Shown here in pieces: positions 1 to 64,000 of a DNA stretch of 64,000 nucleotides. How positions within the stretch are numbered: the stretch's first letter is position 1; every line of letters begins with the position of its first letter. A program made the position numbers and the translations under genes. Below the pieces are notes generated by a model, which made no database searches, was not told the origin of the DNA, and saw only the letters and a program-made list of their open reading frames with translations. This DNA comes from Labrys okinawensis (lineage in GTDB: Bacteria > Pseudomonadota > Alphaproteobacteria > Rhizobiales > Labraceae): NCBI RefSeq assembly GCF_002982075.1, contig NZ_PUEJ01000001.1, positions 620,001 to 684,000 of the forward strand, given 5' to 3'.

Positions 1-63
1 CAGTACGACAGCCGAAAATACGCCCGAACACACGCTCCTGCTCAGTTTCTTCAGCATTGTCAT
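1..63 (-). CDS. Start of a periplasmic binding protein, probably of the adjoining osmoprotectant ABC transporter (partial)
   Basis: Only the first 21 codons are inside the window. They read MTMLKKLSRS and continue into a hydrophobic stretch (VCSGVFSAVVL), which is the beginning of a Sec signal peptide. A good ribosome site (AGAGGGAAAG) lies just ahead of the ATG at 63; a second in-frame ATG is two codons further on. The gene begins 31 bases after the last permease gene. Osmoprotectant transporters of the OpuC/YehZYXW type consist of two permeases, one ATPase and one binding protein, and the binding protein is the component still missing here. The assignment therefore rests on position plus the signal peptide and is inference. 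Confidence 0.6.
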   Translation of the reverse strand, partial: MTMLKKLSRSVCSGVFSAVVL

Positions 64-94
64 CGTCTTTCCCTCTGTTGCTTGTTGCCGCCGT

Positions 95-859
95 TCAGCG
101 CAGCGGATTGATGCCTCGCGGGACGAGGTAGTATTGCAGGCGGCCGACCAGGAAATCGGTCAGCACGGCCAGGATTGCGGTGGGAATGGCGCCGGCGAGC
201 ATCATCGGCAGCTCGTCGAGGGCGATTCCGGTGAAGATCAGCTCGCCGAGGCTGCCGGCGCCGATCAGGAAGGCCAGCGGAGCGGAACCGACGCAGATGG
301 CCAGCGCGGTGCGGATGCCGCCGAAGATGACGAACAGCGCGTTGGGCAATTCCACCCGCCACAGGGTCTGCAGCGGCGTCATGCCCATGCCGCGCGCGGC
401 TTCCAGGAGATGGGGCGGGACAGCCCTGAGCCCCGCATAGGTGTTGCGCACGATCGGCAGCAAGGTGGCCGCCCACAGGCCGAACACGGACGGCAGGGTG
501 CCGATGCCGAGCCAGGTCATCGACAAAGCGAGGATGGCGAGAGTCGGGATCGTGCTGCCCAGATTGAAGATCTGCATCACGAATTCGGAGAACCGCCGGA
601 GGGCCGGCCGTGACAGCAGGATGCCCACGGGAACGGCGGTCAGGATGGCGAGCCCGCCCGCCCAGGCCACCAGCTCGACATGCTGCAGGCTCAGATAGGT
701 GATGTCGTCCCAATAAGCGAGGATCTCGCCCGCCATGCCGCTGAGCCACAGCCAGAGACAGATGGCGAGCAGCACCGCCCACATCGCCAGCGGCACCCAG
801 AGATGCGAACGCCTCGGGGCGCCCTGACCGGTCGCAATGGTTGCCGCCGGCCCGCTCAT
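95..859 (-). CDS. Osmoprotectant (glycine betaine/choline-type) ABC transporter permease
   Basis: A 254-residue inner-membrane permease with about six hydrophobic segments. The BPD_transp_1 EAA loop is visible around residues 150-170 (LLEAARGMGMTPLQTLWRVE), as in OpuCB/OpuCD and YehW/YehY. It is the second permease of the operon. Its ATG overlaps the stop of the ATPase gene in an ATGA, which points to translational coupling. A periplasmic binding protein would deliver a betaine-like solute, and the CBS-ATPase would energise import. The exact substrate cannot be read from the sequence. The neighbouring MttB-family and dimethylglycine-dehydrogenase-like genes suggest uptake of a methylated amine as a nutrient rather than only for osmoprotection. 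Confidence 0.88.
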   Translation of the reverse strand: MSGPAATIATGQGAPRRSHLWVPLAMWAVLLAICLWLWLSGMAGEILAYWDDITYLSLQHVELVAWAGGLAILTAVPVGILLSRPALRRFSEFVMQIFNLGSTIPTLAILALSMTWLGIGTLPSVFGLWAATLLPIVRNTYAGLRAVPPHLLEAARGMGMTPLQTLWRVELPNALFVIFGGIRTALAICVGSAPLAFLIGAGSLGELIFTGIALDELPMMLAGAIPTAILAVLTDFLVGRLQYYLVPRGINPLR

Positions 860-1974
860 CCCGTCTCTCCGGCGTGGCTGAGGCTGGCGACGATCGAGCG
901 ATAGGTCAGGACACCCTTGAGCTGTCCGGCCTCGTCCACGCAGGGCAGCACCGGCATGTCCTGGGCGAACATCGAGGCCACTGCATTGCGCAGGTCCGAA
1001 TGGAGCGAGGCCGTGGTCTCGACCGGACGCGCATGCTCGCCCACCGTTCCCGCCGCAGTCCTGGCGCGGTCGAGTGCGAGCAGGCCTTGAGGCTTGCCGT
1101 CCGCCGTGACCACGATGATGGCCTGCTGGCCCGAGGCCTGCATTTTCTCGAGCGCGAGCGCGATCGGATCCTCGGCCCGCACCGCATCGAACCGGGCGGT
1201 CATCGCCTCTCCCGCCGTGACGAGCCGCAGGCGCTTGAGAGCGCGGTCGGAGCCGAGGAAATTCTCGATAAAGGCATTGGCCGGCCTGGCCAGCAGTGCG
1301 TCGGGGCTGGCATATTGTTCCAGGCGCCCGCTACGGAAGATGGCGATCTTGTCCGCCATCTTCACCGCCTCGTCGAGATCGTGCGAGACGAAGATGATGG
1401 TCTTGCGGATCGCCTGCTGCATCTTCAGGAACTCGTCCTGGATCACCTCGCGGTTGATCGGATCGATCGCGCCGAAGGGCTCGTCCATCAGCATGACCGG
1501 CGGATCGGCGGCGAGCGCGCGCAGCACGCCGACACGCTGCTGCTGGCCGCCGGACAGTTCACGCGGATAGCGGCTGAGGAAAAGATCGGGCTGCATGCCC
1601 ACCAGTTCGAGCAGTTCGCCCGCCCGGGCGCGCGATTTCCTGCGGTCCCAGCCGAGCAGATCGGGCACCACGCAGATGTTCTCGCAGATGGTCTTGTTGG
1701 GAAACAGCCCGATCTGCTGGATGACGTAACCGATCGAGCGGCGCAGCTGGATCGGGTCGGTCGCGCTGGTATCCTTGCCGTCGATATAGACCTTGCCGCT
1801 GGTGGGCTGGATCAGGCGGTTGATCATCTTCATGGTCGTGGTCTTGCCGCAGCCCGACGGCCCCAACAGCACGCAGATCTCGCCCGCCGGCAGGTCGAGA
1901 TTGATGTCGTCGACGGCGACGAAGGGCTTGCCCGCGGTTTCGAAGGTCTTGGTGAGATGTTCGAGACGGATCAT
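856..1974 (-). CDS. Osmoprotectant ABC transporter ATP-binding protein with C-terminal CBS domains
   Basis: 372 residues if translation starts at the ATG at 1974 (MIRLEHLTKTF), which overlaps the upstream permease stop in an ATGA. A longer frame exists upstream but would run into that permease. The Walker A motif (GPSGCGKTT) is at residues 38-46; the signature LSGGQQQR and Walker B (VMLMDEPFGAID) follow. The C-terminal third, roughly residues 250-370, forms a CBS pair, the arrangement of OpuA/OpuC/ProV-type ATPases in which CBS domains sense ionic strength. It energises the two flanking permeases. Confidence 0.9.
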   Translation of the reverse strand: MIRLEHLTKTFETAGKPFVAVDDINLDLPAGEICVLLGPSGCGKTTTMKMINRLIQPTSGKVYIDGKDTSATDPIQLRRSIGYVIQQIGLFPNKTICENICVVPDLLGWDRRKSRARAGELLELVGMQPDLFLSRYPRELSGGQQQRVGVLRALAADPPVMLMDEPFGAIDPINREVIQDEFLKMQQAIRKTIIFVSHDLDEAVKMADKIAIFRSGRLEQYASPDALLARPANAFIENFLGSDRALKRLRLVTAGEAMTARFDAVRAEDPIALALEKMQASGQQAIIVVTADGKPQGLLALDRARTAAGTVGEHARPVETTASLHSDLRNAVASMFAQDMPVLPCVDEAGQLKGVLTYRSIVASLSHAGETG

Positions 1975-2636
1975 CGGCTTGCTCCGCCCTTGATGCCCTT
2001 GGAAGTCAGCAGCCACTGCACCAGAGCGAGAAGCAGGTCTGCGGCGATTGCCAGGAGAGACACGGCCAAGGCTCCCGTGATCAGCTGCCGCGGATCGGAT
2101 TGGCTGATGCCGCGCGAGATGAAGGTGCCGAGCCCCCCGGCGCCGATATAGGCGGCGATGGCGGTCACTCCGATATTCATGACCACGGCCGTGCGCACCC
2201 CCGCCATGATCACGGGCACCGCAAGAGGTATCTCGACCTGGCGCAGCCGCTGGCCTGTGCTCATGCCCATGCCCGTCGCCGCCTCCCGCAAGGCCGGATC
2301 GACATTGGCTATGGCGGTATAGGTGTTGCGGATGATCGGCAGCTGCGAATAGAGGATCACGGCGATCACCGCCGGCACGTAGCCGATGCCGTGGCCGAGC
2401 GGCGACAGCAGCGGAATCATCAGTCCGAACAAAGCGATGGACGGCACGGTGATCATGATCGAGGCGAGATAGAGCACGGCGTCGGCAGCGGTTTTGGACT
2501 GTGTGATCGCAATGCCGATCGGCACCGCCGTGGCGATGGCGATGCTCACCGCCACGAAGACGATGGAAATGTGCTCGAGTGCCCTGGCACCGATCACGTG
2601 GAGATTGTCGGAGATGAAGGTCAGGATTTCCATCAT
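1971..2636 (-). CDS. Osmoprotectant ABC transporter permease (first permease of the operon)
   Basis: 221 residues from ATG-ATG at 2636/2633 (MMEILTFISDN). The frame is open to 2726, but the extra N-terminus is charged and unlike the family. About six membrane segments and an EAA loop (LREAATGMGMSTGQRLRQVE) mark it as a BPD_transp_1 permease of the OpuCB/YehW group. It ends in an ATGA overlap with the ATPase gene and begins about 55 bases after the isochorismatase-like gene on the same strand, so it may belong to one long transcript starting near 7570. No strong ribosome site is visible at either ATG, which leaves the start uncertain. Confidence 0.85.
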   Translation of the reverse strand: MMEILTFISDNLHVIGARALEHISIVFVAVSIAIATAVPIGIAITQSKTAADAVLYLASIMITVPSIALFGLMIPLLSPLGHGIGYVPAVIAVILYSQLPIIRNTYTAIANVDPALREAATGMGMSTGQRLRQVEIPLAVPVIMAGVRTAVVMNIGVTAIAAYIGAGGLGTFISRGISQSDPRQLITGALAVSLLAIAADLLLALVQWLLTSKGIKGGASR

Positions 2637-2691
2637 GCCGATGCGCCGCGATCCTCGTTTGTCTTCGTCGTTCGAACCCGCAAACCGCTCC

Positions 2692-3372
2692 TCAAAGTTC
2701 CGCGTAGAGACCGGAGGCATTCTCATAGGTGAAACGCAGGGGCACCGAGCCCTGGACCTGCCAGGCCTCGACCGGCGTGCCCTCGATCAGGCGGCAGGCG
2801 TCGTCGGTCGATACCACCGCGCCGCCATAGAGCCGGTTCGCCAGATTGAGGATGGCGGTCTGGTGCATGGCGGTGCTGGCGGTGCCGCAGGCATCCTTGA
2901 CCAGGAGCACGTGGAAGCCGAGCGCCACGGCATCCTTGACCGTCGCATCGACGCAGGCCTCGGTCCACACCCCCGCGATGGCCAGCCATTCGATACCCTT
3001 GCGCCGCAATTCTTCTGCCGGCGAACTGGCACCGAACAGGCTCGGCTCCGATTTGAAGACGACCGCCTCTCCCGCCGCCGGCGCCACTTCGGCGCAGATG
3101 GCGATGTTGGGATCGTCCTTGTCGCTGAAGGCCGAGCGTCCGTCGGGTTGCAGCGGATGGAAGGGACGGCCGGGCGCCGCGGGATCGACGATATAGGCGG
3201 CGTGGTAGAGTGGCACGCCGTGCCGGCGGGCCGTATCCTGCAGGCGGCGCGCCTGCGCCAGGACGCCGGCATAGCCTTCGACCAGATAGCGCGGATCGGC
3301 CCGATGCTCCTCCTGGAGATCGATGAAGATGGCCGCCATCTTGCCGGTGTCGATACGCAGCGTCCGTTTCAC
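2692..3372 (-). CDS. Isochorismatase-family cysteine hydrolase
   Basis: 226 residues starting with GTG, directly after the stop of the M24 gene (TGAGTG), so the two are almost certainly co-translated. The Asp-Lys-Cys triad of the family is visible: D18 (IFIDLQ), K107 (VVFKSE) and C140 (TEACVDATVKDA). The family contains nicotinamidases, N-carbamoylsarcosine amidohydrolases and isochorismatases. Given the dimethylglycine/sarcosine-dehydrogenase-like gene nearby, an amidase acting on an N-methylated amino-acid derivative is an attractive guess, but nothing in the sequence fixes the substrate. No signal peptide is seen, so it is cytoplasmic. Confidence 0.82.
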   Translation of the reverse strand: MKRTLRIDTGKMAAIFIDLQEEHRADPRYLVEGYAGVLAQARRLQDTARRHGVPLYHAAYIVDPAAPGRPFHPLQPDGRSAFSDKDDPNIAICAEVAPAAGEAVVFKSEPSLFGASSPAEELRRKGIEWLAIAGVWTEACVDATVKDAVALGFHVLLVKDACGTASTAMHQTAILNLANRLYGGAVVSTDDACRLIEGTPVEAWQVQGSVPLRFTYENASGLYAEL

Positions 3373-4677
3373 TCAGATTGGTCCTTCCAGGAATTCGTCT
3401 TCATAGGGAAAGCGCGACAGGAGTTCCGTGCCGGTCTCGGTGATGAGGATCTCGTCTTCGAGCTTGACGCCTTCGCGCCCGCCCTTCTCGCCGATATAGC
3501 TTTCCACCGAGACGACCATCCCGGGCACCAGGTGCCCGTCGCGGCCATAGGTTTCGTAGTCCATTGAATGGGCGATGAACGGCGTTTCTCCATGCATGCC
3601 GACGCCGTGCATCACCGAGGTATAGCGCTGGTCGACGAAACGCTCTGGGATCTTCCAGGCCTTCTCGGCGATCTCGCGGAAGGCCATGCCCGGCTTCACG
3701 ACGCCGATATTGTGCTGCACCTGGTCGTAGGACATGCGGTACAGCATCTTCTGATAGGTCGTCGGCTTGCCCGGGCCGCAGCGGAAGGTGCGGGAGAAAT
3801 CGGAATAGTAGCCGTAGCAGCCGATCGTGTCGGTATCGAGGGCCACCAGCTCACCCGGGCGGATCTTGCGCCCGCTCGCCTCGTTGAACCAGGGATTGGT
3901 GCGCTGGCCCGAGCTCAAAAGGCGCGTCTCGATAAATTCGCCGCCCTGCCGGATCACCTCGTGATACATGATGGCGAAGAGTTCGTTCTCCGAAACGCCC
4001 GGCTTGATCGCCTCCCGGACCGCGGCGACGGCCGCTTCGGCCCCCGCCATCGAAACCTGGAGGCACTTGACCTCCTCGGGCGTCTTGACGGCGCGCACCG
4101 CCAGGATCTCCCCCTGGCAGTCTCTCACATCGCAGCCGCGTTTTTGCAGCGCCAGCGCCTGCAGATGACTGCAGCGGTCGAGGCCGAGCTTCATCGACCC
4201 GCCGCCATGGCTTCGCAGAAGCTCGGCGATCTCGTCGGCGAAGGGGCCGGCCGTCTCGTCGTCCCGGCCGGAGACCGACGACCAGACCAGCTTGGAAGGC
4301 CTGGCTTCGTCGACCGTGTCGAGCACCATCGAGACATGATAGCTCTGCGGATATTCGAACAGGACGATCGGTCCCTCGGTGGGGACAAAGAAATAGCGCG
4401 TGGAGTTGCGTAGGAAATAGCCGAACATATTGCGCGAGCCGGTGGCATAGCGCTGGTTGTAGGGGTCGAACAGCACGACAGCCCCGTAGCCCGCCTCGGC
4501 CATCCATCGGCGCAGCCGGGCAAGACGGCCCTTGCGCAGGGCATCGGCGTCGATGAAGGAAGGCTCGGTGTCGGAAAGCCACATGCCGCCGGCCGGATCC
4601 GCGGCCGCCGGATGGCGCATGCGATCCTTGAAGTCGACATCCTCGACGCGATCCGGATCGAAAACCACAATGCTCAT
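3373..4677 (-). CDS. M24-family (pita-bread) metalloprotein, DddP-like
   Basis: 434 residues. The segment GGEFIETRLLSSGQRTNPWF and the overall layout resemble DddP, the M24-fold DMSP lyase, more than a true Xaa-Pro dipeptidase. The six metal ligands are all present: D281, D283, D293, H357, E392 and E407. As I recall Ruegeria DddP numbering, each is offset by exactly 14. The residue at the position of the catalytic Asp377 is Gly363, whereas Tyr366 is kept as Tyr352. DMSP cleavage is therefore doubtful. A hydrolase or lyase acting on a betaine-like compound is possible. It heads a tight pair with the isochorismatase-like gene, in a locus with betaine-type transport. Creatinase is a related fold but lacks the metal ligands. 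Confidence 0.75.
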   Translation of the reverse strand: MSIVVFDPDRVEDVDFKDRMRHPAAADPAGGMWLSDTEPSFIDADALRKGRLARLRRWMAEAGYGAVVLFDPYNQRYATGSRNMFGYFLRNSTRYFFVPTEGPIVLFEYPQSYHVSMVLDTVDEARPSKLVWSSVSGRDDETAGPFADEIAELLRSHGGGSMKLGLDRCSHLQALALQKRGCDVRDCQGEILAVRAVKTPEEVKCLQVSMAGAEAAVAAVREAIKPGVSENELFAIMYHEVIRQGGEFIETRLLSSGQRTNPWFNEASGRKIRPGELVALDTDTIGCYGYYSDFSRTFRCGPGKPTTYQKMLYRMSYDQVQHNIGVVKPGMAFREIAEKAWKIPERFVDQRYTSVMHGVGMHGETPFIAHSMDYETYGRDGHLVPGMVVSVESYIGEKGGREGVKLEDEILITETGTELLSRFPYEDEFLEGPI

Positions 4678-4823
4678 GAACAGTCTCCTGTCCGTGGACT
4701 GTGACCAACCGGCGCGCGCATTGTTTGCCTGCTTTCCGCGAAAACTATGCGCGATTCCGCTAGGCGGGATTTTGTGACCTTGCTGCCCGGATCCGGCAGA
4801 GCAGGCGTATATGGATCAATGTT

Positions 4824-4957
4824 GTCATCCCGGACGCGATGCGGCGCGCAGTGACGCTTCGCAGATCCGGGACCGCCCTCAAAATGGAGCGCCTTTCCCG
4901 TCTCGCGGCCCCGTGTCTGCGACGCAGCATTCCATGCTGCATCGCGCACGGGATGAC
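4824..4957. repeat. 134-bp intergenic element with 19-bp terminal inverted repeats
   Basis: The left arm, 4824-4842 (GTCATCCCGGACGCGATGC), and the right arm, 4939-4957, are inverted copies with two mismatches. The interior has no reading frame. It sits in the 307-base gap between the M24 gene and the AraC-type regulator. Elements beginning GTCATCCCGG occur widely between genes in Rhizobiales genomes, which is recollection and not a search. It could act as a hairpin at RNA level, a transcription pause, or be an inactive MITE. The rest of the gap holds the presumed promoter of the M24 gene; no clear -35/-10 boxes were found. Confidence 0.7.
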
Positions 4958-4984
4958 GAGAAAGCTCCATATGCGATCGCCCTC

Positions 4985-6031
4985 TCATGCTCGCGGCGCC
5001 TCCCCCGAGATCGACTTGCGCTGGCGCACCCCCCGGGGCGCGTAGCCGAAGCTGTCCCGGAAGGCCCGGGAGAAATTGGCCGCATTGGCGAAGCCGCAGG
5101 CGAGCGCCACCTCGCCGACCCGCAGGCTCGAATGGGTGAGCAGGTCGGCCGCCCGCCTGAGGCGCAGGCTGCGGTAATAGTGGCTCGGCGTCACGCCGAG
5201 TTCGGCGCGGAAGGAACGTTCGAGCTTGTCGGCCGATACGCCGAGGCGCCGCGCCAGCGCGTCCATGCGCAGGAGATCCTCGACGCAGTCTTCCATGATC
5301 GCCACGGCGGCCAGCACGAGTTCGTCGCCGATCCCGGTGCGCAGGCGCAACGGCATCAGCCGCCGGTCCACGCTCGACCGCAGCGGGCTGTGCACGAACC
5401 ATTCGGCGACCCCGGCCGAGAGCTCGCCGCCATGATCGCGGCCGATCATCTCCAGCATCATGTCGAGACTGCCCACCCCGCCTGCCGCGGTGAAACGGCG
5501 CCGGTCGATGACATAGAGGTCCCGCCGCATGTCGAGACCGGGAAAAGCCTCGCGAAAAGCGGGTTGGCTGGTCCAGTGCAGGGTGCAGGCATGGCCATCG
5601 AGCAATCCGGCCCGGGCCAGCAGGAAAGCCGCGTCGGCGACCGATCCGAGATCGGCGCCAGCGCGCAGGTTGCGGCGGATCCAGGCCATGGCGTCCTCGG
5701 CGACCAGATGATCGGCATCGCCGCCCGAGCACACCACGATGCGATCGACCACGGGGGCATTCCGAACGCCGAAATCGGGCTCGATATGAATGCCATTTGA
5801 GGCCCGCACCTTGGCACCGTCGGGCCCGACCGTGATCCATGAATAGCAGCGCCCGCCCGACAGCGTGTTGGCGGCGCGCAACGGCTCGATCACCGAGCTG
5901 AACGCCATCAGCGGAAAGCCCGGAAACATCAGCACGGCAAAGCGGATCGTCTCGCCGACCGGCTTTTCGTTCAGCCTCGTTTCCATGGCATCGATCCCTT
6001 CCGCTTTCGCATGCCGAGCCTTGCGCGGCAT
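4985..6031 (-). CDS. GlxA/GbdR-type AraC family regulator (GATase1-like domain plus AraC HTH)
   Basis: 348 residues from ATG 6031, or 333 from ATG 5986. The N-terminal DJ-1/PfpI-like domain (FAVLMFPGFPLMAFSSVIEP) spans about residues 30-200. The C-terminal AraC DNA-binding domain covers about 240-335, with the second helix-turn-helix at GEVALACGFANAANFSRAFR. This architecture and the start motif match GbdR/CdhR regulators, which activate glycine-betaine, dimethylglycine or carnitine catabolism in pseudomonads. It begins 3 bases after the mttB-like stop, so it is probably co-transcribed with it. Its role as betaine-responsive activator of this locus is inference from family and neighbours. Confidence 0.85.
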   Translation of the reverse strand: MPRKARHAKAEGIDAMETRLNEKPVGETIRFAVLMFPGFPLMAFSSVIEPLRAANTLSGGRCYSWITVGPDGAKVRASNGIHIEPDFGVRNAPVVDRIVVCSGGDADHLVAEDAMAWIRRNLRAGADLGSVADAAFLLARAGLLDGHACTLHWTSQPAFREAFPGLDMRRDLYVIDRRRFTAAGGVGSLDMMLEMIGRDHGGELSAGVAEWFVHSPLRSSVDRRLMPLRLRTGIGDELVLAAVAIMEDCVEDLLRMDALARRLGVSADKLERSFRAELGVTPSHYYRSLRLRRAADLLTHSSLRVGEVALACGFANAANFSRAFRDSFGYAPRGVRQRKSISGEAPRA

Positions 6032-6034
6032 GCC

Positions 6035-7570
6035 TCAGGGTTCTCCGGCACCGATCTCAGCGCGCCGGCGGGTGATATAGACCTCGAGCTCCTCGCGAAC
6101 GGCTTCGTCCATCGCGGGCTCCTGATAGTCCCGCAATGCTTGCTGCCAGAGGCCGGTCGCCCGCTCGAGCGCGTCACGCGCCCCTGCCTCCTGCCAGCTG
6201 CCATAGTTCTGCCAATTGGAGAGCATCGGCTGATAGAAGGCGGTTTCGTAGCGCGACATCGTGTGTTCGCTGCCGAAGAAATGCCCTCCGGCCGGCACGG
6301 CCTTGATCGCCTCGAAGCCGAGATCATCCTCCTCGAAGGGCATCGGCCGCAGGAACTCCATCATGTTCTGGAGGATCTCGACGTCGAGGACGAGCTTCTC
6401 ATAGGACGCCGTGAGGCCGCCCTCCAGCCAGCCGGCGGCATGATAGATCAGATTGGCCCCGCCCAGGACCGCGCCCCAGGTCGCCATCTCCGTCTCATAG
6501 GCGGCCTGCAGGTCGACGGCGTTGGAGGCATTGGCATTGGAGGTGCGGTAGGGCAGGCCATAACGCCGCGCCAGCTGGCCGGCGATGATGTTGGCCTTGG
6601 TGTTCTCGGGCGTGCCGAAGGCCGGCGCACCCGAGCGCATGTCGACATTGGAGGTGAAGGCCCCGTACATCACCGGCGTGCCTGGATTGACGAGCTGCGT
6701 CAGCACGACCCCGAACAGGGCCTCGGCATTCTGCTGGCACAAGGCGGCTGCCAAAGTCACCGGCGTCATCGCGCCCATCAGCGTGAAGGGGGTGACCGTC
6801 ACCGGCTGGCCATGCTCGGCCATGGCCATGAGGCCATCCGCCATGGCGTCATCGAAGAGCCGCGGCGAATTGACGGAGATGATGGTGATGACGCCGGGCG
6901 AGGCGCGCATCTCTTCCAGCGTGATGCCTCGGGCGATCGCCATCATATTGATGGCGTCCATGGCACGGCCGCGCCCGATGGCGCTGCAGTGAAAGCTCAG
7001 ATCGCTGAGGGACAAATTGGCCCTGTAGGTGTCGAGATGGCGCGAATTGGCCGGCAGCTCGATCGGCGCGCAGACCTGGTTGCCTAGGATGTGGATGGCG
7101 TTGAAATAATGCGCCAGCCGGGTGAAGTTCTCATAGTCGACGAGATTTCCGGCTCGCCGGCCATTGATGCGGTCATGCACATTGGGCGGCCCGGCCACTA
7201 GGCCGAAGACCAGCGCATTGCCGCCGATCTCGAGCTGCTTGTCGGGGTTGCGACCCGTCAGGGTAAAGCGGCGCGGCGCGGTGCGGAGCGCCTCCTTCAC
7301 CAACGTCTCGTCGATGCGGATGGTCTGGTTCTCCCGGTCGACCAGCGCGCCGGCCTTTTCGAACAGGTCCATCGCCCGCGTGCTCATCACCCGGATGCCG
7401 AGTTCGGAGAGGATGCGCATCGAACTGCGATGCAGCACCTCCATGCGCTCCCGGTCCAGCATCTGCATGGGTGAATAGGGATTCGACACACGCTGCCAGG
7501 GCAGCTGGGGAATGCCCCCGCCCCGCATGCTCCTCGATCGGCGCCCCCCGCTACGCCTGTCCTGTGTCAT
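6035..7570 (-). CDS. MttB-family (non-pyrrolysine) methylamine/betaine methyltransferase
   Basis: 511 residues from ATG 7570; a GTG at 7585 would add five. The protein matches COG5598, the trimethylamine:corrinoid methyltransferase superfamily, across its whole length (for example MSTRAMDLFEKAGALVD near the N-terminus and the barrel segment around ANIIAGQLARRYGLPYRTSN). The reading frame is uninterrupted with no in-frame amber codon, so it is of the non-Pyl branch. That branch includes glycine-betaine (MtgB), proline-betaine (MtpB) and gamma-butyrobetaine (MtcB) methyltransferases. Those enzymes use a partner corrinoid protein, and none is encoded in this window. The gene precedes the AraC-type regulator and diverges from a LysR gene. 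Confidence 0.88.
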   Translation of the reverse strand: MTQDRRSGGRRSRSMRGGGIPQLPWQRVSNPYSPMQMLDRERMEVLHRSSMRILSELGIRVMSTRAMDLFEKAGALVDRENQTIRIDETLVKEALRTAPRRFTLTGRNPDKQLEIGGNALVFGLVAGPPNVHDRINGRRAGNLVDYENFTRLAHYFNAIHILGNQVCAPIELPANSRHLDTYRANLSLSDLSFHCSAIGRGRAMDAINMMAIARGITLEEMRASPGVITIISVNSPRLFDDAMADGLMAMAEHGQPVTVTPFTLMGAMTPVTLAAALCQQNAEALFGVVLTQLVNPGTPVMYGAFTSNVDMRSGAPAFGTPENTKANIIAGQLARRYGLPYRTSNANASNAVDLQAAYETEMATWGAVLGGANLIYHAAGWLEGGLTASYEKLVLDVEILQNMMEFLRPMPFEEDDLGFEAIKAVPAGGHFFGSEHTMSRYETAFYQPMLSNWQNYGSWQEAGARDALERATGLWQQALRDYQEPAMDEAVREELEVYITRRRAEIGAGEP

Positions 7571-7653
7571 GCCCGGTACGCCCACCCTGTTTATTCATCC
7601 GACAACTCGGCATGATAGGTGTGGCGGGACAGGCCTTTCACGCGATTAGTTTG

Positions 7654-7699
7654 GCGGCATTGCCCAAAAAAATTGATGTCATGGCGAAAAGCGGCATTG
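7654..7699. promoter_or_regulatory. Divergent promoter region with a direct repeat GCGGCATTG
   Basis: The 178-base gap between the mttB-like gene and the LysR gene must hold promoters for both directions. The nonamer GCGGCATTG occurs at 7654-7662 and again at 7691-7699, 37 bases apart, flanking an A-rich run. This could be part of a LysR or AraC binding region. No perfect T-N11-A palindrome was found, so the assignment is tentative. Confidence 0.3.
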
Positions 7700-7748
7700 A
7701 ATAGGTCGGCGGAGCTGGACTAGCCTCCGGCAAACATCAAGAGCCGCC

Positions 7749-8636
7749 ATGAAGCCTCCTCCTCCGCTCAACTACATCCGCTCCTTCGAATGCTCGGCCC
7801 GCCATTTGAGCTTTACCGAAGCGGCCAAGGAACTGGGCTACACCCAGGCTGCCATCAGCACCCATGTTCGGGCGCTGGAACACTATATCGGCCGGCAATT
7901 GTTCGTACGCTATCCACGCAGCCTCAAGCTGACGGAGATGGGCGAGGCCTTCCTGCCGACGCTTCGGCAGGCGCTCGACCAGATCGATCATGCCACCGAA
8001 GCCATCCTCGCCTCCGTCCGGAACCGGACGGTGGTGATTTCCTGCCCGGCCACACTGGCCACCAACTGGCTCACCGGCTGCATCGCCGCTTTCCACGCCA
8101 GGCATCCGGATATCGAGGTGGTCCTGCATGGCACGATCTGGGAGGATCCCAGCGAGCCGGCCGCCGATCTCACCATTGCCGCCAGGCGCTTCGATAACAA
8201 GCCGCCGGCGGCGCTTGCCCTGTGGGACGAAAGTCTCGCTCTGCTCTGCGCGCCGCAATTCCTGTCGGGACCGAATGCGATCCGCTCCCCCGCCGATATC
8301 CTCAAACAAGGCTGGATCTTCGTGCATAGCCGGCAGGAATATTGGCAATGCATGGGCGCGGCCCTCGGCATCGAGACGTCGGAGCACGAGAAATATCTCA
8401 GCACCAACTCCTCCAATATCGCGCTGGAACTAGCCGCCGCGGGGGCGGGCTGCGTCGCCGTGCAGCTCTCGCTTGCGCGTCCCTTCCTGAAGAGAGGGCT
8501 CCTGGCCGAACCCTTCAGCGTGCGCCCGCCAAGCCCCTGGGGCTACTATCTTTCCGACAACGCTTCATCCAAGGGCAGCGTGGTGAAAATCGTCAAGGAA
8601 TGGATCCTGGCCCGCGCCAGGGCGGAGACAGCCTGA
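7749..8636 (+). CDS. LysR family transcriptional regulator (GcvA-like)
   Basis: 295 residues. The N-terminal winged HTH covers residues 8-65 (FTEAAKELGYTQAAISTHVRALE), followed by a type 2 periplasmic-binding effector domain from about residue 93 to 290. The sequence style (PPLNYIRSFECSARHLSF) resembles the GcvA subgroup. It is transcribed away from the mttB-like operon across a 178-base gap and is followed after 406 bases by the dimethylglycine-dehydrogenase-like gene on the same strand. It probably controls one or both. The effector is unknown; a methylated glycine is a reasonable guess from context only. Confidence 0.88.
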   Translation: MKPPPPLNYIRSFECSARHLSFTEAAKELGYTQAAISTHVRALEHYIGRQLFVRYPRSLKLTEMGEAFLPTLRQALDQIDHATEAILASVRNRTVVISCPATLATNWLTGCIAAFHARHPDIEVVLHGTIWEDPSEPAADLTIAARRFDNKPPAALALWDESLALLCAPQFLSGPNAIRSPADILKQGWIFVHSRQEYWQCMGAALGIETSEHEKYLSTNSSNIALELAAAGAGCVAVQLSLARPFLKRGLLAEPFSVRPPSPWGYYLSDNASSKGSVVKIVKEWILARARAETA

Positions 8637-9042
8637 TACCAAGTTTGACGATACCGCTACGCCGAAGGCGGGGGAGGCCTGGGATCGCCGGCATCCTGCC
8701 GGCTCTTGGATACGGGCCGTTGGAGGTGAGGAAGAGCCGGCAGGATGCCGGCGATCCCAGGAAGAGGCGACCTCAACGCCGCTTGGTCTGACGCGATCCG
8801 CCGATAGACTTCCCCGATCCGATCCTAGGCCTGACAGGTTCGGCAACAAGCGAAGATCGCGAGGCCAATGACCTCGTTTTATTTGGCCATTCATCGCCGA
8901 ACACCGCGCTTTTGCCTGGAAGGCCGCCTACCCGCTCCGCCCGCCGCTGCCTAGACTTGGGCGGTCAGGCGAGCGCGCTGCTACGGACCTTCCGACGGCA
9001 ACTGCTCTTCGCCGGACGAATGTTCATCGGGAAATTCGTTCC
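8637..9042. other. 406-base intergenic region upstream of the flavoprotein gene
   Basis: The region contains the 30-bp inverted repeat described separately (8678-8761). From about 8765 to 9042 I see no reading frame, RNA gene or convincing promoter boxes, although the promoter of the downstream flavoprotein gene must lie here. The ribosome site of that gene is weak (CGGGAAA, about 12 bases upstream). Confidence 0.5.
8678..8761. repeat. Perfect 30-bp inverted repeat (REP/REPIN-like hairpin)
   Basis: Left arm 8678-8707 and right arm 8732-8761 are perfect reverse complements, separated by 24 bases. Each arm contains the near-palindrome GCCGGCATCCTGCCGGC, so single arms could also fold. The element lies 41 bases after the LysR stop. 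It could end transcription, protect mRNA, or be a mobile repetitive palindrome. It has no T-run, so it is not a standard intrinsic terminator. Confidence 0.8.
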
Positions 9043-11463
9043 ATGCGTAGCCATGCCCAGGCCGTCGTGATCGGCGGCGGTTTGATCGGTTGCTCGATCC
9101 TCTATCACCTCGCCAAGCTCGGCTGGACCGATGTCGTCCTGCTGGAGCGGGACGAACTCACCTCGGGATCGACCTGGCATGCAGCCGCCAATATCCATGG
9201 CCTGCACGATTCCACCAATATCAGCCGCCTGCAGCACTACACCATGGCGCTCTACAAGGAGCTGGAGGCCGAGACCGGGCAGGGCTGCGGCATCTTCCAG
9301 CCCGGCTCCCTCTATCTGGCCCAGACCGGCGAGCGCGAGCACCAGTTGCGGCTGCAGGAAGCCAAGGCGCGACGCTACGGCATGAACTTCTATGAGGTCT
9401 CGCGCAAAGAGGCCGAAAAACTGCACCCGCTCGTGGATTTCTCGGGCATACGCTGCATCATGTTCGAGCCTGAAGGCGGCAATGTCGATCCTTCGGGCGT
9501 GACGGCAGCCTATGCCGCCGGGGCGCGTCAGCGCGGCGCCGAGATCCATCGCTTCACGCCGGTCACGGGCACCGAGGCACAGCCCGACGGAAGCTGGATC
9601 GTGCGCACCCCGAAAGGCGATATCCGCACCCGATGGATCGTCAACGCCGCCGGCCTATGGGCCCGCGAGGTGGCGGCCATGGCCGGGCTGACACTACCGC
9701 TGATGCCGACCGAGCATCAATATTTCGTCACGCAAACCATCCCCGAGATCGCCGCGCTCGATCGGCGCCTGCCCTCGGTCGCCGACCGCGATGGCGAATA
9801 CTACCTGCGCCAGGAAGGCCTCGGCCTGCTGGTCGGCGCCTATGAGCGCGACATGCGGTTCTGGGCCGAGGACGGCACGCCTGCAAATTTCGGCCATGAG
9901 CTCTTTCCCGACGACCTCGCCCGCATCGAGGACAATATGATGCGGGCGATCGAACGGGTGCCGGTGCTCGGCTCCGCCGGCATCCGGCGGGTGATCAACG
10001 GCCCGATGATCTGGTCGCCCGACAGCGCCGTGCTGTTCGGCCCGGTGCCGGAAATGAAGAATTATTTCTGCTGCAACGGCATCATTCCCGGGTTCTCCCA
10101 GTCGGGCGGCATGGGCAAGCTCGCCGCGGAGTGGATGATCGAGGGCGAACCCTCGCTCGACATGTTCGCCTGGGACCTCGCGCGTTTCGGCGCCTGGGCC
10201 GACAAGGCGTTCACCAAGGCCCGGGTGCGCGATCAATATGGCCATCGCTTCAAGATCCACTTCCCCAATGAGGAGCGCAGCGCCGGCCGGCCCGTACGCA
10301 CGCGTCCCGCCTATGCGATGCAGCAGGACATGGGCGCCGTCTTCGGCCTGAATTTCGGCTGGGAGCATCCGCTGTGGTTCGCCGCCGAGGGCGAGCCTGG
10401 GGAGGAGACGGCCGGCTTCGCCCGCCAGAACTGGTGGGAGCCGGTGGGACGGGAAGCCCGCATGCTGCGCGAGCATGCCGGCATCATCGACATCTCCAAT
10501 TTCGCCAAATATGAGGTTACGGGACCAGGCGCCCAGGCCTGGCTCGACGCCCTGTTCGCCAATCGCATGCCGGACCGGACCGGCCAGATCCGCCTCACCC
10601 CCCTGATCGGCCGGCGAGGCGGCGTTGCCGGCGACTTCACGGTCGCCAAGCTCGCCGATGACAACTACATGGTCTTCGGTTCCGGCATGGCGGAGCGCTA
10701 TCACCAGCGCTTCTTCAATGCGGTGCCGCTGCCGGAGGGAACCCTGTTTCGCTCGGTGACGCAGGCGATGTGCGGCTTCAGCGTTGCCGGCCCGAAGGCG
10801 CGAATACTCCTGCAAAGCCTGACCTCCGAAGACCTTTCCAATAGCGCGTTCCCCTTCATGCAAGCACGCCATCTCAATCTGGCCAGCATCGAGGTGGTGG
10901 CCCTGCGGGTTTCCTTCACGGGCGATCTCGGCTGGGAGCTTCACTGCCAGGCCGCTGACCAGGAGCGGCTCTATCGCGCATTGCTCACGGCCGGAAAACA
11001 GATCGGAGCCGGCCCCGTCGGTGCGAGGGCGATGACGTCGCTGCGTATCGAGAAGGGCTATGGCAGCTGGGGGCGCGAATATTCGCCCGAATATTGGCCC
11101 CAGGAATCCGGCCTGGCCCGCCTCGTCAAGCTGGACAAGGGCGCCTTCCTCAATCGCGACGCCTATGCGGCCGTGGCCGGCAATCCGGCACGCGACCGGC
11201 TGGTCACGCTGGCGATCGAGGCCGAGGATGCCGATGCCACCGGCGGCGAACCGATCTTCCTGCCCGATGGCACTCCGCTCGGGCAGGTTACCTCAGGCAG
11301 CTACGGCTACTGGGTCGGCCAGTCACTGGCCCTCGCTTATGTCAAGGCCGATCTGGCCAGGCCCGGCGATATCGTGTCGGTGGCCATATTGGGCATCCCG
11401 CGCGAGGCACGTATTCTCGCCGAGCCCGCCTTCGACCCGGGCGGCGAGCGCCTGAGAAGCTGA
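9043..11463 (+). CDS. FAD-dependent dimethylglycine/sarcosine dehydrogenase-like protein with GcvT domain
   Basis: 806 residues. The N-terminal DAO domain starts with the dinucleotide fold (VVIGGGLIGCSILYHLA, residues 8-24). STWHAAA has His46 at the place where dimethylglycine and sarcosine dehydrogenases bind FAD covalently. A middle FAO_M segment follows at about residues 370-420. The C-terminal half (about 430-795) is an aminomethyltransferase (GcvT) domain that transfers the oxidised one-carbon unit to tetrahydrofolate. Length and domain order match the family. It most likely demethylates dimethylglycine, sarcosine or a similar N-methyl compound downstream of the MttB-like step. The substrate is inferred, not seen. 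Confidence 0.88.
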   Translation: MRSHAQAVVIGGGLIGCSILYHLAKLGWTDVVLLERDELTSGSTWHAAANIHGLHDSTNISRLQHYTMALYKELEAETGQGCGIFQPGSLYLAQTGEREHQLRLQEAKARRYGMNFYEVSRKEAEKLHPLVDFSGIRCIMFEPEGGNVDPSGVTAAYAAGARQRGAEIHRFTPVTGTEAQPDGSWIVRTPKGDIRTRWIVNAAGLWAREVAAMAGLTLPLMPTEHQYFVTQTIPEIAALDRRLPSVADRDGEYYLRQEGLGLLVGAYERDMRFWAEDGTPANFGHELFPDDLARIEDNMMRAIERVPVLGSAGIRRVINGPMIWSPDSAVLFGPVPEMKNYFCCNGIIPGFSQSGGMGKLAAEWMIEGEPSLDMFAWDLARFGAWADKAFTKARVRDQYGHRFKIHFPNEERSAGRPVRTRPAYAMQQDMGAVFGLNFGWEHPLWFAAEGEPGEETAGFARQNWWEPVGREARMLREHAGIIDISNFAKYEVTGPGAQAWLDALFANRMPDRTGQIRLTPLIGRRGGVAGDFTVAKLADDNYMVFGSGMAERYHQRFFNAVPLPEGTLFRSVTQAMCGFSVAGPKARILLQSLTSEDLSNSAFPFMQARHLNLASIEVVALRVSFTGDLGWELHCQAADQERLYRALLTAGKQIGAGPVGARAMTSLRIEKGYGSWGREYSPEYWPQESGLARLVKLDKGAFLNRDAYAAVAGNPARDRLVTLAIEAEDADATGGEPIFLPDGTPLGQVTSGSYGYWVGQSLALAYVKADLARPGDIVSVAILGIPREARILAEPAFDPGGERLRS

Positions 11464-11479
11464 AGCCTCGCCGACCCGC

Positions 11480-12286
11480 CTATTGCTTGCCGGGCAGGAG
11501 GGCGACGGCCGCTTCCGCCGTCAGCAGGCGGAAGGTCAGGCTTTCCTGGAAGTAGAGCTGGACCGATGTCGCCGAATGGCTGGCATAGCCGATGGAGATG
11601 TCCTGTCCCACGGACAATTCGAAATCCCCGCCCCGCGTCGTCAGCACCAGCCCGCCCTCGATGGCAGGGGCCCAGATGATCGGCCCGTCCACCAGGCGTT
11701 CCATATGCTGGAAGACCGGATAGCCGTCGTCGCTGCCGCCGGCTGCGGCCGTATAGGCATCGGCTCCCAGCACCAGCGCATAGGGTCCTTCCACCCCCGC
11801 CAGCCGCAACTGGCTCACCGCCTGGGCGACCACGTCCGGATAGGACTTCACCTGGACCGGAAGTGCCAGTGCCGGATTGCTGAGACCCTGGCGGATGCCC
11901 TCGATGCCAGCCGCGGCAAAGCCGTCGAAGACCGCGCGATCCTCGGCGAAGGCGAGCTTGCGCGCCGCTTCCTTCACCGGCGACCAGTCCGAGTCGACTG
12001 CCCCCCGCTCCACATCGTCGATCGCCGCGCGGGCGAGCTCGAAGGGGACGCGCAGTTCGACGAAGGCCTTCACCTCCCGCTGCACCGCCTCGACGCCCTC
12101 GCCGGGGCCCGCAAGCGGGCGGATATGACCGGTTCCCACCGCCGACGCCGCCAGGCCCTGCGGCCCCTGCAGATCGACAACGCGCCGGGCGGCCAGATGC
12201 CGCTTGAGGGTGCGCGCCGCCTCTTCCTCGATCTCGGCCCAGGCGCCGTCGGAGATCGGTGCCAGCTCCCGATGGAGATTATTCAT
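11480..12286 (-). CDS. Encapsulin nanocompartment shell protein (family 1)
   Basis: 268 residues from ATG 12286 (MNNLHRELAPISDGAW), the usual length of a family 1 encapsulin with an HK97 phage-capsid fold. Family-typical segments include the N-terminal helix that binds cargo peptides, the shell motif DVERGAVDSDW, and YALVLGADAYTA. A longer frame to 12409 exists but overlaps the cargo gene further and lacks the family start. The gene overlaps the DyP peroxidase gene by 8 bases, and its ribosome site (AGAGGAAGGC) is made of the codons for the peroxidase's C-terminal targeting tail. The protein self-assembles into a cytosolic shell that packages the peroxidase. Confidence 0.95.
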   Translation of the reverse strand: MNNLHRELAPISDGAWAEIEEEAARTLKRHLAARRVVDLQGPQGLAASAVGTGHIRPLAGPGEGVEAVQREVKAFVELRVPFELARAAIDDVERGAVDSDWSPVKEAARKLAFAEDRAVFDGFAAAGIEGIRQGLSNPALALPVQVKSYPDVVAQAVSQLRLAGVEGPYALVLGADAYTAAAGGSDDGYPVFQHMERLVDGPIIWAPAIEGGLVLTTRGGDFELSVGQDISIGYASHSATSVQLYFQESLTFRLLTAEAAVALLPGKQ

Positions 12287-13349
12287 GGTCTGCCTTCCTC
12301 TTGAGCGATCCAATACCGAGCGAACCATCGCCGCCGGGCTGCCGCGAACCGGAGCCTTGCGCCGCCCCGGCTCCGGGCGGAGCCGGTGTGAGGGCATCGG
12401 GCGCCACATCGTCCAGGAACGTCGCCGAGGGCACGAAGAACAGAGAGCCGGTCACCGCCCGGCTGAAATCCAGCAAGCGATCATAATTGCCCGGCGGCCG
12501 GCCGACGAACATGTTCTCGAGCATCTGCTCGATCCTGCGGGGCGAGCGGGCATAGCCGATGAAATAGGTGCCGAACTCACCCTTGCCGGCATCGCCGAAC
12601 GGCATGTTGTCGCGCAGGATTTCCAAGGTCTCGCCGTTCTCCTCGATCGAGGTCAGAACGTTATGGGCATAGGGCGCCTTGAGCGCATCGTCCTGCTCGA
12701 TGTCGGACAGCTTGGAGCGCCCTATGATTTTCTCCTGCGCCTCGACAGGCAGCCGGTTCCAGCCCGTCAGGTCATGCAGGTATTTCTGCACGATCACATA
12801 GCTCCCGCCGGCGAAGGCGCCATCCTCCTCGCCGATGATGGTCGCCTCCAGCGCCGCCTCGTCGACCGGGTTCTCGGTACCGTCGACGAAACCGATCAAG
12901 TCGCGGTCGTCGAAATATTTGAAGCCGTGCACCTCGTCGGCACTGGCGACGGCGTCCCCGATCCGCGCCATGATCTGCGTCGCCAGTTCGAAGCAAAGGT
13001 CCATGCGCTGGGCGCGAATGTGAAACAGGATGTCCCCCGGCGTCGAGACCGCGTGATGCCGCCCCTTTATCTCGCGGAAGGCATGCAGCTCCTTGGGCCG
13101 GGGTGTTCCGAAGAGCCGGTCCCACATCTGCGAGCCAAACCCCATCACGCAGGACAGCCGCCCCTCGAGATCCCGGAATCCCACCGCCCGCAGCAGTCCC
13201 GACAGATCCGCGCACAACGCCCGGATCGCCCCCTCGTGCTCCGGACCGGACTTGACGGTCACAACCAGGAAAATGGCACTGCGCGTAAGGGGAGTAACGA
13301 CCGGCTGCGAAACGGTAGAGGGCAAACTCGACTCCATGCTTCTATTCAT
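12279..13349 (-). CDS. Dyp-type heme peroxidase, encapsulin cargo
   Basis: 356 residues (an alternative ATG at 13337 removes four). The DyP GXXDG motif is at 153-161 (GFVDGTENP, catalytic D156). The likely proximal heme ligand is H229 and the distal Arg is R246 (LRDNMPFG). The C-terminus carries a flexible Pro/Gly-rich linker and then DGSLGIGSLK at residues 341-350, which is the classic encapsulin-loading peptide. It is co-transcribed with and overlaps the encapsulin gene. It uses peroxide to oxidise bulky substrates, possibly as an oxidative-stress defence inside the shell. Physiological substrates of such cargo are generally unknown. Confidence 0.95.
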   Translation of the reverse strand: MNRSMESSLPSTVSQPVVTPLTRSAIFLVVTVKSGPEHEGAIRALCADLSGLLRAVGFRDLEGRLSCVMGFGSQMWDRLFGTPRPKELHAFREIKGRHHAVSTPGDILFHIRAQRMDLCFELATQIMARIGDAVASADEVHGFKYFDDRDLIGFVDGTENPVDEAALEATIIGEEDGAFAGGSYVIVQKYLHDLTGWNRLPVEAQEKIIGRSKLSDIEQDDALKAPYAHNVLTSIEENGETLEILRDNMPFGDAGKGEFGTYFIGYARSPRRIEQMLENMFVGRPPGNYDRLLDFSRAVTGSLFFVPSATFLDDVAPDALTPAPPGAGAAQGSGSRQPGGDGSLGIGSLKRKADHE

Positions 13350-13441
13350 CCGCAGCCATCGCGTGAGCGGGCGATCAGAGACTCACGCCGACAACTCACC
13401 ATATCCCGAGCCTTGCGCACAAGCCTCTCGACTCCTGGCGC

Positions 13442-13582
13442 TCATCGCGATGGGCCCGAGGTCGGTACCCCCGCAAGCCCCAGCAGCCCGGCGAGGGGCG
13501 ACGGTTCCCTGGAGGCGGGCTCGTAGACGCAGGAAGCCGCCAGAATCGCCAGGCCCAGTATGCAAATCGTGATCCGTTTCAT
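13442..13582 (-). CDS. Small putative lipoprotein, 46 residues
   Basis: The frame begins ATG at 13582 and ends TGA at 13444-13442. It reads MKRITICILGLAILAASC and then a short Pro/Ser/Gly-rich tail ending TSGPSR. A Lys/Arg start, a hydrophobic core and a Cys at residue 18 give a plausible signal-peptidase-II site, although Ala at -3 is a weak lipobox position. GTGAGG lies 6-11 bases upstream of the ATG as a ribosome site. It sits between dyp (after) and ohr (before) on the same strand. No family was recognised. Small entericidin-like or oxidative-stress lipoproteins are possible parallels. Confidence 0.5.
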   Translation of the reverse strand: MKRITICILGLAILAASCVYEPASREPSPLAGLLGLAGVPTSGPSR

Positions 13583-13662
13583 TGGAAACCTCACCGGGCG
13601 CGGCAATGCCGCGCCCTACGGGTTGCAGATGGAAAAGGCGGGCGAGACGAAGAGCTCCTCCC

Positions 13663-14079
13663 TCAGGCGAGGGAAAGCTCGACATTGATATTGCCGCGCG
13701 TCGCCTTCGAATAGGGGCAGGTCTGGTGGGCTTCCTCGACGATCGCCTGTGCGAGCTCGCGATCGAGGCCGGGCAGGCTGACCTTCAGGCGCGCCTGCAG
13801 GAAATAGGCGCCATCGGTGGTGCCGAGATCGACCTCCGTGTCCACGGCCGTGTCGGTCGGCAGCTTCAGCTTGCGCTTGCCGGCTGCGAGGCCCATGGCG
13901 CCGATGAAGCAGGCCGACCAGCCTGCCGCGAACAGCTGCTCGGGATTGGTGCCAGGCTGGCTGCTGCCGGGCGGCGACAGCTTGATGTCGAGCCGGGCAT
14001 CGTCGCTGCGCGCAGCCCCATCCCGGCCACCGGTGGTGTGGGTCCGGCCTGTATAGAGAACCTTGTCGATCTTGGTCAT
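13663..14079 (-). CDS. ohr: Organic hydroperoxide resistance protein (Ohr/OsmC family peroxiredoxin)
   Basis: 138 residues, the full family length. The two redox cysteines are C57 (AAGWSACFIGAM) and C121 (QTCPYSKATRGN), with the supporting R19 and E47. The N-terminal phrase KVLYTGRTHTTGGRDG is typical of Ohr and not of OsmC. The enzyme reduces fatty-acid and organic hydroperoxides with lipoamide as electron donor. No ohrR (MarR) gene is next to it, which is unusual. It lies upstream of the lipoprotein, DyP and encapsulin genes on the same strand, making this an oxidative-stress neighbourhood. Confidence 0.93.
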   Translation of the reverse strand: MTKIDKVLYTGRTHTTGGRDGAARSDDARLDIKLSPPGSSQPGTNPEQLFAAGWSACFIGAMGLAAGKRKLKLPTDTAVDTEVDLGTTDGAYFLQARLKVSLPGLDRELAQAIVEEAHQTCPYSKATRGNINVELSLA

Positions 14080-14398
14080 GATACGCTCCTGTTCGTCTGG
14101 AGGCTGTCATGATCCATAACAGCCTCTGGGGTTGGCGATACCGCCATCTGCGGCATCGGAAAGACCGGAGTGTCTTGAAGGGAGCGTTTGTCCGCCATGT
14201 TTCCGAAAACCCCGGAAGTGTAACAAAGCGTAGCTTCCGGCGAGATCGACATGTTGGCATACCACGACGGCGGAAAATCGCGGCTGGCTCGGAGCGCCAC
14301 GGGCCGACCCCGCCAACAAAAGGCGCAGCATTACGGTGAGGAGAAACACGTTCTCCCGATCGATACACCGCGAATGTCTTCAGAAAAACCTCGGGCCT
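14080..14398. other. Intergenic region upstream of ohr
   Basis: 319 bases between the ohr start and the end of the histidine kinase gene, both on the minus strand. It should hold the ohr promoter. A short imperfect dyad, TTTCCG...CGGAA, occurs around 14198-14216, but it does not match the OhrR operators I know. No gene, RNA or terminator was recognised. Confidence 0.4.
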
Positions 14399-15712
14399 TC
14401 ACCGAATGGCGACTTCCGCCACCAGTCCCCCGCCGTCGCGGTTGTAGAGCCGGACCGTGCCACCGATGGTCCCTGCCAGTTGCTGGGCAATGGCAAGGCC
14501 GAGGCCCGTGCCGCCGGTCTCGCGATTGCGGGATTGCTCCAGGCGGAAGAAGGGCTGCATGGCCGCCTTCAGCATGTCTTCGGGTATGCCGGGGCCGCGA
14601 TCCATCACCGCGATGACGGTCCGGCCATCGGCTTTGCGCTCCACGCCCACCTCGGCGGCACCGGCGAATTTCAGCGCATTGTCGATGAAGTTCGAGAGAA
14701 TGCGCCGCAGCGCATGCGGCTTGGTCGAGGCGACGCCGTCGACATAACCGATGACGCTCACCGCCTTGCCGGTATCCTGATAGTCATAGGCGATGCTGTC
14801 GATGAAGGAGGCGAGGTCGATGCGGGCCGCCTTCTCGCCACTGCTGTGGGAGCTGCGGGCATAGGCGATGCCGTCCTGGACCAGGCGCTCGATCTCGCGC
14901 AGGTCTCGTACCAGCTTGTCCTTCTCCGGCGATTCATCGGCCATGTCGGCCCTGAGCCGCATGCGGGTGATCGGCGTTTGCAGGTCGTGCGAGATCGCGG
15001 CGAGAATCTGGACGCGTTCCTCCAGATAATGGGCGATGCGCTCGCGCATCCCGTTGAAGGCGCGGGCCGCATGGGCAACCTCGCTCGGGCCTTCCTCGCT
15101 GAGTGGTGCGCTCTTGCCGTTGGGATCGAGGGCCTCGGCGGCGGCGGCGAGAGCCCCGAGGGGCCGGATTGCCTGCCTGACGGCGAGCCAGGTACAGAGC
15201 AGCAGCAACGCCATCTGCAGGGCGAGGACGTAAGGCAGCCAGTCCGCGATCGGCATGACCCCGCGCGGCGTGATCTCGATGGTCAGCGGGCTGCCGTCGC
15301 TCAGGGTGAGATGGGCCTGCAGGCGCCCGCCCTCCCCCGGTATGGCTTCGATGCGCAGGGGGAAACGGGACCCTGCCGCGCTCTCCAGCTTGGCGGCGAT
15401 CTCCTGGCCATGCCGGGAGGTGTTGGGCACACCGGCAAGGCCCGGCCCCAGAATGATGTTGTAATTGCCGCGGCTCAGCCAATCGGCCAGTTTCGGCCTC
15501 TCGCTCGCCGGCGTCCGGTCGAGAACCGCGATCGAGGTTGCCACATCGTCTTTCAACGTGCGCAGCATCATCTCCTTCGCCGATAAGTAGCGTTCGGCAG
15601 AAAGGACCGCGAAGGACAGGCCATTGGCGATCGCCAGCCCGGCGAGCAGGATCAGGAACAGCCGGGCGCGAAGGGTCGTCGGCCACAAGGCACGAAAGGC
15701 GCCGGCGATCAC
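14399..15712 (-). CDS. Sensor histidine kinase (OmpR-system partner)
   Basis: 437 residues when started at the GTG at 15712, which overlaps the response-regulator stop as GTGA. The frame is open further upstream but only antisense-like sequence lies there. Domains in order: N-terminal membrane segment (LRARLFLILLAGLAIANGL), periplasmic region, second membrane segment near VLALQMALLLLCTWLAV, HAMP, HisKA with the phospho-acceptor His in ISHDLQTPITRMRL, and the HATPase with N box (NFIDNALKFA), G1 (DRGPGIP) and G2 (GGTGLGLAI). It phosphorylates the regulator just upstream. The signal is unknown. Confidence 0.92.
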   Translation of the reverse strand: MIAGAFRALWPTTLRARLFLILLAGLAIANGLSFAVLSAERYLSAKEMMLRTLKDDVATSIAVLDRTPASERPKLADWLSRGNYNIILGPGLAGVPNTSRHGQEIAAKLESAAGSRFPLRIEAIPGEGGRLQAHLTLSDGSPLTIEITPRGVMPIADWLPYVLALQMALLLLCTWLAVRQAIRPLGALAAAAEALDPNGKSAPLSEEGPSEVAHAARAFNGMRERIAHYLEERVQILAAISHDLQTPITRMRLRADMADESPEKDKLVRDLREIERLVQDGIAYARSSHSSGEKAARIDLASFIDSIAYDYQDTGKAVSVIGYVDGVASTKPHALRRILSNFIDNALKFAGAAEVGVERKADGRTVIAVMDRGPGIPEDMLKAAMQPFFRLEQSRNRETGGTGLGLAIAQQLAGTIGGTVRLYNRDGGGLVAEVAIR

Positions 15713-16449
15713 GTCCGGGGCTCCGAGATCTCGACGGGAACGGCGAGAACATAGCCTTCGCTGCGCACGGTCTTGATGTAGGTCGGCTCGCGGGCGTCGT
15801 CGCCGAGTCGCTGGCGCAGGCGGCTGACCAGAAGATCGATCGAGCGGTCGAACAGGTCCGCATCCCGTCCCTGGGTGAGGTTCAGGAGCTGGTCGCGGTT
15901 GAGCACGCGCTGGGGGTGATCGATGAAAACGCGCAGCAGCCGGTATTCGGCCCCGCTCAGTGCCACCTCCGTGCCCTGCCCGTCGAGGAGATGGCGGCCC
16001 ACCGTGTCGAGCCGCCATTCACCGAAGGTCAGCAGCTGGCCGGCCTCGCTGATCTGCAGATTGGGCGGCAGCATCCGGGTTCGCCGCAGGACGGCGTTGA
16101 TGCGCGCCAGCAACTCGCGGGCGGCAAAGGGCTTCGGCAGATAGTCGTCTGCGCCCATTTCCAGCCCGATGATCCGGTCCATCTCGTCGCTGCGGGCCGT
16201 CAGCATGAGGATCGGCGTCGCCTTGTGTTTTCCGGCCCGCAATTCGCGGCAGAGCACGAGGCCGTCCTGGCCCGGCATCATCACGTCGAGTACGATCAGG
16301 TCGACGGTATTGGCCTCGAGGAAGCTGCGCATCTGGCGTCCATCGGCAGCGACCGAGGCGCGAAGACCGTTTTTCTTCAGATAGCTCGACACCAGGTCGC
16401 GAATTTCGCTGTCGTCATCGACGATCAGTATGTGGTCGACATGTTCCAT
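15709..16449 (-). CDS. OmpR-family response regulator
   Basis: 246 residues. The receiver domain has the acidic pocket D11-D13, phospho-acceptor D55 (IVLDVMMPG), T84-region LTARS and the conserved Lys in LPKPF. The C-terminal winged-helix Trans_reg_C domain covers about residues 145-240 (LSGAEYRLLRVFIDHPQRVLNRDQLL). It overlaps the downstream kinase gene by 4 bases and diverges from the DipZ gene. A 9-bp dyad 40 bases upstream of its start (16489-16514) is a candidate autoregulatory site. Confidence 0.93.
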   Translation of the reverse strand: MEHVDHILIVDDDSEIRDLVSSYLKKNGLRASVAADGRQMRSFLEANTVDLIVLDVMMPGQDGLVLCRELRAGKHKATPILMLTARSDEMDRIIGLEMGADDYLPKPFAARELLARINAVLRRTRMLPPNLQISEAGQLLTFGEWRLDTVGRHLLDGQGTEVALSGAEYRLLRVFIDHPQRVLNRDQLLNLTQGRDADLFDRSIDLLVSRLRQRLGDDAREPTYIKTVRSEGYVLAVPVEISEPRT

Positions 16450-16961
16450 GCCCGAACTTCCTGCTTCCGCCGGTCAACTGATACCTGCACTCGAATGTGC
16501 CGATGCATTCGAGTCTGGCTATTACATTGCAATGCCGTGCCTTGCGAGCAATGCGCGTTTTGGTGAAGGCTCGTATTGCTCCAGCCCACCGGTTTCTGGC
16601 GAGGCAGTCGAATCGCAAGAAGGGTTTCGCCTGCTGAAAGCCCCACCCGATGCGCAGAAGCAGGGCCCACGGCACCGGACGGAACTAGACCAGCGCGATG
16701 TATCCTGGATATGTCCCACGCCGGCGCCTCCTGCATATGGATGTAGGATCCGGCGGGCACGGATACGTTGCGATACAATCGGAGCCCTTTTGGCGGCGCC
16801 TGACTTTTGAGCCCTCGCGTCGCCGCCGGGCCGGCGCCTACACTGCGGTACAAACGCCCACGGCTCCGGACACATTCACGATACTCGCGCACGCCACATC
16901 AGCCTCCTTGCTCGGCGGGCCTCCTCGCCCCCCGACCGCTCCCTCCGTTGCACAGGAGACA
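16450..16961. other. 512-base divergent intergenic region between the response regulator and DipZ
   Basis: It contains the dyad at 16489-16514. It also holds one TGTATC (16699-16704) and one GATACA (16772-16777), the same hexamers that are over-represented at 28837-28996. The frame of the DipZ gene is open from 16698, but that stretch is Arg-rich and lacks family similarity, so I treat it as non-coding promoter and leader sequence. Confidence 0.45.
16489..16514. promoter_or_regulatory. 9-bp inverted repeat, candidate operator of the two-component system
   Basis: ACTCGAATG (16489-16497) and CATTCGAGT (16506-16514) are perfect reverse complements separated by 8 bases. The site lies 40 bases upstream of the response-regulator start in the divergent region shared with DipZ. 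An OmpR-type regulator usually binds direct repeats, so this could equally belong to another regulator. Confidence 0.4.
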
Positions 16962-18737
16962 ATGATGCTTCTTCTAGCCATTGCCTATTTCGGCGGCGTG
17001 CTGACCATTCTCAGCCCCTGCATCCTGCCCATTCTCCCTTTCGTCTTCGTCGGAACAGGGCTGCCTTTCCTGCGCGGCACGCTGCCCATGCTCTTCGGCA
17101 TGGCCTTTACCTTCGCGCTGGTAGCGACCCTGGCCGCCGTCGGCGGGAGCTGGGCCATCCAGGCCAATGAGTTCGGGCGCCTGGCTGCGCTCGCGCTTCT
17201 GGCCATATTCGGCCTGAGCCTGATCTCGCCGCGCCTCGCCGGTGCTGTCACCCGGCCGATTGCCGACCTCGGCAACCGGCTGCACGGCACCTCGGCCGCC
17301 TCGGGAGCCCGGACGGCCGGCAGTTCGTTCATCCTCGGCGTGGCAACGGGCCTGCTCTGGGCGCCCTGCGCCGGGCCGATTCTCGGCCTGGTCCTGACCG
17401 GCGCGGCTCTTCAGGGTGCCAATATCGAGACGACGCTGCTGCTGCTCGCCTATGCCGGCGGCGCCGCCACCTCGCTGGCCGGCGCCCTCCTGGTGGGCGG
17501 CAGGCTCCTTGCAGGCATGAAACGTTCGCTCGGCGTCAGCGAGCGTATCCGCCAGGGTCTCGGCGTAGCCGTGCTCGCCGGTGTCGGCACCGTTGCTTTC
17601 GGCCTGGACACCGGCCTGCTGGCGCGGCTCTCCTATGCCAGCACGGCGAGCATCGAGCAGGCCATTCTCGACAGGCTGCATGTGGACCCGCAAACGGCCA
17701 TGGCGTCTGGTCTCGCCAGCGGCGGCATGCTGATCGCGAGCGCCAAGGCACAGACGCCCTTCCGCAGCAATCTCCCCGTCGAGGGCCAGGCTCCCTCGCT
17801 CGACGGCGCCGTCGCCTGGCTGAATTCGCCCCCGCTCACCACGGAGCAACTGCGCGGCAAGGTGGTGCTCGTCGATTTCTGGACTTATTCCTGCATCAAC
17901 TGCATCCGCACCACCCCCTATATCCGCGCTTGGGCGGACAGATACAGGGATCAGGGGCTGGTCGTGATCGGTGTGCACGCACCCGAATTCGCCTTCGAAA
18001 AGAAGCTCGACAATGTCAGGCAGGCGGTCAAGGATTTCGGCATCGTGTATCCGGTAGCCGTCGATAACGATTATCGCATCTGGCGCGCCTTCCAGAACAG
18101 CTATTGGCCAGCCTTCTACCTGATCGATGCCCGCGGCCAGATCCGCTACCACAATTTCGGCGAGGGCAATTACCGCCAGACCGAACAGGCGATCCAGGAT
18201 CTGCTGCGGGAAGCCGGCAGTAGCGGGCCGGCGAAAGAGGCGGCCGCCCCGGCGGCGAAGGGGGCGGAAGCCAGTCCCGACCTCGCCAATCTCGGTTCGC
18301 AGGAGACTTATCTGGGCTATGGCCGGGCCGACAATTTCGCCTCGGCGGAGCGCGTGTCGCCTGACGCGGCCCGAGACTATTCGGTGACGGATCCCGGGCT
18401 CAATCAATGGGGCCTTCAGGGCACCTGGACCGTCGGCGCAGAACGGGCGGTGCTCGACAAGCCGGGAGGCGGCATCGTCTACCGCTTCAGCGCCCGTGAC
18501 CTGCATCTGGTGCTGGGCCCCGGTGCTGCCGGCAAGCCCGTGCGCTTCCAGGTCACCGTCGACGGCAAGGCGCCCGGCCCCGACCACGGGGCCGATATCG
18601 ATGCCCAGGGAAACGGCCTGGTCACCGAAACGCGGCTCTACCAGCTCGTGCGGCAGTCCGGAGGAGTGGAGACCCGGACTTTCGAGGTCCGCTTTCTCGA
18701 CCCGGGTGTCGAGGCCTATGCCTTCACCTTCGGATGA
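16962..18737 (+). CDS. DipZ-type thiol-disulfide transport protein: CcdA membrane domain, thioredoxin domain and C-terminal domain
   Basis: 591 residues from the ATG at 16962, which has CAGGAG six bases upstream. The N-terminal CcdA-like domain (about residues 1-235) has its two redox cysteines in ILSPCILPILPF (C20) and LLWAPCAGPILG. A periplasmic thioredoxin-like domain follows, with active site CINC (WTYSCINCIRTTPY). The last ~150 residues form the beta-rich C-terminal domain seen in DipZ proteins. It would pass reducing power from cytoplasmic thioredoxin across the membrane to periplasmic proteins. It is divergent from the two-component system and may be its target. Confidence 0.92.
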   Translation: MMLLLAIAYFGGVLTILSPCILPILPFVFVGTGLPFLRGTLPMLFGMAFTFALVATLAAVGGSWAIQANEFGRLAALALLAIFGLSLISPRLAGAVTRPIADLGNRLHGTSAASGARTAGSSFILGVATGLLWAPCAGPILGLVLTGAALQGANIETTLLLLAYAGGAATSLAGALLVGGRLLAGMKRSLGVSERIRQGLGVAVLAGVGTVAFGLDTGLLARLSYASTASIEQAILDRLHVDPQTAMASGLASGGMLIASAKAQTPFRSNLPVEGQAPSLDGAVAWLNSPPLTTEQLRGKVVLVDFWTYSCINCIRTTPYIRAWADRYRDQGLVVIGVHAPEFAFEKKLDNVRQAVKDFGIVYPVAVDNDYRIWRAFQNSYWPAFYLIDARGQIRYHNFGEGNYRQTEQAIQDLLREAGSSGPAKEAAAPAAKGAEASPDLANLGSQETYLGYGRADNFASAERVSPDAARDYSVTDPGLNQWGLQGTWTVGAERAVLDKPGGGIVYRFSARDLHLVLGPGAAGKPVRFQVTVDGKAPGPDHGADIDAQGNGLVTETRLYQLVRQSGGVETRTFEVRFLDPGVEAYAFTFG

Positions 18738-18849
18738 CCGCCTTCCGCTTCAGTCGCCATCCGCCGTCCGGACGCGCTGTTCCACGTCCCGATACGGGGT
18801 GACGCCGACGCGACGGCAAAAGCGGGGCTTCCCTTCAAAATTTTTCTTG

Positions 18850-18869
18850 AACATCCGTTCCCGAATGTT
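18850..18869. promoter_or_regulatory. Candidate TetR operator palindrome
   Basis: AACATCCG (18850-18857) and CGAATGTT (18862-18869) form an inverted repeat with one mismatch and a 4-base centre. It lies 12 bases ahead of the TetR start codon, where autoregulatory TetR operators are commonly found. The motif AACATTCG resembles sites of TetR regulators paired with oxidoreductases. A second copy was not found before the oxidoreductase gene. Confidence 0.5.
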
Positions 18870-18881
18870 TAAAGGATCGAC

Positions 18882-19448
18882 ATGGCAAGATTGCGGGAAT
18901 TCGATACCGACGCCGCGCTGGACGCAGCGATCGGCGTGTTCAGGGAACATGGGTTCGAAGGCAGTTCGGCCCAGATGCTCGTGGATGCCATGGGTATCGG
19001 CCGGCAAAGCCTCTATGCTGCCTTCGGCGACAAGTGGCAGCTCTATTGTTCGGCCGTGCGCCGCTATGGGTTGGGAGAATGCTCTGCCCATTTCGATGCC
19101 CTGCGCAGTGGCGCGCGCGGCATGGATGGCATCAAGGCGATGCTGCGCCGGGTGGTCAATACGGCCGATCAGGCCTGTCTCGGCACCGGTTCGGTCTGCG
19201 AGTTCGGTGCGTCCCGCGCCGATCTCGCCGAGATCAATGCATCGCTGGCCCGTAGCCTGAGCGGCGCCATTGCCGGCCGGGTGCGGGACGCCCAGCGCGA
19301 GGGCGACGTCGCCGCCGACCTCGATCCGGAAAGGACGGCCGAATTTCTGATCGCCAGCATCTCCGGCATACGCATTGCCGGGCGCAGTGGCGCCGACCGT
19401 CGGATTCTGGCCAGCCTGGCCGAAATGGCCTTGAGGGCCTTGCATTAG
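18882..19448 (+). CDS. TetR/AcrR family transcriptional repressor
   Basis: 188 residues. The HTH spans roughly residues 10-55 (AIGVFREHGFEGSSAQMLVDAMGIGRQSLYAAFGDK), and the rest is the helical ligand-binding domain with a C-terminal TetR_C segment. GGATC precedes the ATG, and a near-palindromic operator overlaps the leader. The quinone oxidoreductase gene starts 48 bases downstream on the same strand, so they are likely one transcript. The regulator probably responds to an electrophile or quinone removed by that enzyme, which is inference from similar pairs. Confidence 0.9.
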   Translation: MARLREFDTDAALDAAIGVFREHGFEGSSAQMLVDAMGIGRQSLYAAFGDKWQLYCSAVRRYGLGECSAHFDALRSGARGMDGIKAMLRRVVNTADQACLGTGSVCEFGASRADLAEINASLARSLSGAIAGRVRDAQREGDVAADLDPERTAEFLIASISGIRIAGRSGADRRILASLAEMALRALH

Positions 19449-19496
19449 ATTTTTTTGCTGAATTCAGGAACGATCATTCAACATTGGAGACAGGTA

Positions 19497-20465
19497 ATGA
19501 AAGCCATCGTCATGAACGGAATCGGCGGAAGCGACAGGCTGTGCCATGTCGAGCGCGCTGAGCCGGTGCCCGGTCCCGGTGAAGTCCTGGTCGAGGTCGC
19601 CTTTGCCGGCGTCAATTTCATGGATATCGGCGTCAGGCAGGGCATGGCTTGGACCGAGATGCCTAATCCGAAGATTCTCGGTGTGGAAGGGGCAGGCCGC
19701 GTCCTCGCACGAGGTGACGGCGTCGAGGAGTTCAAGCCCGGTCAGCGCGTCGCCTGGGTCTACGCCCCAGGCAGCTATGCGGAACGGATCGCCATCCCCT
19801 CCCGTGCGCTGGTGCCTGTGCCCGACGCCATCGATGACCGGACGGCCGCCTCGATCATGATGCAGGGTCTTACGGCCAGTCACTTCGCCACCGACTTCTA
19901 TCCGGTTCAGCCCGGCGACATCGCCTTCGTCCACGCGGCGGCCGGGGGCGTGGGGTTGCTGCTGACCCAGATCGTCAAGCTGCGGGGCGGCCAGGTCATC
20001 GGGCGGGTTTCGACGCCGGACAAGGTGGCCATGGCGAAGGCGGCCGGCGCCGACCATGTCATCGTCGATGCCGAAGGGCGGTTTGCCGAGGACGTCCTGC
20101 GCCTGACCAGGGGGGAAGGCGTCTCTGTCGTCTATGACGGCTCCGGCCCTGCCACCTTCCAAGGTTCGCTCGACATCTTGCGCCGGTCCGGCACGTTCTG
20201 CTGGTATGGCCCGGTTCTGGGCGGCCCGGGCCCACTCGACATCATGAACCTGCCGAGGAGCATCAAGATCGGCTACGCAGTCTTTTTCGATCATATCCAT
20301 ACGCCCGAACTGCTGCGCATGCGCTCGGCCCGACTGTTCGACTGGCTGGCCGAGGGCAAGCTCGCGATTCGGATCGGCGGCGAATATCGATTGGCGGACG
20401 CAGCCAAAGCCCATGCGGACATGGAAAGCCGCAGGACCACCGGCAAGCTGCTGCTCGTCCCCTGA
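19497..20465 (+). CDS. NADPH:quinone oxidoreductase-like MDR protein
   Basis: 322 residues from ATG 19497 with GGAGACAGG as ribosome site; an upstream start at 19455 is less likely. It has the medium-chain dehydrogenase/reductase layout: an N-terminal GroES-like domain (ILGVEGAGRV) and a Rossmann domain with the NADPH motif (HAAAGGVGLLLTQIVKLRGGQ). The zinc-binding cysteines of alcohol dehydrogenases are absent, as in quinone oxidoreductases. It reduces quinones or enones in the cytoplasm using NADPH. It is paired with the preceding TetR gene. Confidence 0.88.
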   Translation: MKAIVMNGIGGSDRLCHVERAEPVPGPGEVLVEVAFAGVNFMDIGVRQGMAWTEMPNPKILGVEGAGRVLARGDGVEEFKPGQRVAWVYAPGSYAERIAIPSRALVPVPDAIDDRTAASIMMQGLTASHFATDFYPVQPGDIAFVHAAAGGVGLLLTQIVKLRGGQVIGRVSTPDKVAMAKAAGADHVIVDAEGRFAEDVLRLTRGEGVSVVYDGSGPATFQGSLDILRRSGTFCWYGPVLGGPGPLDIMNLPRSIKIGYAVFFDHIHTPELLRMRSARLFDWLAEGKLAIRIGGEYRLADAAKAHADMESRRTTGKLLLVP

Positions 20466-20597
20466 CACCGGGGGCCTGCCGTCCGAGGCTCCCCGGGCCT
20501 GATGCAGCAGCACCGGCCCGGCGGCTATCCGCAACTTGGTCTTTCCTTGCCGGGCCGCGCCATGCTTTGCTGAGACGAAGCCGAAAAGGAGACTGGC

Positions 20598-22010
20598 ATG
20601 GGCGCAGACGGCATTTCCGCATTCGCAACAGCGGCCGAACTCGGCCGCCTGCTGGCAGAAGGGCGCACCACCTCCGAAGCCATCGTGGGCCGCGCCCTGG
20701 CGCGCATCGCCGCCCATGACGGCGCACTCCATGCCTTTGTCGGCGTCTTTGCGGAGGAGGCGCTCCAGGCCGCTGCCGCGTCCGATCAGCGCCGCCGTCG
20801 CAGCGAGACGCGGGGTTTTCTCGATGGCGTGCCCTATGCCGCCAAGGACTTGTTCCATGTCAGGGGCCGGCCGACAAGGGCCGGCTCCAGGGCTCTCGGC
20901 GCCGAGCCCCAGCCTGTGACGGCCAACGCCGTGACGCGCCTCTCGGAGGCCGGCATGGTGCTCGTGGGCAAGGTGCAGACCGTCGAATTCGCCTTCGGCG
21001 GCTGGGGTACCAACCATGTCACCGGCACGCCGCTCAATCCACGCGATCCGGACGTGCCCCGGGCACCCGGCGGCTCTTCCAGCGGCTCGGGCGTGGCGGT
21101 CGCTGCCGGCCTGGTTCCGGCGGCGCTCGGTACCGACACCGGCGGCTCCATCCGCAATCCCGCCGCCATGTGCGGCATCGTCGGCCTGAAGACCACCGTC
21201 GGCCGGATCGGGCGCGGGGGCCTCATGACGCTCGCCCCTTCGTTCGACAGCGTCGGTCCCCTCACCCGCTCGGTCGAGGACGCCGCTTTGCTGTTTGCCG
21301 CCATGGCCGGGCGGGACCCGCTCGATCCGGCGACATTCGGCGTGCCGCCGGTCGCCTTGTCGAGCGCACCGGAGCAGGACCTTGCCGGGCTTCGCCTGCG
21401 CATCCCCGCCGCGGCAGACCTTGCCGCCGTCGAGCCCCCGGTGCTCGAGCGGTTCCGGGCGGCACTCGCCGATCTCGCGGCACTCGGCGCCGATATTCGT
21501 GAAAAGGCGATGCCCCGGCCCCCGGAAGCCTATATGGCGCTGACCGGCGAGCTGATGTCAGCCGAATCCTGGCACCAGCTCGGCCGTTATGCCGGGCCGG
21601 ACGACAGTCCGGTGCATCCGGACGTACGGTCGCGCATCCTCAAGGGCAAGGAGATCGACGGCGCCCGCTACCAGGACCTGCTGGAGCAGCGGCGCGCCGC
21701 ACAGATCGAGTTCGCCGCTTATCTGGAGGGCGCGGACGCGCTGCTTACACCCACAGCCCCGATCCTGCCGCCACCGCTGGCCGAGATCGACGAGACGAAG
21801 ACGCCGCTCGGCACCTTCACGCGCTTCGTCAACCTGATCGATATGGCCGCACTCAGCATCCCGACCGGCTTGGCCGGGAGCCGCCTGCCGACCGCCCTGC
21901 AGATAGCAGTGCCGCGTTTCGAGGAAGCGCTGGCCCTGCGCATCGGCCGGGCGCTGGAAATCAGCCGCGGCGGACTGTTCGAGCCGCCGCCCGCCTATCA
22001 AGCGCCCTGA
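20598..22010 (+). CDS. Amidase signature family protein
   Basis: 470 residues. The Ser-cisSer-Lys triad is visible: K83 (PYAAKDLF), the Gly/Ser-rich stretch PGGSSSGSGVAVAAG, and GTDTGGSIRNPAAMCG carrying the nucleophilic Ser. The enzyme hydrolyses amides to acid and ammonia in the cytoplasm. AAAAGGAGACTGGC just ahead of the ATG is a strong ribosome site. It is convergent with the Liv-type transporter operon, so there is no shared transcript, although an amide or amino-acid derivative as common substrate is conceivable. A GatA role is unlikely because no gatB or gatC is present. Confidence 0.88.
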   Translation: MGADGISAFATAAELGRLLAEGRTTSEAIVGRALARIAAHDGALHAFVGVFAEEALQAAAASDQRRRRSETRGFLDGVPYAAKDLFHVRGRPTRAGSRALGAEPQPVTANAVTRLSEAGMVLVGKVQTVEFAFGGWGTNHVTGTPLNPRDPDVPRAPGGSSSGSGVAVAAGLVPAALGTDTGGSIRNPAAMCGIVGLKTTVGRIGRGGLMTLAPSFDSVGPLTRSVEDAALLFAAMAGRDPLDPATFGVPPVALSSAPEQDLAGLRLRIPAAADLAAVEPPVLERFRAALADLAALGADIREKAMPRPPEAYMALTGELMSAESWHQLGRYAGPDDSPVHPDVRSRILKGKEIDGARYQDLLEQRRAAQIEFAAYLEGADALLTPTAPILPPPLAEIDETKTPLGTFTRFVNLIDMAALSIPTGLAGSRLPTALQIAVPRFEEALALRIGRALEISRGGLFEPPPAYQAP

Positions 22011-22241
22011 GCCATGCCGTCGCGCGAAAGATCGACCGATCACCACGCGAGGCCGGGTGTTCGGACCTTCCCCTTTCAAGGCGTTCGACACCATTGAGCT
22101 TTTGTGCCTGTCGTTGAAGTAATTCCAATAGGTTTCGGGCAGAGAGCAAACACCTTGAAAGAGGTGGTCTTCAGACCTGCTCTCCAAAACTGTCACTCCG
22201 GGCGATGATCTTCCTTGAGGCAGGCCTTTCATGACCCGGTC

Positions 22242-23024
22242 TTATTCCCCGCTCGCATAGAGCCAGCGTGCCACCAGCGCATCGGTATCCGTGCCGAAAT
22301 CGTCGCGCTCGCCTTCGGAAAAGACGGTGCCGTTCTTCACCACATAGACGTAATCGGTGATGGCGAGCGCGGCGCGAATGTCCTGGTCGACCAGCAGCAC
22401 CGCCTTGGACAGGTCGCGCGCCAGGCCCTGGACGATGTCGTAGATGGTCTCGCTGGTCTGCGGGTCGACGCCGGCCGTGGGTTCGTCGATCAGGTAGACG
22501 GAGGGGTCGGCCAGCAGGCTGCGGGCGATCTCGACCTGCCTCTGCTGGCCGCCGGAAAGCTGGCCGGCCGGCTGGCTGCGTTTCTCCCGGATGACGGGAA
22601 AGCGCTGATAGGCGCTATCGAGACGCTCGGCCAAGACCTGCTTCCTCGGCCTCGCATGCCACAGGCCCAGCTTGAGATTGGCCTCCACCGACAGGTGGGG
22701 AAACAGGCTCGGCCGCTGCGGCAGATAGGCGACGCCAAGGCCGAGCATCCGGAAGGGCGGGCTGCCGGTGATGTCCCTGGTGCCCAGCAGCACGCGGCCG
22801 GCGCTGGGGCGCAGGAAGCCGAACAGGGATTTCAACAGGGTCGACTTGCCGGTGCCGTTCGGTCCGACCACGCAGGATATGCGGCCGGGCCAGGCCTTCA
22901 CCGACAGACCGCGCAGAATGTCGATGTCGCCGGTATAGCCGGCGACGAGATCCTCGCAGGCCAGCAAGCCGGGCATATCGCTCCAGCGTGGCTCGACAGG
23001 CACGGAGGCAGTGGCCGAATTCAT
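22242..23024 (-). CDS. Branched-chain amino acid-type ABC transporter ATP-binding protein (LivF-like)
   Basis: 260 residues from the ATG at 23024, which lies one base after the LivG stop. Walker A is GPNGTGKST, the signature is LSGGQQRQVEIAR, and Walker B is VYLIDEPTAGVDP. It is the last gene of a five-gene uptake operon running leftwards from 27059. The 231 bases between its stop and the amidase stop contain no recognised feature. The frame is open upstream of 23024, but that part overlaps LivG and is not homologous. Confidence 0.88.
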   Translation of the reverse strand: MNSATASVPVEPRWSDMPGLLACEDLVAGYTGDIDILRGLSVKAWPGRISCVVGPNGTGKSTLLKSLFGFLRPSAGRVLLGTRDITGSPPFRMLGLGVAYLPQRPSLFPHLSVEANLKLGLWHARPRKQVLAERLDSAYQRFPVIREKRSQPAGQLSGGQQRQVEIARSLLADPSVYLIDEPTAGVDPQTSETIYDIVQGLARDLSKAVLLVDQDIRAALAITDYVYVVKNGTVFSEGERDDFGTDTDALVARWLYASGE

Positions 23025-23025
23025 C

Positions 23026-23769
23026 TCAGGAGCCTCCCATGCGCGTGCCGGTATAGGCGCGGACCACTTCGGGATTGCGGAGCACGTCCGAAACGGCGCC
23101 ATCGGCGATTTTGCGGCCCCGCGCCATCACCAGCACGCGCGTGACGACCGAGCGCACGGCATCGAGATTGTGGTCGACCAGCACGATGGTGTGGCCGTCC
23201 CGGTTCAGGCTGCGGATATGTTCGACGATCTCGTCGAGCAGGCGCGGATGCACGCCGGCGAAGGGCTCGTCGAGCAGGAGCAGATGCGGCCGCAGCATCA
23301 GCGCGCGGCCGAGTTCCAGAAGCTTCTGCTGGCCGCCGGAGAGCGCGCGCGCATACTGGTCGGCAAGGTGCTCGAGCCTGAGGAAGGCGAGCACGCCGCG
23401 GGCGCGCTCCTCGGCCGTCCGACGGCGTTCCGACGCGTCCGACAGGGCGGGAACGATCAGGTTCTCCATCACCGTCATGCGCCGGAACAGCCGCGGCACC
23501 TGGAAGGTGCGCGCAATGCCGCGGCGGGCATAGAGATGGGCTGGCTGGCCGGCCATGTCGGTGCCGTCGACCTCGATGCGCCCGCCATCAGGCTTCAATG
23601 CTCCCGTCACCATGTTGATGGTGGTGGTCTTGCCCGAACCATTGGGGCCGATCAGGCCCAGTATCTCGCCGCGCCGCAGGGCAAAGGATAGATCCTCGAC
23701 GGCATGAATGCCGCCGAAATGCTTGGCGAGGCCGCTGATGGAAAAGAAGGCTGCGCTTTCATTCGGCAT
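23026..23769 (-). CDS. Branched-chain amino acid-type ABC transporter ATP-binding protein (LivG-like)
   Basis: 247 residues. Walker A GPNGSGKTTT, Q-loop near ARTFQVPRLFRRMTV, signature LSGGQQKLLELGRAL and Walker B LLLLDEPFAGVHP are all visible, and the C-terminus has the LivG-type VDHNLDAV. It overlaps the end of the LivM gene by 11 bases. It forms the ATPase heterodimer with the LivF-like protein. Confidence 0.9.
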   Translation of the reverse strand: MPNESAAFFSISGLAKHFGGIHAVEDLSFALRRGEILGLIGPNGSGKTTTINMVTGALKPDGGRIEVDGTDMAGQPAHLYARRGIARTFQVPRLFRRMTVMENLIVPALSDASERRRTAEERARGVLAFLRLEHLADQYARALSGGQQKLLELGRALMLRPHLLLLDEPFAGVHPRLLDEIVEHIRSLNRDGHTIVLVDHNLDAVRSVVTRVLVMARGRKIADGAVSDVLRNPEVVRAYTGTRMGGS

Positions 23770-24721
23770 GGCGTTTCCCGGCTGGTTGGCCTGCCTGCAC
23801 GGACCGGCGTGCCCGGCCCCAGCGCTCGATCATCGGATAAAGGCCGTTCTGGGCGAAGCGTTGCACCAGGATCAGCACCAGCCCCATCAGGACGAAGCGC
23901 CATTCGCCATAGGCCCTGAGGAATTCGGAGAGCACGAAAACGACGACGGCGCCGATGACCGCGCCGGGCAGGCTCTCGATACCCCCGATCACTGCCATGG
24001 CGATCACCAGGCCCATCTCCGGCAGGATGGCGATGTTGGGCGTGAGAATGCCGATGAAATGCCCGTAATAGATGCCGGCCACGGCCGCGATCATGCTGGT
24101 GACGACGAAGACCAGGATCTTGTAGCGGGTCGTGTCGATGCCGCTGGCGCGCGCAGCGCCTTCGTCCTCGCGAATGGCGCGCAGGAACAGGCCGACGCGG
24201 GTCGCCAGCAGGCCGTTCATCGCCAGCATGGCAGCGACCACGAGGCCGAGCCCCAGATAGTAATATGGCAGATCGGACCGGCCGGCGAACAGGGTCGGCA
24301 CCGGTAGGCCGAGCATGCCGCGGGTAATGCCCTCCTCGGCCACCAGCACCATGCGAAAGATCTCCGCGAGGGCGAGCGTGAACAACGCCAGATAGGGGCC
24401 GGACAATCGCAGCACCAGGGCGCCGATCAGCGCGCCGGCGATCGCGGCGAGGAGGACGGCCAGCAGCATGGAGAGGGCGAGCGGCAGGCCGAGCAGGCTC
24501 GTGCCGAGAGCCGAGGCATAGCCGCCGAGGGCAGCGAAGGCGACATGGGCGAAGGAGAACTGCCCGGCAAAACCGGCCAGCATGGCCCAGCTCGCCGCCA
24601 GCAGGGCGTAGTACCAGGCGATGGCGCCGACATGGATCCAGTAGGTGCCGGCGCCGAGCGGGGCGAGCAGCGCGGCGATCAGCAGGATCGCCTGGACGGC
24701 CTGGGACAGGGAGAAGCGCAC
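23759..24721 (-). CDS. Branched-chain amino acid-type ABC transporter permease (LivM-like)
   Basis: 320 residues from a GTG at 24721, chosen because GGGGAGGA stands at the right distance; a TTG at 24745 would extend the frame without a ribosome site. About eight to ten hydrophobic segments are visible, with the LivM signature region around AIREDEGAARASGIDTTRYKI. The C-terminus is Arg-rich. It pairs with the LivH-like permease to form the channel. Confidence 0.88.
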   Translation of the reverse strand: MRFSLSQAVQAILLIAALLAPLGAGTYWIHVGAIAWYYALLAASWAMLAGFAGQFSFAHVAFAALGGYASALGTSLLGLPLALSMLLAVLLAAIAGALIGALVLRLSGPYLALFTLALAEIFRMVLVAEEGITRGMLGLPVPTLFAGRSDLPYYYLGLGLVVAAMLAMNGLLATRVGLFLRAIREDEGAARASGIDTTRYKILVFVVTSMIAAVAGIYYGHFIGILTPNIAILPEMGLVIAMAVIGGIESLPGAVIGAVVVFVLSEFLRAYGEWRFVLMGLVLILVQRFAQNGLYPMIERWGRARRSVQAGQPAGKRHAE

Positions 24722-24737
24722 CGTGGTCCTCCCCAGC

Positions 24738-25637
24738 CTATTCAAGGCGCAGATGAGAACGGCCGAAAAGGCCGGTCGGCCGCAGCAGCAGCGTGATGAC
24801 GAGCAGCAAGGCGCCGAAAGCCTGGGTATAGGCCAGCGCCCGGTTGGGATCGGGCAGGTAGCCGACTCCGAGGCTCTGAACGAGGCCGAGCAGGATGCCG
24901 CCGATGATCGAGCCGCCGACCGAGCCCATGCCGCCGAGCACGATGATGATGAAGGCTTGCACGCCGGGCAGGTCGCCCATCGAGGGCGAGAGCGCGAAGA
25001 CCGGGGCGATCAACGCCCCGGCGCCGCCGGCGAGGGCCGAACCGAGCCCGAAGGCGACGGTGTACATGCGATGCGGGTCGATCCCGATGACGGCGGCGGA
25101 CTCGCGGCTCTGGCTGACGGCATCGAGCGCCTGGCCCAGCGTGGTGCGCTTGAGAAAGAGGGCCAGCCCAACCAGCAGGATCGCCGCGACGACGGCCGCG
25201 ATCAGGCGGTCATAGGGCAGGATCAGCGGCCCGGCGATCAGAACCCCCGCCATGAAGGAGGGCGGCGATTTGGCGAACGGTCCGAAGACGACGAGACCCA
25301 GATTGGTGAGCAGGATGGTAAGCCCGAAGGTGACGATGATGGCGTATTCGTCCTTGCGCTCTACCTTGTCGGTATACATCGGCGCGATCACCAGCCGCTC
25401 GAAGGCCACGCCGAACAGGAACAGGGCGATCATCGCGCCGATGACGCCGAGCAGCGGATGCAGGCCGAGGCCGGTAATCAGGTAGTAGGAGGCGTAGCCG
25501 CCCAGCATGTAGAGCGAGCCATGGCCGAAATTGACCACCTTCAGCACCGAGAAGACCAGCGTCAGGCCCGAGGCGATGAGCGCGTAGATGAGGCCGATCA
25601 CCAGCCCGTTCACGGCGAGGAGAAGAAAATAGCTCAT
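24738..25637 (-). CDS. Branched-chain amino acid-type ABC transporter permease (LivH-like)
   Basis: 299 residues from ATG 25637 (MSYFLLLAVNGLVIG). Typical LivH features are the N-terminal GLIYALIASGLTLVFSVLKV, the loop AVSQSRESAAVIGIDPHRM, and the C-terminal LLLRPTGLFG. It is separated from the binding-protein gene upstream by 207 bases, which may allow differential expression. No terminator is obvious in that gap. Confidence 0.9.
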   Translation of the reverse strand: MSYFLLLAVNGLVIGLIYALIASGLTLVFSVLKVVNFGHGSLYMLGGYASYYLITGLGLHPLLGVIGAMIALFLFGVAFERLVIAPMYTDKVERKDEYAIIVTFGLTILLTNLGLVVFGPFAKSPPSFMAGVLIAGPLILPYDRLIAAVVAAILLVGLALFLKRTTLGQALDAVSQSRESAAVIGIDPHRMYTVAFGLGSALAGGAGALIAPVFALSPSMGDLPGVQAFIIIVLGGMGSVGGSIIGGILLGLVQSLGVGYLPDPNRALAYTQAFGALLLVITLLLRPTGLFGRSHLRLE

Positions 25638-25844
25638 GATCGGCTTACGTCTCCCGCCACTCATTTCCAACTTCGCAAACGCAGCCTGTCATTGCCGGCG
25701 CGGCTACAGGCGGCGGGAGGGGAATCCAGGGGTCACAGGCATACCGCATGCCCGGGGTCCCCTTCCCCTCGCCCTCTCTCGCTACACTCGTAAGTGGCTC
25801 GGCCGGGGATGAAAGCTCAAATTCTCCAGACGTCCGGCGCACCC

Positions 25845-27059
25845 TCAAGGCAGGATCTTGTCCGTGGTCGCCCAGTTCTTGGGATAGACGATGGCCGCCT
25901 CCTCCGGGCTCTGGTTCTCCGCGGTGTATTGGATGATGGTGAACGGCACATCCATGAATTGGTGGAAGGCCCAGGCCGGCGACTTGGTCGCCGGAAAGTT
26001 GTAGGTGGCGTTTGCGCCTTCGAACTTCACCGCCTCCAGGGCCTTGACGATGGCGCCGCGATCGGCGGACCCGGCCTTGCGGATGGCTTCGACCACCACG
26101 CCGAGCGTGTCATAGGCCTCCAGGGCGACGCCGGTGGGCGCCCGCTTGTAGCGCTCGGTGAAGGCCGTCACGAAGGCCTTGGCCTTGTCGTTCCATTGCG
26201 ACTTCGGCTGGGCGACATTGACGATCAGGAGGTTCTTGGCGCAGCTGCCCGTGACCTCCCAGACCTCCTTTTGCAACAGGCCTGACGAGCCGACCAGTTT
26301 GGTCTCGGCCGTCGGGGCGAGGCCGAGCTGGCAGGCCTGTTTCACCAGCTGGTACTGGGCCTGGCCGGCGATGACCATCTGGATGGCGTCGGGGCGCGGG
26401 CTCTGGCTCATCAGGCGCAGCAAGGCAGGGGTGAAATCCTGCTGGTTGAGGTCGATCGTCACCAGTGTATTGGCGACGTTCTTGGCCTGGAGCTCATTGG
26501 CGATGATCTTGGCGCCACCCTGGCCGAAATCGGTATTCTCGGCAATGATCGCGACGTTCTTGAAGCCCTGTTCCGCCGTCCAGTCCGCGGCCTTGACGTA
26601 GACCAGCGAGTTGGCGGGGGAGACACGGAAGACTTCCGGATATTGCTTGGCGGTGACGTCGTCGGCCCAGACATCGGTGCCGACCCAGGGCACGCCATAT
26701 TTGTGCGCCTCTTCGATTTCCGCGAGCGCCACGGAGGAATGGAACTCCCCGAAGATCGCCGACACATTGTTCTTGGTGATCAGCCGGACCGCCGCCGCGC
26801 TGCCTTCCGCCGGCTGGCCCTTGGTGTCCTCATAGGTGACCTGGAGCTGACGGCCGAGCACGCCGCCGGCCTTGTTGATCTCGTCGACCCCGAGCTGCAC
26901 GGCCCATTGCATCTCCTGCCCGCCGGAATAATTGCCGGGCGGCGACAAGGGGCCAACCCAGCCGAGCGCGATGGGTTCCTCGGCCAGAACCGGCGTCACG
27001 GCCAGCGAGGCGGCGAGAATTGCGAGCGCCCCGAGACGCCTGCGGATCGAGCGGTTCAT
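25845..27059 (-). CDS. Liv/Ami-type periplasmic amino acid/amide-binding protein
   Basis: 404 residues from ATG 27059, preceded by AGGAAGGGGGA. A Sec signal peptide is visible (RRRLGALAILAASLAVTPVLAEE, cleavage near residue 25). The mature part is a type I periplasmic-binding fold (Peripla_BP_6) beginning IALGWVGPLSPPGNYSGG and containing NKAGGVLGRQ. The long, aromatic-lined family members bind branched-chain amino acids, amides, urea or aromatic acids; I cannot choose among these. It captures the solute for the LivHMGF-like complex encoded downstream. Confidence 0.88.
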   Translation of the reverse strand: MNRSIRRRLGALAILAASLAVTPVLAEEPIALGWVGPLSPPGNYSGGQEMQWAVQLGVDEINKAGGVLGRQLQVTYEDTKGQPAEGSAAAVRLITKNNVSAIFGEFHSSVALAEIEEAHKYGVPWVGTDVWADDVTAKQYPEVFRVSPANSLVYVKAADWTAEQGFKNVAIIAENTDFGQGGAKIIANELQAKNVANTLVTIDLNQQDFTPALLRLMSQSPRPDAIQMVIAGQAQYQLVKQACQLGLAPTAETKLVGSSGLLQKEVWEVTGSCAKNLLIVNVAQPKSQWNDKAKAFVTAFTERYKRAPTGVALEAYDTLGVVVEAIRKAGSADRGAIVKALEAVKFEGANATYNFPATKSPAWAFHQFMDVPFTIIQYTAENQSPEEAAIVYPKNWATTDKILP

Positions 27060-27445
27060 GCCGATGTCCCCCTTCCTGCTTGTATTTTTCTCAGACAATT
27101 ACACCCGTTCGTGAATTGCAATAAAAATCGCTCCCGCAACGCAAGGTCCGGGGGATGCTCAATAATGCCGCCTCATGTGCTGCACAGGTAAGATAGTGGT
27201 CGCTTCGAACTCGGCCTGCTTCTGGTAAGCAAAGCCATCTTTCTTGTGAGACTTGCTGGGAAACATCCACAGCCAGGTCGCTCAATCCTTTCGGCGCGAT
27301 TGACCGAACCTATCGCAGGGCGTCCCGGATCCCTTTACAGTCCATTGTTGCCTGGTGCCGAAGCGGCACTTTCTGGTCCGCGGCAATCCGGGCCGTCAGC
27401 GGCGTTCCGGCGCCCGCTCGATGGCAGGCGCCGGGGAGAGCTGCC
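27060..27445. other. 386-base region upstream of the Liv-type operon
   Basis: This gap separates the binding-protein gene from the 3' end of the epoxide hydrolase gene, both on the minus strand. It must contain the operon promoter. The stretch 27095-27130 is locally AT-rich, but I could not pick convincing -35/-10 boxes. No gene or repeat was recognised. Confidence 0.4.
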
Positions 27446-28732
27446 TCAGCGCAGCGACCGGAAGGCAGCGCGGACTTCCTGCACGAAGAGGTCCGGCTGT
27501 TCCCAGGCCGCGAAATGGCCGCCATTCCCAGCCTCGCTGAAATAGACCAGGTTGTGATAGCAGCGCTCCGCCCAGCTGCGGGGGGCGCGATAGATCTCGC
27601 CCGGGAAGACCGTCACGGCCACCGGCAGCTCGGGAATGTCGACGGCGTTGAAATTGTTGGAATGGTCTTCCCAATAGATGCGCGCCGCCGAAGCGCCCGT
27701 CTGAGTCAGCCAGTAGAGGGAGATGTCGTCCAGCATCTCATCTTTGGTCAGCACCTTCTCCGGATCGCCGCCGCTATAGGTCCAGGTGGCGAATTTCTCA
27801 TACATCCACGCGGCCATGCCCACCGGCGAATCCACCAGGGAATAGCCGATGGTCTGCGGACGGGTGACCATCATGGTCGCGTAGCCCGAGCTGTCCTTGT
27901 AGAAGACATCGAGAGCGTCGAAGGCCCGCCGCTCGTCCGGCGTGAGGCTTGCCGGCGCCTGGCCGCCCGCCGTCAGGATCGCAGCGATCTCCTTGGGCAC
28001 CGTGCCCGGCATGTTGACATGGATGCCGATCAGACCGGGCACCTTCTGCAGGGCCATGCGGTGGGAAATCACCGAGCCGCAATCGCCGCCCTGCGATACA
28101 TAGCGCTCATAGCCCAGGCGCCGCATCAGCACGGACCAGGCGCGGCCGATATGGTCGGAACCCCAGCCCTTGGCCGTCGGCTTGCCCGAGAAGCCGAAAC
28201 CGGGGATCGAGGGAACCACCAGGTGGAAGGCGTCGTCGGCCTTCCCGCCATATTTGGTGGGATCGACCAGCGGATCCATCACCTTCATGAATTCCAGTAT
28301 CGAGCCCGGCCAGCCATGGGTCATGATCATCGGCATGGCATTGGGGTGGGGCGAGCGGATATGGATGAAATGGATGTCGAGGCCGTCGATCTGCGTCACG
28401 AACATCGGCAGCGCATTGAGCCTGGCTTCCACCTTGCGCCAGTCATAGGAGGACGCCCAATAGGCGACCAGCGGCTTCAGCCTTTCCAGCGGCACCCCTT
28501 GCGAGAAATCCGACACCGTTTCTTCCGGCCAGCGCGTGGCGTTCAGGTGCCGGCGCAGGTCCACGATGTCCGCCTCGGCGATGGAAACCTTGAAGGGCCG
28601 GACATCACTTCCGGCCTCCGCCGCGTAGAGCGCGGTGGGAATCAGACCGACGAGCGCCGCAGCGGCGGCCGATTGCAGCAGGCTGCGCCGGGACGTGTCG
28701 AAATCATTTAAAGGCATGTTGGTCAAGGGCAT
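27446..28732 (-). CDS. Exported epoxide hydrolase (EHN-domain alpha/beta hydrolase)
   Basis: 428 residues. A twin-arginine signal is present (SRRSLLQSAAAAALVG), so export in folded form is likely. The epoxide-hydrolase N-terminal domain (about residues 45-150) contains FKVSIAEADIVDLRRHL and RWPEE. The catalytic domain has the oxyanion motif HGWPGS and the nucleophile in GGDCGS. Family members normally have GGDWG; here the Trp after the nucleophilic Asp is Cys. The histidine base is probably in GNGGHFAAWE near the C-terminus. It would open epoxides to diols in the periplasm. It is transcribed divergently from the next hydrolase operon. Confidence 0.88.
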   Translation of the reverse strand: MPLTNMPLNDFDTSRRSLLQSAAAAALVGLIPTALYAAEAGSDVRPFKVSIAEADIVDLRRHLNATRWPEETVSDFSQGVPLERLKPLVAYWASSYDWRKVEARLNALPMFVTQIDGLDIHFIHIRSPHPNAMPMIMTHGWPGSILEFMKVMDPLVDPTKYGGKADDAFHLVVPSIPGFGFSGKPTAKGWGSDHIGRAWSVLMRRLGYERYVSQGGDCGSVISHRMALQKVPGLIGIHVNMPGTVPKEIAAILTAGGQAPASLTPDERRAFDALDVFYKDSSGYATMMVTRPQTIGYSLVDSPVGMAAWMYEKFATWTYSGGDPEKVLTKDEMLDDISLYWLTQTGASAARIYWEDHSNNFNAVDIPELPVAVTVFPGEIYRAPRSWAERCYHNLVYFSEAGNGGHFAAWEQPDLFVQEVRAAFRSLR

Positions 28733-29044
28733 GGGGCAACTCCATTCATTTCACGGCAGCCCTGCTGCCGGTGCCCCGTCTTTGGCGATGCCATGTTTGC
28801 CCGATATGTCTCCGCCGCCCCCGATCGGCATCCTGCTGTATCCGGCCGGCCCGCAGATACATTGCCATACAGGCGGCGCCCGCCCGGGAGGCCCGGACCA
28901 GCAGCGGCAGCGGGCCGATTGTATCATTGTGTATCGCGGGGGATGGGGCTTACACAGCCTTTCAAATCCAGCCGATGGCGACATAAGGCCGATACAGTCT
29001 TGCGGCTTTTTACGGCCACAACTTCAGCAATCGGGATTCAGTCG
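28733..29044. promoter_or_regulatory. Divergent promoter region with five TGTATC/GATACA hexamers
   Basis: TGTATC occurs at 28837-28842, 28920-28925 and 28930-28935, and its complement GATACA at 28856-28861 and 28991-28996. The first pair forms a dyad with 13 bases between the arms. Five copies in about 160 bases is well above chance (expected about 0.1). This suggests a binding region for a regulator controlling both the epoxide hydrolase and the hydrolase/P460 operon. The regulator is unknown. Confidence 0.4.
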
Positions 29045-30085
29045 ATGTCGGAACAAATCGATCAATCGCGCCGCGGCCTGCTCGGCACCATGGCGTTCGG
29101 CGCCGTTCTCGCCCAGCTCGGCGCGATCGGCGCCGCCAGCGCGCAAACCAACGCCACCCCGGCCGCATCCGGCCGCGGCGCCCACACCTCCTTCACCTCG
29201 CTCAAGCAGATCAAGGCCGGTGTGCTCGACGTCGGTTATGCCGAGGCCGGGCCGGCCGATGGCGCTCCCATGCTGCTGCTTCATGGTTGGCCCTATGACA
29301 TCCACAGCTATGTCGACGTGGCGCCGATCCTGGCGGCGGCCGGCTACCGCGTGATCGTGCCCTATCTGCGCGGCTATGGCAGCACCCGCTTCCTGTCGTC
29401 CGACACGCCGCGCAATGGCCAGCAGGCAGCGCTGGGGAGCGATGTCATCGCCTTCATGGACGCACTGAAAATCGAGAAGGCGGTCATCGGCGGCTATGAT
29501 TGGGGTGCCCGTACGGCCGACATCGTGGCTGCCCTCTGGCCCGAACGCTGCAAGGCCCTGGTCTCGGTGAGCGGCTATCTCATTGGCAGCCAGGCATTGA
29601 ACAAGGCCCCCCTGCCCCCAAAGGCGGAACTGCAGTGGTGGTACCAGTTTTATTTCGCCACGGACCGCGGCGAAGCCGGCTATGCGAAATACACCCATGA
29701 TTTTGCCCGGCTGATCTGGGAGCTCGCCTCGCCGCAATGGAAGTTCGACGATGCCACCTTCGCCCGCTCGGCGCAGGCCTTCGACAATCCCGACCATGTC
29801 GCGGTCTCGATCCACAATTACCGCTGGCGGCTCGGCCTGGCGCAGGGCGAAGCCAAATATGACGCGCTGGAAAAGAAGCTCGCCACCCTGCCGACGATCG
29901 CCGTGCCGACGATCACCATGGAAGGCGATGCCAATGGCGCGCCTCATCCGGAACCGGCCTCCTATGCCAAGCGGTTCTCCGGGCGCTACGAGCATCGCCT
30001 GATCACCGGCGGCATCGGCCACAACCTGCCGCAGGAAGCCACTGAAGCTTTCGCCAAGGCAATGCTCGACGTCGCCCGTTTCTGA
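29045..30085 (+). CDS. Exported alpha/beta hydrolase (epoxide hydrolase/dehalogenase-like)
   Basis: 346 residues from ATG 29045; the frame is open upstream, but the family start and a twin-arginine-like signal (QSRRGLLGTMAFGAVLAQL...ASAQ) begin here. Motifs are the oxyanion loop LHGWPYDIHSY, an aspartate nucleophile in GGYDWGARTA, and the catalytic His in GGIGHNLPQE. The Asp nucleophile puts it with epoxide hydrolases and haloacid/haloalkane dehalogenases rather than esterases. It begins an apparent operon with cytochrome P460, an ICMT-family protein and a second hydrolase. Confidence 0.87.
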   Translation: MSEQIDQSRRGLLGTMAFGAVLAQLGAIGAASAQTNATPAASGRGAHTSFTSLKQIKAGVLDVGYAEAGPADGAPMLLLHGWPYDIHSYVDVAPILAAAGYRVIVPYLRGYGSTRFLSSDTPRNGQQAALGSDVIAFMDALKIEKAVIGGYDWGARTADIVAALWPERCKALVSVSGYLIGSQALNKAPLPPKAELQWWYQFYFATDRGEAGYAKYTHDFARLIWELASPQWKFDDATFARSAQAFDNPDHVAVSIHNYRWRLGLAQGEAKYDALEKKLATLPTIAVPTITMEGDANGAPHPEPASYAKRFSGRYEHRLITGGIGHNLPQEATEAFAKAMLDVARF

Positions 30086-30103
30086 GCCGGACCAAGGACC
30101 TCC

Positions 30104-30670
30104 ATGATGAAGACATCAATGATCATGCCCCTGGCCGGGGGCCTTCTGGTGGCGGCTGTCGTCGCCACGGCCGGGGCACTCGCCCAAAACACCGACAATG
30201 CCGCGAATAAAGCGGCAGAATCCCCCGCGCCCCCATCAGGGAATGCATCCAAGCCGGCTTCGCCGATCTATGGCGTCACTATCCCGGACGGCTACCGGCA
30301 ATGGGAACTGGTTGCACCGGCGCTGGAGCACGAGCCCCTCAACGAGCTGCGCACCGTCCTCGGCAACAAGACCGCGCTCGATGCCTATCGCGCCGGCACC
30401 CTGCCCTTTCCCGACGGGACGGTACTGGTCAAGCTTGCTTGGAAATATGTTCAGTCACCCGAATTCGAATCCGCCTTGGTCCCGGGACAGGCGACCACAG
30501 TGCAGGTCATGGTCAAGGATTCCAAGAAATATTCCGCTACCGGCGGCTGGGGCTTCGGGCGCTTCGTCGACGGCAAGCCGGTGGACGAGGCCCAGCACGA
30601 GACCTGCTTTGCCTGCCACGAGGCGCGCGTGAAGGCGCGTGACTATGTCTTTACCAAGCTGGCGCCATAA
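30104..30670 (+). CDS. Cytochrome P460-family c-type heme protein
   Basis: 188 residues with an N-terminal signal peptide (GGLLVAAVVATAGALAQ) and then a Pro/Ser/Ala-rich linker. The Cytochrom_P460 domain contains IPDGYRQWELVAP near residues 58-72 and ends with a single heme site CFACH at residues 168-172. The family includes the hydroxylamine- and NO-oxidising P460 enzymes, where a Lys cross-links the heme. K112 or K138 could serve that role, but I cannot tell which, and many family members lack the link. It is periplasmic. It starts 18 bases after the hydrolase stop, which implies co-expression. Confidence 0.85.
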   Translation: MMKTSMIMPLAGGLLVAAVVATAGALAQNTDNAANKAAESPAPPSGNASKPASPIYGVTIPDGYRQWELVAPALEHEPLNELRTVLGNKTALDAYRAGTLPFPDGTVLVKLAWKYVQSPEFESALVPGQATTVQVMVKDSKKYSATGGWGFGRFVDGKPVDEAQHETCFACHEARVKARDYVFTKLAP

Positions 30671-30702
30671 AGCGCCTTGCTCCAGAGGGTCCGGGAATTT
30701 CC

Positions 30703-31230
30703 ATGCCGTTTCATCTCATCCTGTTCGTCGTCGCCGCCTTTGCCTGGCGCCTGCTCACGCTCGCGATTTCGACGCGGCACGAAAAGGCCCTGAAGAAGCA
30801 CGGCGCGACGGAATATGGCGCGAAGAACAGCATCCTCCTCGCGATCTTCCACGTGCTCTATTACATCTGCGCAGTCGTGGAGGCGGCGGCCGGCACGCGT
30901 GAGCCGAACACGCTCTTATCCGCCGGCGGCATCGTCATTTACATCGCTTCCGCCCTCGTCCTGGTCTCGGTGATCCGCTCGCTTGGCGGGCTATGGACGA
31001 TCAAGATCATCATCAGCCCCCAGCATCGGCGCGTCCAAAGCGGCCTGTTCTCGCTCGTGCGACACCCCAACTACTTTCTGAACATCCTGCCGGAACTCAT
31101 TGGTTTTGCTCTAGCTCTTAACGCCTATTGGACGCTGGTGATCGGCATTCCCCTTTATCTCGTCCCCCTGGTGACCCGCATACGGCAGGAGGAGGCTGCG
31201 ATGCGAGAGACCTTCGCCCCCGATCTGTAA
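30703..31230 (+). CDS. Isoprenylcysteine carboxyl methyltransferase-family membrane protein
   Basis: 175 residues with about four hydrophobic segments. The C-terminal ICMT/PEMT signature is visible: LVRHPNYFLNILPELIGFAL (residues 118-137), with the cytosolic Arg-rich tail after VTRIRQEEAAM. Bacterial members are SAM-dependent membrane methyltransferases of mostly unknown substrates. It begins 32 bases after the P460 gene on the same strand. A substrate cannot be named. Confidence 0.82.
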   Translation: MPFHLILFVVAAFAWRLLTLAISTRHEKALKKHGATEYGAKNSILLAIFHVLYYICAVVEAAAGTREPNTLLSAGGIVIYIASALVLVSVIRSLGGLWTIKIIISPQHRRVQSGLFSLVRHPNYFLNILPELIGFALALNAYWTLVIGIPLYLVPLVTRIRQEEAAMRETFAPDL

Positions 31231-31290
31231 CAGCCCTATTTCATCGCCGCATCCGGCGTCAGGAGCGGCGGCAACCTGAAGGAACATCCG

Positions 31291-32076
31291 ATGAAGAACT
31301 TCGTGAAGGGGCTGGCCGTCGCCGGCGCCCTGCTGCTGAGCGTGCCCGCGCTGGCCGAGACCGCCAAGCCGACCGTCGTCCTCGTGCATGGCGCCTTTGC
31401 CGATGCCTCGAGCTGGAACGGCGTGATCCAGCGCCTCGAAAAGGATGGCTACCCCGTCGTCGCGGCTGCCAATCCGCTGCGCAGCGTGCGCGGTGACGCG
31501 GACTCCGTAGCCAGCGTGATCGACAGCATCAAGACGCCTGTGGTCCTGGTCGGCCACTCCTATGGCGGTTCCGTCATCAGCGAGGCCGCCACCGGCAAGA
31601 CCAACGTCCAAGGCCTCGTCTATGTCGCCGCCTTCGCGCCCGATACGGGCGAGACCGCCATCGGCCTCACTGGAAAATTCCCCGGCTCGACGCTCGGGCC
31701 GACGCTTGCTCCGCCGGTGCCGATCCCGGGGGGCGGCAAGGATCTCTATATCCAGCAGGCGAAATTCCCCGCCCAGTTTGCCGCGGATGTCCCGGCGGGC
31801 GAGGCGAAGCTGATGGCCGCCACGCAGCGGCCGATCGCCGAGGCCGCACTGGGTGAAGCCTCGACCGAACCCGCCTGGAAGACGATTCCCTCCTGGTTTG
31901 TCTATGGTGACAAGGACCGCAACATCCCGCCGCAGGCCCTCGCCTTCATGGCCGAGCGGGCCCATTCCAAGCAGACCGTCGTGGTCAAGGGCGCCTCGCA
32001 TGTGGTGATGGTCTCGAACCCCGCAGCCGTTGCCAAGCTGATCGAGACGGCGGCGCAGGCCGCACCGGCCAAATAA
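31291..32076 (+). CDS. Secreted alpha/beta hydrolase (EstC-like esterase)
   Basis: 261 residues with a Sec signal peptide (VKGLAVAGALLLSVPALAE). The mature enzyme starts with VVLVHGAFADASSW (oxyanion region). Its nucleophile is in GHSYGG (the usual GxSxG), the acid is in VYGDKDRN, and the His in KGASHVVMVS. This pattern matches the small serine-hydrolase family of EstC and hydroxynitrile-lyase-like esterases. It is the last gene of the run of exported enzymes starting at 29045, 60 bases after the ICMT-family gene. Confidence 0.87.
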   Translation: MKNFVKGLAVAGALLLSVPALAETAKPTVVLVHGAFADASSWNGVIQRLEKDGYPVVAAANPLRSVRGDADSVASVIDSIKTPVVLVGHSYGGSVISEAATGKTNVQGLVYVAAFAPDTGETAIGLTGKFPGSTLGPTLAPPVPIPGGGKDLYIQQAKFPAQFAADVPAGEAKLMAATQRPIAEAALGEASTEPAWKTIPSWFVYGDKDRNIPPQALAFMAERAHSKQTVVVKGASHVVMVSNPAAVAKLIETAAQAAPAK

Positions 32077-32138
32077 ACCGGAAATCGGCGCCGACAGCAA
32101 ACGGACGGGCGACGAACTATTCGCCCGTGCCGCCTGCC

Positions 32139-32900
32139 TCAATTGTCCCGCGCGGCCCTGACGACACGCCCGAGGAACTCGACCAGCCGCGGCTCGAACC
32201 GTTCGCCAAGCAGGCACAGGCAGTCATGGCGGTCGTAGATGATCTCATAGCCGAGCTTTTCGAGAAACTCGCCGATCGCCTGAGAAGCCTCGGCCGAGAG
32301 CGCGACATGCTCGAACAGGATCGCCGAAGGGCGGTGGCGGTCGAAATCAAAAGTGCGCAAGACGATGTCGTCGCAGCCCTCGACATCGACCACCAACAGG
32401 TCCGCCATCTCGAATCCGGTTTCCCGGCAGAGCGAGTCGAGCCGGCGCGTTACCACCGGCACGGTCTCGATCATGCCGGGCAGATCATCATATTTGAGCT
32501 CGTGCATCATGATCGTCGGCAATGAGAAGCTGCTCAACACGTCCTCGCCGCGGACAATGTGGAAGTCGCGCCTGCCCTCCTCCGACCAGATCGCCTCGCC
32601 GCGAAAAACCAGGCCCTGGCATGTGCTGTAATGGGCCCGCAGTCTTTCCATTGCAGCCGGTACCGGCTCGACCAGCAGTCCACGCCATCCGCCCTGGATG
32701 ACATGCCGGCTGATGGGATCGCCCCGCTCTCCGTCATTGGCGCCGACCTGCACGAAGGTGACCGGCTCCCCGTCGGGCCTGATCACGGCAAGCACATAGT
32801 CGACGATCTCGGCAAACACGAACTTGGTGTTGCGCGGCTCCTTCTTGCAGAACACCGAACTCGAAAGGCCGGCAACGCCGGGATAGGCAGGTCGGTTCAT
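32139..32900 (-). CDS. FkbM family SAM-dependent methyltransferase
   Basis: 253 residues. The class I methyltransferase fold is visible: VTFVQVGANDGERGDPI (motif I) near residue 48, LLVEPVP (motif II), and LLVVDVEGCDDIVLR, the family hallmark aspartate-glutamate region. FkbM-type enzymes O-methylate sugars or polyketides; the substrate here is unknown. It is a single gene convergent with the esterase operon and divergent from trmO. Confidence 0.88.
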   Translation of the reverse strand: MNRPAYPGVAGLSSSVFCKKEPRNTKFVFAEIVDYVLAVIRPDGEPVTFVQVGANDGERGDPISRHVIQGGWRGLLVEPVPAAMERLRAHYSTCQGLVFRGEAIWSEEGRRDFHIVRGEDVLSSFSLPTIMMHELKYDDLPGMIETVPVVTRRLDSLCRETGFEMADLLVVDVEGCDDIVLRTFDFDRHRPSAILFEHVALSAEASQAIGEFLEKLGYEIIYDRHDCLCLLGERFEPRLVEFLGRVVRAARDN

Positions 32901-33212
32901 CGCAATTCGTCACTTTCTTTCATCGTGGTGAGCGGCATGCCACTCCGCAGGCGATGAGCCCTCGGGTGCGACTGCGTGCCGGGCGCCGGCGGCTGGTTGG
33001 AGACTGGACCGAGACGTTGCCTCCGCCATCCACGACCGCCGGGAAGATGCGGCACCATAGAAAACCGCTGCCGAGATTACCAGGGTAACGCCAATCTTGG
33101 GGTTGCGGTGGACACTGTGCCGGCCGCAATGTCTCACGCCGCGTCACGATTGCCAGGCTTAAGAGGCACGGGACATGCGCGTTACGGCAAGCCACGCGAG
33201 AAGGATCCGAGC
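32901..33212. other. 312-base divergent region between the FkbM gene and trmO
   Basis: This gap separates two divergently transcribed genes and should contain both promoters. The trmO frame is open from 32976, but the extra N-terminus does not look like the family. No repeat, RNA or clear promoter box was recognised. Confidence 0.4.
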
Positions 33213-33707
33213 ATGGTTCGTGAAAGCGAAATCCGGCGAAACGAGGTGGCGGTCATCCCTCCCGAGCCGAGCGATGCGGGGCTGATATTCATCGGCCGGA
33301 TACGGACGCCATGGACGTCCAGGCTGATGGCCCCGCGGCAGGGCCGGCCCGACGGACCGGTCTGCCGTATCGAGATCTTCGAGCCATGGCAGGCAGCGCT
33401 CGACGGCATCGAGCGCTTCGAACGCCTGGAAGTCCTCTACTGGCTGCACCTGTCGCGCCGCGACCTTGTCCGCCAGAGCCCAGGCGACAACGGCACCACC
33501 TATGGCACATTCGCACTCCGCTCGCCGGTCCGCCCGAACCCGATCGGCACCTCGATCGCCATGCTGGTGGCCCTTGAAGGATCAACGCTACTGGTCCGAG
33601 GGCTCGATTGCCTCGACGGCACTCCCTTGCTGGATCTCAAGCCCGATCGCACCCTGTTCAAGCCGATCGCACCGGAGCAACCGGGCGATCGGCAGACGCA
33701 GGCTTGA
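33213..33707 (+). CDS. trmO: tRNA (N6-threonylcarbamoyladenosine37-N6)-methyltransferase TrmO (TsaA/YaeB family)
   Basis: 164 residues from ATG 33213, preceded by GAAGGATC. The compact beta-barrel UPF0066 domain is visible, with the SAM-site signature RSPVRPNPIGTS and LDCLDGTPLLDLKPD. The E. coli enzyme is longer because of a C-terminal extension; the shorter version is normal in alphaproteobacteria. It methylates t6A at position 37 of threonine tRNA. It stands alone. Confidence 0.88.
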   Translation: MVRESEIRRNEVAVIPPEPSDAGLIFIGRIRTPWTSRLMAPRQGRPDGPVCRIEIFEPWQAALDGIERFERLEVLYWLHLSRRDLVRQSPGDNGTTYGTFALRSPVRPNPIGTSIAMLVALEGSTLLVRGLDCLDGTPLLDLKPDRTLFKPIAPEQPGDRQTQA

Positions 33708-33785
33708 GCGGCATTTCACCTCGCAGTCAAAGGCATGAGGAGGGTCGATCTGGAAAGGCCCGCAATTCGTTCTTCATCGCCCCCC

Positions 33786-34562
33786 TCACGGTCTCGACAC
33801 GATCAACCGCAGGGACCCTTCAAAGAAGGGCTGGCGGCGCAGGTCGCCGTATCGGTCGTCCCAGGTGCCATCCTCGAGGTCGCGGCTGAGATCGGCAACG
33901 AAACGCTCGCCGACGGCAGGTTCGACGAAGCTCCAGGCCGAGTTGGCAAGCCGCGCGCCAGGGTCGAGAAGACGCTCCGGCCGGCCGTAATAGGCCTCGC
34001 CGAAGCCGTCGACGCAATTCAGGGGGATGGGGACCGGCCTGATCTCGACGTGGCCGGCGAGCGCTCCGGCAATGGCCGTCATGGCCGGATAGCGCCGCGC
34101 CTCGACGGCGATCATCTCCGGCGCGTAGACATGCAGCCACGAGCCCTCCAGCGCGTCGGGATCGCAGCTAAGAACCACAACCGGCCCACGCGTGACACGG
34201 CGCATCTCCCTGAGCCCCCGCCCGAGATCGGCCCATTGATGCACCGTGAAGGTCGCCATGCTGGCATCGAAATTCCGGTCGGGAAAAGGCAGGCGTTCGG
34301 CCGTCGCATCGATTGCCGGCGACAGATGAGCCGGTCGCTGCGCCCGCATCGAGGCGGAGGGCTCAACTGCCGTCACCTTGCGGTCGACCGGTTCGTAGGA
34401 CCCCGCGCCGGCGCCGACATTGAGTACGGTCGCCGCATCGCCCAGGGCATCCAGGATGAATTGCGCGATGTGGGGATCAGGCTGGCGGTAGGTCTTGTAG
34501 CCGCTGCCGATCGCGCCGTAATTCGCGTCACCGGCGCTGCCATCCTCATGTCTGCCGTACAT
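33786..34562 (-). CDS. Class I SAM-dependent methyltransferase
   Basis: 258 residues from ATG 34562, with AGGAGAGA as ribosome site; the longer open frame upstream overlaps the divergent LysR gene and is discarded. A Methyltransf_11-type core is visible: VLNVGAGAGSYEP (motif I), VTAVEPSASM (motif II), ERLPFPDRNFDASMATFTVH (motif IV). The substrate is unknown; small-molecule methylation is the general role. The divergent LysR regulator 160 bases away probably controls it. Confidence 0.87.
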   Translation of the reverse strand: MYGRHEDGSAGDANYGAIGSGYKTYRQPDPHIAQFILDALGDAATVLNVGAGAGSYEPVDRKVTAVEPSASMRAQRPAHLSPAIDATAERLPFPDRNFDASMATFTVHQWADLGRGLREMRRVTRGPVVVLSCDPDALEGSWLHVYAPEMIAVEARRYPAMTAIAGALAGHVEIRPVPIPLNCVDGFGEAYYGRPERLLDPGARLANSAWSFVEPAVGERFVADLSRDLEDGTWDDRYGDLRRQPFFEGSLRLIVSRP

Positions 34563-34722
34563 GCTCTCTCTCCTGTCTGACGTGGACCAAGGCGGGAGGC
34601 CGTTCGCCCGCCATTCCTCTGTGTTCCAAAATCGCAATTCCTGCCTTTCCAGGGGTAGAAAGCGCAATGATTTACATGATGAAAACCGATATGATCGAAC
34701 ACCTTTTGTTCGGAAAGTGCAC

Positions 34723-35616
34723 ATGGTCAGGCACATCCCCTCGCTGAATGCCTTGCGTGCTTTCGAGGCGGCGGGCCGCCACGGCCGGATGACGCGCGCC
34801 GCCGAGGAACTCAACGTCACCCACAGCGCCATCAGCCGGCAGATCCAGCATCTGGAGCAGGTCCTGGGCGTACCTCTTTTCGAGGGCCCCAAGAACAGGC
34901 TGCGCCTGACCGATGCGGGCTCCGCATTGCTGGCCGGCCTCGTGAAGGCGTTCGACCAGATCGACATTTCGGTTCGCTCGGTCGCCGACACCGAGCAGGG
35001 CTCTCTGGACATCTCATGCCCAGGCACCTTCACCATGCGCTGGCTCATCCCGCGGCTCTATCGCTTCCAGGCCGCTTTTCCCGAGATCGAGGTGCGCCTG
35101 ACGGCATCCTCCCGGCCCGTCGATTTCAGCCGGGACGGCTTCGATGTCGCCATTCGCGTCGGGATAGCCCCATGGCCTGAAGGAGCCGACGTCATCGACC
35201 TGTTTCCCGAGCAGACCGGCCCCGTGCTGGCTCCCTCGCTGGCTGCGGCATCGTCAGCCGGACTTGCGGGCGTTCCGCAGCTTCACACGCGAACGCGCCT
35301 GCGGGCCTGGGGCGACTGGCATGCGCGCTCCGGGCAGTCGATCGCGGCCGGGCCCCGCGTCGATTATGAGCATTTCTACTTCATGCTGGAGGCAGCCCGA
35401 GCCGGCCTCGGCGTCTGCGTCGCGCCATGGCCCTATGTCAGCGAGGACATCCATTCCGGCCGCCTGCTGGCACCGATGGGCTTCCTCGACAGCGGACACA
35501 CCTATGTCGCCCTGCGCCGGGCGAGCCGCAATCGCAAGTCGAGCCTGTTTTGCGACTGGCTTCGCGCCGAAGCCACCGAATTCCTGAAAGCCGACCCGCC
35601 GATGCCGCCGGGCTGA
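34723..35616 (+). CDS. LysR family transcriptional regulator (GcvA-like)
   Basis: 297 residues from ATG 34723. The HTH covers about residues 7-65 (RAFEAAGRHGRMTRAAEELNVTHSAISRQIQHLE), followed by the effector domain beginning LDISCPGTFTMRWLIPRL. The subgroup resembles GcvA/AmpR-like regulators. It is divergent from the methyltransferase gene, the usual arrangement for a LysR regulator and its target. The effector is unknown. Confidence 0.88.
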   Translation: MVRHIPSLNALRAFEAAGRHGRMTRAAEELNVTHSAISRQIQHLEQVLGVPLFEGPKNRLRLTDAGSALLAGLVKAFDQIDISVRSVADTEQGSLDISCPGTFTMRWLIPRLYRFQAAFPEIEVRLTASSRPVDFSRDGFDVAIRVGIAPWPEGADVIDLFPEQTGPVLAPSLAAASSAGLAGVPQLHTRTRLRAWGDWHARSGQSIAAGPRVDYEHFYFMLEAARAGLGVCVAPWPYVSEDIHSGRLLAPMGFLDSGHTYVALRRASRNRKSSLFCDWLRAEATEFLKADPPMPPG

Positions 35617-35718
35617 ACAGAGCTCCGTCCCGGACGCCAGCGCTTCGATAAAGGGACGCCAGCGCCCCGCAACTATGGCTTAATTCGCCCTCCCCTGTCC
35701 GACTTCGGAGAAGGTGCA

Positions 35719-36006
35719 ATGGCCGCTATCGATCCCCTCACCGCCGGCGCCGTGCTGCTGGCAACCGCCGCCACGGATGCGGTGTATGTCATGTTCACCG
35801 CTGCGGTTGTGGCGCGCAAGCGCGTCCCGGCCGCGACCTGGAGCAGTGTCTGGTATCTGCTGTCGTCCTATGCCGTCATCAGCTACACCGAAAACTGGAT
35901 CTATGTCGCCTTTGCCGCGCTGGGGTCATGGCTCGGCGCCTATGCCTCGATTACCTTCCTGCACCGCCCACCCGGCGGACCACCGATCGGCGCGGCACCG
36001 GACTAG
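35719..36006 (+). CDS. Small conserved-looking membrane protein of unknown function
   Basis: 95 residues with three hydrophobic stretches: TAGAVLLATAATDAVYVMFTAAV, VWYLLSSYAVISY and WIYVAFAALGSWLGAYASI. Glu57 in ISYTENW lies between the last two. AGAAGGTGCA precedes the ATG. I recognise similar short proteins in Rhizobiales genomes but no named function. It could be considered as an immunity protein for the downstream microcin-like system because it is small and membrane-bound, but it is 558 bases away and separately composed, so this is weak. Confidence 0.6.
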   Translation: MAAIDPLTAGAVLLATAATDAVYVMFTAAVVARKRVPAATWSSVWYLLSSYAVISYTENWIYVAFAALGSWLGAYASITFLHRPPGGPPIGAAPD

Positions 36007-36179
36007 AGCGATAGTCGACTGCGGAGCATCGAATATCGCTCATGATTTCAAAAAGATAGACGCGTTTTTCGGTCCGATTGTATCGGGAAAGGCTGCGGGA
36101 ATTGCAACCTCGGATCTGGTTACGAGGCATGCGAGAGCCATCGGAATCTTGCGAACACGGGCCGAGTCTTGCCGTGGAA

Positions 36180-36214
36180 GGCACCCGCGGCGAGATCCGG
36201 TTCTCGCGGGTGCC
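36180..36214. repeat. Strong inverted repeat upstream of the microcin-like locus
   Basis: GGCACCCGCG (36180-36189) and CGCGGGTGCC (36205-36214) are perfect complements with a 15-base loop. The alternative pairing GGCACCC/GGGTGCC plus GCGAGA/TCTCGC leaves a 3-base bulge. No T-run follows. It could be the 3' end signal of the preceding small gene, a protein-binding dyad, or a boundary element of the locus. Confidence 0.6.
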
Positions 36215-36489
36215 AGGCATCGGTGTTTGGCAGTGGGCGCGGCAGCCCGTCCAGGTCGTCGATCGCGACGCGGCGAAACCGGAATGCTTCCGGATCCTGC
36301 ACGTCGGATGAGGAGGCGGGACGGCTTCCATTGGCCATCACCCTGCCGATCCTGCCGAACGCTTTCCAACGTTATCCCCCGCATCTGTTCGCGCTGCCTC
36401 GCCGCGTGAATTTATAGTTCTCTTAGAGGAAAGATATCGAATACTTTCTAATATAGAGAAGAGATTTATTGTAATTTTGGAGAATCAGG

Positions 36490-36521
36490 TTGACATGATT
36501 AATTTTGAGTGATGATCTATT
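36490..36521 (+). promoter_or_regulatory. Candidate promoter of the double-glycine peptide gene
   Basis: A perfect TTGACA stands at 36490-36495 within the AT-rich stretch. A -10 box is not clear-cut: TCTATT at 36516-36521 matches four of six positions but needs a 20-base spacer, longer than ideal. The TTG start codon of the precursor is 43 bases further on. The call is based on the consensus -35 and the local composition only. Confidence 0.3.
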
Positions 36522-36563
36522 GAAGTCGTGACTGCCTTTCATACCAACAAAGGAGTGTATGCC

Positions 36564-36812
36564 TTGTCAAATCTACAAACTCATACCCCTGTTCTTGGAG
36601 AAGCAGAGCTTCGCCTGCTCGACAGCAATGAAATCGACGCCGTAGCAGGCGGCGCAACCTATGACGAGGCCTGGGCGAACTTCGTAGCCGGCGGCGCTGC
36701 GATCGGCGCGGGCGCTGCCCAGTTGGTTGCCTCCGCCTGGACGGGCATTGCGTTGACACCCGGCCTCATCCTGGGATCGTCCGGCCTTGGCGGCATTGGC
36801 AAGATCAGCTGA
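36564..36812 (+). CDS. Double-glycine leader peptide: microcin V-type / glycine-zipper secreted peptide precursor
   Basis: 82 residues from a TTG at 36564, chosen because AAAGGAG lies 8 bases upstream; no ATG is available in frame at that distance. The leader is 30 residues and ends LLDSNEIDAVAGG. This fits the C39-processing consensus at -12 Leu, -7 Ile, -4 Val and Gly-Gly at -2/-1. The 52-residue core begins ATYDEAWANF and is then very Gly/Ala-rich, with GxxxG motifs (GGAAIGAG, GLILG) and the end GLGGIGKIS. It has no cysteine. The following CvaA- and CvaB-like genes supply export and cleavage. It is probably an unmodified class II microcin or a CdzC/D-like contact toxin. No immunity gene is recognised. 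Confidence 0.82.
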   Translation: MSNLQTHTPVLGEAELRLLDSNEIDAVAGGATYDEAWANFVAGGAAIGAGAAQLVASAWTGIALTPGLILGSSGLGGIGKIS

Positions 36813-36865
36813 AGCCAGCTTCATCACCGAAGGCTTGCCAGCGTTGAACCTGGAATGACAATCGA

Positions 36866-36890
36866 GGCCAGAGCGCGTTCAGCTCTGGCC
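36866..36890 (+). terminator. Hairpin between precursor and exporter genes (attenuator/partial terminator or processing site)
   Basis: GGCCAGAGC (36866-36874) and GCTCTGGCC (36882-36890) form a perfect 9-bp stem with a 7-base loop, 54 bases after the precursor stop and 38 before the exporter start. The following bases (GCCTTCGTCC) are only weakly T-rich. Such a structure between a bacteriocin gene and its exporter would let the short peptide mRNA accumulate above the transporter mRNA. Confidence 0.6.
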
Positions 36891-36927
36891 GCCTTCGTCC
36901 GCCCTTCAGTTCAGGGGGTCGCCTTTC

Positions 36928-38220
36928 TTGGCCCGCTCTCTCGACAAGCTGTTCAGACGCGAGGTGCAGGAAGCTCGCTCGCTGGCATGGCTCGGGCGTC
37001 CCGTGCTGCCTCCCGCTCGATTAATGCGTGGCGCGGCGATTATGGCGATCATTCTGATCGGCCTGTTCTGTCTCTTCATCGTTTTCGGCAGCTATACCCG
37101 ACGTGTGCGCGTTCAGGGCGTGGTGCTGCCGACGGAGGGCGTCACACGTATCATCGCCCCGGTGCAGGGCTGGATCAGCAACCAGAAAGTGAAGGAAGGC
37201 GATAGCATCCGGCAGGGGGACGTCCTCTATACGATCACCCTCGAGCGTACGACCTCGCTTGGAAGCACCGAGGGCGCCGTCGTCGATCTGCTCAGACGCC
37301 AGCATATGACGCTCAAGGCCGATCTCAGGCGACAGGACGCCATCGATCGAAGCCGCAGGGAAAGCCTGCAGGCGCAGCAAGCCGTCTTGACGCGCGAAGC
37401 TGAACAGATCTCCAACCAGATCGCGATCGCCCAACAGAACACCGATACCTTCAAGGAAATGACGGCCCAGCGCAAAGACTATCTCTCGCGCGGAATCTCG
37501 ACCTTGAATAATTTCCAGGCACTGCTGCAGAGCTACATGAACCAGCAGACGCAATTGGAGCAACTCAAACGCGAGCGCGTTCAGATCGATGCAAAGCTCG
37601 CGGACATTCGCGATCAGCTTTCTTCATTCGACCTGCACGCCGCCGCTGAGCGCAGCAAGCTGCAGCAGCAGGTCATCGGCGTCGAACGGCAGATCGCCGA
37701 GGACGAAGCCCAACGCGAAATCGTCGTCACGGCACCTCGCAGCGGCAAGGCGACCTCGATCATCACCCAGCTTGGCCAGACCGTGGCCGCCGGCACGCCG
37801 CTTCTTTCGATTCTTCCGGAAGGAATGCCCTCGGAGGCTCAATTGCTGGCGCCGACGAGTGCCATCGGCTTCGTCCAGAAAGGCAATCGCGTGCTGTTGC
37901 GCTATGCGGCGTTTCCCTATCAGAAGTTCTGTCAATTTCCCGGGACGATTTCGTTGATCTCGCGAGTCACCCTGCGCCCCGAGGAAGTTTCGCAGTTCTT
38001 TTCAGGCGGGTCCGAGAAGTATCAGGGCCAATCCTTCTATCGCGTGACCGTGCGCCCGGATCAGGACTATGTGCTCGCCTATGGCAAGCGCGAGCCCCTC
38101 CAGATCGGCATGCAGCTCGAGGCCGACCTGCTGGCCGACAGCCGCCCGCTTTATCAATGGGCGCTGGAGCCCCTCTATGGCCTGCGCGGGAGCTTCATTT
38201 CAACGGGAACCGGATCTTGA
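36928..38220 (+). CDS. CvaA/HlyD-type membrane fusion protein of a type I peptide exporter
   Basis: 430 residues from TTG 36928 (MARSLDKLFRREVQEARSLAW), with AGGGGG upstream. One membrane segment near residues 36-52 (IMAIILIGLFCLFIVFG) is followed by GSYTRRVRVQGVV. Two lipoyl-like half-motifs (VQGWISNQKVKEGDSIRQGD and the later VVTAPRSGKATSIITQLGQ) flank a coiled coil at about residues 105-260. The C-terminal region (LLRYAAFPYQKFCQFPG and YQWALEPLYGL) closely parallels colicin V exporter CvaA. It bridges the inner-membrane ABC protein to a TolC-type outer-membrane channel, which is not encoded here. It overlaps the next gene by 4 bases. Confidence 0.9.
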   Translation: MARSLDKLFRREVQEARSLAWLGRPVLPPARLMRGAAIMAIILIGLFCLFIVFGSYTRRVRVQGVVLPTEGVTRIIAPVQGWISNQKVKEGDSIRQGDVLYTITLERTTSLGSTEGAVVDLLRRQHMTLKADLRRQDAIDRSRRESLQAQQAVLTREAEQISNQIAIAQQNTDTFKEMTAQRKDYLSRGISTLNNFQALLQSYMNQQTQLEQLKRERVQIDAKLADIRDQLSSFDLHAAAERSKLQQQVIGVERQIAEDEAQREIVVTAPRSGKATSIITQLGQTVAAGTPLLSILPEGMPSEAQLLAPTSAIGFVQKGNRVLLRYAAFPYQKFCQFPGTISLISRVTLRPEEVSQFFSGGSEKYQGQSFYRVTVRPDQDYVLAYGKREPLQIGMQLEADLLADSRPLYQWALEPLYGLRGSFISTGTGS

Positions 38221-40400
38221 GCAGCGTAAACACCTTCTCACGCCTGCTCGAACAAATGGCCGGCAATCTGCGCTCGAAGACGCCGGTCGTCATCCAGACG
38301 GAGACTGCCGAATGCGGCCTGGCGAGCCTGGCCATGATAGCGGGACATTACGGTCACCCCATCGACCTCACGGCCATGCGCCGTCGCTTCACCGCCTCGC
38401 TCAAAGGGATGACCTTGCGCGACCTCATCCAGCTCAGCGATGGCATGCGCCTGACCACCCGCGCGCTGCGTCTCGACCTTGCGGGCCTGAGGCAACTACG
38501 CCTGCCTTGCATCCTGCACTGGGACCATGCGCATTTCGTGGTGCTGACGAAGGTCGGGCACAACAGCGTGACAATTCACGATCCTGCGGTGGGACGGCGA
38601 ACGATACCGCTCGCCACGGTCTCGGATCATTTCACGGGGGTCGCACTGGAAGCCTGGCCGGCCGAGAAGTTCGAACGCAAGACGGAACGCGTCGGCATCA
38701 ATCTCTTCGACATGGTCCGGCGTACCGTCGGCATTCGCCGGGCTATGGCGCAGGCCATGGCCGTGTCACTACTCCTGGAGGCGGTAATCATTGCCATGCC
38801 GATCGCCTTCCAGCTCGTGGTCGACGAGGTCGTAGTCGCCAACGATACCGACTTGCTCGTTCTCGTCGTTTTCGCGCTCGGCCTGCTGTTGCTCGCCAAG
38901 GTGGTCGCCACTTTCGTGCGATCCTGGTCTATGATGATCTTCGGTTCGAGTCTGGTGCTGCAATGGAAGGCCAGCCTGTTCGACAAGCTCATGCGCCTGC
39001 CGCTGGATTTTTTCGAGAAGCGCCATGTCGGTGACGTGGTCTCCCGCTTCAGTTCGCTGGACACGATTCAGAATACCGTCACCACCAAGTCAATCGGCAT
39101 CCTGTTCGACGGCGTAATGTCGCTGGCGCTGGTTGCCATGATGTTCATCTATGGCGGCCCATTGGTGCTGATCGCGGTCGCTGCCACCGCGCTCTACACG
39201 ACCCTGCGCCAGGCAAGTCTATCGCATTATCGCGCCCTCTCCGAGGAGGCGATCGTCCATCAGGCAAAGGAAAACTCGCATTTCATGGAAAGTGCGCGCG
39301 GGATCGCCAGCCTCAAGGTGCTCAACCTCGAACAGCGGCGAAGAGGCGTATGGCTCAACCATCTGGCAGACCGGGTCGGCGCTCAGCTCCGCATCGAGAA
39401 ATTCAACATCGTCTTCTCGGCAGCCTCCCAATTGCTGGCCGGCGCGGATCGCATCCTCCTGATCTATCTCGGCACCAGGGCGATCTTCGCCGGGGACATG
39501 ACCGTGGGCATGCTGATCGCCTTTCTTGCCTACAAGGACCAGTTTACCGAGCGGGCGAATGGCTTCGTCGATACGCTGATGTCGATGCGGATGCTGAGCC
39601 TGCATGGCGAGCGCATCGCCGACATCGCACTCGCCAGAACCGAGGACGAGGGCCTTGCCCCGCCGGTACGGCACGCCGACGAGGTCCATCCGAGCGCCCT
39701 GTCGGTTCGCGGCGTCCACTTCCGTTATGCTGACAACGAGCCTTACGTCCTCAAGGATCTGAGCTTCGATATCCAGGCAGGCGAATGCATCGGCATTGTC
39801 GGTCCATCCGGTGTCGGAAAGTCCACCCTTTTGAAGATCATGGCAGGCTTGATCAGCCCCAGCGAAGGACAGGTCCTTGCCGACGGCGTTCCAATCCAGG
39901 CCGCGGGCCTGGCCGCCTATCGCGACCGCGTCGGCTGCGTGCTGCAGGAGGATTGCCTGTTCGCCGGCTCGATCGCCGACAATATCAGCGCATTCGATCC
40001 GGCCATGAACCCCTTGCATGTGCAGGCGTGCGCCCGAATGGCAGCGGTCCATGATGAGATCGTTCGCATGCCCATGGGCTATGAAACCCTCGTCGGTGAC
40101 ATGGGCAACGCATTTTCGGGAGGGCAGCGCCAAAGGCTCATCCTGGCGCGTGCACTTTACCGCAATCCCAGGATTCTTTTCCTGGATGAGGCGACAAGCC
40201 ATCTCGACTCGGAAAACGAAGCGTTGATCAATGCCGCTATCCGGCATTTATCCATCACCCGCGTGATCGTTGCCCATCGCGCCTCCAGCCTTCTTCCCGC
40301 CGATCGCATCCTCGACCTCACGCCAGGCAGGCGGCTCTTTCAAGAAGCGATCGCAAACCAAGCTCCGGCGCCTCGTCACGTGGAGCATCCGCGTCCTTGA
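38217..40400 (+). CDS. CvaB-type peptidase-containing ABC transporter (C39 peptidase, membrane domain, ATPase)
   Basis: 727 residues if the TTG at 38217 (TTGA overlap) is used; ATG 38256 is the alternative. The N-terminal C39 domain keeps oxyanion Q27, nucleophile C33 (QTETAECGLASLAMI), H106 (HWDHAHFVVL) and D122 (HDPAVGRR), so leader cleavage should be active. The ABC membrane domain spans about residues 165-440. The nucleotide-binding domain has Walker A GPSGVGKST, signature FSGGQRQRL and Walker B ILFLDEATSHLDSENE. Similarity to colicin V exporter CvaB is strong at the N-terminus. It cleaves the precursor after Gly-Gly and exports the core across both membranes with the CvaA-like partner. 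Confidence 0.93.
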   Translation: MSSVNTFSRLLEQMAGNLRSKTPVVIQTETAECGLASLAMIAGHYGHPIDLTAMRRRFTASLKGMTLRDLIQLSDGMRLTTRALRLDLAGLRQLRLPCILHWDHAHFVVLTKVGHNSVTIHDPAVGRRTIPLATVSDHFTGVALEAWPAEKFERKTERVGINLFDMVRRTVGIRRAMAQAMAVSLLLEAVIIAMPIAFQLVVDEVVVANDTDLLVLVVFALGLLLLAKVVATFVRSWSMMIFGSSLVLQWKASLFDKLMRLPLDFFEKRHVGDVVSRFSSLDTIQNTVTTKSIGILFDGVMSLALVAMMFIYGGPLVLIAVAATALYTTLRQASLSHYRALSEEAIVHQAKENSHFMESARGIASLKVLNLEQRRRGVWLNHLADRVGAQLRIEKFNIVFSAASQLLAGADRILLIYLGTRAIFAGDMTVGMLIAFLAYKDQFTERANGFVDTLMSMRMLSLHGERIADIALARTEDEGLAPPVRHADEVHPSALSVRGVHFRYADNEPYVLKDLSFDIQAGECIGIVGPSGVGKSTLLKIMAGLISPSEGQVLADGVPIQAAGLAAYRDRVGCVLQEDCLFAGSIADNISAFDPAMNPLHVQACARMAAVHDEIVRMPMGYETLVGDMGNAFSGGQRQRLILARALYRNPRILFLDEATSHLDSENEALINAAIRHLSITRVIVAHRASSLLPADRILDLTPGRRLFQEAIANQAPAPRHVEHPRP

Positions 40401-40412
40401 TCCGTATCAAGG
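40395..40412. promoter_or_regulatory. FixK/FNR-type box upstream of ackA
   Basis: TTGAT-CCGT-ATCAA is a perfect FNR/FixK palindrome at 40397-40410, extended to CCTTGAT...ATCAAGG at 40395-40412. It overlaps the last codons of the CvaB-like gene and lies 237 bases before the ackA start. It would place ackA under oxygen-limited activation. A box this far upstream implies a long leader, or a promoter near 40450. Confidence 0.75.
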
Positions 40413-40648
40413 CTGACCGAGGGGGCTCGACTAGAGTCGGCCCGCGGTCACGGAGCAGGCGGACATTCTGGCCGCGCCGGGGCCCGAAGCCGGGAACATC
40501 GCGGCCAGGCAACTCATTTACCGAAGGGCAGACGTGACGGGTCGCACCCCCGGCCGCATGCCCATCATTTCCGCCGGCAGACGGACGCCGTCGACGTCAT
40601 CCTGCCTCATCGTGCGTGCAAACTGACGGCCCAAGGAAAGTCCTCTCG

Positions 40649-41836
40649 ATGACCGGCATTCTCCTCACCTGCAATCCCGGCTCCTCCACCATCAAGCTGG
40701 GGTTGTTCAAGCGCAAGGACGGGACACTCGAACGCCTGGGCATGGGTATCATCGACCTTCGTCGCAAACCGCTCGGCCTCCACATCACCGAGGGCCCCGA
40801 AATCGTAGACATCCTCCTGAAAGCCGCGGTGACCGAGGATTTCCACGAGGTAATCGACGAGACCCTCGGCCTGCTCACCGAACATTTTTCTCTCGCCGAG
40901 CTGGTCGCCGTCGGGCACCGCGTCGTCCATGGCGGCGACGTCTTCTCGCAGGCAACTTTGATCGACGATGCCAGCTTGCGCGCCATCGAAGACCTGGTTC
41001 CGCTGGCGCCGCTTCACCAGCCCCAAAGCGTGAGGCTGATCAAGGCCATCCGGCACCTTCGCCCCCATCTGGTGCAGACGGCATCCTTCGATACTGCCTT
41101 CCATCATGCCCAGGCCGATATCGTCCGGCGCTTCGCATTGCCCCGCGAACTTTTCGAGCAGGGCATCAAGCGGTATGGCTTTCACGGCCTCTCCTACCAG
41201 TTCATCGCCGGCAGGCTGAGGGAAATCGCGCCCCGCCTGGCCACGGGCCGCGTGGTGGTCGCCCATCTGGGCAGCGGCGCGAGCCTGTGCGCGCTCGCCA
41301 ATGGGGTCAGCCGCGATACCTCGATGGGGTTTTCGACCTTGGACGGCATTCCCATGGCGACCCGCTGCGGCGCTCTGGATCCCGGCGTCCCGCTGCACCT
41401 GATGAAGCAGCGCGGCTATTCGCCCGAAGCCCTGGAGGACTTGCTCTATCACCGCTCGGGCCTGCTCGGCGTCTCGGGTCTGAGTGCCGATACGCGCGAC
41501 CTCCTGGCCAGCGATGCCGCCGAAGCGGCCGAAGCCATCGATCTGTTCTGCCTGCGCATCGCCCGTGAAATCGCCGCGCTGGCAACGACCATCGGCGGAT
41601 TGGATGCCCTGGTCTTTACGGCCGGCATCGGCGAACACCAGCCGCTGATCCGTGAGAAGGTCTGCGACCACCTGGCCTGGCTTGGGCTCGATCTCGATTT
41701 CGAGGCCAACAACGAGAATGCGCGCCGGATCAGCGCCGACAGCAGCGAAATCTGCGCCCTGGTGATAGCGACCAATGAGGAACAGGTCATGGCTGAGGAT
41801 ACCCTGCGGCTTCTCGCCAGGCTGGAAGGCGAATAG
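40649..41836 (+). CDS. ackA: Acetate kinase
   Basis: 395 residues from ATG 40649, with AAGGAAAG upstream. Motifs are the N-terminal NPGSSTIKLGLF, VGHRVVHGG (catalytic Arg region), YGFHGLSYQF, VVVAHLGSGASLCAL and FTAGIGEHQPLIR, as in the ASKHA acetate kinases. It converts acetyl-phosphate and ADP to acetate and ATP. With the phosphoketolase at 49429 it gives an ATP-yielding route from xylulose-5-phosphate or fructose-6-phosphate that needs no oxygen. A FixK box lies upstream, so expression is probably microaerobic. It is convergent with the DUF4010 gene. Confidence 0.94.
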   Translation: MTGILLTCNPGSSTIKLGLFKRKDGTLERLGMGIIDLRRKPLGLHITEGPEIVDILLKAAVTEDFHEVIDETLGLLTEHFSLAELVAVGHRVVHGGDVFSQATLIDDASLRAIEDLVPLAPLHQPQSVRLIKAIRHLRPHLVQTASFDTAFHHAQADIVRRFALPRELFEQGIKRYGFHGLSYQFIAGRLREIAPRLATGRVVVAHLGSGASLCALANGVSRDTSMGFSTLDGIPMATRCGALDPGVPLHLMKQRGYSPEALEDLLYHRSGLLGVSGLSADTRDLLASDAAEAAEAIDLFCLRIAREIAALATTIGGLDALVFTAGIGEHQPLIREKVCDHLAWLGLDLDFEANNENARRISADSSEICALVIATNEEQVMAEDTLRLLARLEGE

Positions 41837-41869
41837 AGGGAGCCGGCGATCTCCGCCCCGGGGGCGGGC

Positions 41870-43129
41870 TCAGCGCGTGCTCGCCAGATAGCCGACCGCC
41901 CCGCCCGCCATGATGGCAAGAAGGCTGATCGCTCCGAACGGAAAGGCACAACGCCATCCCCCGGCATAGGCGGCCATGCCCACCTTTGCCAGGGCATTCA
42001 CGGCGACGGCGAGGCCGATGGCCAAGGCGGCGGAGCCGGTACCGAGATCGGCAAGGCTCATGCGGGCGATCGAAACGGTGACCGCATCGACATCCGCCAG
42101 TCCCGACACTGCCGCGAGCATCATGACGCCTGCGCCGCCATAGGCCTGCTGCAGCAGTTTGCCCACCACCAGGACGACAGCCATGAAGGCCGCCAGCTTA
42201 AGTGCCGAGCCGAGCTCGAGCGGGTTGGCGAGCTCCAGCTTCGGCGCCTCGTGGTCCGCGCGCCTCAAGGCCAGAACCGCGGCGCCGATCGCCTGGACTG
42301 CGGCGGCAGCCAGAACGGGAGAGAGAAGGCTGGCGAGCAAGGCCGGATTGAGCAGGGCGGCGATGAGGCCGACCCGCAGCACCATGACGGCGCCGGCCGA
42401 CAGCATGCCTGCAACCAGGATCGACCAGGATTGTGGATGGGCACCGGCCATCCGGGCGAGTGCCATCGTCGTGGCCGTCGAGGACGACAGGCCACCGGCG
42501 ACGGAGGCCAGGATGACGCCGAGCCTGTCGCCGAACAGGCGGATCGCGACATATCCGCCGAAGGAGATCCCGGCGATGAGGATCGCAAACAACCAGAGCT
42601 GCCACGGATTGAGCGTCTGCCATGGGTCGACGGCCCGGTCCGGCAGCACGGGCAACAGCACGCAGGACATGGCGAGGAGCACCAGCACGGCCTTGATTTC
42701 CGGCCAGGTCAGGCCTCGCACCCAACCATGCAATTGCTCCCGCAAGGCGAGCAGGATCGTCGTCGCCACGCCGCCGGCGGCGGCGATCTGGACCTCGCCC
42801 GTCACCGCATAGGCACCAAGGACGAAGGTGAGCAGTGCCGCGATCAGCGAGGTCGCGGAAAATTTGCCCTCGGCCTTCGCCTCCAGCCAATGGAATGCCG
42901 TGAAGGCCCCGGCAAACCCCAGGAAGACGAAGCCGAGAACGAGCGGTCCCGCCGATACGGACAGAGCGCCGGCGACCCCTCCGGTAAGCCCGGCAAGCGC
43001 GAATGTGCGAAGCCCGGCCACGCGGTGATGATCCTCCTCCTCGCGAGTCCGCCACCCCCTTTCCAGGCCCACGAGGAGGCCGATGCCGAGTGCGACTGCG
43101 AGGCGGGCGAGGATCTCGGTCTGGCTCAT
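41870..43129 (-). CDS. MgtC/DUF4010-family integral membrane protein
   Basis: 419 residues, about 11-12 membrane segments. The N-terminus (ARLAVALGIGLLVGLERGW) has the MgtC/SapB signature and the C-terminal half is DUF4010. It is often found in low-oxygen or stress clusters, and transport of an ion has been suggested for the family but is not established. It starts 36 bases after the stop of the APH/AAA gene on the same strand and may share its FixK-controlled transcript. Confidence 0.85.
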   Translation of the reverse strand: MSQTEILARLAVALGIGLLVGLERGWRTREEEDHHRVAGLRTFALAGLTGGVAGALSVSAGPLVLGFVFLGFAGAFTAFHWLEAKAEGKFSATSLIAALLTFVLGAYAVTGEVQIAAAGGVATTILLALREQLHGWVRGLTWPEIKAVLVLLAMSCVLLPVLPDRAVDPWQTLNPWQLWLFAILIAGISFGGYVAIRLFGDRLGVILASVAGGLSSSTATTMALARMAGAHPQSWSILVAGMLSAGAVMVLRVGLIAALLNPALLASLLSPVLAAAAVQAIGAAVLALRRADHEAPKLELANPLELGSALKLAAFMAVVLVVGKLLQQAYGGAGVMMLAAVSGLADVDAVTVSIARMSLADLGTGSAALAIGLAVAVNALAKVGMAAYAGGWRCAFPFGAISLLAIMAGGAVGYLASTR

Positions 43130-43165
43130 GCCGACCTTGCCCCGCCGGGCGTTTCTTCGCCCGGC

Positions 43166-44773
43166 TCAGCCGTTGCGTGACCGGCCATCCGCGCATCTGA
43201 GGGCCAGGCACGACAGGGCTTCATCTTCGATATCCTTACGCGGCAACGTGGCGTCCAGACGATGCCATGAAATGCGCCCGAGATCATAGCCCGCCTGTTT
43301 GCGGACCACGTCGACATCGGCATCGGAGGCATCGTTCCTGCGGCTGGATACGCGCCGCTCCATCACGGGCAGCGGCGCGTGCAGCCAGAAGCCGGTGAAG
43401 CCGGCGCCGGCGCGCAGGGCAATGCCCTCCGCGACGTGCCGCTGAGGTAAATTCGCATAGACCGCATCCAGGACGACGCTGCAGCCCGCATCCAGGGCGA
43501 TATCCGCCTTGCGGCTGAGCGTGTCATAGACAGCCGTGCTGGAGGACGGCGAATAGGCCGCCGAGGACAGCTTCTGCGTCTGGGCGATGCCGGCCAGGCG
43601 CTTGCGCTCGATATCGCTGCGCAGGATGACGGCGCCGGGTGCCCTGCCCAGGAACGGCGCCAATGCCAGCGCCAAGGTGGTCTTTCCCGTCCCCGAGAGC
43701 CCGCCGATCGCCACCAGCCGCGGCGGCACCTCGACCAGGAACCGGCGCGCCAGCCCGAAATAGCGCCGGGCGTCCGCCCGGCTTGCCTGGGCCTCGGAAG
43801 GCGCCTGGACCATCGCCGCGGCGGCAGCGATCTTGGCCCGCAAGGCCGCCCTGATGGAAAGGAACAGAGGTAAGGCCGCCAGGCCGGCAAGATGGGCTTC
43901 GGATGCCTCCCACAGATATCGATTGAGCACCCTGTTGGCGTGGCGATGCAGGCCGCGATCCCACAGGTCCATCAGGAGGAAGGCCAGGTCGTACAGCACG
44001 TCGCAGGTCGCGATGCTCTCGTCGAATTCGATGGCGTCGAACAAGGTGGCACGGCCATCGATGACGGCGATGTTGCGCAGGTGCAGATCCCCATGGCAAC
44101 GCCTGACGAAACCAGCCTTGCCGCGCTCGACGAGAAGATCGAAGCAGCTGCGATAAGCTTGTTTGGCTGCCGCGGTCAGCGCCTCGATTTCCTGCGGCGG
44201 AAACAGGGACGGGCTTTCGCGAAACGCACGGTCGTTCTGCCGGATATAGCGCTCCAGGCTGCGGGTTGCCTCAAGCCCGTCGCGGACCGGAGCCTTTTCA
44301 TGAGAAGCCAGCACTGCCGCGACGATATCGGCCAGCAGGCTATCGCCGATTGCATCTCGGTCGGCGAGGCGATCGAGTGTCCCGGTCTCGTCGAAGCGTT
44401 TCATCCGCACGACCCAGTCGACGACCGCTCCTTCGCCGCGCAATTGCAGGCCGTCGCCGGACCTGGTGATCGGGACGGCGTCGAGATAGATCTCAGGCGC
44501 ATAGGCGCTGTTGACTTCGACTTCCCGCTCACAGGCCCGGCCCCGGCGGTCCACCGTAGACAGGTCCATGAATGGGAATTGGACGGCGCGCTTGAGCTTG
44601 TAGACGCGATCTCCCGCCAGGAAGACGATCGCGCCGTGGGTATCGATGCGTTGCACCGGCTCTGTCCTGCCATGCGTGCAGGGCGAAAGCAGAAAATCGA
44701 TCACCTCATTTTGATCGGCGACGACGTGGGTGGCCGCGGGAGGGGAGATTTTCAAGATCGTGGAGACTGCCAT
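43166..44773 (-). CDS. APH-like kinase fused to AAA/P-loop ATPase
   Basis: 535 residues from ATG 44773, preceded by GAGGGATGAG. The N-terminal part (about 60-330) is aminoglycoside-phosphotransferase-like, with the catalytic loop HGDLHLRNI and DAIEFDE. The C-terminal part (about 355-530) is a P-loop kinase with Walker A GGLSGTGKTTLALAL. Similar fusions occur in Rhizobiales and pseudomonads next to universal-stress and anaerobic genes. The substrate is unknown; antibiotic resistance is not implied. A FixK-type box lies 71 bases upstream. Confidence 0.87.
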   Translation of the reverse strand: MAVSTILKISPPAATHVVADQNEVIDFLLSPCTHGRTEPVQRIDTHGAIVFLAGDRVYKLKRAVQFPFMDLSTVDRRGRACEREVEVNSAYAPEIYLDAVPITRSGDGLQLRGEGAVVDWVVRMKRFDETGTLDRLADRDAIGDSLLADIVAAVLASHEKAPVRDGLEATRSLERYIRQNDRAFRESPSLFPPQEIEALTAAAKQAYRSCFDLLVERGKAGFVRRCHGDLHLRNIAVIDGRATLFDAIEFDESIATCDVLYDLAFLLMDLWDRGLHRHANRVLNRYLWEASEAHLAGLAALPLFLSIRAALRAKIAAAAAMVQAPSEAQASRADARRYFGLARRFLVEVPPRLVAIGGLSGTGKTTLALALAPFLGRAPGAVILRSDIERKRLAGIAQTQKLSSAAYSPSSSTAVYDTLSRKADIALDAGCSVVLDAVYANLPQRHVAEGIALRAGAGFTGFWLHAPLPVMERRVSSRRNDASDADVDVVRKQAGYDLGRISWHRLDATLPRKDIEDEALSCLALRCADGRSRNG

Positions 44774-44843
44774 GGCTCATCCCTCTTCAACGATGCCGAG
44801 TCGATACATCGCTCCATTGAAGGGGTTCTGCGGTCCGAACGAA

Positions 44844-44857
44844 TTGATCCAGCGCAA
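44844..44857. promoter_or_regulatory. FixK-type box between the APH/AAA gene and fixL
   Basis: TTGA-TCCAGC-GCAA at 44844-44857 fits the Bradyrhizobium FixK2 consensus TTG(A/C)-N6-(T/G)CAA. It is 71 bases upstream of the APH/AAA start on the minus strand and 180 bases before fixL on the plus strand. The spacing suits the minus-strand gene better. Confidence 0.55.
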
Positions 44858-45036
44858 TATTGTCGAATTGGATACCGGCGACACGAGCGGTGCAGCCAGG
44901 AAGAAGGCAGCGCGCGAGGACTTGGCAGGCAACCATCGGAGGCTTCGACGACCACGCCGCTTTGCGAAGAAAGTCTGCGAGGCCTGCCGGACAAGATCAT
45001 CACCGTCCTGCTTCGAACAATTCTTCTTGAAAGATC

Positions 45037-46638
45037 ATGCCTGCCTCTCTCTATAGAGGAAATCCCTCGCGGAGGCCGGACGTGGTCGAACCATTGCAGC
45101 ATGGGTCTGTCCCAGACCAGGAGGATCGTGCGATCCGAACGGGCCTCGCTTGCACGGGCATCGGCACCTGGACTTTCGAGATTGCCTCCCAGACCCTGAA
45201 GGTGTCGGAGACGACCCGCGTGCTTCTCGGATATGGGGCCGATCAGCCACTCGACTACCGCACCTTCCTCTCATTGCTCGATCCCGGGGACGTCGAGGTG
45301 GCGACCGCGGCCCTGAATGCCTCGATTACATCCGGTGCCGCCTTCGACATTGCCTGCCGCGTCAGCGCTGCGAGCAAAGCCAGCCATTGGTTGCGGCTTC
45401 GCGGAGGCGTCCTGACAGCGGAGGACGGCGCGCCCGTCTGCCTGGGCGGCATCGTGATCGACATCGACGAGGAAAAGCGGCTGGAAGAAGCGGTGCGCAC
45501 GCGCGAGGAGCATCTCCGCTCGATCCTCGAGACGGTTCCCGATGCCATGGTCGTCATCGACGAGGCCGGCATCATGCAATATTTCAGCCGGGCTGCGGAG
45601 AGGCTGTTTGGATATGCCGGCTCGGCAGCCATTGGCCAGAACGTCAAGCTGCTGATGCCGGAGCCCGACCGCTCGCGGCATGACGGCTATCTGCATCGCT
45701 ATCAGGATACCGGCCACCGCCACATCATCGGCATTGGCCGCATCGTCACCGGCAAGCGCGAGGATGGTTCCACCTTTCCGATGCATCTGTCGGTCGGCGA
45801 GATGCAGTCGGGCGGGCGCCGCTACTTCACCGGCTTCGTGCGGGACCTGACGGAATATCAGCAGACGCAGGCCCGCCTTTCCGAACTGCAGTCGGAGCTG
45901 GTTCATATGTCTCGGCTGAGCGCCATGGGAGAAATGGCGTCCGCTCTCGCCCATGAACTCAACCAGCCCCTGGCGGCGATCAGCAACTATCTCAAGGGCT
46001 CGCGACGCTTGCTGAGCGCCTCCAACCTGGAGGGCCTCGACAGGATCGAAACCGCGCTGGACCAGGCTGCGGAGCAGGCGCTGCGGGCCGGGCAGATCAT
46101 CCGGCGCCTGCGCAGTTTCGTGACCAGAAGCGAGACCGAAAAAAGGATCGAGAGCATCGCCAAGCTCGTGGAGGAGGCGGGGGCGCTCGGCCTTGTCGGC
46201 GCCCGCGAGCAGGGAATCGTCCTGCGTTTCGATCTCGATCCTTCCTGCGACCTCGTTCTGGCGGACCGGGTCCAGATCCAGCAGGTCCTGGTGAACCTCT
46301 TCCGCAATGCGCTCGAGGCCATGCAAGGGTCCGCGCGACGCGAGCTGACGGTCTCCAATGCCCCGATCGATGACGACATGATAGGCATCCGCGTCGAGGA
46401 TACCGGCCATGGTTTTGCCGACGACGTCCGGTCCAACCTGTTCCAGCCTTTCTTCACCACCAAGCAGACGGGAATGGGCGTCGGCCTTTCCATCAGCCGC
46501 TCCATCATCGAAGCCCATGGCGGGAAAATGTGGGCCGAAACCAATCGATCCGGCGGCGCCACATTCCACTTCTCGTTGCCAATCGGCACCCTCGCCGACC
46601 CCCAGAACTTGCCAGAGACGTCTTCCGATGCCGATTAA
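45037..46638 (+). CDS. fixL: Oxygen-sensing heme-PAS histidine kinase FixL
   Basis: 533 residues from ATG 45037; a GTG at 45082 has a better ribosome site (GGAGG) and may be the true start. Domains: PAS at about 35-145, heme-PAS at about 160-275, HisKA with phospho-acceptor H306 (ALAHELNQP), and the HATPase with DTGHGF and GMGVGLSIS. The heme pocket is intact: H215 (proximal ligand, Bradyrhizobium H200), R221 (R206), H229 (H214) and R235 (R220), all offset by 15. No membrane segments, so it is a soluble FixL as in Bradyrhizobium. Deoxy-heme triggers autophosphorylation and transfer to FixJ. It overlaps fixJ by 11 bases. Confidence 0.96.
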
Positions 46639-47245
46639 TGCCAGAGTGTTTATCATCGACGACGACGCGGCCGTGCGGGATTCGCTGGCCTTTCTCCTGT
46701 CGACCTCCGGCTTTGCCGTCACTCCCTTCGAGACGGCGGAGCACTTTCTCGATGCCCTGCCCCGGCTCGGCTTCGGTTGCGTGATCACCGATATTCGCAT
46801 GCCAGATATCGACGGCATCGAACTGCTCAAGCGCGTGAAGGCCACGGCCGGTCATCTGCCGGTCATCGTTATGACCGGCCATGGCGACGTCCCCCTCGCC
46901 GTCGAAGCCATGAAGCTGGGAGCGATAGATTTCATGGAAAAGCCGTTTGAGGACGAGCGGCTCATCAATGTCCTGCATGCGGCGTTCGAACAAAGCACCA
47001 AGGCCACGAAGGTCGCCGCCGATGCCAGCGAACTCGCCGCCCGTCTCGCCTCTCTCAGCCCGCGCGAGCGCCAGGTCCTGAACGGCCTGGTTGCCGGTCT
47101 CTCCAACAAGGAGATCGCCAGAGAATACGAGATCAGTCCCCGCACGGTCGAGGTCTACCGTGCCAATGTCATGACGAAGATGCAGGCAGGCAGCATCTCG
47201 GAACTGGTCAGGCAGGCGATACGCAGCGGTGCCTTGGGCGACTGA
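46628..47245 (+). CDS. fixJ: Response regulator FixJ
   Basis: 205 residues from ATG 46628, inside the end of fixL. The receiver has D11-D13, phospho-acceptor D55 (VITDIRMPD) and the Lys in FMEKPF. The LuxR-type HTH is at about residues 140-200 ([36 protein letters not shown]). Phospho-FixJ should activate fixK under low oxygen. Length and motifs match the family. Confidence 0.96.
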
Positions 47246-47292
47246 TCGGTCGCATATCTCTTCGGGCACCGCTGGAGAGGCCCTGCGTCAGG

Positions 47293-47943
47293 TCAGACCA
47301 CGACCAGATCGTTGAGGACCTCCGTCACTCCCGGCGCCCGCCAGGCCGTTGCGGCAGCAATCTGGCGTTCATGCAGCGACTGGACCGTGCCGCTCAATCT
47401 GACTTGGCCGCCTTCGGCCCTCACCTCGATGGTCTGCGGATCGAAAAACCATGACCTGTTCAGGGCATGGGTGATATCGTCCCGGATATTGAAGACGTCT
47501 ACCGCGGGCTTGATGGTTATCAGATTGGTGACGCCCACAATAGCTGGCAGTCGCCACACACATTGCTCCGCCGCTTCCTTCTGATAGTTCCAGGCCACCT
47601 CGCCATTGAGCGTGATCCAGCCCTCCTCGACCACGACCTGAACGCTATCCTTGGGCACATGGACATCTGCGCTCAGGCACGCAGCCGCCGAGGCGGCAAT
47701 CTCGTCGTCGGTGATGCGAACGTCACCTTTAAGCTTGATCTTGACATGTTCGATGACAGCCCTGACACCCTTGACGCGCCGGGCCGCCGCTTCCGCGGTG
47801 CTCTTCTCGGCAAAACTCGAAACATGTCCCGTGAGCGTCACCACGCCATCCTCGGCCGTCACGCCGACATGGCCGGCCGCGACGCTCGGCTCCCAGGCGA
47901 GTTCGTCAAGAACGGCCTGCTGCAGCTTGCTATCGTTCGACAT
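47293..47943 (-). CDS. Triple BON-domain protein
   Basis: 216 residues from ATG 47943, preceded by GAGGAAAAG. Three BON repeats are visible, each with the VTLTGHV/ITLNGEV/VRLSGTV core: about residues 5-75, 80-150 and 150-215. There is no signal peptide, so it is probably cytosolic, although BON domains usually bind membranes or envelopes. The antisense frame extends far beyond (to 49344) but is a GC shadow. A perfect FixK box is 88 bases upstream. The function is unknown; it is a common member of low-oxygen regulons. Confidence 0.87.
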   Translation of the reverse strand: MSNDSKLQQAVLDELAWEPSVAAGHVGVTAEDGVVTLTGHVSSFAEKSTAEAAARRVKGVRAVIEHVKIKLKGDVRITDDEIAASAAACLSADVHVPKDSVQVVVEEGWITLNGEVAWNYQKEAAEQCVWRLPAIVGVTNLITIKPAVDVFNIRDDITHALNRSWFFDPQTIEVRAEGGQVRLSGTVQSLHERQIAAATAWRAPGVTEVLNDLVVV

Positions 47944-48030
47944 CGGCTTTTCCTCATCATCCCATCGCCGGCCCAAGGCGCTCCGCGCCGCCGACATGCG
48001 GGAAGCTCTCATCGGGCGGAGGAACCCGCC

Positions 48031-48044
48031 TTGATGCCGATCAA
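48031..48044. promoter_or_regulatory. FixK/FNR-type box between the BON gene and the orphan receiver
   Basis: TTGAT-GCCG-ATCAA is a perfect palindrome at 48031-48044, in the divergent region. It is 88 bases upstream of the BON start (minus strand) and 118 bases upstream of the receiver start (plus strand), so it could serve either or both. Confidence 0.75.
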
Positions 48045-48162
48045 GCGCTGGGGCAGGCGGGGCCGCCCACACCTTGCGCTGTATCAATTCCGGCCGTGCA
48101 GGAAGGGGTATTCTCCGCGATTGCACCGCCCCGCCCGGGCCATCGCGGTGCCGGGAACCGCC

Positions 48163-48564
48163 ATGACGTCCACTCAGCCCCTCTTCGTAATTGCCGTCAT
48201 TGATGACGACCGCGACGTGCTCGGATCGCTTCGTTTCCTTTTGGAGGCCGAGGACTTCAAGGTCAGGACTTATCTGAGCGGTGCCGCCTGCCTGTCGCAG
48301 ATGGCCTCTTTCGCACCCGATTGCTTCGTCATCGACTATAAGATGGACGAAATGGACGGCCTCCAGCTCGCGCAGCTTCTGCGCGAAAGGGGGCAGCACG
48401 GCCCGGTGGTCCTGATCACCGGCTATCCCGACGATATGATCGAACACAAGGCTCATCGGGCCGGCATCCAGCATGTCGTCCTCAAGCCCCATATCGCGGA
48501 AAGCCTGGTCGCCAATGTCCGGGCCGCCATCGCAAACAAAGGCTTCCCCAACGACATCCGTTAA
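48163..48564 (+). CDS. Single-domain response regulator (FixJ-type receiver)
   Basis: 133 residues from ATG 48163. Receiver features are D14-D16, phospho-acceptor D58 (FVIDYKMDEMDG), LITGYPD at the Thr position and LKPH at the Lys position. It has no output domain. As I recall, Bradyrhizobium has a similar receiver between fixJ and fixK2. It may act as a phosphate sink or modulator for FixL, which is inference. It lies directly upstream of fixK, separated by 99 bases that carry tandem CCCTAGGG palindromes. Confidence 0.88.
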   Translation: MTSTQPLFVIAVIDDDRDVLGSLRFLLEAEDFKVRTYLSGAACLSQMASFAPDCFVIDYKMDEMDGLQLAQLLRERGQHGPVVLITGYPDDMIEHKAHRAGIQHVVLKPHIAESLVANVRAAIANKGFPNDIR

Positions 48565-48590
48565 AGCCCCTAGGGGCTGTTCCCTAGGGG
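48565..48590. promoter_or_regulatory. Tandem CCCTAGGG palindromes ahead of fixK
   Basis: AGCCCCTAGGGGCT (48565-48578) is a perfect 14-bp palindrome beginning at the stop of the receiver gene. It is followed by CCCTAGGGG (48582-48590). The centres are 14 bases apart. They lie 74-99 bases before the fixK start codon, where FixJ should bind, but I cannot match them to a remembered FixJ consensus. The first could also be a short hairpin. Confidence 0.4.
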
Positions 48591-48663
48591 GTCGACCGAA
48601 ATTTTCGACGGGCCCATTCAGGCCTACGACTTGGCCATCCGCCACGCCCAGGAGATGGCCCCG

Positions 48664-49368
48664 ATGTTCCCAAGCAACCAAATGCCCGCCCGGTCGAATG
48701 CCGCTGGCCCCCATGCGCTTCCGCCCATCGCGGCCGACATCGCTCCTGTCGGCTCTTCCTGCTTCACGCTTCTGCCCAGCCTGCTCGGCACGGTGCATGG
48801 CTACGACAAGGGCGAGGAGATCTATGGCGACGATGAACCCGCCGACTATGTCTACGAAGTCATCAGCGGCGCGGTTCGCACCTGCAAGCTCCTGGACGAC
48901 GGCCGCCGGCAGATCGGCGCCTTCCATCTGCCCGGCGACATTTTCGGCCTGGAAACGGAAGCGACGCATCGCATGACCGCCGACGCCGTCACCGATACCA
49001 CACTGCGCCTGGTGCGTCGCAAGAGCCTGGAAGCGGCGGCCCTCAAGGATATCGGCGTCGCCAATGCCCTGCGCACCCTCGCCTTGCGGGATCTCAGGCA
49101 CGCCGAAGATCACATGATCCTGCTTGGCCGCAAGACGGCGCTCGAACGTGTCGTCACCTTCCTGCTCGAAATGGATCGGCGGCTGGCCGTCGCCGGCATG
49201 TTCGAACTGCCGATGTGCCGGCGCGATATCGGCGACTATCTCGGCCTGACGCTCGAAACCGTGTCGCGCGTCATCTCCCAGCTCCACGGCAGGAGCATCC
49301 TCGGCCTGTCCAATGCCCGCAGGATCGTTTTGCGCAATCGGCAACTTCTCGGCGCGATGGCCGTTTAA
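48664..49368 (+). CDS. fixK: Crp/Fnr family transcriptional activator FixK
   Basis: 234 residues from ATG 48664, placed by GGAG nine bases upstream; an earlier TTG at 48631 is open. The cyclic-nucleotide-binding fold spans about 35-145 and the HTH about 165-225 (CRRDIGDYLGLTLETVSRVISQL). The N-terminal cysteine cluster of FNR is absent, so it does not carry an Fe-S oxygen sensor. C185, just ahead of the HTH, corresponds by my alignment to redox-sensitive Cys183 of Bradyrhizobium FixK2. It should activate the genes with TTGAN6TCAA-type boxes nearby. The phosphoketolase gene follows after 60 bases and may be co-transcribed. Confidence 0.93.
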   Translation: MFPSNQMPARSNAAGPHALPPIAADIAPVGSSCFTLLPSLLGTVHGYDKGEEIYGDDEPADYVYEVISGAVRTCKLLDDGRRQIGAFHLPGDIFGLETEATHRMTADAVTDTTLRLVRRKSLEAAALKDIGVANALRTLALRDLRHAEDHMILLGRKTALERVVTFLLEMDRRLAVAGMFELPMCRRDIGDYLGLTLETVSRVISQLHGRSILGLSNARRIVLRNRQLLGAMAV

Positions 49369-49428
49369 CTGGAAGCACCTTCGACCAGCGCCCTGTCCCG
49401 CCCTCCCGGAAATCTCGAAGACCTTGCC

Positions 49429-51795
49429 ATGACCGCAGCCCTGAAGCCCGAAGAACTCGCCCTCATCGACCGCTATTGGCGCGCCGCCAACTATCTATCG
49501 GTCGGCCAGATCTACCTTCTCGACAATCCGCTCCTGCGCGAGCCCCTGACGCTCGACCATGTCAAGCCGCGCCTGCTCGGCCATTGGGGCACCACGCCCG
49601 GATTGAACTTCCTCTATGCGCATCTCAATCGCATCATAAAGCGTGACGATCTCGACGTCGTCTTCATCTGCGGGCCGGGTCATGGCGGGCCAGCCATGGT
49701 GGCCAACACCTATCTGGAAGGCAGCTACAGCGAAATCTATCCGGAGATCGCCGAAAGCGAGGACGGGCTGCGCCGCCTGTTCCGGCAGTTCTCCTTCCCA
49801 GGCGGCATCCCCAGCCACGCCTCGCCGGACACACCCGGTTCGATCCACGAGGGCGGCGAACTGGGTTATGCCCTGGTCCATGCCTATGGCGCGGCTTTCG
49901 ACAATCCGGACCTGGTAGTGGCCTGCGTGGTCGGCGACGGCGAGGCCGAAACCGGGCCCCTCGCCGCCTCCTGGCATTCCAACAAGTTCGTCAACCCCGT
50001 CCATGACGGCGCGGTGCTGCCGATCCTTCATCTCAACGGCTACAAGATCGCCGGCCCCACCATATTGGGGCGCCTCGGCGACGAGGAAATCCGCAAGCTC
50101 TTCGAGGGCCTGGGTCACGAAGTCCTCTTCGTCGAGGGCTCGGAGCCGGCCTTGATGCACCAGGCCATGGCCGCGGCCTTCGACCAGGCCTTTGCCCGTA
50201 TTCGCGCCATCCAGCAGGCGGCTCGCAGCAAGGGCGAGACGGAGCGCCCCCGCTGGCCGATGATCGTGCTGCGCAGCCCCAAGGGCTGGACCGGCCCCAA
50301 GGAGGTCGACGGCCTCAAGACCGAAGGTTTCTGGCGCTCGCACCAGGTGCCGCTCAGCGGCCTTGCGGAAAAGCCCGGCCATCTGGCTTTGCTGGAATCC
50401 TGGATGCGAAGCTACGAACCCGGCCAGCTTTTCGATGCCGAAGGCCGGCTGCTGCCGGAGCTGAAGGAACTGGCTCCCAAGGGGGACCGGCGCATGGGCG
50501 CCAATCCCCACACCAATGGCGGCCGGAAATCTCATCTGCACTGCCCGGACCCGCGCGCCTTTGCCGTGACGGTGACCTCGCCGGGTCAGACCAGCGCGGA
50601 AGCGACCCGGGTGCTCGGGCATTATCTGGGCGAGGTGATGCGCCTGAGCGCCGAAGCCCGCAATTTCCGCATCATGGGGCCGGACGAGACCACCTCCAAC
50701 CGGCTCGATGCCGTGCTGGAGGTGACGGACCGTACCTGGATGGAACCCCACTTGCCGGAAGACATCCATCTGTCGCCCGACGGGCGCGTGATGGAGGTGC
50801 TGAGCGAGCATCTGTGCCAGGGATGGCTGGAAGGCTATCTGCTGACAGGGCGTCACGGCCTGTTCAATTGCTACGAGGCCTTCATCCACATCGTCGATTC
50901 CATGTTCAACCAGCATGCCAAATGGTTGAAGGTGTCGCGCGAGCTCGCCTGGCGTCAGCCGATCGCCTCGTTCAACTATCTGCTCAGTTCCCATGTCTGG
51001 CGCCAGGACCATAACGGCTTCAGCCATCAGGATCCGGGCTTCGTCGACCTCGTCGCCAACAAGAAGGCGGACATCGTTCGGGTCTACCTGCCGCCGGATG
51101 CCAACACGCTGCTCTACGTCGCGGACCACTGCCTGCACACTTATGACCGCATCAACGTCATCGTCGCGGGCAAGCAGCCCGCTCCCCAATGGCTGGACAT
51201 GGAAGCGGCGGTGCGTCATTGCCGCGCCGGCATCGGCCTGTGGGATTTCGCCTGCAACGATCAGGACAGCGAACCGGACGTGGTGATGGCCTGCGCCGGA
51301 GACGTGCCGACGCTGGAAACGCTGGCCGCCGTCGACCTGCTGCGCCAGCATTGCCCCTCGCTGAAGATCCGCGTCGTCAACGTGGTCGATCTCATGGCCC
51401 TGCAGGATCCCAGCCAGCATCCGCACGGGCTCGATCAACGCGAGTTCGATGGGCTGTTCACCACCGACAAGCCGGTGATCTTCGCCTATCACGGCTATCC
51501 CTACCTCATCCATCGCCTGACCTACAGGCGGACCAATCACGAGAACTTCCATGTCCATGGCTTCAAGGAAGAGGGCACGACCACGACGCCTTTCGACATG
51601 ACGGTGATCAACGGTCTCGATCGGTTCCATCTCGCCATTGCCGCCATCGATCGCATCCCCGGGCTTTTGCCCGCCGCCGCCCATGTGAAGCAGGCCTTGC
51701 GCAACAAGCTGATCGAGCATGAGGACTATGTCCGCCGCCATGGCGACGACATGCCCGAGATCAAGAACTGGGTCTGGCCGCATGGCCCGAATTGA
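49429..51795 (+). CDS. xfp: Xylulose-5-phosphate/fructose-6-phosphate phosphoketolase
   Basis: 788 residues, the full family length. Thiamine-diphosphate motifs are visible ([21 protein letters not shown] near residue 165), together with the N-terminal signature [19 protein letters not shown], the phosphate-binding GHGGPA, and ETTSNRL near residue 423. It cleaves xylulose-5-phosphate with phosphate to acetyl-phosphate and glyceraldehyde-3-phosphate. AckA then makes ATP. It lies 60 bases after fixK, so it is probably expressed under low oxygen. It is not paired with pta or transketolase here. Confidence 0.95.
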
Positions 51796-51832
51796 GGCGC
51801 GGACTTTCAGGCCACGGCGCCGCGACAGAGGT

Positions 51833-51846
51833 TTGCGTGAGATCAA
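51833..51846. promoter_or_regulatory. FixK-type box upstream of the CBS-BON gene
   Basis: TTGC-GTGAGA-TCAA at 51833-51846 fits TTG(A/C)-N6-(T/G)CAA. Its end is 87 bases upstream of the CBS-BON start codon, a suitable distance for activation. It lies just after the xfp stop. Confidence 0.5.
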
Positions 51847-51933
51847 CGCGGCCTACGCTTCAGCGCGGTATCCAGAAACAACCACCCCGTCGAGCCCTAT
51901 CCCGGCCGGCCACAGATCAGCAAGGAGGCTACC

Positions 51934-52662
51934 ATGCGGGTCGCAGATGTGATGACACGCAACATCGTCAGCGTGACGCCCCGAACCCTTTTGTCCCAGG
52001 CGATCGACCTCATGGTCCGCTCGCATATAAGCGGCCTGCCGGTCATCGAGGAAGACGGCCGGCTGGCCGGCATCCTCAGCGAAGGGGATCTGCTTCGCCG
52101 CCCCGAGCTCGGCACGGAAAAGATCGGGGCGAGCTGGTTCAGTTCCCTGTTCAAGGCGGGGCATCTGGCTCAGGCCTATGCGCAGACCCATGGGCGGCGG
52201 GTCGATGAGGTGATGACCAGGGACGTCATCGTCGTCGCCCCGAACGAGCGGCTCGAGGAAGCCGTGCTCCTCATGGAGCAGCACGGCATCAAGCGCCTGC
52301 CGGTCGTCGAAAACGACAGGGTCGTCGGCCTGCTGTCCCGCGCGGATCTGGTGCGGACCCTGGCCGAGTTCCTGCGCCAGCCCTATGAAGAGCAACCGGT
52401 GAGCGACCAGGGCATCAAGGCTGCGATCGAGGCCGAATTCGAGGCCCAGCCCTGGGCACCGGCCGGTGCCATCCGGGTCGAGGTTCAGAACGGGCGGGTG
52501 GAACTGAGCGGTGTGATCACGGATGAAAACCAGCGCAACGCCATCCGGGTCATCGCCGAGAACACGCCCGGCGTGCAGTCGGTGCGCGACAATATCAGCT
52601 GGGTCGAACCGATGACGGGTATTGTCCTGTCTGCCCCGGAAACCCAGGACAAGACGAACTGA
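51934..52662 (+). CDS. CBS-CBS-BON domain protein
   Basis: 242 residues with AAGGAGG at ideal spacing before the ATG. CBS1 is at about residues 7-60 (VADVMTRNIVSVTP), CBS2 at about 92-145 (VDEVMTRDVIVVAP), and a BON domain at about 155-225. CBS pairs bind adenine nucleotides and would report energy state; BON domains bind membrane or polymer. No catalytic domain is present. The protein sits in the low-oxygen cluster and has its own FixK-type box. Its partner is unknown. Confidence 0.9.
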   Translation: MRVADVMTRNIVSVTPRTLLSQAIDLMVRSHISGLPVIEEDGRLAGILSEGDLLRRPELGTEKIGASWFSSLFKAGHLAQAYAQTHGRRVDEVMTRDVIVVAPNERLEEAVLLMEQHGIKRLPVVENDRVVGLLSRADLVRTLAEFLRQPYEEQPVSDQGIKAAIEAEFEAQPWAPAGAIRVEVQNGRVELSGVITDENQRNAIRVIAENTPGVQSVRDNISWVEPMTGIVLSAPETQDKTN

Positions 52663-52692
52663 GCCGGACCTTACTTTGCACCAGAGCAAAAC

Positions 52693-52720
52693 GCGTTCAA
52701 GTGTGAACGCTTATTGTCTC
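52693..52720 (+). terminator. Probable intrinsic terminator of the CBS-BON gene
   Basis: GCGTTCA (52693-52699) pairs perfectly with TGAACGC (52704-52710) across a 4-base loop, and TTATTGTCTC follows. The stem starts 31 bases after the CBS-BON stop. The T-run is interrupted, so strength is uncertain. Confidence 0.5.
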
Positions 52721-52742
52721 TAACTCTTTGTTCCGACGCGTC

Positions 52743-52776
52743 TTTGCGATTCGAAGTGATTCCGTCAAATCGCAAA
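52743..52776. repeat. 9-bp inverted repeat between the convergent CBS-BON and DUF1537 genes
   Basis: TTTGCGATT (52743-52751) and AATCGCAAA (52768-52776) are perfect complements with a 16-base loop. The sequence (GATTCGAAGTGATTCC inside) resembles a short repeat I associate with Rhizobiales intergenic regions. It may serve as a terminator for the minus-strand kinase gene. Confidence 0.5.
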
Positions 52777-52813
52777 ACGCTTTAGCTGAGGGAAACGCGA
52801 TCGGCTGTTGCGG

Positions 52814-54145
52814 TTAGGCCGAGCCACGGCCGTCGCGTATCATCGAAAAATAATCGTCGCCGCCGACCTGCCCGCCTTTGAGGGCAATCTCCAGACCATC
52901 GAAGGCGGGTGCGGCCGCATAGGCCGTACACAGCGGGGAGCCCGGACAGGAGGGCAAAGGCAGTCTCGTCGTCAGCGCGAAAATGCCGAGTTCGCGCAAG
53001 GCATGGCTCGACGTATCGCCGCCGGCAATGACGGCCCGGCGCAGGCCCGCCCGTTCGACGAGGGCCTTCTGGATCCGGCCCAACGCCACACCGATGCGGT
53101 TGCGGTCCCCTTCGTTCTCGAACCCGTCGCCAATGTCGGTGCTCGGTCCGAGCGCCGTATAGAGGATGACGCTTCGTCCCTGCCCAAGGCTTGCAAGGCC
53201 GGTGGCAATGGCCTCGGCAATTGCCGCCTCTCCACCACGGATGAGTGCGCGCGGATCGAGCGCAACGCCGTCGAACCCATTGGCAGTGGCATGGCGGATC
53301 TGCCGCTCCGTGGTGGGCGAACAGCTCCCCGACACCACGGCGATGCGATCGGCAATGCCGGGCGCGGCAAAGGAGGCTTTCCCGCCGACGAGGCCGGTTT
53401 CCTGCCAGGCGCGCAGCAGCGCATATTCGACCCCCGACGAGCCTGCCACGAAGGGCCCGAGCCTTGACTGCAGGCGCAGGAGCTGGCGCCCCGCCCGCAA
53501 TTGCGTGGCATCGTCATTGACATCGAGGAGAACGATATCCTCGCCTTTCGCCAACACGGCGTCGATGATGCCGTCGGCATCGACGGCCGCCAGCGCCGCG
53601 ATGTCGACGAGGCCGATGCTGCTCCGCGTCTGCCGGGCGAGATGCAGGCGAAGGTCCGCCTCATCCATCGGCGTCACCGGATGACGGCTCATCACCGGAT
53701 GGCGGTCGATGCGATAGACTTCGCCCTGATAGGCGGCGAACAAAGTGCCGAAGCTGGTATAGCGCCGGAGCTGAGGGGCGCCGACCACCAGCGGGACCTG
53801 CCGCTGCCCGAAGACCTTGCTGCCGATCTCGATGGCGCGACCGATATTGCCGATCGTCGGGCTGGAGTCGAAGGTGGAGCAGACCTTGTAGTGGCAGGTG
53901 GCGGCACCGAGCTGCTTCAGCCATTCGAAGGCCGGCGTGAGCTCGGCATCCATCCAGGCCGGCCCTTGGCTGCGGCTGGTGCCGGCAAGGCCGATGGCAT
54001 CGCACGCGCCGAGCCGCTCGCGCTGCGCCGAGGTAGGCGGCTGCAGGAACAGGGCAGTACGCACGCCGTGCGAGGCCAGCGCCTCCATCACATCGGTGGA
54101 GCCGGTGAAGTCGTCGCCATAATAGGAGAGCAGCAAGCCCGACAT
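52814..54145 (-). CDS. oiaK: Four-carbon acid sugar kinase family (DUF1537) protein, OiaK-like
   Basis: 443 residues from ATG 54145, with AAGGAAAAA upstream. The N-terminal domain begins LLLSYYGDDFTGSTDVMEALA, the substrate-binding GDDxTG motif of the family. The C-terminal nucleotide-binding domain contains AVVSGSCSPTTERQI and AVIAGGDTSSHAL. DUF1537 kinases phosphorylate 3-oxo-tetronates, 3-oxo-isoapionate and similar acids. It is 17 bases after a RuBisCO-like gene, the pairing of OiaK and OiaX in D-apionate breakdown, where it would make 3-oxo-isoapionate-4-phosphate. Substrate identity is inferred from context. Confidence 0.85.
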   Translation of the reverse strand: MSGLLLSYYGDDFTGSTDVMEALASHGVRTALFLQPPTSAQRERLGACDAIGLAGTSRSQGPAWMDAELTPAFEWLKQLGAATCHYKVCSTFDSSPTIGNIGRAIEIGSKVFGQRQVPLVVGAPQLRRYTSFGTLFAAYQGEVYRIDRHPVMSRHPVTPMDEADLRLHLARQTRSSIGLVDIAALAAVDADGIIDAVLAKGEDIVLLDVNDDATQLRAGRQLLRLQSRLGPFVAGSSGVEYALLRAWQETGLVGGKASFAAPGIADRIAVVSGSCSPTTERQIRHATANGFDGVALDPRALIRGGEAAIAEAIATGLASLGQGRSVILYTALGPSTDIGDGFENEGDRNRIGVALGRIQKALVERAGLRRAVIAGGDTSSHALRELGIFALTTRLPLPSCPGSPLCTAYAAAPAFDGLEIALKGGQVGGDDYFSMIRDGRGSA

Positions 54146-54162
54146 CGTTTTTCCTTGGGCGC

Positions 54163-55440
54163 TCAGGACGCAGAGGCGTCGGCGCCGAATTTCTGCAGGG
54201 ATTGGGCGAGCTCGTGATGCTCGCGGGCATAGGTTTCGAGCGGCACGCCCTCGACGGCCGCCTGCCAGGCCTGCCTGACCGCGCGCACGCCCGCCGCCGG
54301 GCCACCGGGGTGGCTGACCACCCCGCCGCCGCACAGATAGAGCAGGTCCACCGTCTTTCCGGTGCGGGCATAGGTATCCGGCGCCTGGCCGCCCCATTGC
54401 CCCGAGCAGACCACCGGCACGGGGCAGACGTCGCCCTCGAACAGAGGCGTCGTCACTGCCTTGAAGGAGCGTATGAAGGAGTCGTCCGACTCCCAGTATT
54501 TGGCGCGGATGCCGTTGATCTGGAACTGATCGATGCCGAGCAGACGCCAGAACTGCTGGTAGACCTCGAAATCCATGCCAAGGCCGGGGTGCCGGGTGAG
54601 GATGTCCCAGCCATTGCGATGGGCATGCAAAGCCAGATGCGAGCGCTTGCGCAGAAAGGACAGGCCGCCAAGGCCCACCGAATTGATATTAATCACCGCG
54701 GCATTGCCGCCGGCCCGGACGACGATGTCGTGGTTGCGCATCATCTCGTCGGGATCGCTGTGCGAGATGCCGAAGGCATACATCACCTTCTTGCCGGTCT
54801 TCTGTTCATGATCGAGGATGACGGGCATGATCGCCTTCACCCGATCCTCAAGGCTGGAATAGGCCGGACTCGTCAGCTTCTCATCGTCCTTGATGAAGTC
54901 CACCTCGGCCTCGACGAGTTCGCGCACCTGCTCGGCCGATTCGGGCGGGCGCAGTCCCAAGGCAGGCTTGACGATCGAACCGATCACCGGCCTGTCCTCC
55001 ACGCCGGTCAGCCGCCGGGTACCCGCCATGCCGAATTGCGGGCCGGGATAGGCAGCCGTGAAGGCCTCGGGTAATTGCATGCCGGTGACGCGGATGCCGC
55101 TGAATCCCTTGATCGAGTAGACGCCGCCGATGCTGATCGTCATCAAAGCCGCCAGATCCGTGCCGATCGCCTCGATGGGAAAATCGATATCGACATCGGC
55201 ACGCCTGTAGATCGCGCCGGCCGGTGCCGACGGATCTGGGATGGAAGGAACCTCCAGCGCTTCCAGGGGCCGGATCGCCACCACGCGCGCCGCCACGCGC
55301 GCCTTGAGCTCCGGCGTCTCGCCCGGCAGGCTGACGAAGGTGCCGGTCGACTGATCGCTTGCAATCTTGGCCGCCAGCTTTTCGACATCGCCGGCCGTCT
55401 CGATGCGATAGGTCATGCGGATGACGGACATGGCACCCAT
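54163..55440 (-). CDS. oiaX: RuBisCO-like protein (form IV), OiaX-like decarboxylase candidate
   Basis: 425 residues from ATG 55440 (55431 is an alternative; neither has a strong ribosome site). The RuBisCO large-subunit barrel is evident: GSIVKPALGL (K158, RuBisCO K175), DFIKDDEKL (K184, D186, E187, equal to the carbamylated Lys201, Asp203 and Glu204), and QINGIRAKYWE (Lys at the K334 position). K177 is replaced by Ala and H327 by Asn, so carboxylation of RuBP is not expected. Beside a DUF1537 kinase it is most like OiaX, which decarboxylates 3-oxo-isoapionate-4-phosphate to L-erythrulose-1-phosphate. Confidence 0.85.
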   Translation of the reverse strand: MGAMSVIRMTYRIETAGDVEKLAAKIASDQSTGTFVSLPGETPELKARVAARVVAIRPLEALEVPSIPDPSAPAGAIYRRADVDIDFPIEAIGTDLAALMTISIGGVYSIKGFSGIRVTGMQLPEAFTAAYPGPQFGMAGTRRLTGVEDRPVIGSIVKPALGLRPPESAEQVRELVEAEVDFIKDDEKLTSPAYSSLEDRVKAIMPVILDHEQKTGKKVMYAFGISHSDPDEMMRNHDIVVRAGGNAAVININSVGLGGLSFLRKRSHLALHAHRNGWDILTRHPGLGMDFEVYQQFWRLLGIDQFQINGIRAKYWESDDSFIRSFKAVTTPLFEGDVCPVPVVCSGQWGGQAPDTYARTGKTVDLLYLCGGGVVSHPGGPAAGVRAVRQAWQAAVEGVPLETYAREHHELAQSLQKFGADASAS

Positions 55441-55489
55441 TCGGTCTGAGGGCTCTCGTATCGGCCCTGCCTGGATTTGCGTAACAGGT

Positions 55490-55505
55490 ATGATGAGTAT
55501 ATCAT
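55490..55505. promoter_or_regulatory. Candidate GntR operator in the divergent region
   Basis: ATGAT (55490-55494) and ATCAT (55501-55505) form a dyad around GAGTAT, preceded by GGT, giving GGTATGATGAGTATATCATG overall. NanR-type regulators recognise GGTATA-like repeats, and GGTATG plus GTATAT here are near matches. The site is 50 bases upstream of the RuBisCO-like start and 134 before the regulator start. Confidence 0.4.
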
Positions 55506-55639
55506 GACTTGAGTTGAAGCAACGGAAATTCGCCTTGTCTGTTTCCAGACGGCGATGGCACTCTTGCAGCCGCAAACTTGCCTTGCGGAACTACAGACGG
55601 CAAAGACCGTCGAACACACGGCCTCAATCGGAATGCCTC

Positions 55640-56362
55640 ATGCCCCTCACCGATCAACGCATCATCCGTCGCAAGCTTTCCGATGAGGTTTTCGACCGCC
55701 TCAAGGCGCTGATCACCAGCGGAGAATTGCAGCCGGGTGATCCCTTCCCTTCCGAACGCGAACTGATGGACCGCCTCGGCGTCGGCCGCCCCGCCATCCG
55801 CGAGGCCATGCAGCAACTCAGCATTTTCGGCCTGCTCACCATCTCCCATGGCGAGCGCGCGCGCGTTCGCCAGCCGACCGCCCGGTCGATCTTCCAGCAG
55901 GTCGACGATGCCGCCAGCGTGCTCCTGTCGAGTTCCCCGGCCTCGCTGGAGCATCTGAAGGAAGCGCGCCGCTTCTTCGAGCTGGGCATGGTCCGCCAGG
56001 CGGCCCAGAAAGCCGATGCGCAGGCGGTCGCCGGCCTGCAGGAGGCCCTGACGCGCCAGCGCGCCAGCCTTGGCGACGCGGATGCCTTCATCAATGCCGA
56101 CATGCAGTTCCATACGCGAATCGCCGCCATCTCCGGCAACCCGCTGTTCGAGGCGATGAGCGAGGCCATGCTCGGCTGGCTGAAGCAGTACCACACCGAC
56201 TTGCTGATCTGGACCGGCAAGGAGAACTACACCTTGTCCGAGCACGAGGACATCCTCAACCGCATCATCGCCCATGATCCGGACGGGGCGGAACAGGCGA
56301 TGGTCAGGCACCTCGATCGTTCCGCCTCGCTCTACGTTCACCAGACCGCTGCTTCGGCCTGA
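55640..56362 (+). CDS. GntR family (FadR/NanR-type) transcriptional regulator
   Basis: 240 residues from ATG 55640. The winged HTH is at about residues 10-78 (SERELMDRLGVGRPAIREAMQQLSIFGLLTISHGERARV), close to NanR. The C-terminal FCD domain has the metal-site pattern D(154)xxFH and later His residues (SEHEDILNRI and RHLDRS). It is divergent from the RuBisCO-like gene and most likely represses the sugar-acid operon until an intermediate binds. Confidence 0.9.
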   Translation: MPLTDQRIIRRKLSDEVFDRLKALITSGELQPGDPFPSERELMDRLGVGRPAIREAMQQLSIFGLLTISHGERARVRQPTARSIFQQVDDAASVLLSSSPASLEHLKEARRFFELGMVRQAAQKADAQAVAGLQEALTRQRASLGDADAFINADMQFHTRIAAISGNPLFEAMSEAMLGWLKQYHTDLLIWTGKENYTLSEHEDILNRIIAHDPDGAEQAMVRHLDRSASLYVHQTAASA

Positions 56363-56400
56363 GAAAGCGTCGAAGAACAAACGAATTGAATTGGTTTGAC

Positions 56401-56499
56401 CTTTGTCATTGCCGGGCTTGACCCGGCAATCCAGCTCCCCATCCAGTCTTTCGAAGACGGGGCCAGTGGATGCCTGGGTCAAGCCCGGGCATGACAAAG
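56401..56499. repeat. 99-bp palindromic intergenic repeat with 33-bp arms
   Basis: Left arm 56401-56433 and right arm 56467-56499 are inverted copies with five mismatches in 33. Each contains GGGCTTGACCC or its complement. The loop is 33 bases. Elements with this core (GTCATTGCCGGGCTTGACCC) are abundant between genes in Rhizobiales, as far as I recall. It lies between the convergent GntR and Gfo/Idh genes, where it may terminate both transcripts. Confidence 0.75.
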
Positions 56500-56598
56500 G
56501 CAGCGTTTCAGTTATTTCCAGACAATTCCTAAACGCCCCAGCGGGAGGAACGAGGCGCCAGGAATGCCGACGCCTCGTGGCTCATGGCCCGGGCAGCA

Positions 56599-57627
56599 TT
56601 AGATCGAAGCCATCTCGATCGTCCGGTGACTGGCTGCGCTGGCATAGGCCGCCTCGACCAGGGCCATGGTGGCGATGTTGTCCCGGCCGCTCGTGGAGGG
56701 TTCCTCGCCGTTGCGCAGGCAATGCAGCCAATGGCGCTGGATGGCGAGTACACTCTCCTGGATGTTGTGCCAGGGACGCGAGGCCCAGGGCAGCAGCGGC
56801 GGCGACAGGTCGACCTCCTCCCGCCCGCCTGCTCCGTTCACGACAAGGCGATAGCCTGCGCCGAGCCGCAGCGTGCCCGTCGAGCCGTCGATCTCGATGA
56901 GAGTCTCGGGGAAGGGATCGACCGGCAGCCTGGTGGCATAGCTGCAGTCGACCACCGAGGACAGCCCGTCCTCATGATCGAGCAGCATCGTGGCGACGTC
57001 TTCGCCCTTAATGGCGGGGTTGACGCGCTGGGTGCGCGCACTAAGCCGCGTCACCTCGCCAAACAGGAAGCGGGCGATGTCGAGGATATGGATGCCGAGA
57101 TCCTCGATGATGAAACGCTTGCCTTCGGCGAGATAAGGCTGGCCGCTGAAGACGTCGAAACCCGAACGGAAGGACACGCGCGCCCAGAAAGGCCGGCCGA
57201 TGGCACCGGCGTCCAGGCGGGCCTTGACGGCCTGGATCGCACTCTGCCAGCGGAAATTCTCGTGCACCATCAGTGGCACGCCGGCCACGCGGCAGGCCTC
57301 GACCATCGCGCGCGCATCCGCCATCGAAAGCGCGAAGGGCTTCTGGCAGATGACGGGAATACCCATCCTCGCCGCGAGCTCGACAAGCGGGCGGTGACTC
57401 GCCACCGTGGTGGCGATATCGACGAAATCCGGCTTCTCCGCCTCGAGCATCCGCTCGGCGTCGCCATAGCGCTTGTCGATGCCGAAAAGGTCCCCGGCCT
57501 GAGCGAGACGTTCCGGGTCACGGTCGCAGAGGGCGACGATGTCGACGCCCTCTGCGTCCCGCCAGGCATGGAGCTGGTTGATGGCGAAGAAGCCGCAACC
57601 GATCAGGGCACCCCGATAGGACATCAT
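56599..57627 (-). CDS. Gfo/Idh/MocA family oxidoreductase
   Basis: 342 residues from ATG 57627, whose A overlaps the permease stop (TGATG). The N-terminal Rossmann fold has the motif ALIGCGFFAINQLHAW, and the family EKP-like motif is QKPFALS near residue 96. The catalytic His/Asp region is FIIEDLGIHILDIARFLFG near residue 180. Family members oxidise sugars with NAD(P). In this locus it may oxidise D-apiose or a related sugar to a lactone, the ApsD-type step, which is inference. It is the last gene of the transporter operon. Confidence 0.87.
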   Translation of the reverse strand: MMSYRGALIGCGFFAINQLHAWRDAEGVDIVALCDRDPERLAQAGDLFGIDKRYGDAERMLEAEKPDFVDIATTVASHRPLVELAARMGIPVICQKPFALSMADARAMVEACRVAGVPLMVHENFRWQSAIQAVKARLDAGAIGRPFWARVSFRSGFDVFSGQPYLAEGKRFIIEDLGIHILDIARFLFGEVTRLSARTQRVNPAIKGEDVATMLLDHEDGLSSVVDCSYATRLPVDPFPETLIEIDGSTGTLRLGAGYRLVVNGAGGREEVDLSPPLLPWASRPWHNIQESVLAIQRHWLHCLRNGEEPSTSGRDNIATMALVEAAYASAASHRTIEMASI

Positions 57628-58691
57628 CAGGCCAGCCTCGCCATCTGGCGCAGGGCAACGCGCTGCTGCAGCCGTCGCTGAGCCTGGTCCACCACCACGG
57701 CGATGACGATCACCAGGCCCTTGATCACCATCTGCCAGAACTCGCTGACCCCCATCATCACCAGCCCGTCGGAGAGAATGCCGATGACGAAGGCACCGAT
57801 GATGGTGCCGCCAATGGTGCCGCGGCCGCCAGACATCGAGGTTCCGCCGAGTACCGCCGCGGCGATGGCGTTGAGTTCGAAGCTCTCGCCCGTGGCGGGA
57901 TGCGAGGCCATCAATTCGGAGGAAACCACCAGGCCGACGACGGCGGCGCAAAAGCCCGAGAACATGTAGACGAAGAGCTTCACCCGGTTGACCCGGATAC
58001 CCGACAGGCCCGCAGCACGCTCATTGCCGCCGACTGCGAAGATATGGCGGCCGAGCGGCGTGCAGCGCGCCATATAGGCGGCGGCCAGCGCCAGCACGGC
58101 GAGGATCCACACCGACGTCGGCAAACCGAGAAGACGTCCCGCCCCCAGGACGGCATAGCCCTGCGTGCCGAAATCGGCGCGGCCGACCAGATTGGGGAAG
58201 GTCGCGCCACCGGACGAGAGAAGCGCCAGGCCGCGGGCGATGTAGAGCGTGCCGAGCGTCGCGATGAAGGGCGCGACATTGAGCTTGGTGATCAGCAATC
58301 CGTTGACGGCGCCGATCAGAATGCCCACCAACAAAGTGATCGCCATCACCTCGTAGATGTTGAAGAAGATGGTGTAGCCGATGCGCAGGTCCAGGCCGTT
58401 GAGGATCAGCCCGCCGGCGACCATGCCGCATAGGCCTACGATCGATCCGACCGACAGGTCGATGCCGCCGGTGACGATGACGAAGGTCATGCCCATCGCC
58501 AGGAAGGCGTTCAGCGCCACATGCTTCGACATCAGGATGAGATTGGCCGTGCTGAGGAAGTTCGGCGCCGCCAGCGAAAAGAAGATCAGCACGGCGAACA
58601 AAGCGATGAAGGTGCGCAGCTTCATCAGGTTCAGGGCAAGCGAGCCGCTTCCCGCGGACGGATTGTTCAAGGTTTCCTGCGCGACTGTCAT
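57627..58691 (-). CDS. Ribose/xylose-type sugar ABC transporter permease
   Basis: 354 residues from ATG 58691, overlapping the ATPase stop in an ATGA. About nine hydrophobic segments. The BPD_transp_2 hallmarks are GMTFVIVTGGIDLSVGS and GLSGIRVNRVKLFVYMFSG, and the later AAVLGGTSMSGGRGTI. It forms the homodimeric channel of an RbsC-like importer. Confidence 0.92.
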   Translation of the reverse strand: MTVAQETLNNPSAGSGSLALNLMKLRTFIALFAVLIFFSLAAPNFLSTANLILMSKHVALNAFLAMGMTFVIVTGGIDLSVGSIVGLCGMVAGGLILNGLDLRIGYTIFFNIYEVMAITLLVGILIGAVNGLLITKLNVAPFIATLGTLYIARGLALLSSGGATFPNLVGRADFGTQGYAVLGAGRLLGLPTSVWILAVLALAAAYMARCTPLGRHIFAVGGNERAAGLSGIRVNRVKLFVYMFSGFCAAVVGLVVSSELMASHPATGESFELNAIAAAVLGGTSMSGGRGTIGGTIIGAFVIGILSDGLVMMGVSEFWQMVIKGLVIVIAVVVDQAQRRLQQRVALRQMARLA

Positions 58692-60268
58692 GCCGGCGCT
58701 CCGTGATTGGCAGAAGAAGTGGAAGGAACGGGGCCATGTCCGAGCGCAGAGGCGGCCACCACCTTGGCGGCCGTGGCCTCGGCCCGCTCGAACAGGGCCG
58801 TGAGCTTGCCGTTGCTCATCACGGCGATGCGGTCCGACAGCGCCATCACCTCGTCGAGGTCGGACGTGACGAACAGGATGCCGAGGCCGTCGGCGGCGAG
58901 CCGCCGCATGGTGCGGAAGACATCGGCCTTGGCGCCGACATCGATGCCGCGGCTGGGCTCGTCCATCAGCAGCACTTTCGGGCCCGTCATCAGCGCCTTG
59001 CCGATCACCACCTTCTGCTGGTTGCCGCCGGACAGGGAACTCACTTCCAGCTCGGGATCGGCCACCTTGATCGACAGGTCCTTGACGGCGGCGCGAATGG
59101 CGGCCTGCTCGCGTCCGCGCCTGATGTGAAAACCGGCGAGGAAGCGGCCGAGGGCGGCCATGGAGAGATTGGCGGCGATCGAGAGGATGCTGACCAGCCC
59201 CTCCCTCTGCCGGTCTTCGGGGATCAGGGCCAGACCCCGACGGATGCGTCCTGTCACGTCCTTTTCCGCCACGGGCTTGCCGTCGACGAAGAGGCGGCCG
59301 GTGGCGTGGCGATGGCGCCCCATCACGCATTCGAAGAATTCGCTGCGCCCGGCACCCATCAATCCGTAGATGCCGACGATCTCGCCCTGCCTGACCGACA
59401 GGGAGACGTGGTCGACCGCGAGCCCCCCGCTCACGCGCGGCAGGCAGACATCCTCCGCGCGGAAGACTTCCGGGCCCAGCGGATGATCCTCGGTCTTGGC
59501 GAAGTCCTTGGCGTCGGAGCCGATCATCTGGTGCACGATCCAGGGCACATCGACATTGGCGATGCGCTCCTGCCCGGTGACGCGGCCATCGCGCAGCACG
59601 GTGATGTAGTCGCCGATGCGGATGAGCTCTTCGAGCCGGTGGGAAATGTAGACGATCGCGACGCCGCGCGCCTTGAGGTCGGCGATGACGCGAAAGAGGA
59701 TCTCGACCTCGGCGGCGCTGAGCGCGGAGGTCGGCTCGTCCATGATCAGGATGCGGGCGTCCTGCGCCACCGCCTTGGCGATCTCGACCAGCTGCTGCTG
59801 GCCGATGCGCAAATCCTCCACCGGCGTGCGGGCATCGATGCCGGCTTCGAGCCGCTCCAGGAACTCGGCAGCGCGGCGTTCCTGCTCGCGATGGTCGATG
59901 CCCAGGGGCAGCCGCACGATTTCGCGGGCGGCGAAGATGTTCTCGGCCACGGAGAGATTGCCGAACAGGTTGAGCTCCTGGAACACCATGCCGATGCCAT
60001 GCGCCACCGCCTCGCCCGCATCGCGGAAGGTGACGGGCTTGCCGTCGAGCAGGATGCGCCCGTCCGTGGGCTGCACGACCCCGGCAATGATCTTCATCAG
60101 CGTGGACTTGCCGGCGCCGTTCTCGCCGACCAGCACGTTCACGGCGCCGCGGCGCACGTCGAAATCGGCATGCCTGACGGCGACCGTGCCGGAATACACC
60201 TTCGACACGCCTTCCAGGCGCAGGACGACGTCGTCATCGGGCATGGCAGGGCGGCCCTCTTCCATCAT
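58688..60268 (-). CDS. Ribose-type sugar ABC transporter, duplicated ATP-binding protein
   Basis: 526 residues from ATG 60268 (ATGA overlap with the lipoprotein stop); ATG 60244 is an alternative. Two ABC domains are fused as in RbsA. The first has Walker A GENGAGKST and Walker B ILIMDEPTSALS. The second has a degenerate Walker A (GLMGAGRSE), signature LSGGNQQK and VLLMDEPSRGIDVG. It powers the import with the permease downstream. Confidence 0.93.
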   Translation of the reverse strand: MMEEGRPAMPDDDVVLRLEGVSKVYSGTVAVRHADFDVRRGAVNVLVGENGAGKSTLMKIIAGVVQPTDGRILLDGKPVTFRDAGEAVAHGIGMVFQELNLFGNLSVAENIFAAREIVRLPLGIDHREQERRAAEFLERLEAGIDARTPVEDLRIGQQQLVEIAKAVAQDARILIMDEPTSALSAAEVEILFRVIADLKARGVAIVYISHRLEELIRIGDYITVLRDGRVTGQERIANVDVPWIVHQMIGSDAKDFAKTEDHPLGPEVFRAEDVCLPRVSGGLAVDHVSLSVRQGEIVGIYGLMGAGRSEFFECVMGRHRHATGRLFVDGKPVAEKDVTGRIRRGLALIPEDRQREGLVSILSIAANLSMAALGRFLAGFHIRRGREQAAIRAAVKDLSIKVADPELEVSSLSGGNQQKVVIGKALMTGPKVLLMDEPSRGIDVGAKADVFRTMRRLAADGLGILFVTSDLDEVMALSDRIAVMSNGKLTALFERAEATAAKVVAASALGHGPVPSTSSANHGAPA

Positions 60269-60924
60269 GACCCCGCCCCGAGACTCAGTTCGGCCGGCGT
60301 CACCAGCGGCGGCTTGCCACCCGGCTCCAACACATAGGCGCCGAGCACCGTCACGGAGCGCCCGGCAAGCTTTTCGCGCGGCAGGGACTGCAGCACGTCG
60401 GCATTGACCCGGGCATTGAAGGCCTTGCCGAACTGGGCGTATTCGATCTGGTTGGTGAAGGCATTGAAGGACACGAAATCCAGGCTGTCGCGCAGGGCTG
60501 TGCCGCGCACGGCCGGTCCGATCTGCACCACCATGTCGGCCTTGCCGTCCCCGTCGACATCGACGTCGATGGTGGCGGCGCGCGATCCGGTATTCGCCGC
60601 CACGATGCGGCCCTCGGCCTTGACCACATAGGTCCAGGGCACGGTGCCCTCCTTGGCCCGATACCCGTATTTCTGCCCGGCCTCGTCCGCATTCTTGGCG
60701 GCAAGATCACGCACGACGACGAAGTCGCCTGCCTTCGCCTTGAGATAGGGCAGGACCTTGGCTGCCCAGATCGCGTCGACGGCCTTGTCCGGGTCGAAGA
60801 CGAGTCCCGTGCCCGAGGCGCCGACCTGTCTGGCCGCCTCGACCTCCGCGGTCGGCACGATCTTGCATGCTGCAAGGGTGAGCGCCATGGCGGCGATCAT
60901 CAGCCTGTTGGCAAGCCTGGGCAT
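60265..60924 (-). CDS. DUF2291 lipoprotein associated with a sugar ABC transporter
   Basis: 219 residues from ATG 60924. The signal peptide ends in a lipobox (MALTLAACK), so it is a lipoprotein. The mature part matches DUF2291, with VDGDGKADMVVQIGPAVRGTALRD. Such proteins occur next to RbsB-like binding proteins and may be an accessory factor of the transporter. It lies between the binding-protein gene and the ATPase gene and overlaps the latter. Confidence 0.87.
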   Translation of the reverse strand: MPRLANRLMIAAMALTLAACKIVPTAEVEAARQVGASGTGLVFDPDKAVDAIWAAKVLPYLKAKAGDFVVVRDLAAKNADEAGQKYGYRAKEGTVPWTYVVKAEGRIVAANTGSRAATIDVDVDGDGKADMVVQIGPAVRGTALRDSLDFVSFNAFTNQIEYAQFGKAFNARVNADVLQSLPREKLAGRSVTVLGAYVLEPGGKPPLVTPAELSLGAGS

Positions 60925-61012
60925 GGATGGGCTCCGGCCTCGATTGTCGGGATCTGGAACGGGCCCGGGACGCCTGCCGCGAGGCAGGTCCCGGGCAATT
61001 TTCATCGCAACG

Positions 61013-61981
<969 letters not shown>

Positions 61982-62042
61982 TCAGTCCGGATGGCCGCCG
62001 GTTGTGTCCGGCGGGTCGTTCTTGCCAGGTGCCAATTCGTCC

Positions 62043-63392
62043 TCAGGGCCTGAGGGGCGCATAGGCCCGCGTGCCCTCCCCGCCTTTCCTGATCTCCCGC
62101 CCGACGAGAAAGGCGAGGACGGCCGAGAGCAGCATGAAGGCCCCCACGATGATCATCGGAGCCTGGTAGAGGCCGGTGTAGTCCTTGACGGCACCGGTGA
62201 CATAGGGCGCCGCGAAGCCGGCCACATTGCCGATGGTGTTGATGAGAGCGATGCCGGCTGCGGCCGCCGCGCCGGACAGGAAGCGACCCGGCAAGGCCCA
62301 GAAATTCGGCAGGGCCGAGAAGATGGCGCAGGCCGTGACGGTGATGCAGGCGACCGTGGTCTCGGGGGTGGGCATATAGAGCGCCAGCGGGATGCTGATC
62401 GCGCCGACCAGCGCCGGAATGCCGATATGCCAGGCCCGCACCCCGCGCTTCGTCGCGTCGCGGCTCCACAGATAGAGCGCGATGGCGGCGGGAAGATAGG
62501 GAATGGCGATGATCAGCCCGGCCTGGAACACGGAGAACTTGGTGGCGAACTTCGCCTCGAAGCCGGAAACGATGGTGGGCAGGAAGAAAGCCAGTGCATA
62601 GAGGCCATAGATCATGCCGAAATAGATGAGCGCCAGCAGCCAGACCCGGCCGCTCGACAGGGCCGCGCCGATCGAGCCGTTGTGCGGCTCACGCTTGGCG
62701 CTGTCCTCGCGGGCGAGTTCGCCGGTGAGCCACCTCTTCTCTTCGGCGCTGAGCCACTTCGCATCCTTGGGCGAGTCCGGCAGGTAGAACCAGGTGACGA
62801 TGCCGACCACGATGGCCGGGATCGAGACGCCGAAGAACATGATCCGCCAGCCTTCGAGGCCGAAGAAGCCGTGGGCCTGGATGAAAGAGGAGGCCAGCGG
62901 CGCGCCGATTACCGTCGTCATCGGCTGGGCGATATAGAAGAGGGCGAGGATGTTGGCCCGGTGGCGGGCCGGCACCCAGGTGCTGAGATAGAGGATCGCG
63001 CCCGGGAAGAAGCCCGCTTCGGCGATGCCCAGCAGGAAGCGCAGGACATAGAGCTCGGTGACGCCGCTGACCCAGGTGAACAGCACCGAGACGATGCCCC
63101 AGGTCACCATGATGCGCGCAAGCCAGCGCCGTCCGCCGAATTTGTGCAGGGCCAGGTTGCTGGGAATTTCGAGCAGGATGTAGCCGATGAAGAAGATGCC
63201 GGCGGCGAAGCCGAATTGGGTGGCCGTGAGCCCCAGATCCTTCGTCAGGCCATGCGGGCCGGCGAAGGAAATCGCGGTCCGGTCCAGGAAGTTGATGAAG
63301 AACATCAGACCCAGGAAGGGCGCGAGGCGCCAGGTGGCCTTGCGGATGGCCGATCGTTCGACAGGGTCGATCGCGAGGGTATTCGAGCTCAT
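62043..63392 (-). CDS. MFS transporter, anion:cation symporter (ACS) family
   Basis: 449 residues from ATG 63392, directly after GGGAGGAAAA; the ATG 12 bases earlier in frame is part of that site. Twelve membrane segments. The first loop motif FFINFLDRTAISFAG and the ACS-type LGIAEAGFFPGAILYLSTWVP are visible. The family imports organic anions such as sugar acids (for example galacturonate, glucarate, tartrate). A sugar acid such as D-apionate would suit the neighbouring catabolic genes. It is the gene just upstream of the binding-protein gene on the minus strand. Confidence 0.9.
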   Translation of the reverse strand: MSSNTLAIDPVERSAIRKATWRLAPFLGLMFFINFLDRTAISFAGPHGLTKDLGLTATQFGFAAGIFFIGYILLEIPSNLALHKFGGRRWLARIMVTWGIVSVLFTWVSGVTELYVLRFLLGIAEAGFFPGAILYLSTWVPARHRANILALFYIAQPMTTVIGAPLASSFIQAHGFFGLEGWRIMFFGVSIPAIVVGIVTWFYLPDSPKDAKWLSAEEKRWLTGELAREDSAKREPHNGSIGAALSSGRVWLLALIYFGMIYGLYALAFFLPTIVSGFEAKFATKFSVFQAGLIIAIPYLPAAIALYLWSRDATKRGVRAWHIGIPALVGAISIPLALYMPTPETTVACITVTACAIFSALPNFWALPGRFLSGAAAAAGIALINTIGNVAGFAAPYVTGAVKDYTGLYQAPMIIVGAFMLLSAVLAFLVGREIRKGGEGTRAYAPLRP

Positions 63393-63534
63393 TTTTCCTC
63401 CCAATGAGCAAAGCGCCTCCTCCTGTGTGTTGTTTTTGGAGGCGCTGGCGGCTGGCTGCTCGACGGGTCGTCCAGAAGCCTGGTCGAAAGCAGGCAGCCG
63501 CCACCAGGGGGTGACGGCTGTTGCAAGATCCAGT

Positions 63535-64000
63535 TCAGGTGATGCGGCGGATGCTGTCGGCGATCTCGTTCGGCTCGAAGACGCGCTTCCAGTCGTCCCG
63601 CATCAGGGCCGGCTTGCCGAAGGCAATCGCCTTGTTGCAGGCATCGGAGAACACACCCTCGACCTCGCCGAAGATCACCGCACCCAGCACGTTCATATGG
63701 CCGAGCAGAAAGTCACGGGCCGCCTCGCGGGGCACGCCCCGGGCCACCACCTCGTCCATGGCCTCGCGCATCACCACGAGCAGGGTTGCGCAGACGGTCT
63801 CTGACAGACCCGGCTCCAGCAGCGCCATCTGCTCCACGGTGACGCGATGGGAGCGCATGACCGGTGCCCAGATCACCTTGGCGATCTCCTCGCCGACCGC
63901 ATAGGCGCTCTCCGGGCCCTGCATCAGCGCGCTGACGATGTGCTGCTTGGCCGCGATCCCGCCGAAATGGTCCTTCTTGGCGGCCATCTCCGTCTCGTCG
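63535..64000 (-). CDS. Phosphogluconate-dehydrogenase-like protein, C-terminal part (ApnO-like; partial)
   Basis: The visible 154 residues are the C-terminal end of a longer protein whose start lies beyond the window; the frame stays open at the edge, so the ATG at 63987 is internal. Features are HFGGIAAKQHIVSALMQG, VIWAPVMRSHRVTVEQMALLEP and FLLGHMNVLGAVIFG, which I associate with the phosphogluconate-dehydrogenase C-terminal family that includes the D-apionate oxidoisomerase ApnO. That enzyme produces 3-oxo-isoapionate, the substrate of OiaK. The identification rests on partial sequence and context. Confidence 0.65.
   Translation of the reverse strand, partial: DETEMAAKKDHFGGIAAKQHIVSALMQGPESAYAVGEEIAKVIWAPVMRSHRVTVEQMALLEPGLSETVCATLLVVMREAMDEVVARGVPREAARDFLLGHMNVLGAVIFGEVEGVFSDACNKAIAFGKPALMRDDWKRVFEPNEIADSIRRIT

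Follow-up and report, generated by a model that had tools for sequence, protein, structure and literature searches.

The window, a 64-kb stretch of the Labrys okinawensis genome, contains three genes in a row that encode a small precursor peptide, a HlyD/CvaA-like periplasmic adaptor and an ABC exporter of the CvaB/PCAT type (Table 1). The sequence-only reading of this DNA had described an 82-residue precursor with a double-glycine (GG) leader and a cysteine-free core of 52 residues, followed by CvaA-like and CvaB-like exporter genes with an intact C39 triad, and both descriptions were borne out. The exporter gave Pfam matches to C39 (9.8e-35), ABC_membrane and ABC_tran, its catalytic triad (Cys53/His126/Asp142) is intact, and it aligned nearly end to end with PCAT1 and ComA. 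It is the sole C39 match in the genome.

Table 1. Positions of the features of the cassette within the window.
Feature	Position	Strand	Details
Whole cassette	36325..40460	+	replaces CaxA/YedE/USP-like genes found here in Labrys sp. WJW (G002)
Shine-Dalgarno sequence AAAGGAG	36549..36555	+	8 nt ahead of TTG start
Precursor ORF, 82 aa	36564-36812	+	leader LSNLQTHTPVLGEAELRLLDSNEIDAVAGG followed by core ATYDEAWANFVAGGAAIGAGAAQLVASAWTGIALTPGLILGSSGLGGIGKIS
Double-glycine leader, 30 residues	36564..36653	+	L-12, E-8, I-7, V-4, G-2, G-1
Core (cargo), 52 residues, plus stop	36654..36812	+	precursor residues 32-72 homologous to GG-less proteins
Inverted repeat between peptide and exporter genes	36857..36899	+	perfect 9-bp GC-rich core stem GGCCAGAGC/GCTCTGGCC
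HlyD/CvaA-like periplasmic adaptor, 430 aa	36928..38220	+	HlyD_3 1.5e-15
C39 ABC exporter (CvaB/PCAT type), 747 aa from first start codon	38157..40400	+	
C39 peptidase domain	38280..38666	+	Gln47, Cys53, His126, Asp142

The precursor gene begins with TTG, and the longer in-frame GTG starts overlap or precede the Shine-Dalgarno sequence. Its leader fits the consensus L-12 xxx E-8 L/I-7 xxxx G-2 G-1, taken from the solved C39 substrate of PCAT (PMC6959990). A strict form of this pattern matched once in the window, at the precursor itself, and gave no match in 10 shuffles of the window or in 158 kb of control loci, while 18 matches fell within 263 kb of sequence surrounding the order's other C39 exporters. 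Together with the homology of the core (see below), these statistics ruled out a chance open reading frame, and the frame of the core is supported by its protein-level homology to relatives. A genome-wide search with a short profile, of which the window leader was itself part, turned up no further convincing GG leader in L. okinawensis.

The core has a calculated average mass of 4874.5 Da and is hydrophobic (GRAVY 0.81) and Gly/Ala-rich. As had been claimed, it falls outside known families, with no NCBIfam match; the search against microcin and bacteriocin models gave at best 13.2 bits for Pfam Bacteriocin_IIc (PF10439), below the cut-off of 27.1. AlphaFold models of the GG-leader form and of the GG-less form described below had pLDDT values of 48–50 and were uninformative.

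The flanks of the cassette are conserved relative to Labrys sp. WJW. GC content is about 0.60 in the cassette, about 0.65 in the flanks and 0.45–0.49 in the region upstream. The inverted repeat is a possible attenuator or processing hairpin; the folding energy of the gap between peptide and exporter genes was not exceptional in the window (z −0.89), and the hairpins at the equivalent place in the sister loci described below are stronger. A promoter scan performed no better than on shuffled sequence. No small transmembrane open reading frame that could serve as an immunity gene was found in the cassette (36325–40460). The 95-aa membrane protein encoded at 35719–36006 was rejected as a candidate, being 98% conserved in a Labrys that lacks the cassette. 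A PAS kinase gene near the cassette (45037–46638) is also present in Labrys without it.

Relatives of the core at PrtD-type loci

New relative to the sequence-only reading is that the core has relatives, all without a GG leader, at C39-free type I loci of other Labrys and Mesorhizobium. These sister proteins (81–85 aa) are encoded in Labrys sp. KNU-23 and WJW and in Mesorhizobium sp. 1M-11 and IRAMC:0171, and are homologous to the precursor in the core alone. BLASTP alignments covered 44–45 aa from precursor residue 28 or 29 to residue 72, at 58–60% identity (E 3e-12 to 3e-17), and the Smith-Waterman score stood at z 21 over 2000 shuffles. Divided by segment, identity was 0–2/27 in the leader, 25–26/41 in the core and 0–1/10 in the tail, so that homology begins at the predicted cleavage site.

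In all four genomes the sister gene is the first of its operon and lies directly upstream of a PrtD-type exporter gene. Its dN/dS of about 0.07–0.08 indicates purifying selection. As in the window, the small gene precedes the exporter with a GC-rich hairpin between them; unlike the precursor, the sister proteins lack the leader and have a different tail, ending in -VH[IV]A, and their exporter is without C39. The sister ABC protein was assigned to TIGR01842 (PrtD) at 623 bits against a cut-off of 510, with no C39 match found on it, and the HlyD protein of the operon exceeded the cut-off of TIGR01843. Neither Labrys KNU-23, Labrys WJW nor Mesorhizobium IRAMC:0171 yielded a catalytic C39 exporter, and the two Labrys showed no convincing GG leader. 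Mesorhizobium 1M-11 carries the GG-less form plus a separate, true C39 exporter.

Downstream of the small gene, the sister loci encode a secreted-looking Ala/Gly protein of 403–476 aa and a Gly-repeat protein that has a hydrophobic segment near its N terminus. The large product of the operon is restricted to genomes that have the small one and is absent from L. okinawensis. Both the small and the large product end in H[IVA]A, an ending shared by one other among about 750 long open reading frames. This suggests that the tail of the sister proteins may act as a C-terminal type I signal; its resemblance to the large product spans a few residues.

In samples of 385 genomes of the class and 398 of the phylum the core was absent apart from one Mesorhizobium (G247) and L. 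okinawensis itself, and no copies were found on plasmids. The GG-leader form is carried by one genome alone. Searches of phages, PHROGs and viral contigs for a phage origin gave no match worth following. Distant precursor matches to proteins of 400–1700 aa in other genomes, and those to loci L005, L011, L014 and L015, were put down to chance similarity of Gly-rich sequence, most with E near 0.01.

Proposed export of the core and its likely role

We propose that the three genes form a self-contained export cassette for a GG peptide, whose cargo family also uses a second type I route (probability roughly 0.7). The N-terminal leader would bring the precursor to the C39 domain of the exporter, with a predicted cut after Gly30, and the 52-residue core would then leave the cell by way of the exporter and the HlyD-like adaptor, using a TolC-like channel whose gene lies elsewhere in the genome. 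The first interpretation of the locus, in which a CvaA/CvaB-like exporter secretes a double-glycine peptide whose core belongs to no named family, is to this extent supported. The core may be a cargo module that is not bound to its leader, the two forms representing the same secreted peptide with either a cleavable N-terminal or an uncleaved C-terminal type I signal. That one small cargo is exported in these two formats, by GG leader and C39 exporter or by C-terminal signal and PrtD-type exporter, we hold at even odds; the leader swap rests on one event, since only one genome has the GG-leader form.

The cassette agrees with the C39 exporters CvaB, PCAT1 and ComA in domain order, triad and leader consensus, and its adaptor resembles CvaA; it differs from them in its unrelated cargo and in having no linked immunity gene. 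C39 loci of the order likewise have GG peptides adjoining the exporter. The nearest exporters to that of the window (57–63%), at locus L095 of the order and on plasmids of Phyllobacterium, Paracoccus, Rhizobium and Agrobacterium, handle a range of unrelated GG peptides that share the same leader consensus. Six GG-peptide cores from the order's loci and Mesorhizobium 1M-11 were compared with the window core, and their similarity was not above that of shuffles.

As for what the core does, a membrane-active peptide directed against neighbors is plausible, at slightly less than even chances, and the toxin role is weakened because the cassette has no immunity gene. A narrower version, in which the core is an ordinary class II bacteriocin or Cdz-like toxin and the proteins at the PrtD loci are leaderless relatives with the same use, is somewhat more doubtful again, yet it is the alternative that fares best. 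The gene order of peptide, adaptor and exporter and the hydrophobic Gly/Ala core are consistent with it, as is the peptide of the order's nearest exporter, which reaches the class IIb model TIGR03949. Against it stand the missing immunity gene, the lack of a family match and zipper motifs at chance level. Class II microcins of the MccV type share the GG leader and CvaA/CvaB-type exporter; the window differs in having no immunity gene and no sequence match, and in lying outside the Enterobacterales. The earlier label "microcin V-like" is not supported, given the lack of an immunity gene and of a family match.

Caulobacter CdzABCDI resembles the cassette in its alphaproteobacterial type I exporter, its small Gly/Ala-rich proteins with a G[GAS] leader and a TolC encoded elsewhere (PMC5380434). 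A Cdz-like protein is expected to be 60–151 aa long, with a leader ending in G[GAS], a nearby type I exporter and one or two zippers uninterrupted by proline or charge; the window shows the first three, and its core lacks such a zipper. There is one peptide rather than two, and no CdzI-like gene. The GxxxG motifs noted earlier are present, two in number, but at the level expected from composition (shuffle mean 1.97), and the single formal glycine-zipper match (ALTPGLILG), likewise at the expected level (shuffle mean 1.16), contains a proline. Gly, Ala, Val and Ile make up 58% of the core, against 75% reported for CdzC/D (PMC5380434), and the "glycine-zipper" label could not be retained.

We consider it unlikely that the core has a structural role, as a peptide that coats surfaces or aggregates and that acts at the sister loci as partner of large secreted repeat proteins. 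There the small gene does precede the secreted-looking Ala/Gly protein and the Gly-repeat protein, whereas no partner of this kind accompanies the window cassette, and L. okinawensis lacks the large product. A diffusible or surface signaling peptide for kin, exported by C39 as in Gram-positive signaling, appears more unlikely still. The cassette's lack of an immunity gene would suit a signal, and the nearest exporters in Phyllobacterium, Paracoccus and Rhizobium adjoin histidine kinase/response regulator pairs; however, the cassette itself has no two-component pair, the nearby PAS kinase is shared with cassette-free Labrys, and the core is long, hydrophobic and Gly/Ala-rich compared with typical signals. 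Least probable is a reading in which the sister protein assists or regulates the PrtD-type exporter, as its invariable position directly upstream might suggest, and the precursor arose when a fragment of it was captured and placed behind a GG leader. One would not expect an accessory of the cytosol to be fused precisely at the C39 cleavage site next to an intact exporter, and the sister protein has a tail like that of the large product of the operon.

A possible matched pair across the C39 divide

Type I exporters usually fall into two groups by the signal of their cargo: those with an active C39 domain receive small proteins that bear an N-terminal GG leader, and those lacking the domain receive large proteins whose signal is C-terminal (PMC8277102). 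A cargo family that stands on both sides of this divide provides a matched pair for testing what the exporter reads. Relatives of a GG peptide that lack the leader can also aid annotation, as they reveal cargo overlooked by leader-based searches. The Labrys of the window is a soil bacterium, and the literature searched gave no paper on bacteriocin-type peptides in its genus; if the cassette is an antagonism system, such peptides would be extended to this genus. If the two-format reading is true, type I export signals would be interchangeable tags, and cargo would move between exporter classes through the gain or loss of a leader.

Precursor, leader and export genes

The precursor ORF of the sequence-only reading was present in the window, followed by the adaptor and exporter genes (see table). 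The intact C39 triad described with them was also retained, with Gln47, Cys53, His126 and Asp142 all in place. The leader, which ends in ELRLLDSNEIDAVAGG and had been called a textbook double-glycine (GG) leader, agreed with the consensus from the PCAT1-substrate structure, L(-12)xxxE(-8)L(-7)xxxxG(-2)G(-1) (PMC6959990), positions -7 and -4 being Ile and Val. When searched for as a strict pattern, such a leader was matched once in the 64-kb window, at the precursor ORF alone, and gave 18 matches in 263 kb surrounding C39 exporters of the same order, with none in ten window shuffles or in 158 kb of control loci. A genome-wide search with a short leader profile, which contained the window's own leader, gave no second convincing GG leader. 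The core very likely leaves the cell after a predicted cut at Gly30.

Features of the cassette (window coordinates)
Feature	Position	Strand	Remarks
Precursor ORF	TTG start 36564, stop ends 36812	+	Shine-Dalgarno AAAGGAG 8 nt before start
Adaptor	36928-38220	+	All expected domains
C39 ABC exporter	38157-40400	+	All expected domains

PCAT1 and ComA aligned with the exporter nearly end to end, and it was the only C39 protein found in the source genome (6.5 Mb). A type I TolC homologue above the curated cut-off is coded elsewhere in that genome (G000:C18).

Insertion site and exporter clade

The flanks of the cassette are conserved in Labrys sp. WJW at 87-98% protein identity (methyltransferase, LysR, 95-aa membrane protein, acetate kinase, MgtC-like and further genes), but other genes stand there in place of window 36325-40460. 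Window 36152-36324 corresponds to the 3' end of a longer WJW gene (locus L118, 11085-12197, minus strand). The cassette is thus a strain-variable insert, and at its edge remains this 3' remnant of a gene, intact in WJW, for a substrate-binding-protein-like product. GC content of the cassette is slightly below that of the flanks, and the upstream region is AT-rich.

Within the order, 50 of 397 genomes had a C39 exporter (E 1e-8 or better). GG peptides are encoded alongside the exporter at most of the 20 nearest loci, and the one beside the order's nearest exporter scores above the threshold of TIGR03949, a class IIb bacteriocin model. The closest exporters overall (57-63% identity) lie on Phyllobacterium, Paracoccus, Rhizobium and Agrobacterium plasmids; their loci encode different sorts of GG peptide, and several adjoin two-component genes. 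None of six other GG-peptide cores tested resembled the window core beyond shuffles. On Paracoccus versutus plasmid pTAV3, one C39 exporter is surrounded by a set of distinct peptides with GG-like leaders, numbering at least four or five (L148 1250-1966, 4539-4733), with a kinase/regulator pair at the same locus. At seven other loci (L129, L130, L133, L135-L138) a second ABC exporter gene directly follows the C39 exporter, an arrangement resembling NHLP-type export systems.

Relatives of the core at a C39-free exporter

Relatives of the core were sought in 60 relatives first and in genome contigs second. Related 81-85-aa proteins were found in Labrys KNU-23, Labrys WJW, Mesorhizobium 1M-11 and Mesorhizobium IRAMC:0171, with 58-60% identity to the precursor over residues 28/29-72 (E 3e-12 to 3e-17; alignment score 143, whereas none of 2000 shuffles scored above 60). 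The similarity is restricted to the predicted mature part (identical residues: leader 0-2/27, core 25-26/41, tail 0-1/10), with the conserved block T[YF]D[DE]A[WY].NF..GG..[IL]G.GAA.LV.SAWTG.ALTP.L.L.S. Changes mainly at third positions and a dN/dS of about 0.07-0.08 inside each pair mark the sister genes as real genes. Only one genome carries the GG form. The window core was absent from the plasmids, phages and viral contigs searched, and from class and phylum genome samples beyond its own genome and one Mesorhizobium.

The small sister gene precedes an ABC exporter gene by 200-255 bp in each of the four genomes. For IRAMC:0171, whose exporter was the one tested, the protein falls in the PrtD subfamily (TIGR01842, 623 bits, cut-off 510) and has no C39 domain; after it come a type I adaptor (TIGR01843 above cut-off), an Ala/Gly-rich protein of roughly 400-480 aa and a glycine-repeat protein. 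KNU-23, WJW and 1M-11 share this gene order, with genes that are recognisably equivalent. On the other side of the small gene, 0.85-1.3 kb away, is an AraC-type regulator, which is co-oriented in Mesorhizobium but divergently transcribed in Labrys. GC-rich hairpins of 12-13 bp (GCCGCUGCGAGG...CCUCGCAGCGGC), alike in Labrys and Mesorhizobium, lie 3' of the small gene and before the ABC gene (L025 10169-10396, L026 10166-10416). The glycine-repeat proteins adjoining the operon (SVGGKAS-type repeats; L022 13597-16001, L027 15643-20135, L024/L025 15.3-16.3 kb) have a hydrophobic N-terminal segment and reach at least 1497 aa in KNU-23; an NCBIfam search with the Mesorhizobium protein gave no match.

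The C-terminal residues are -VHIA or -VHVA in the small sister protein; in the large product encoded by that operon they are -HHIA, -HHVA or -HHAA. Of the 759 long ORFs in the examined loci, only the large product (six copies, some loci being counted twice) and one other ORF end in H[AVI]A. Of 297 genomes sampled from the order, 3 encode the large product, exactly those having the small protein. Because the tails are similar, the ending rare and the two products co-occurring, we infer that they may share an uncleaved C-terminal type I signal.

Among exporters with a C39-like domain, KNU-23 and WJW have only the HlyB type, with Ser at the Cys position. Exporters with this degenerate domain adjoin large ORFs of repetitive or surface-protein-like character at L122, L123 and L124, which come from KNU-23, WJW and one further Labrys. 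In Mesorhizobium 1M-11 a true C39 exporter, the only one of that strain, is encoded separately and has a GG peptide of its own; this different, unrelated peptide (WSWGGAAAGGIGGYG..., L128 12326-12679, minus strand) lies nearby.

Possible role and place among known systems

Antagonism is our tentative reading of the peptide's role (roughly 45%). The hydrophobic, Gly/Ala-rich nature of the core and the setting in which it occurs argue for it; against it stand the absence of an immunity gene anywhere in the insert, a core without family match (as had been claimed from sequence) and a GxxxG content wholly explained by composition. A surface or structural role is unlikely, and signalling slightly more so. 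Structure models were of too poor quality for use.

The labels microcin V-like and glycine-zipper were not supported: the immunity gene and family match of class II microcins are lacking, and the core has no uninterrupted zipper as in Cdz systems (PMC5380434), its GxxxG count equalling the composition expectation. Membership in neither the class II microcins nor the Cdz systems is established for it. The cassette has the sequence features of C39/GG-peptide systems and would be expected to work like them. A limited literature search found no two-format cargo of this kind; what distinguishes the cassette from other C39/GG-peptide systems is that its cargo recurs in relatives beside an exporter lacking C39.
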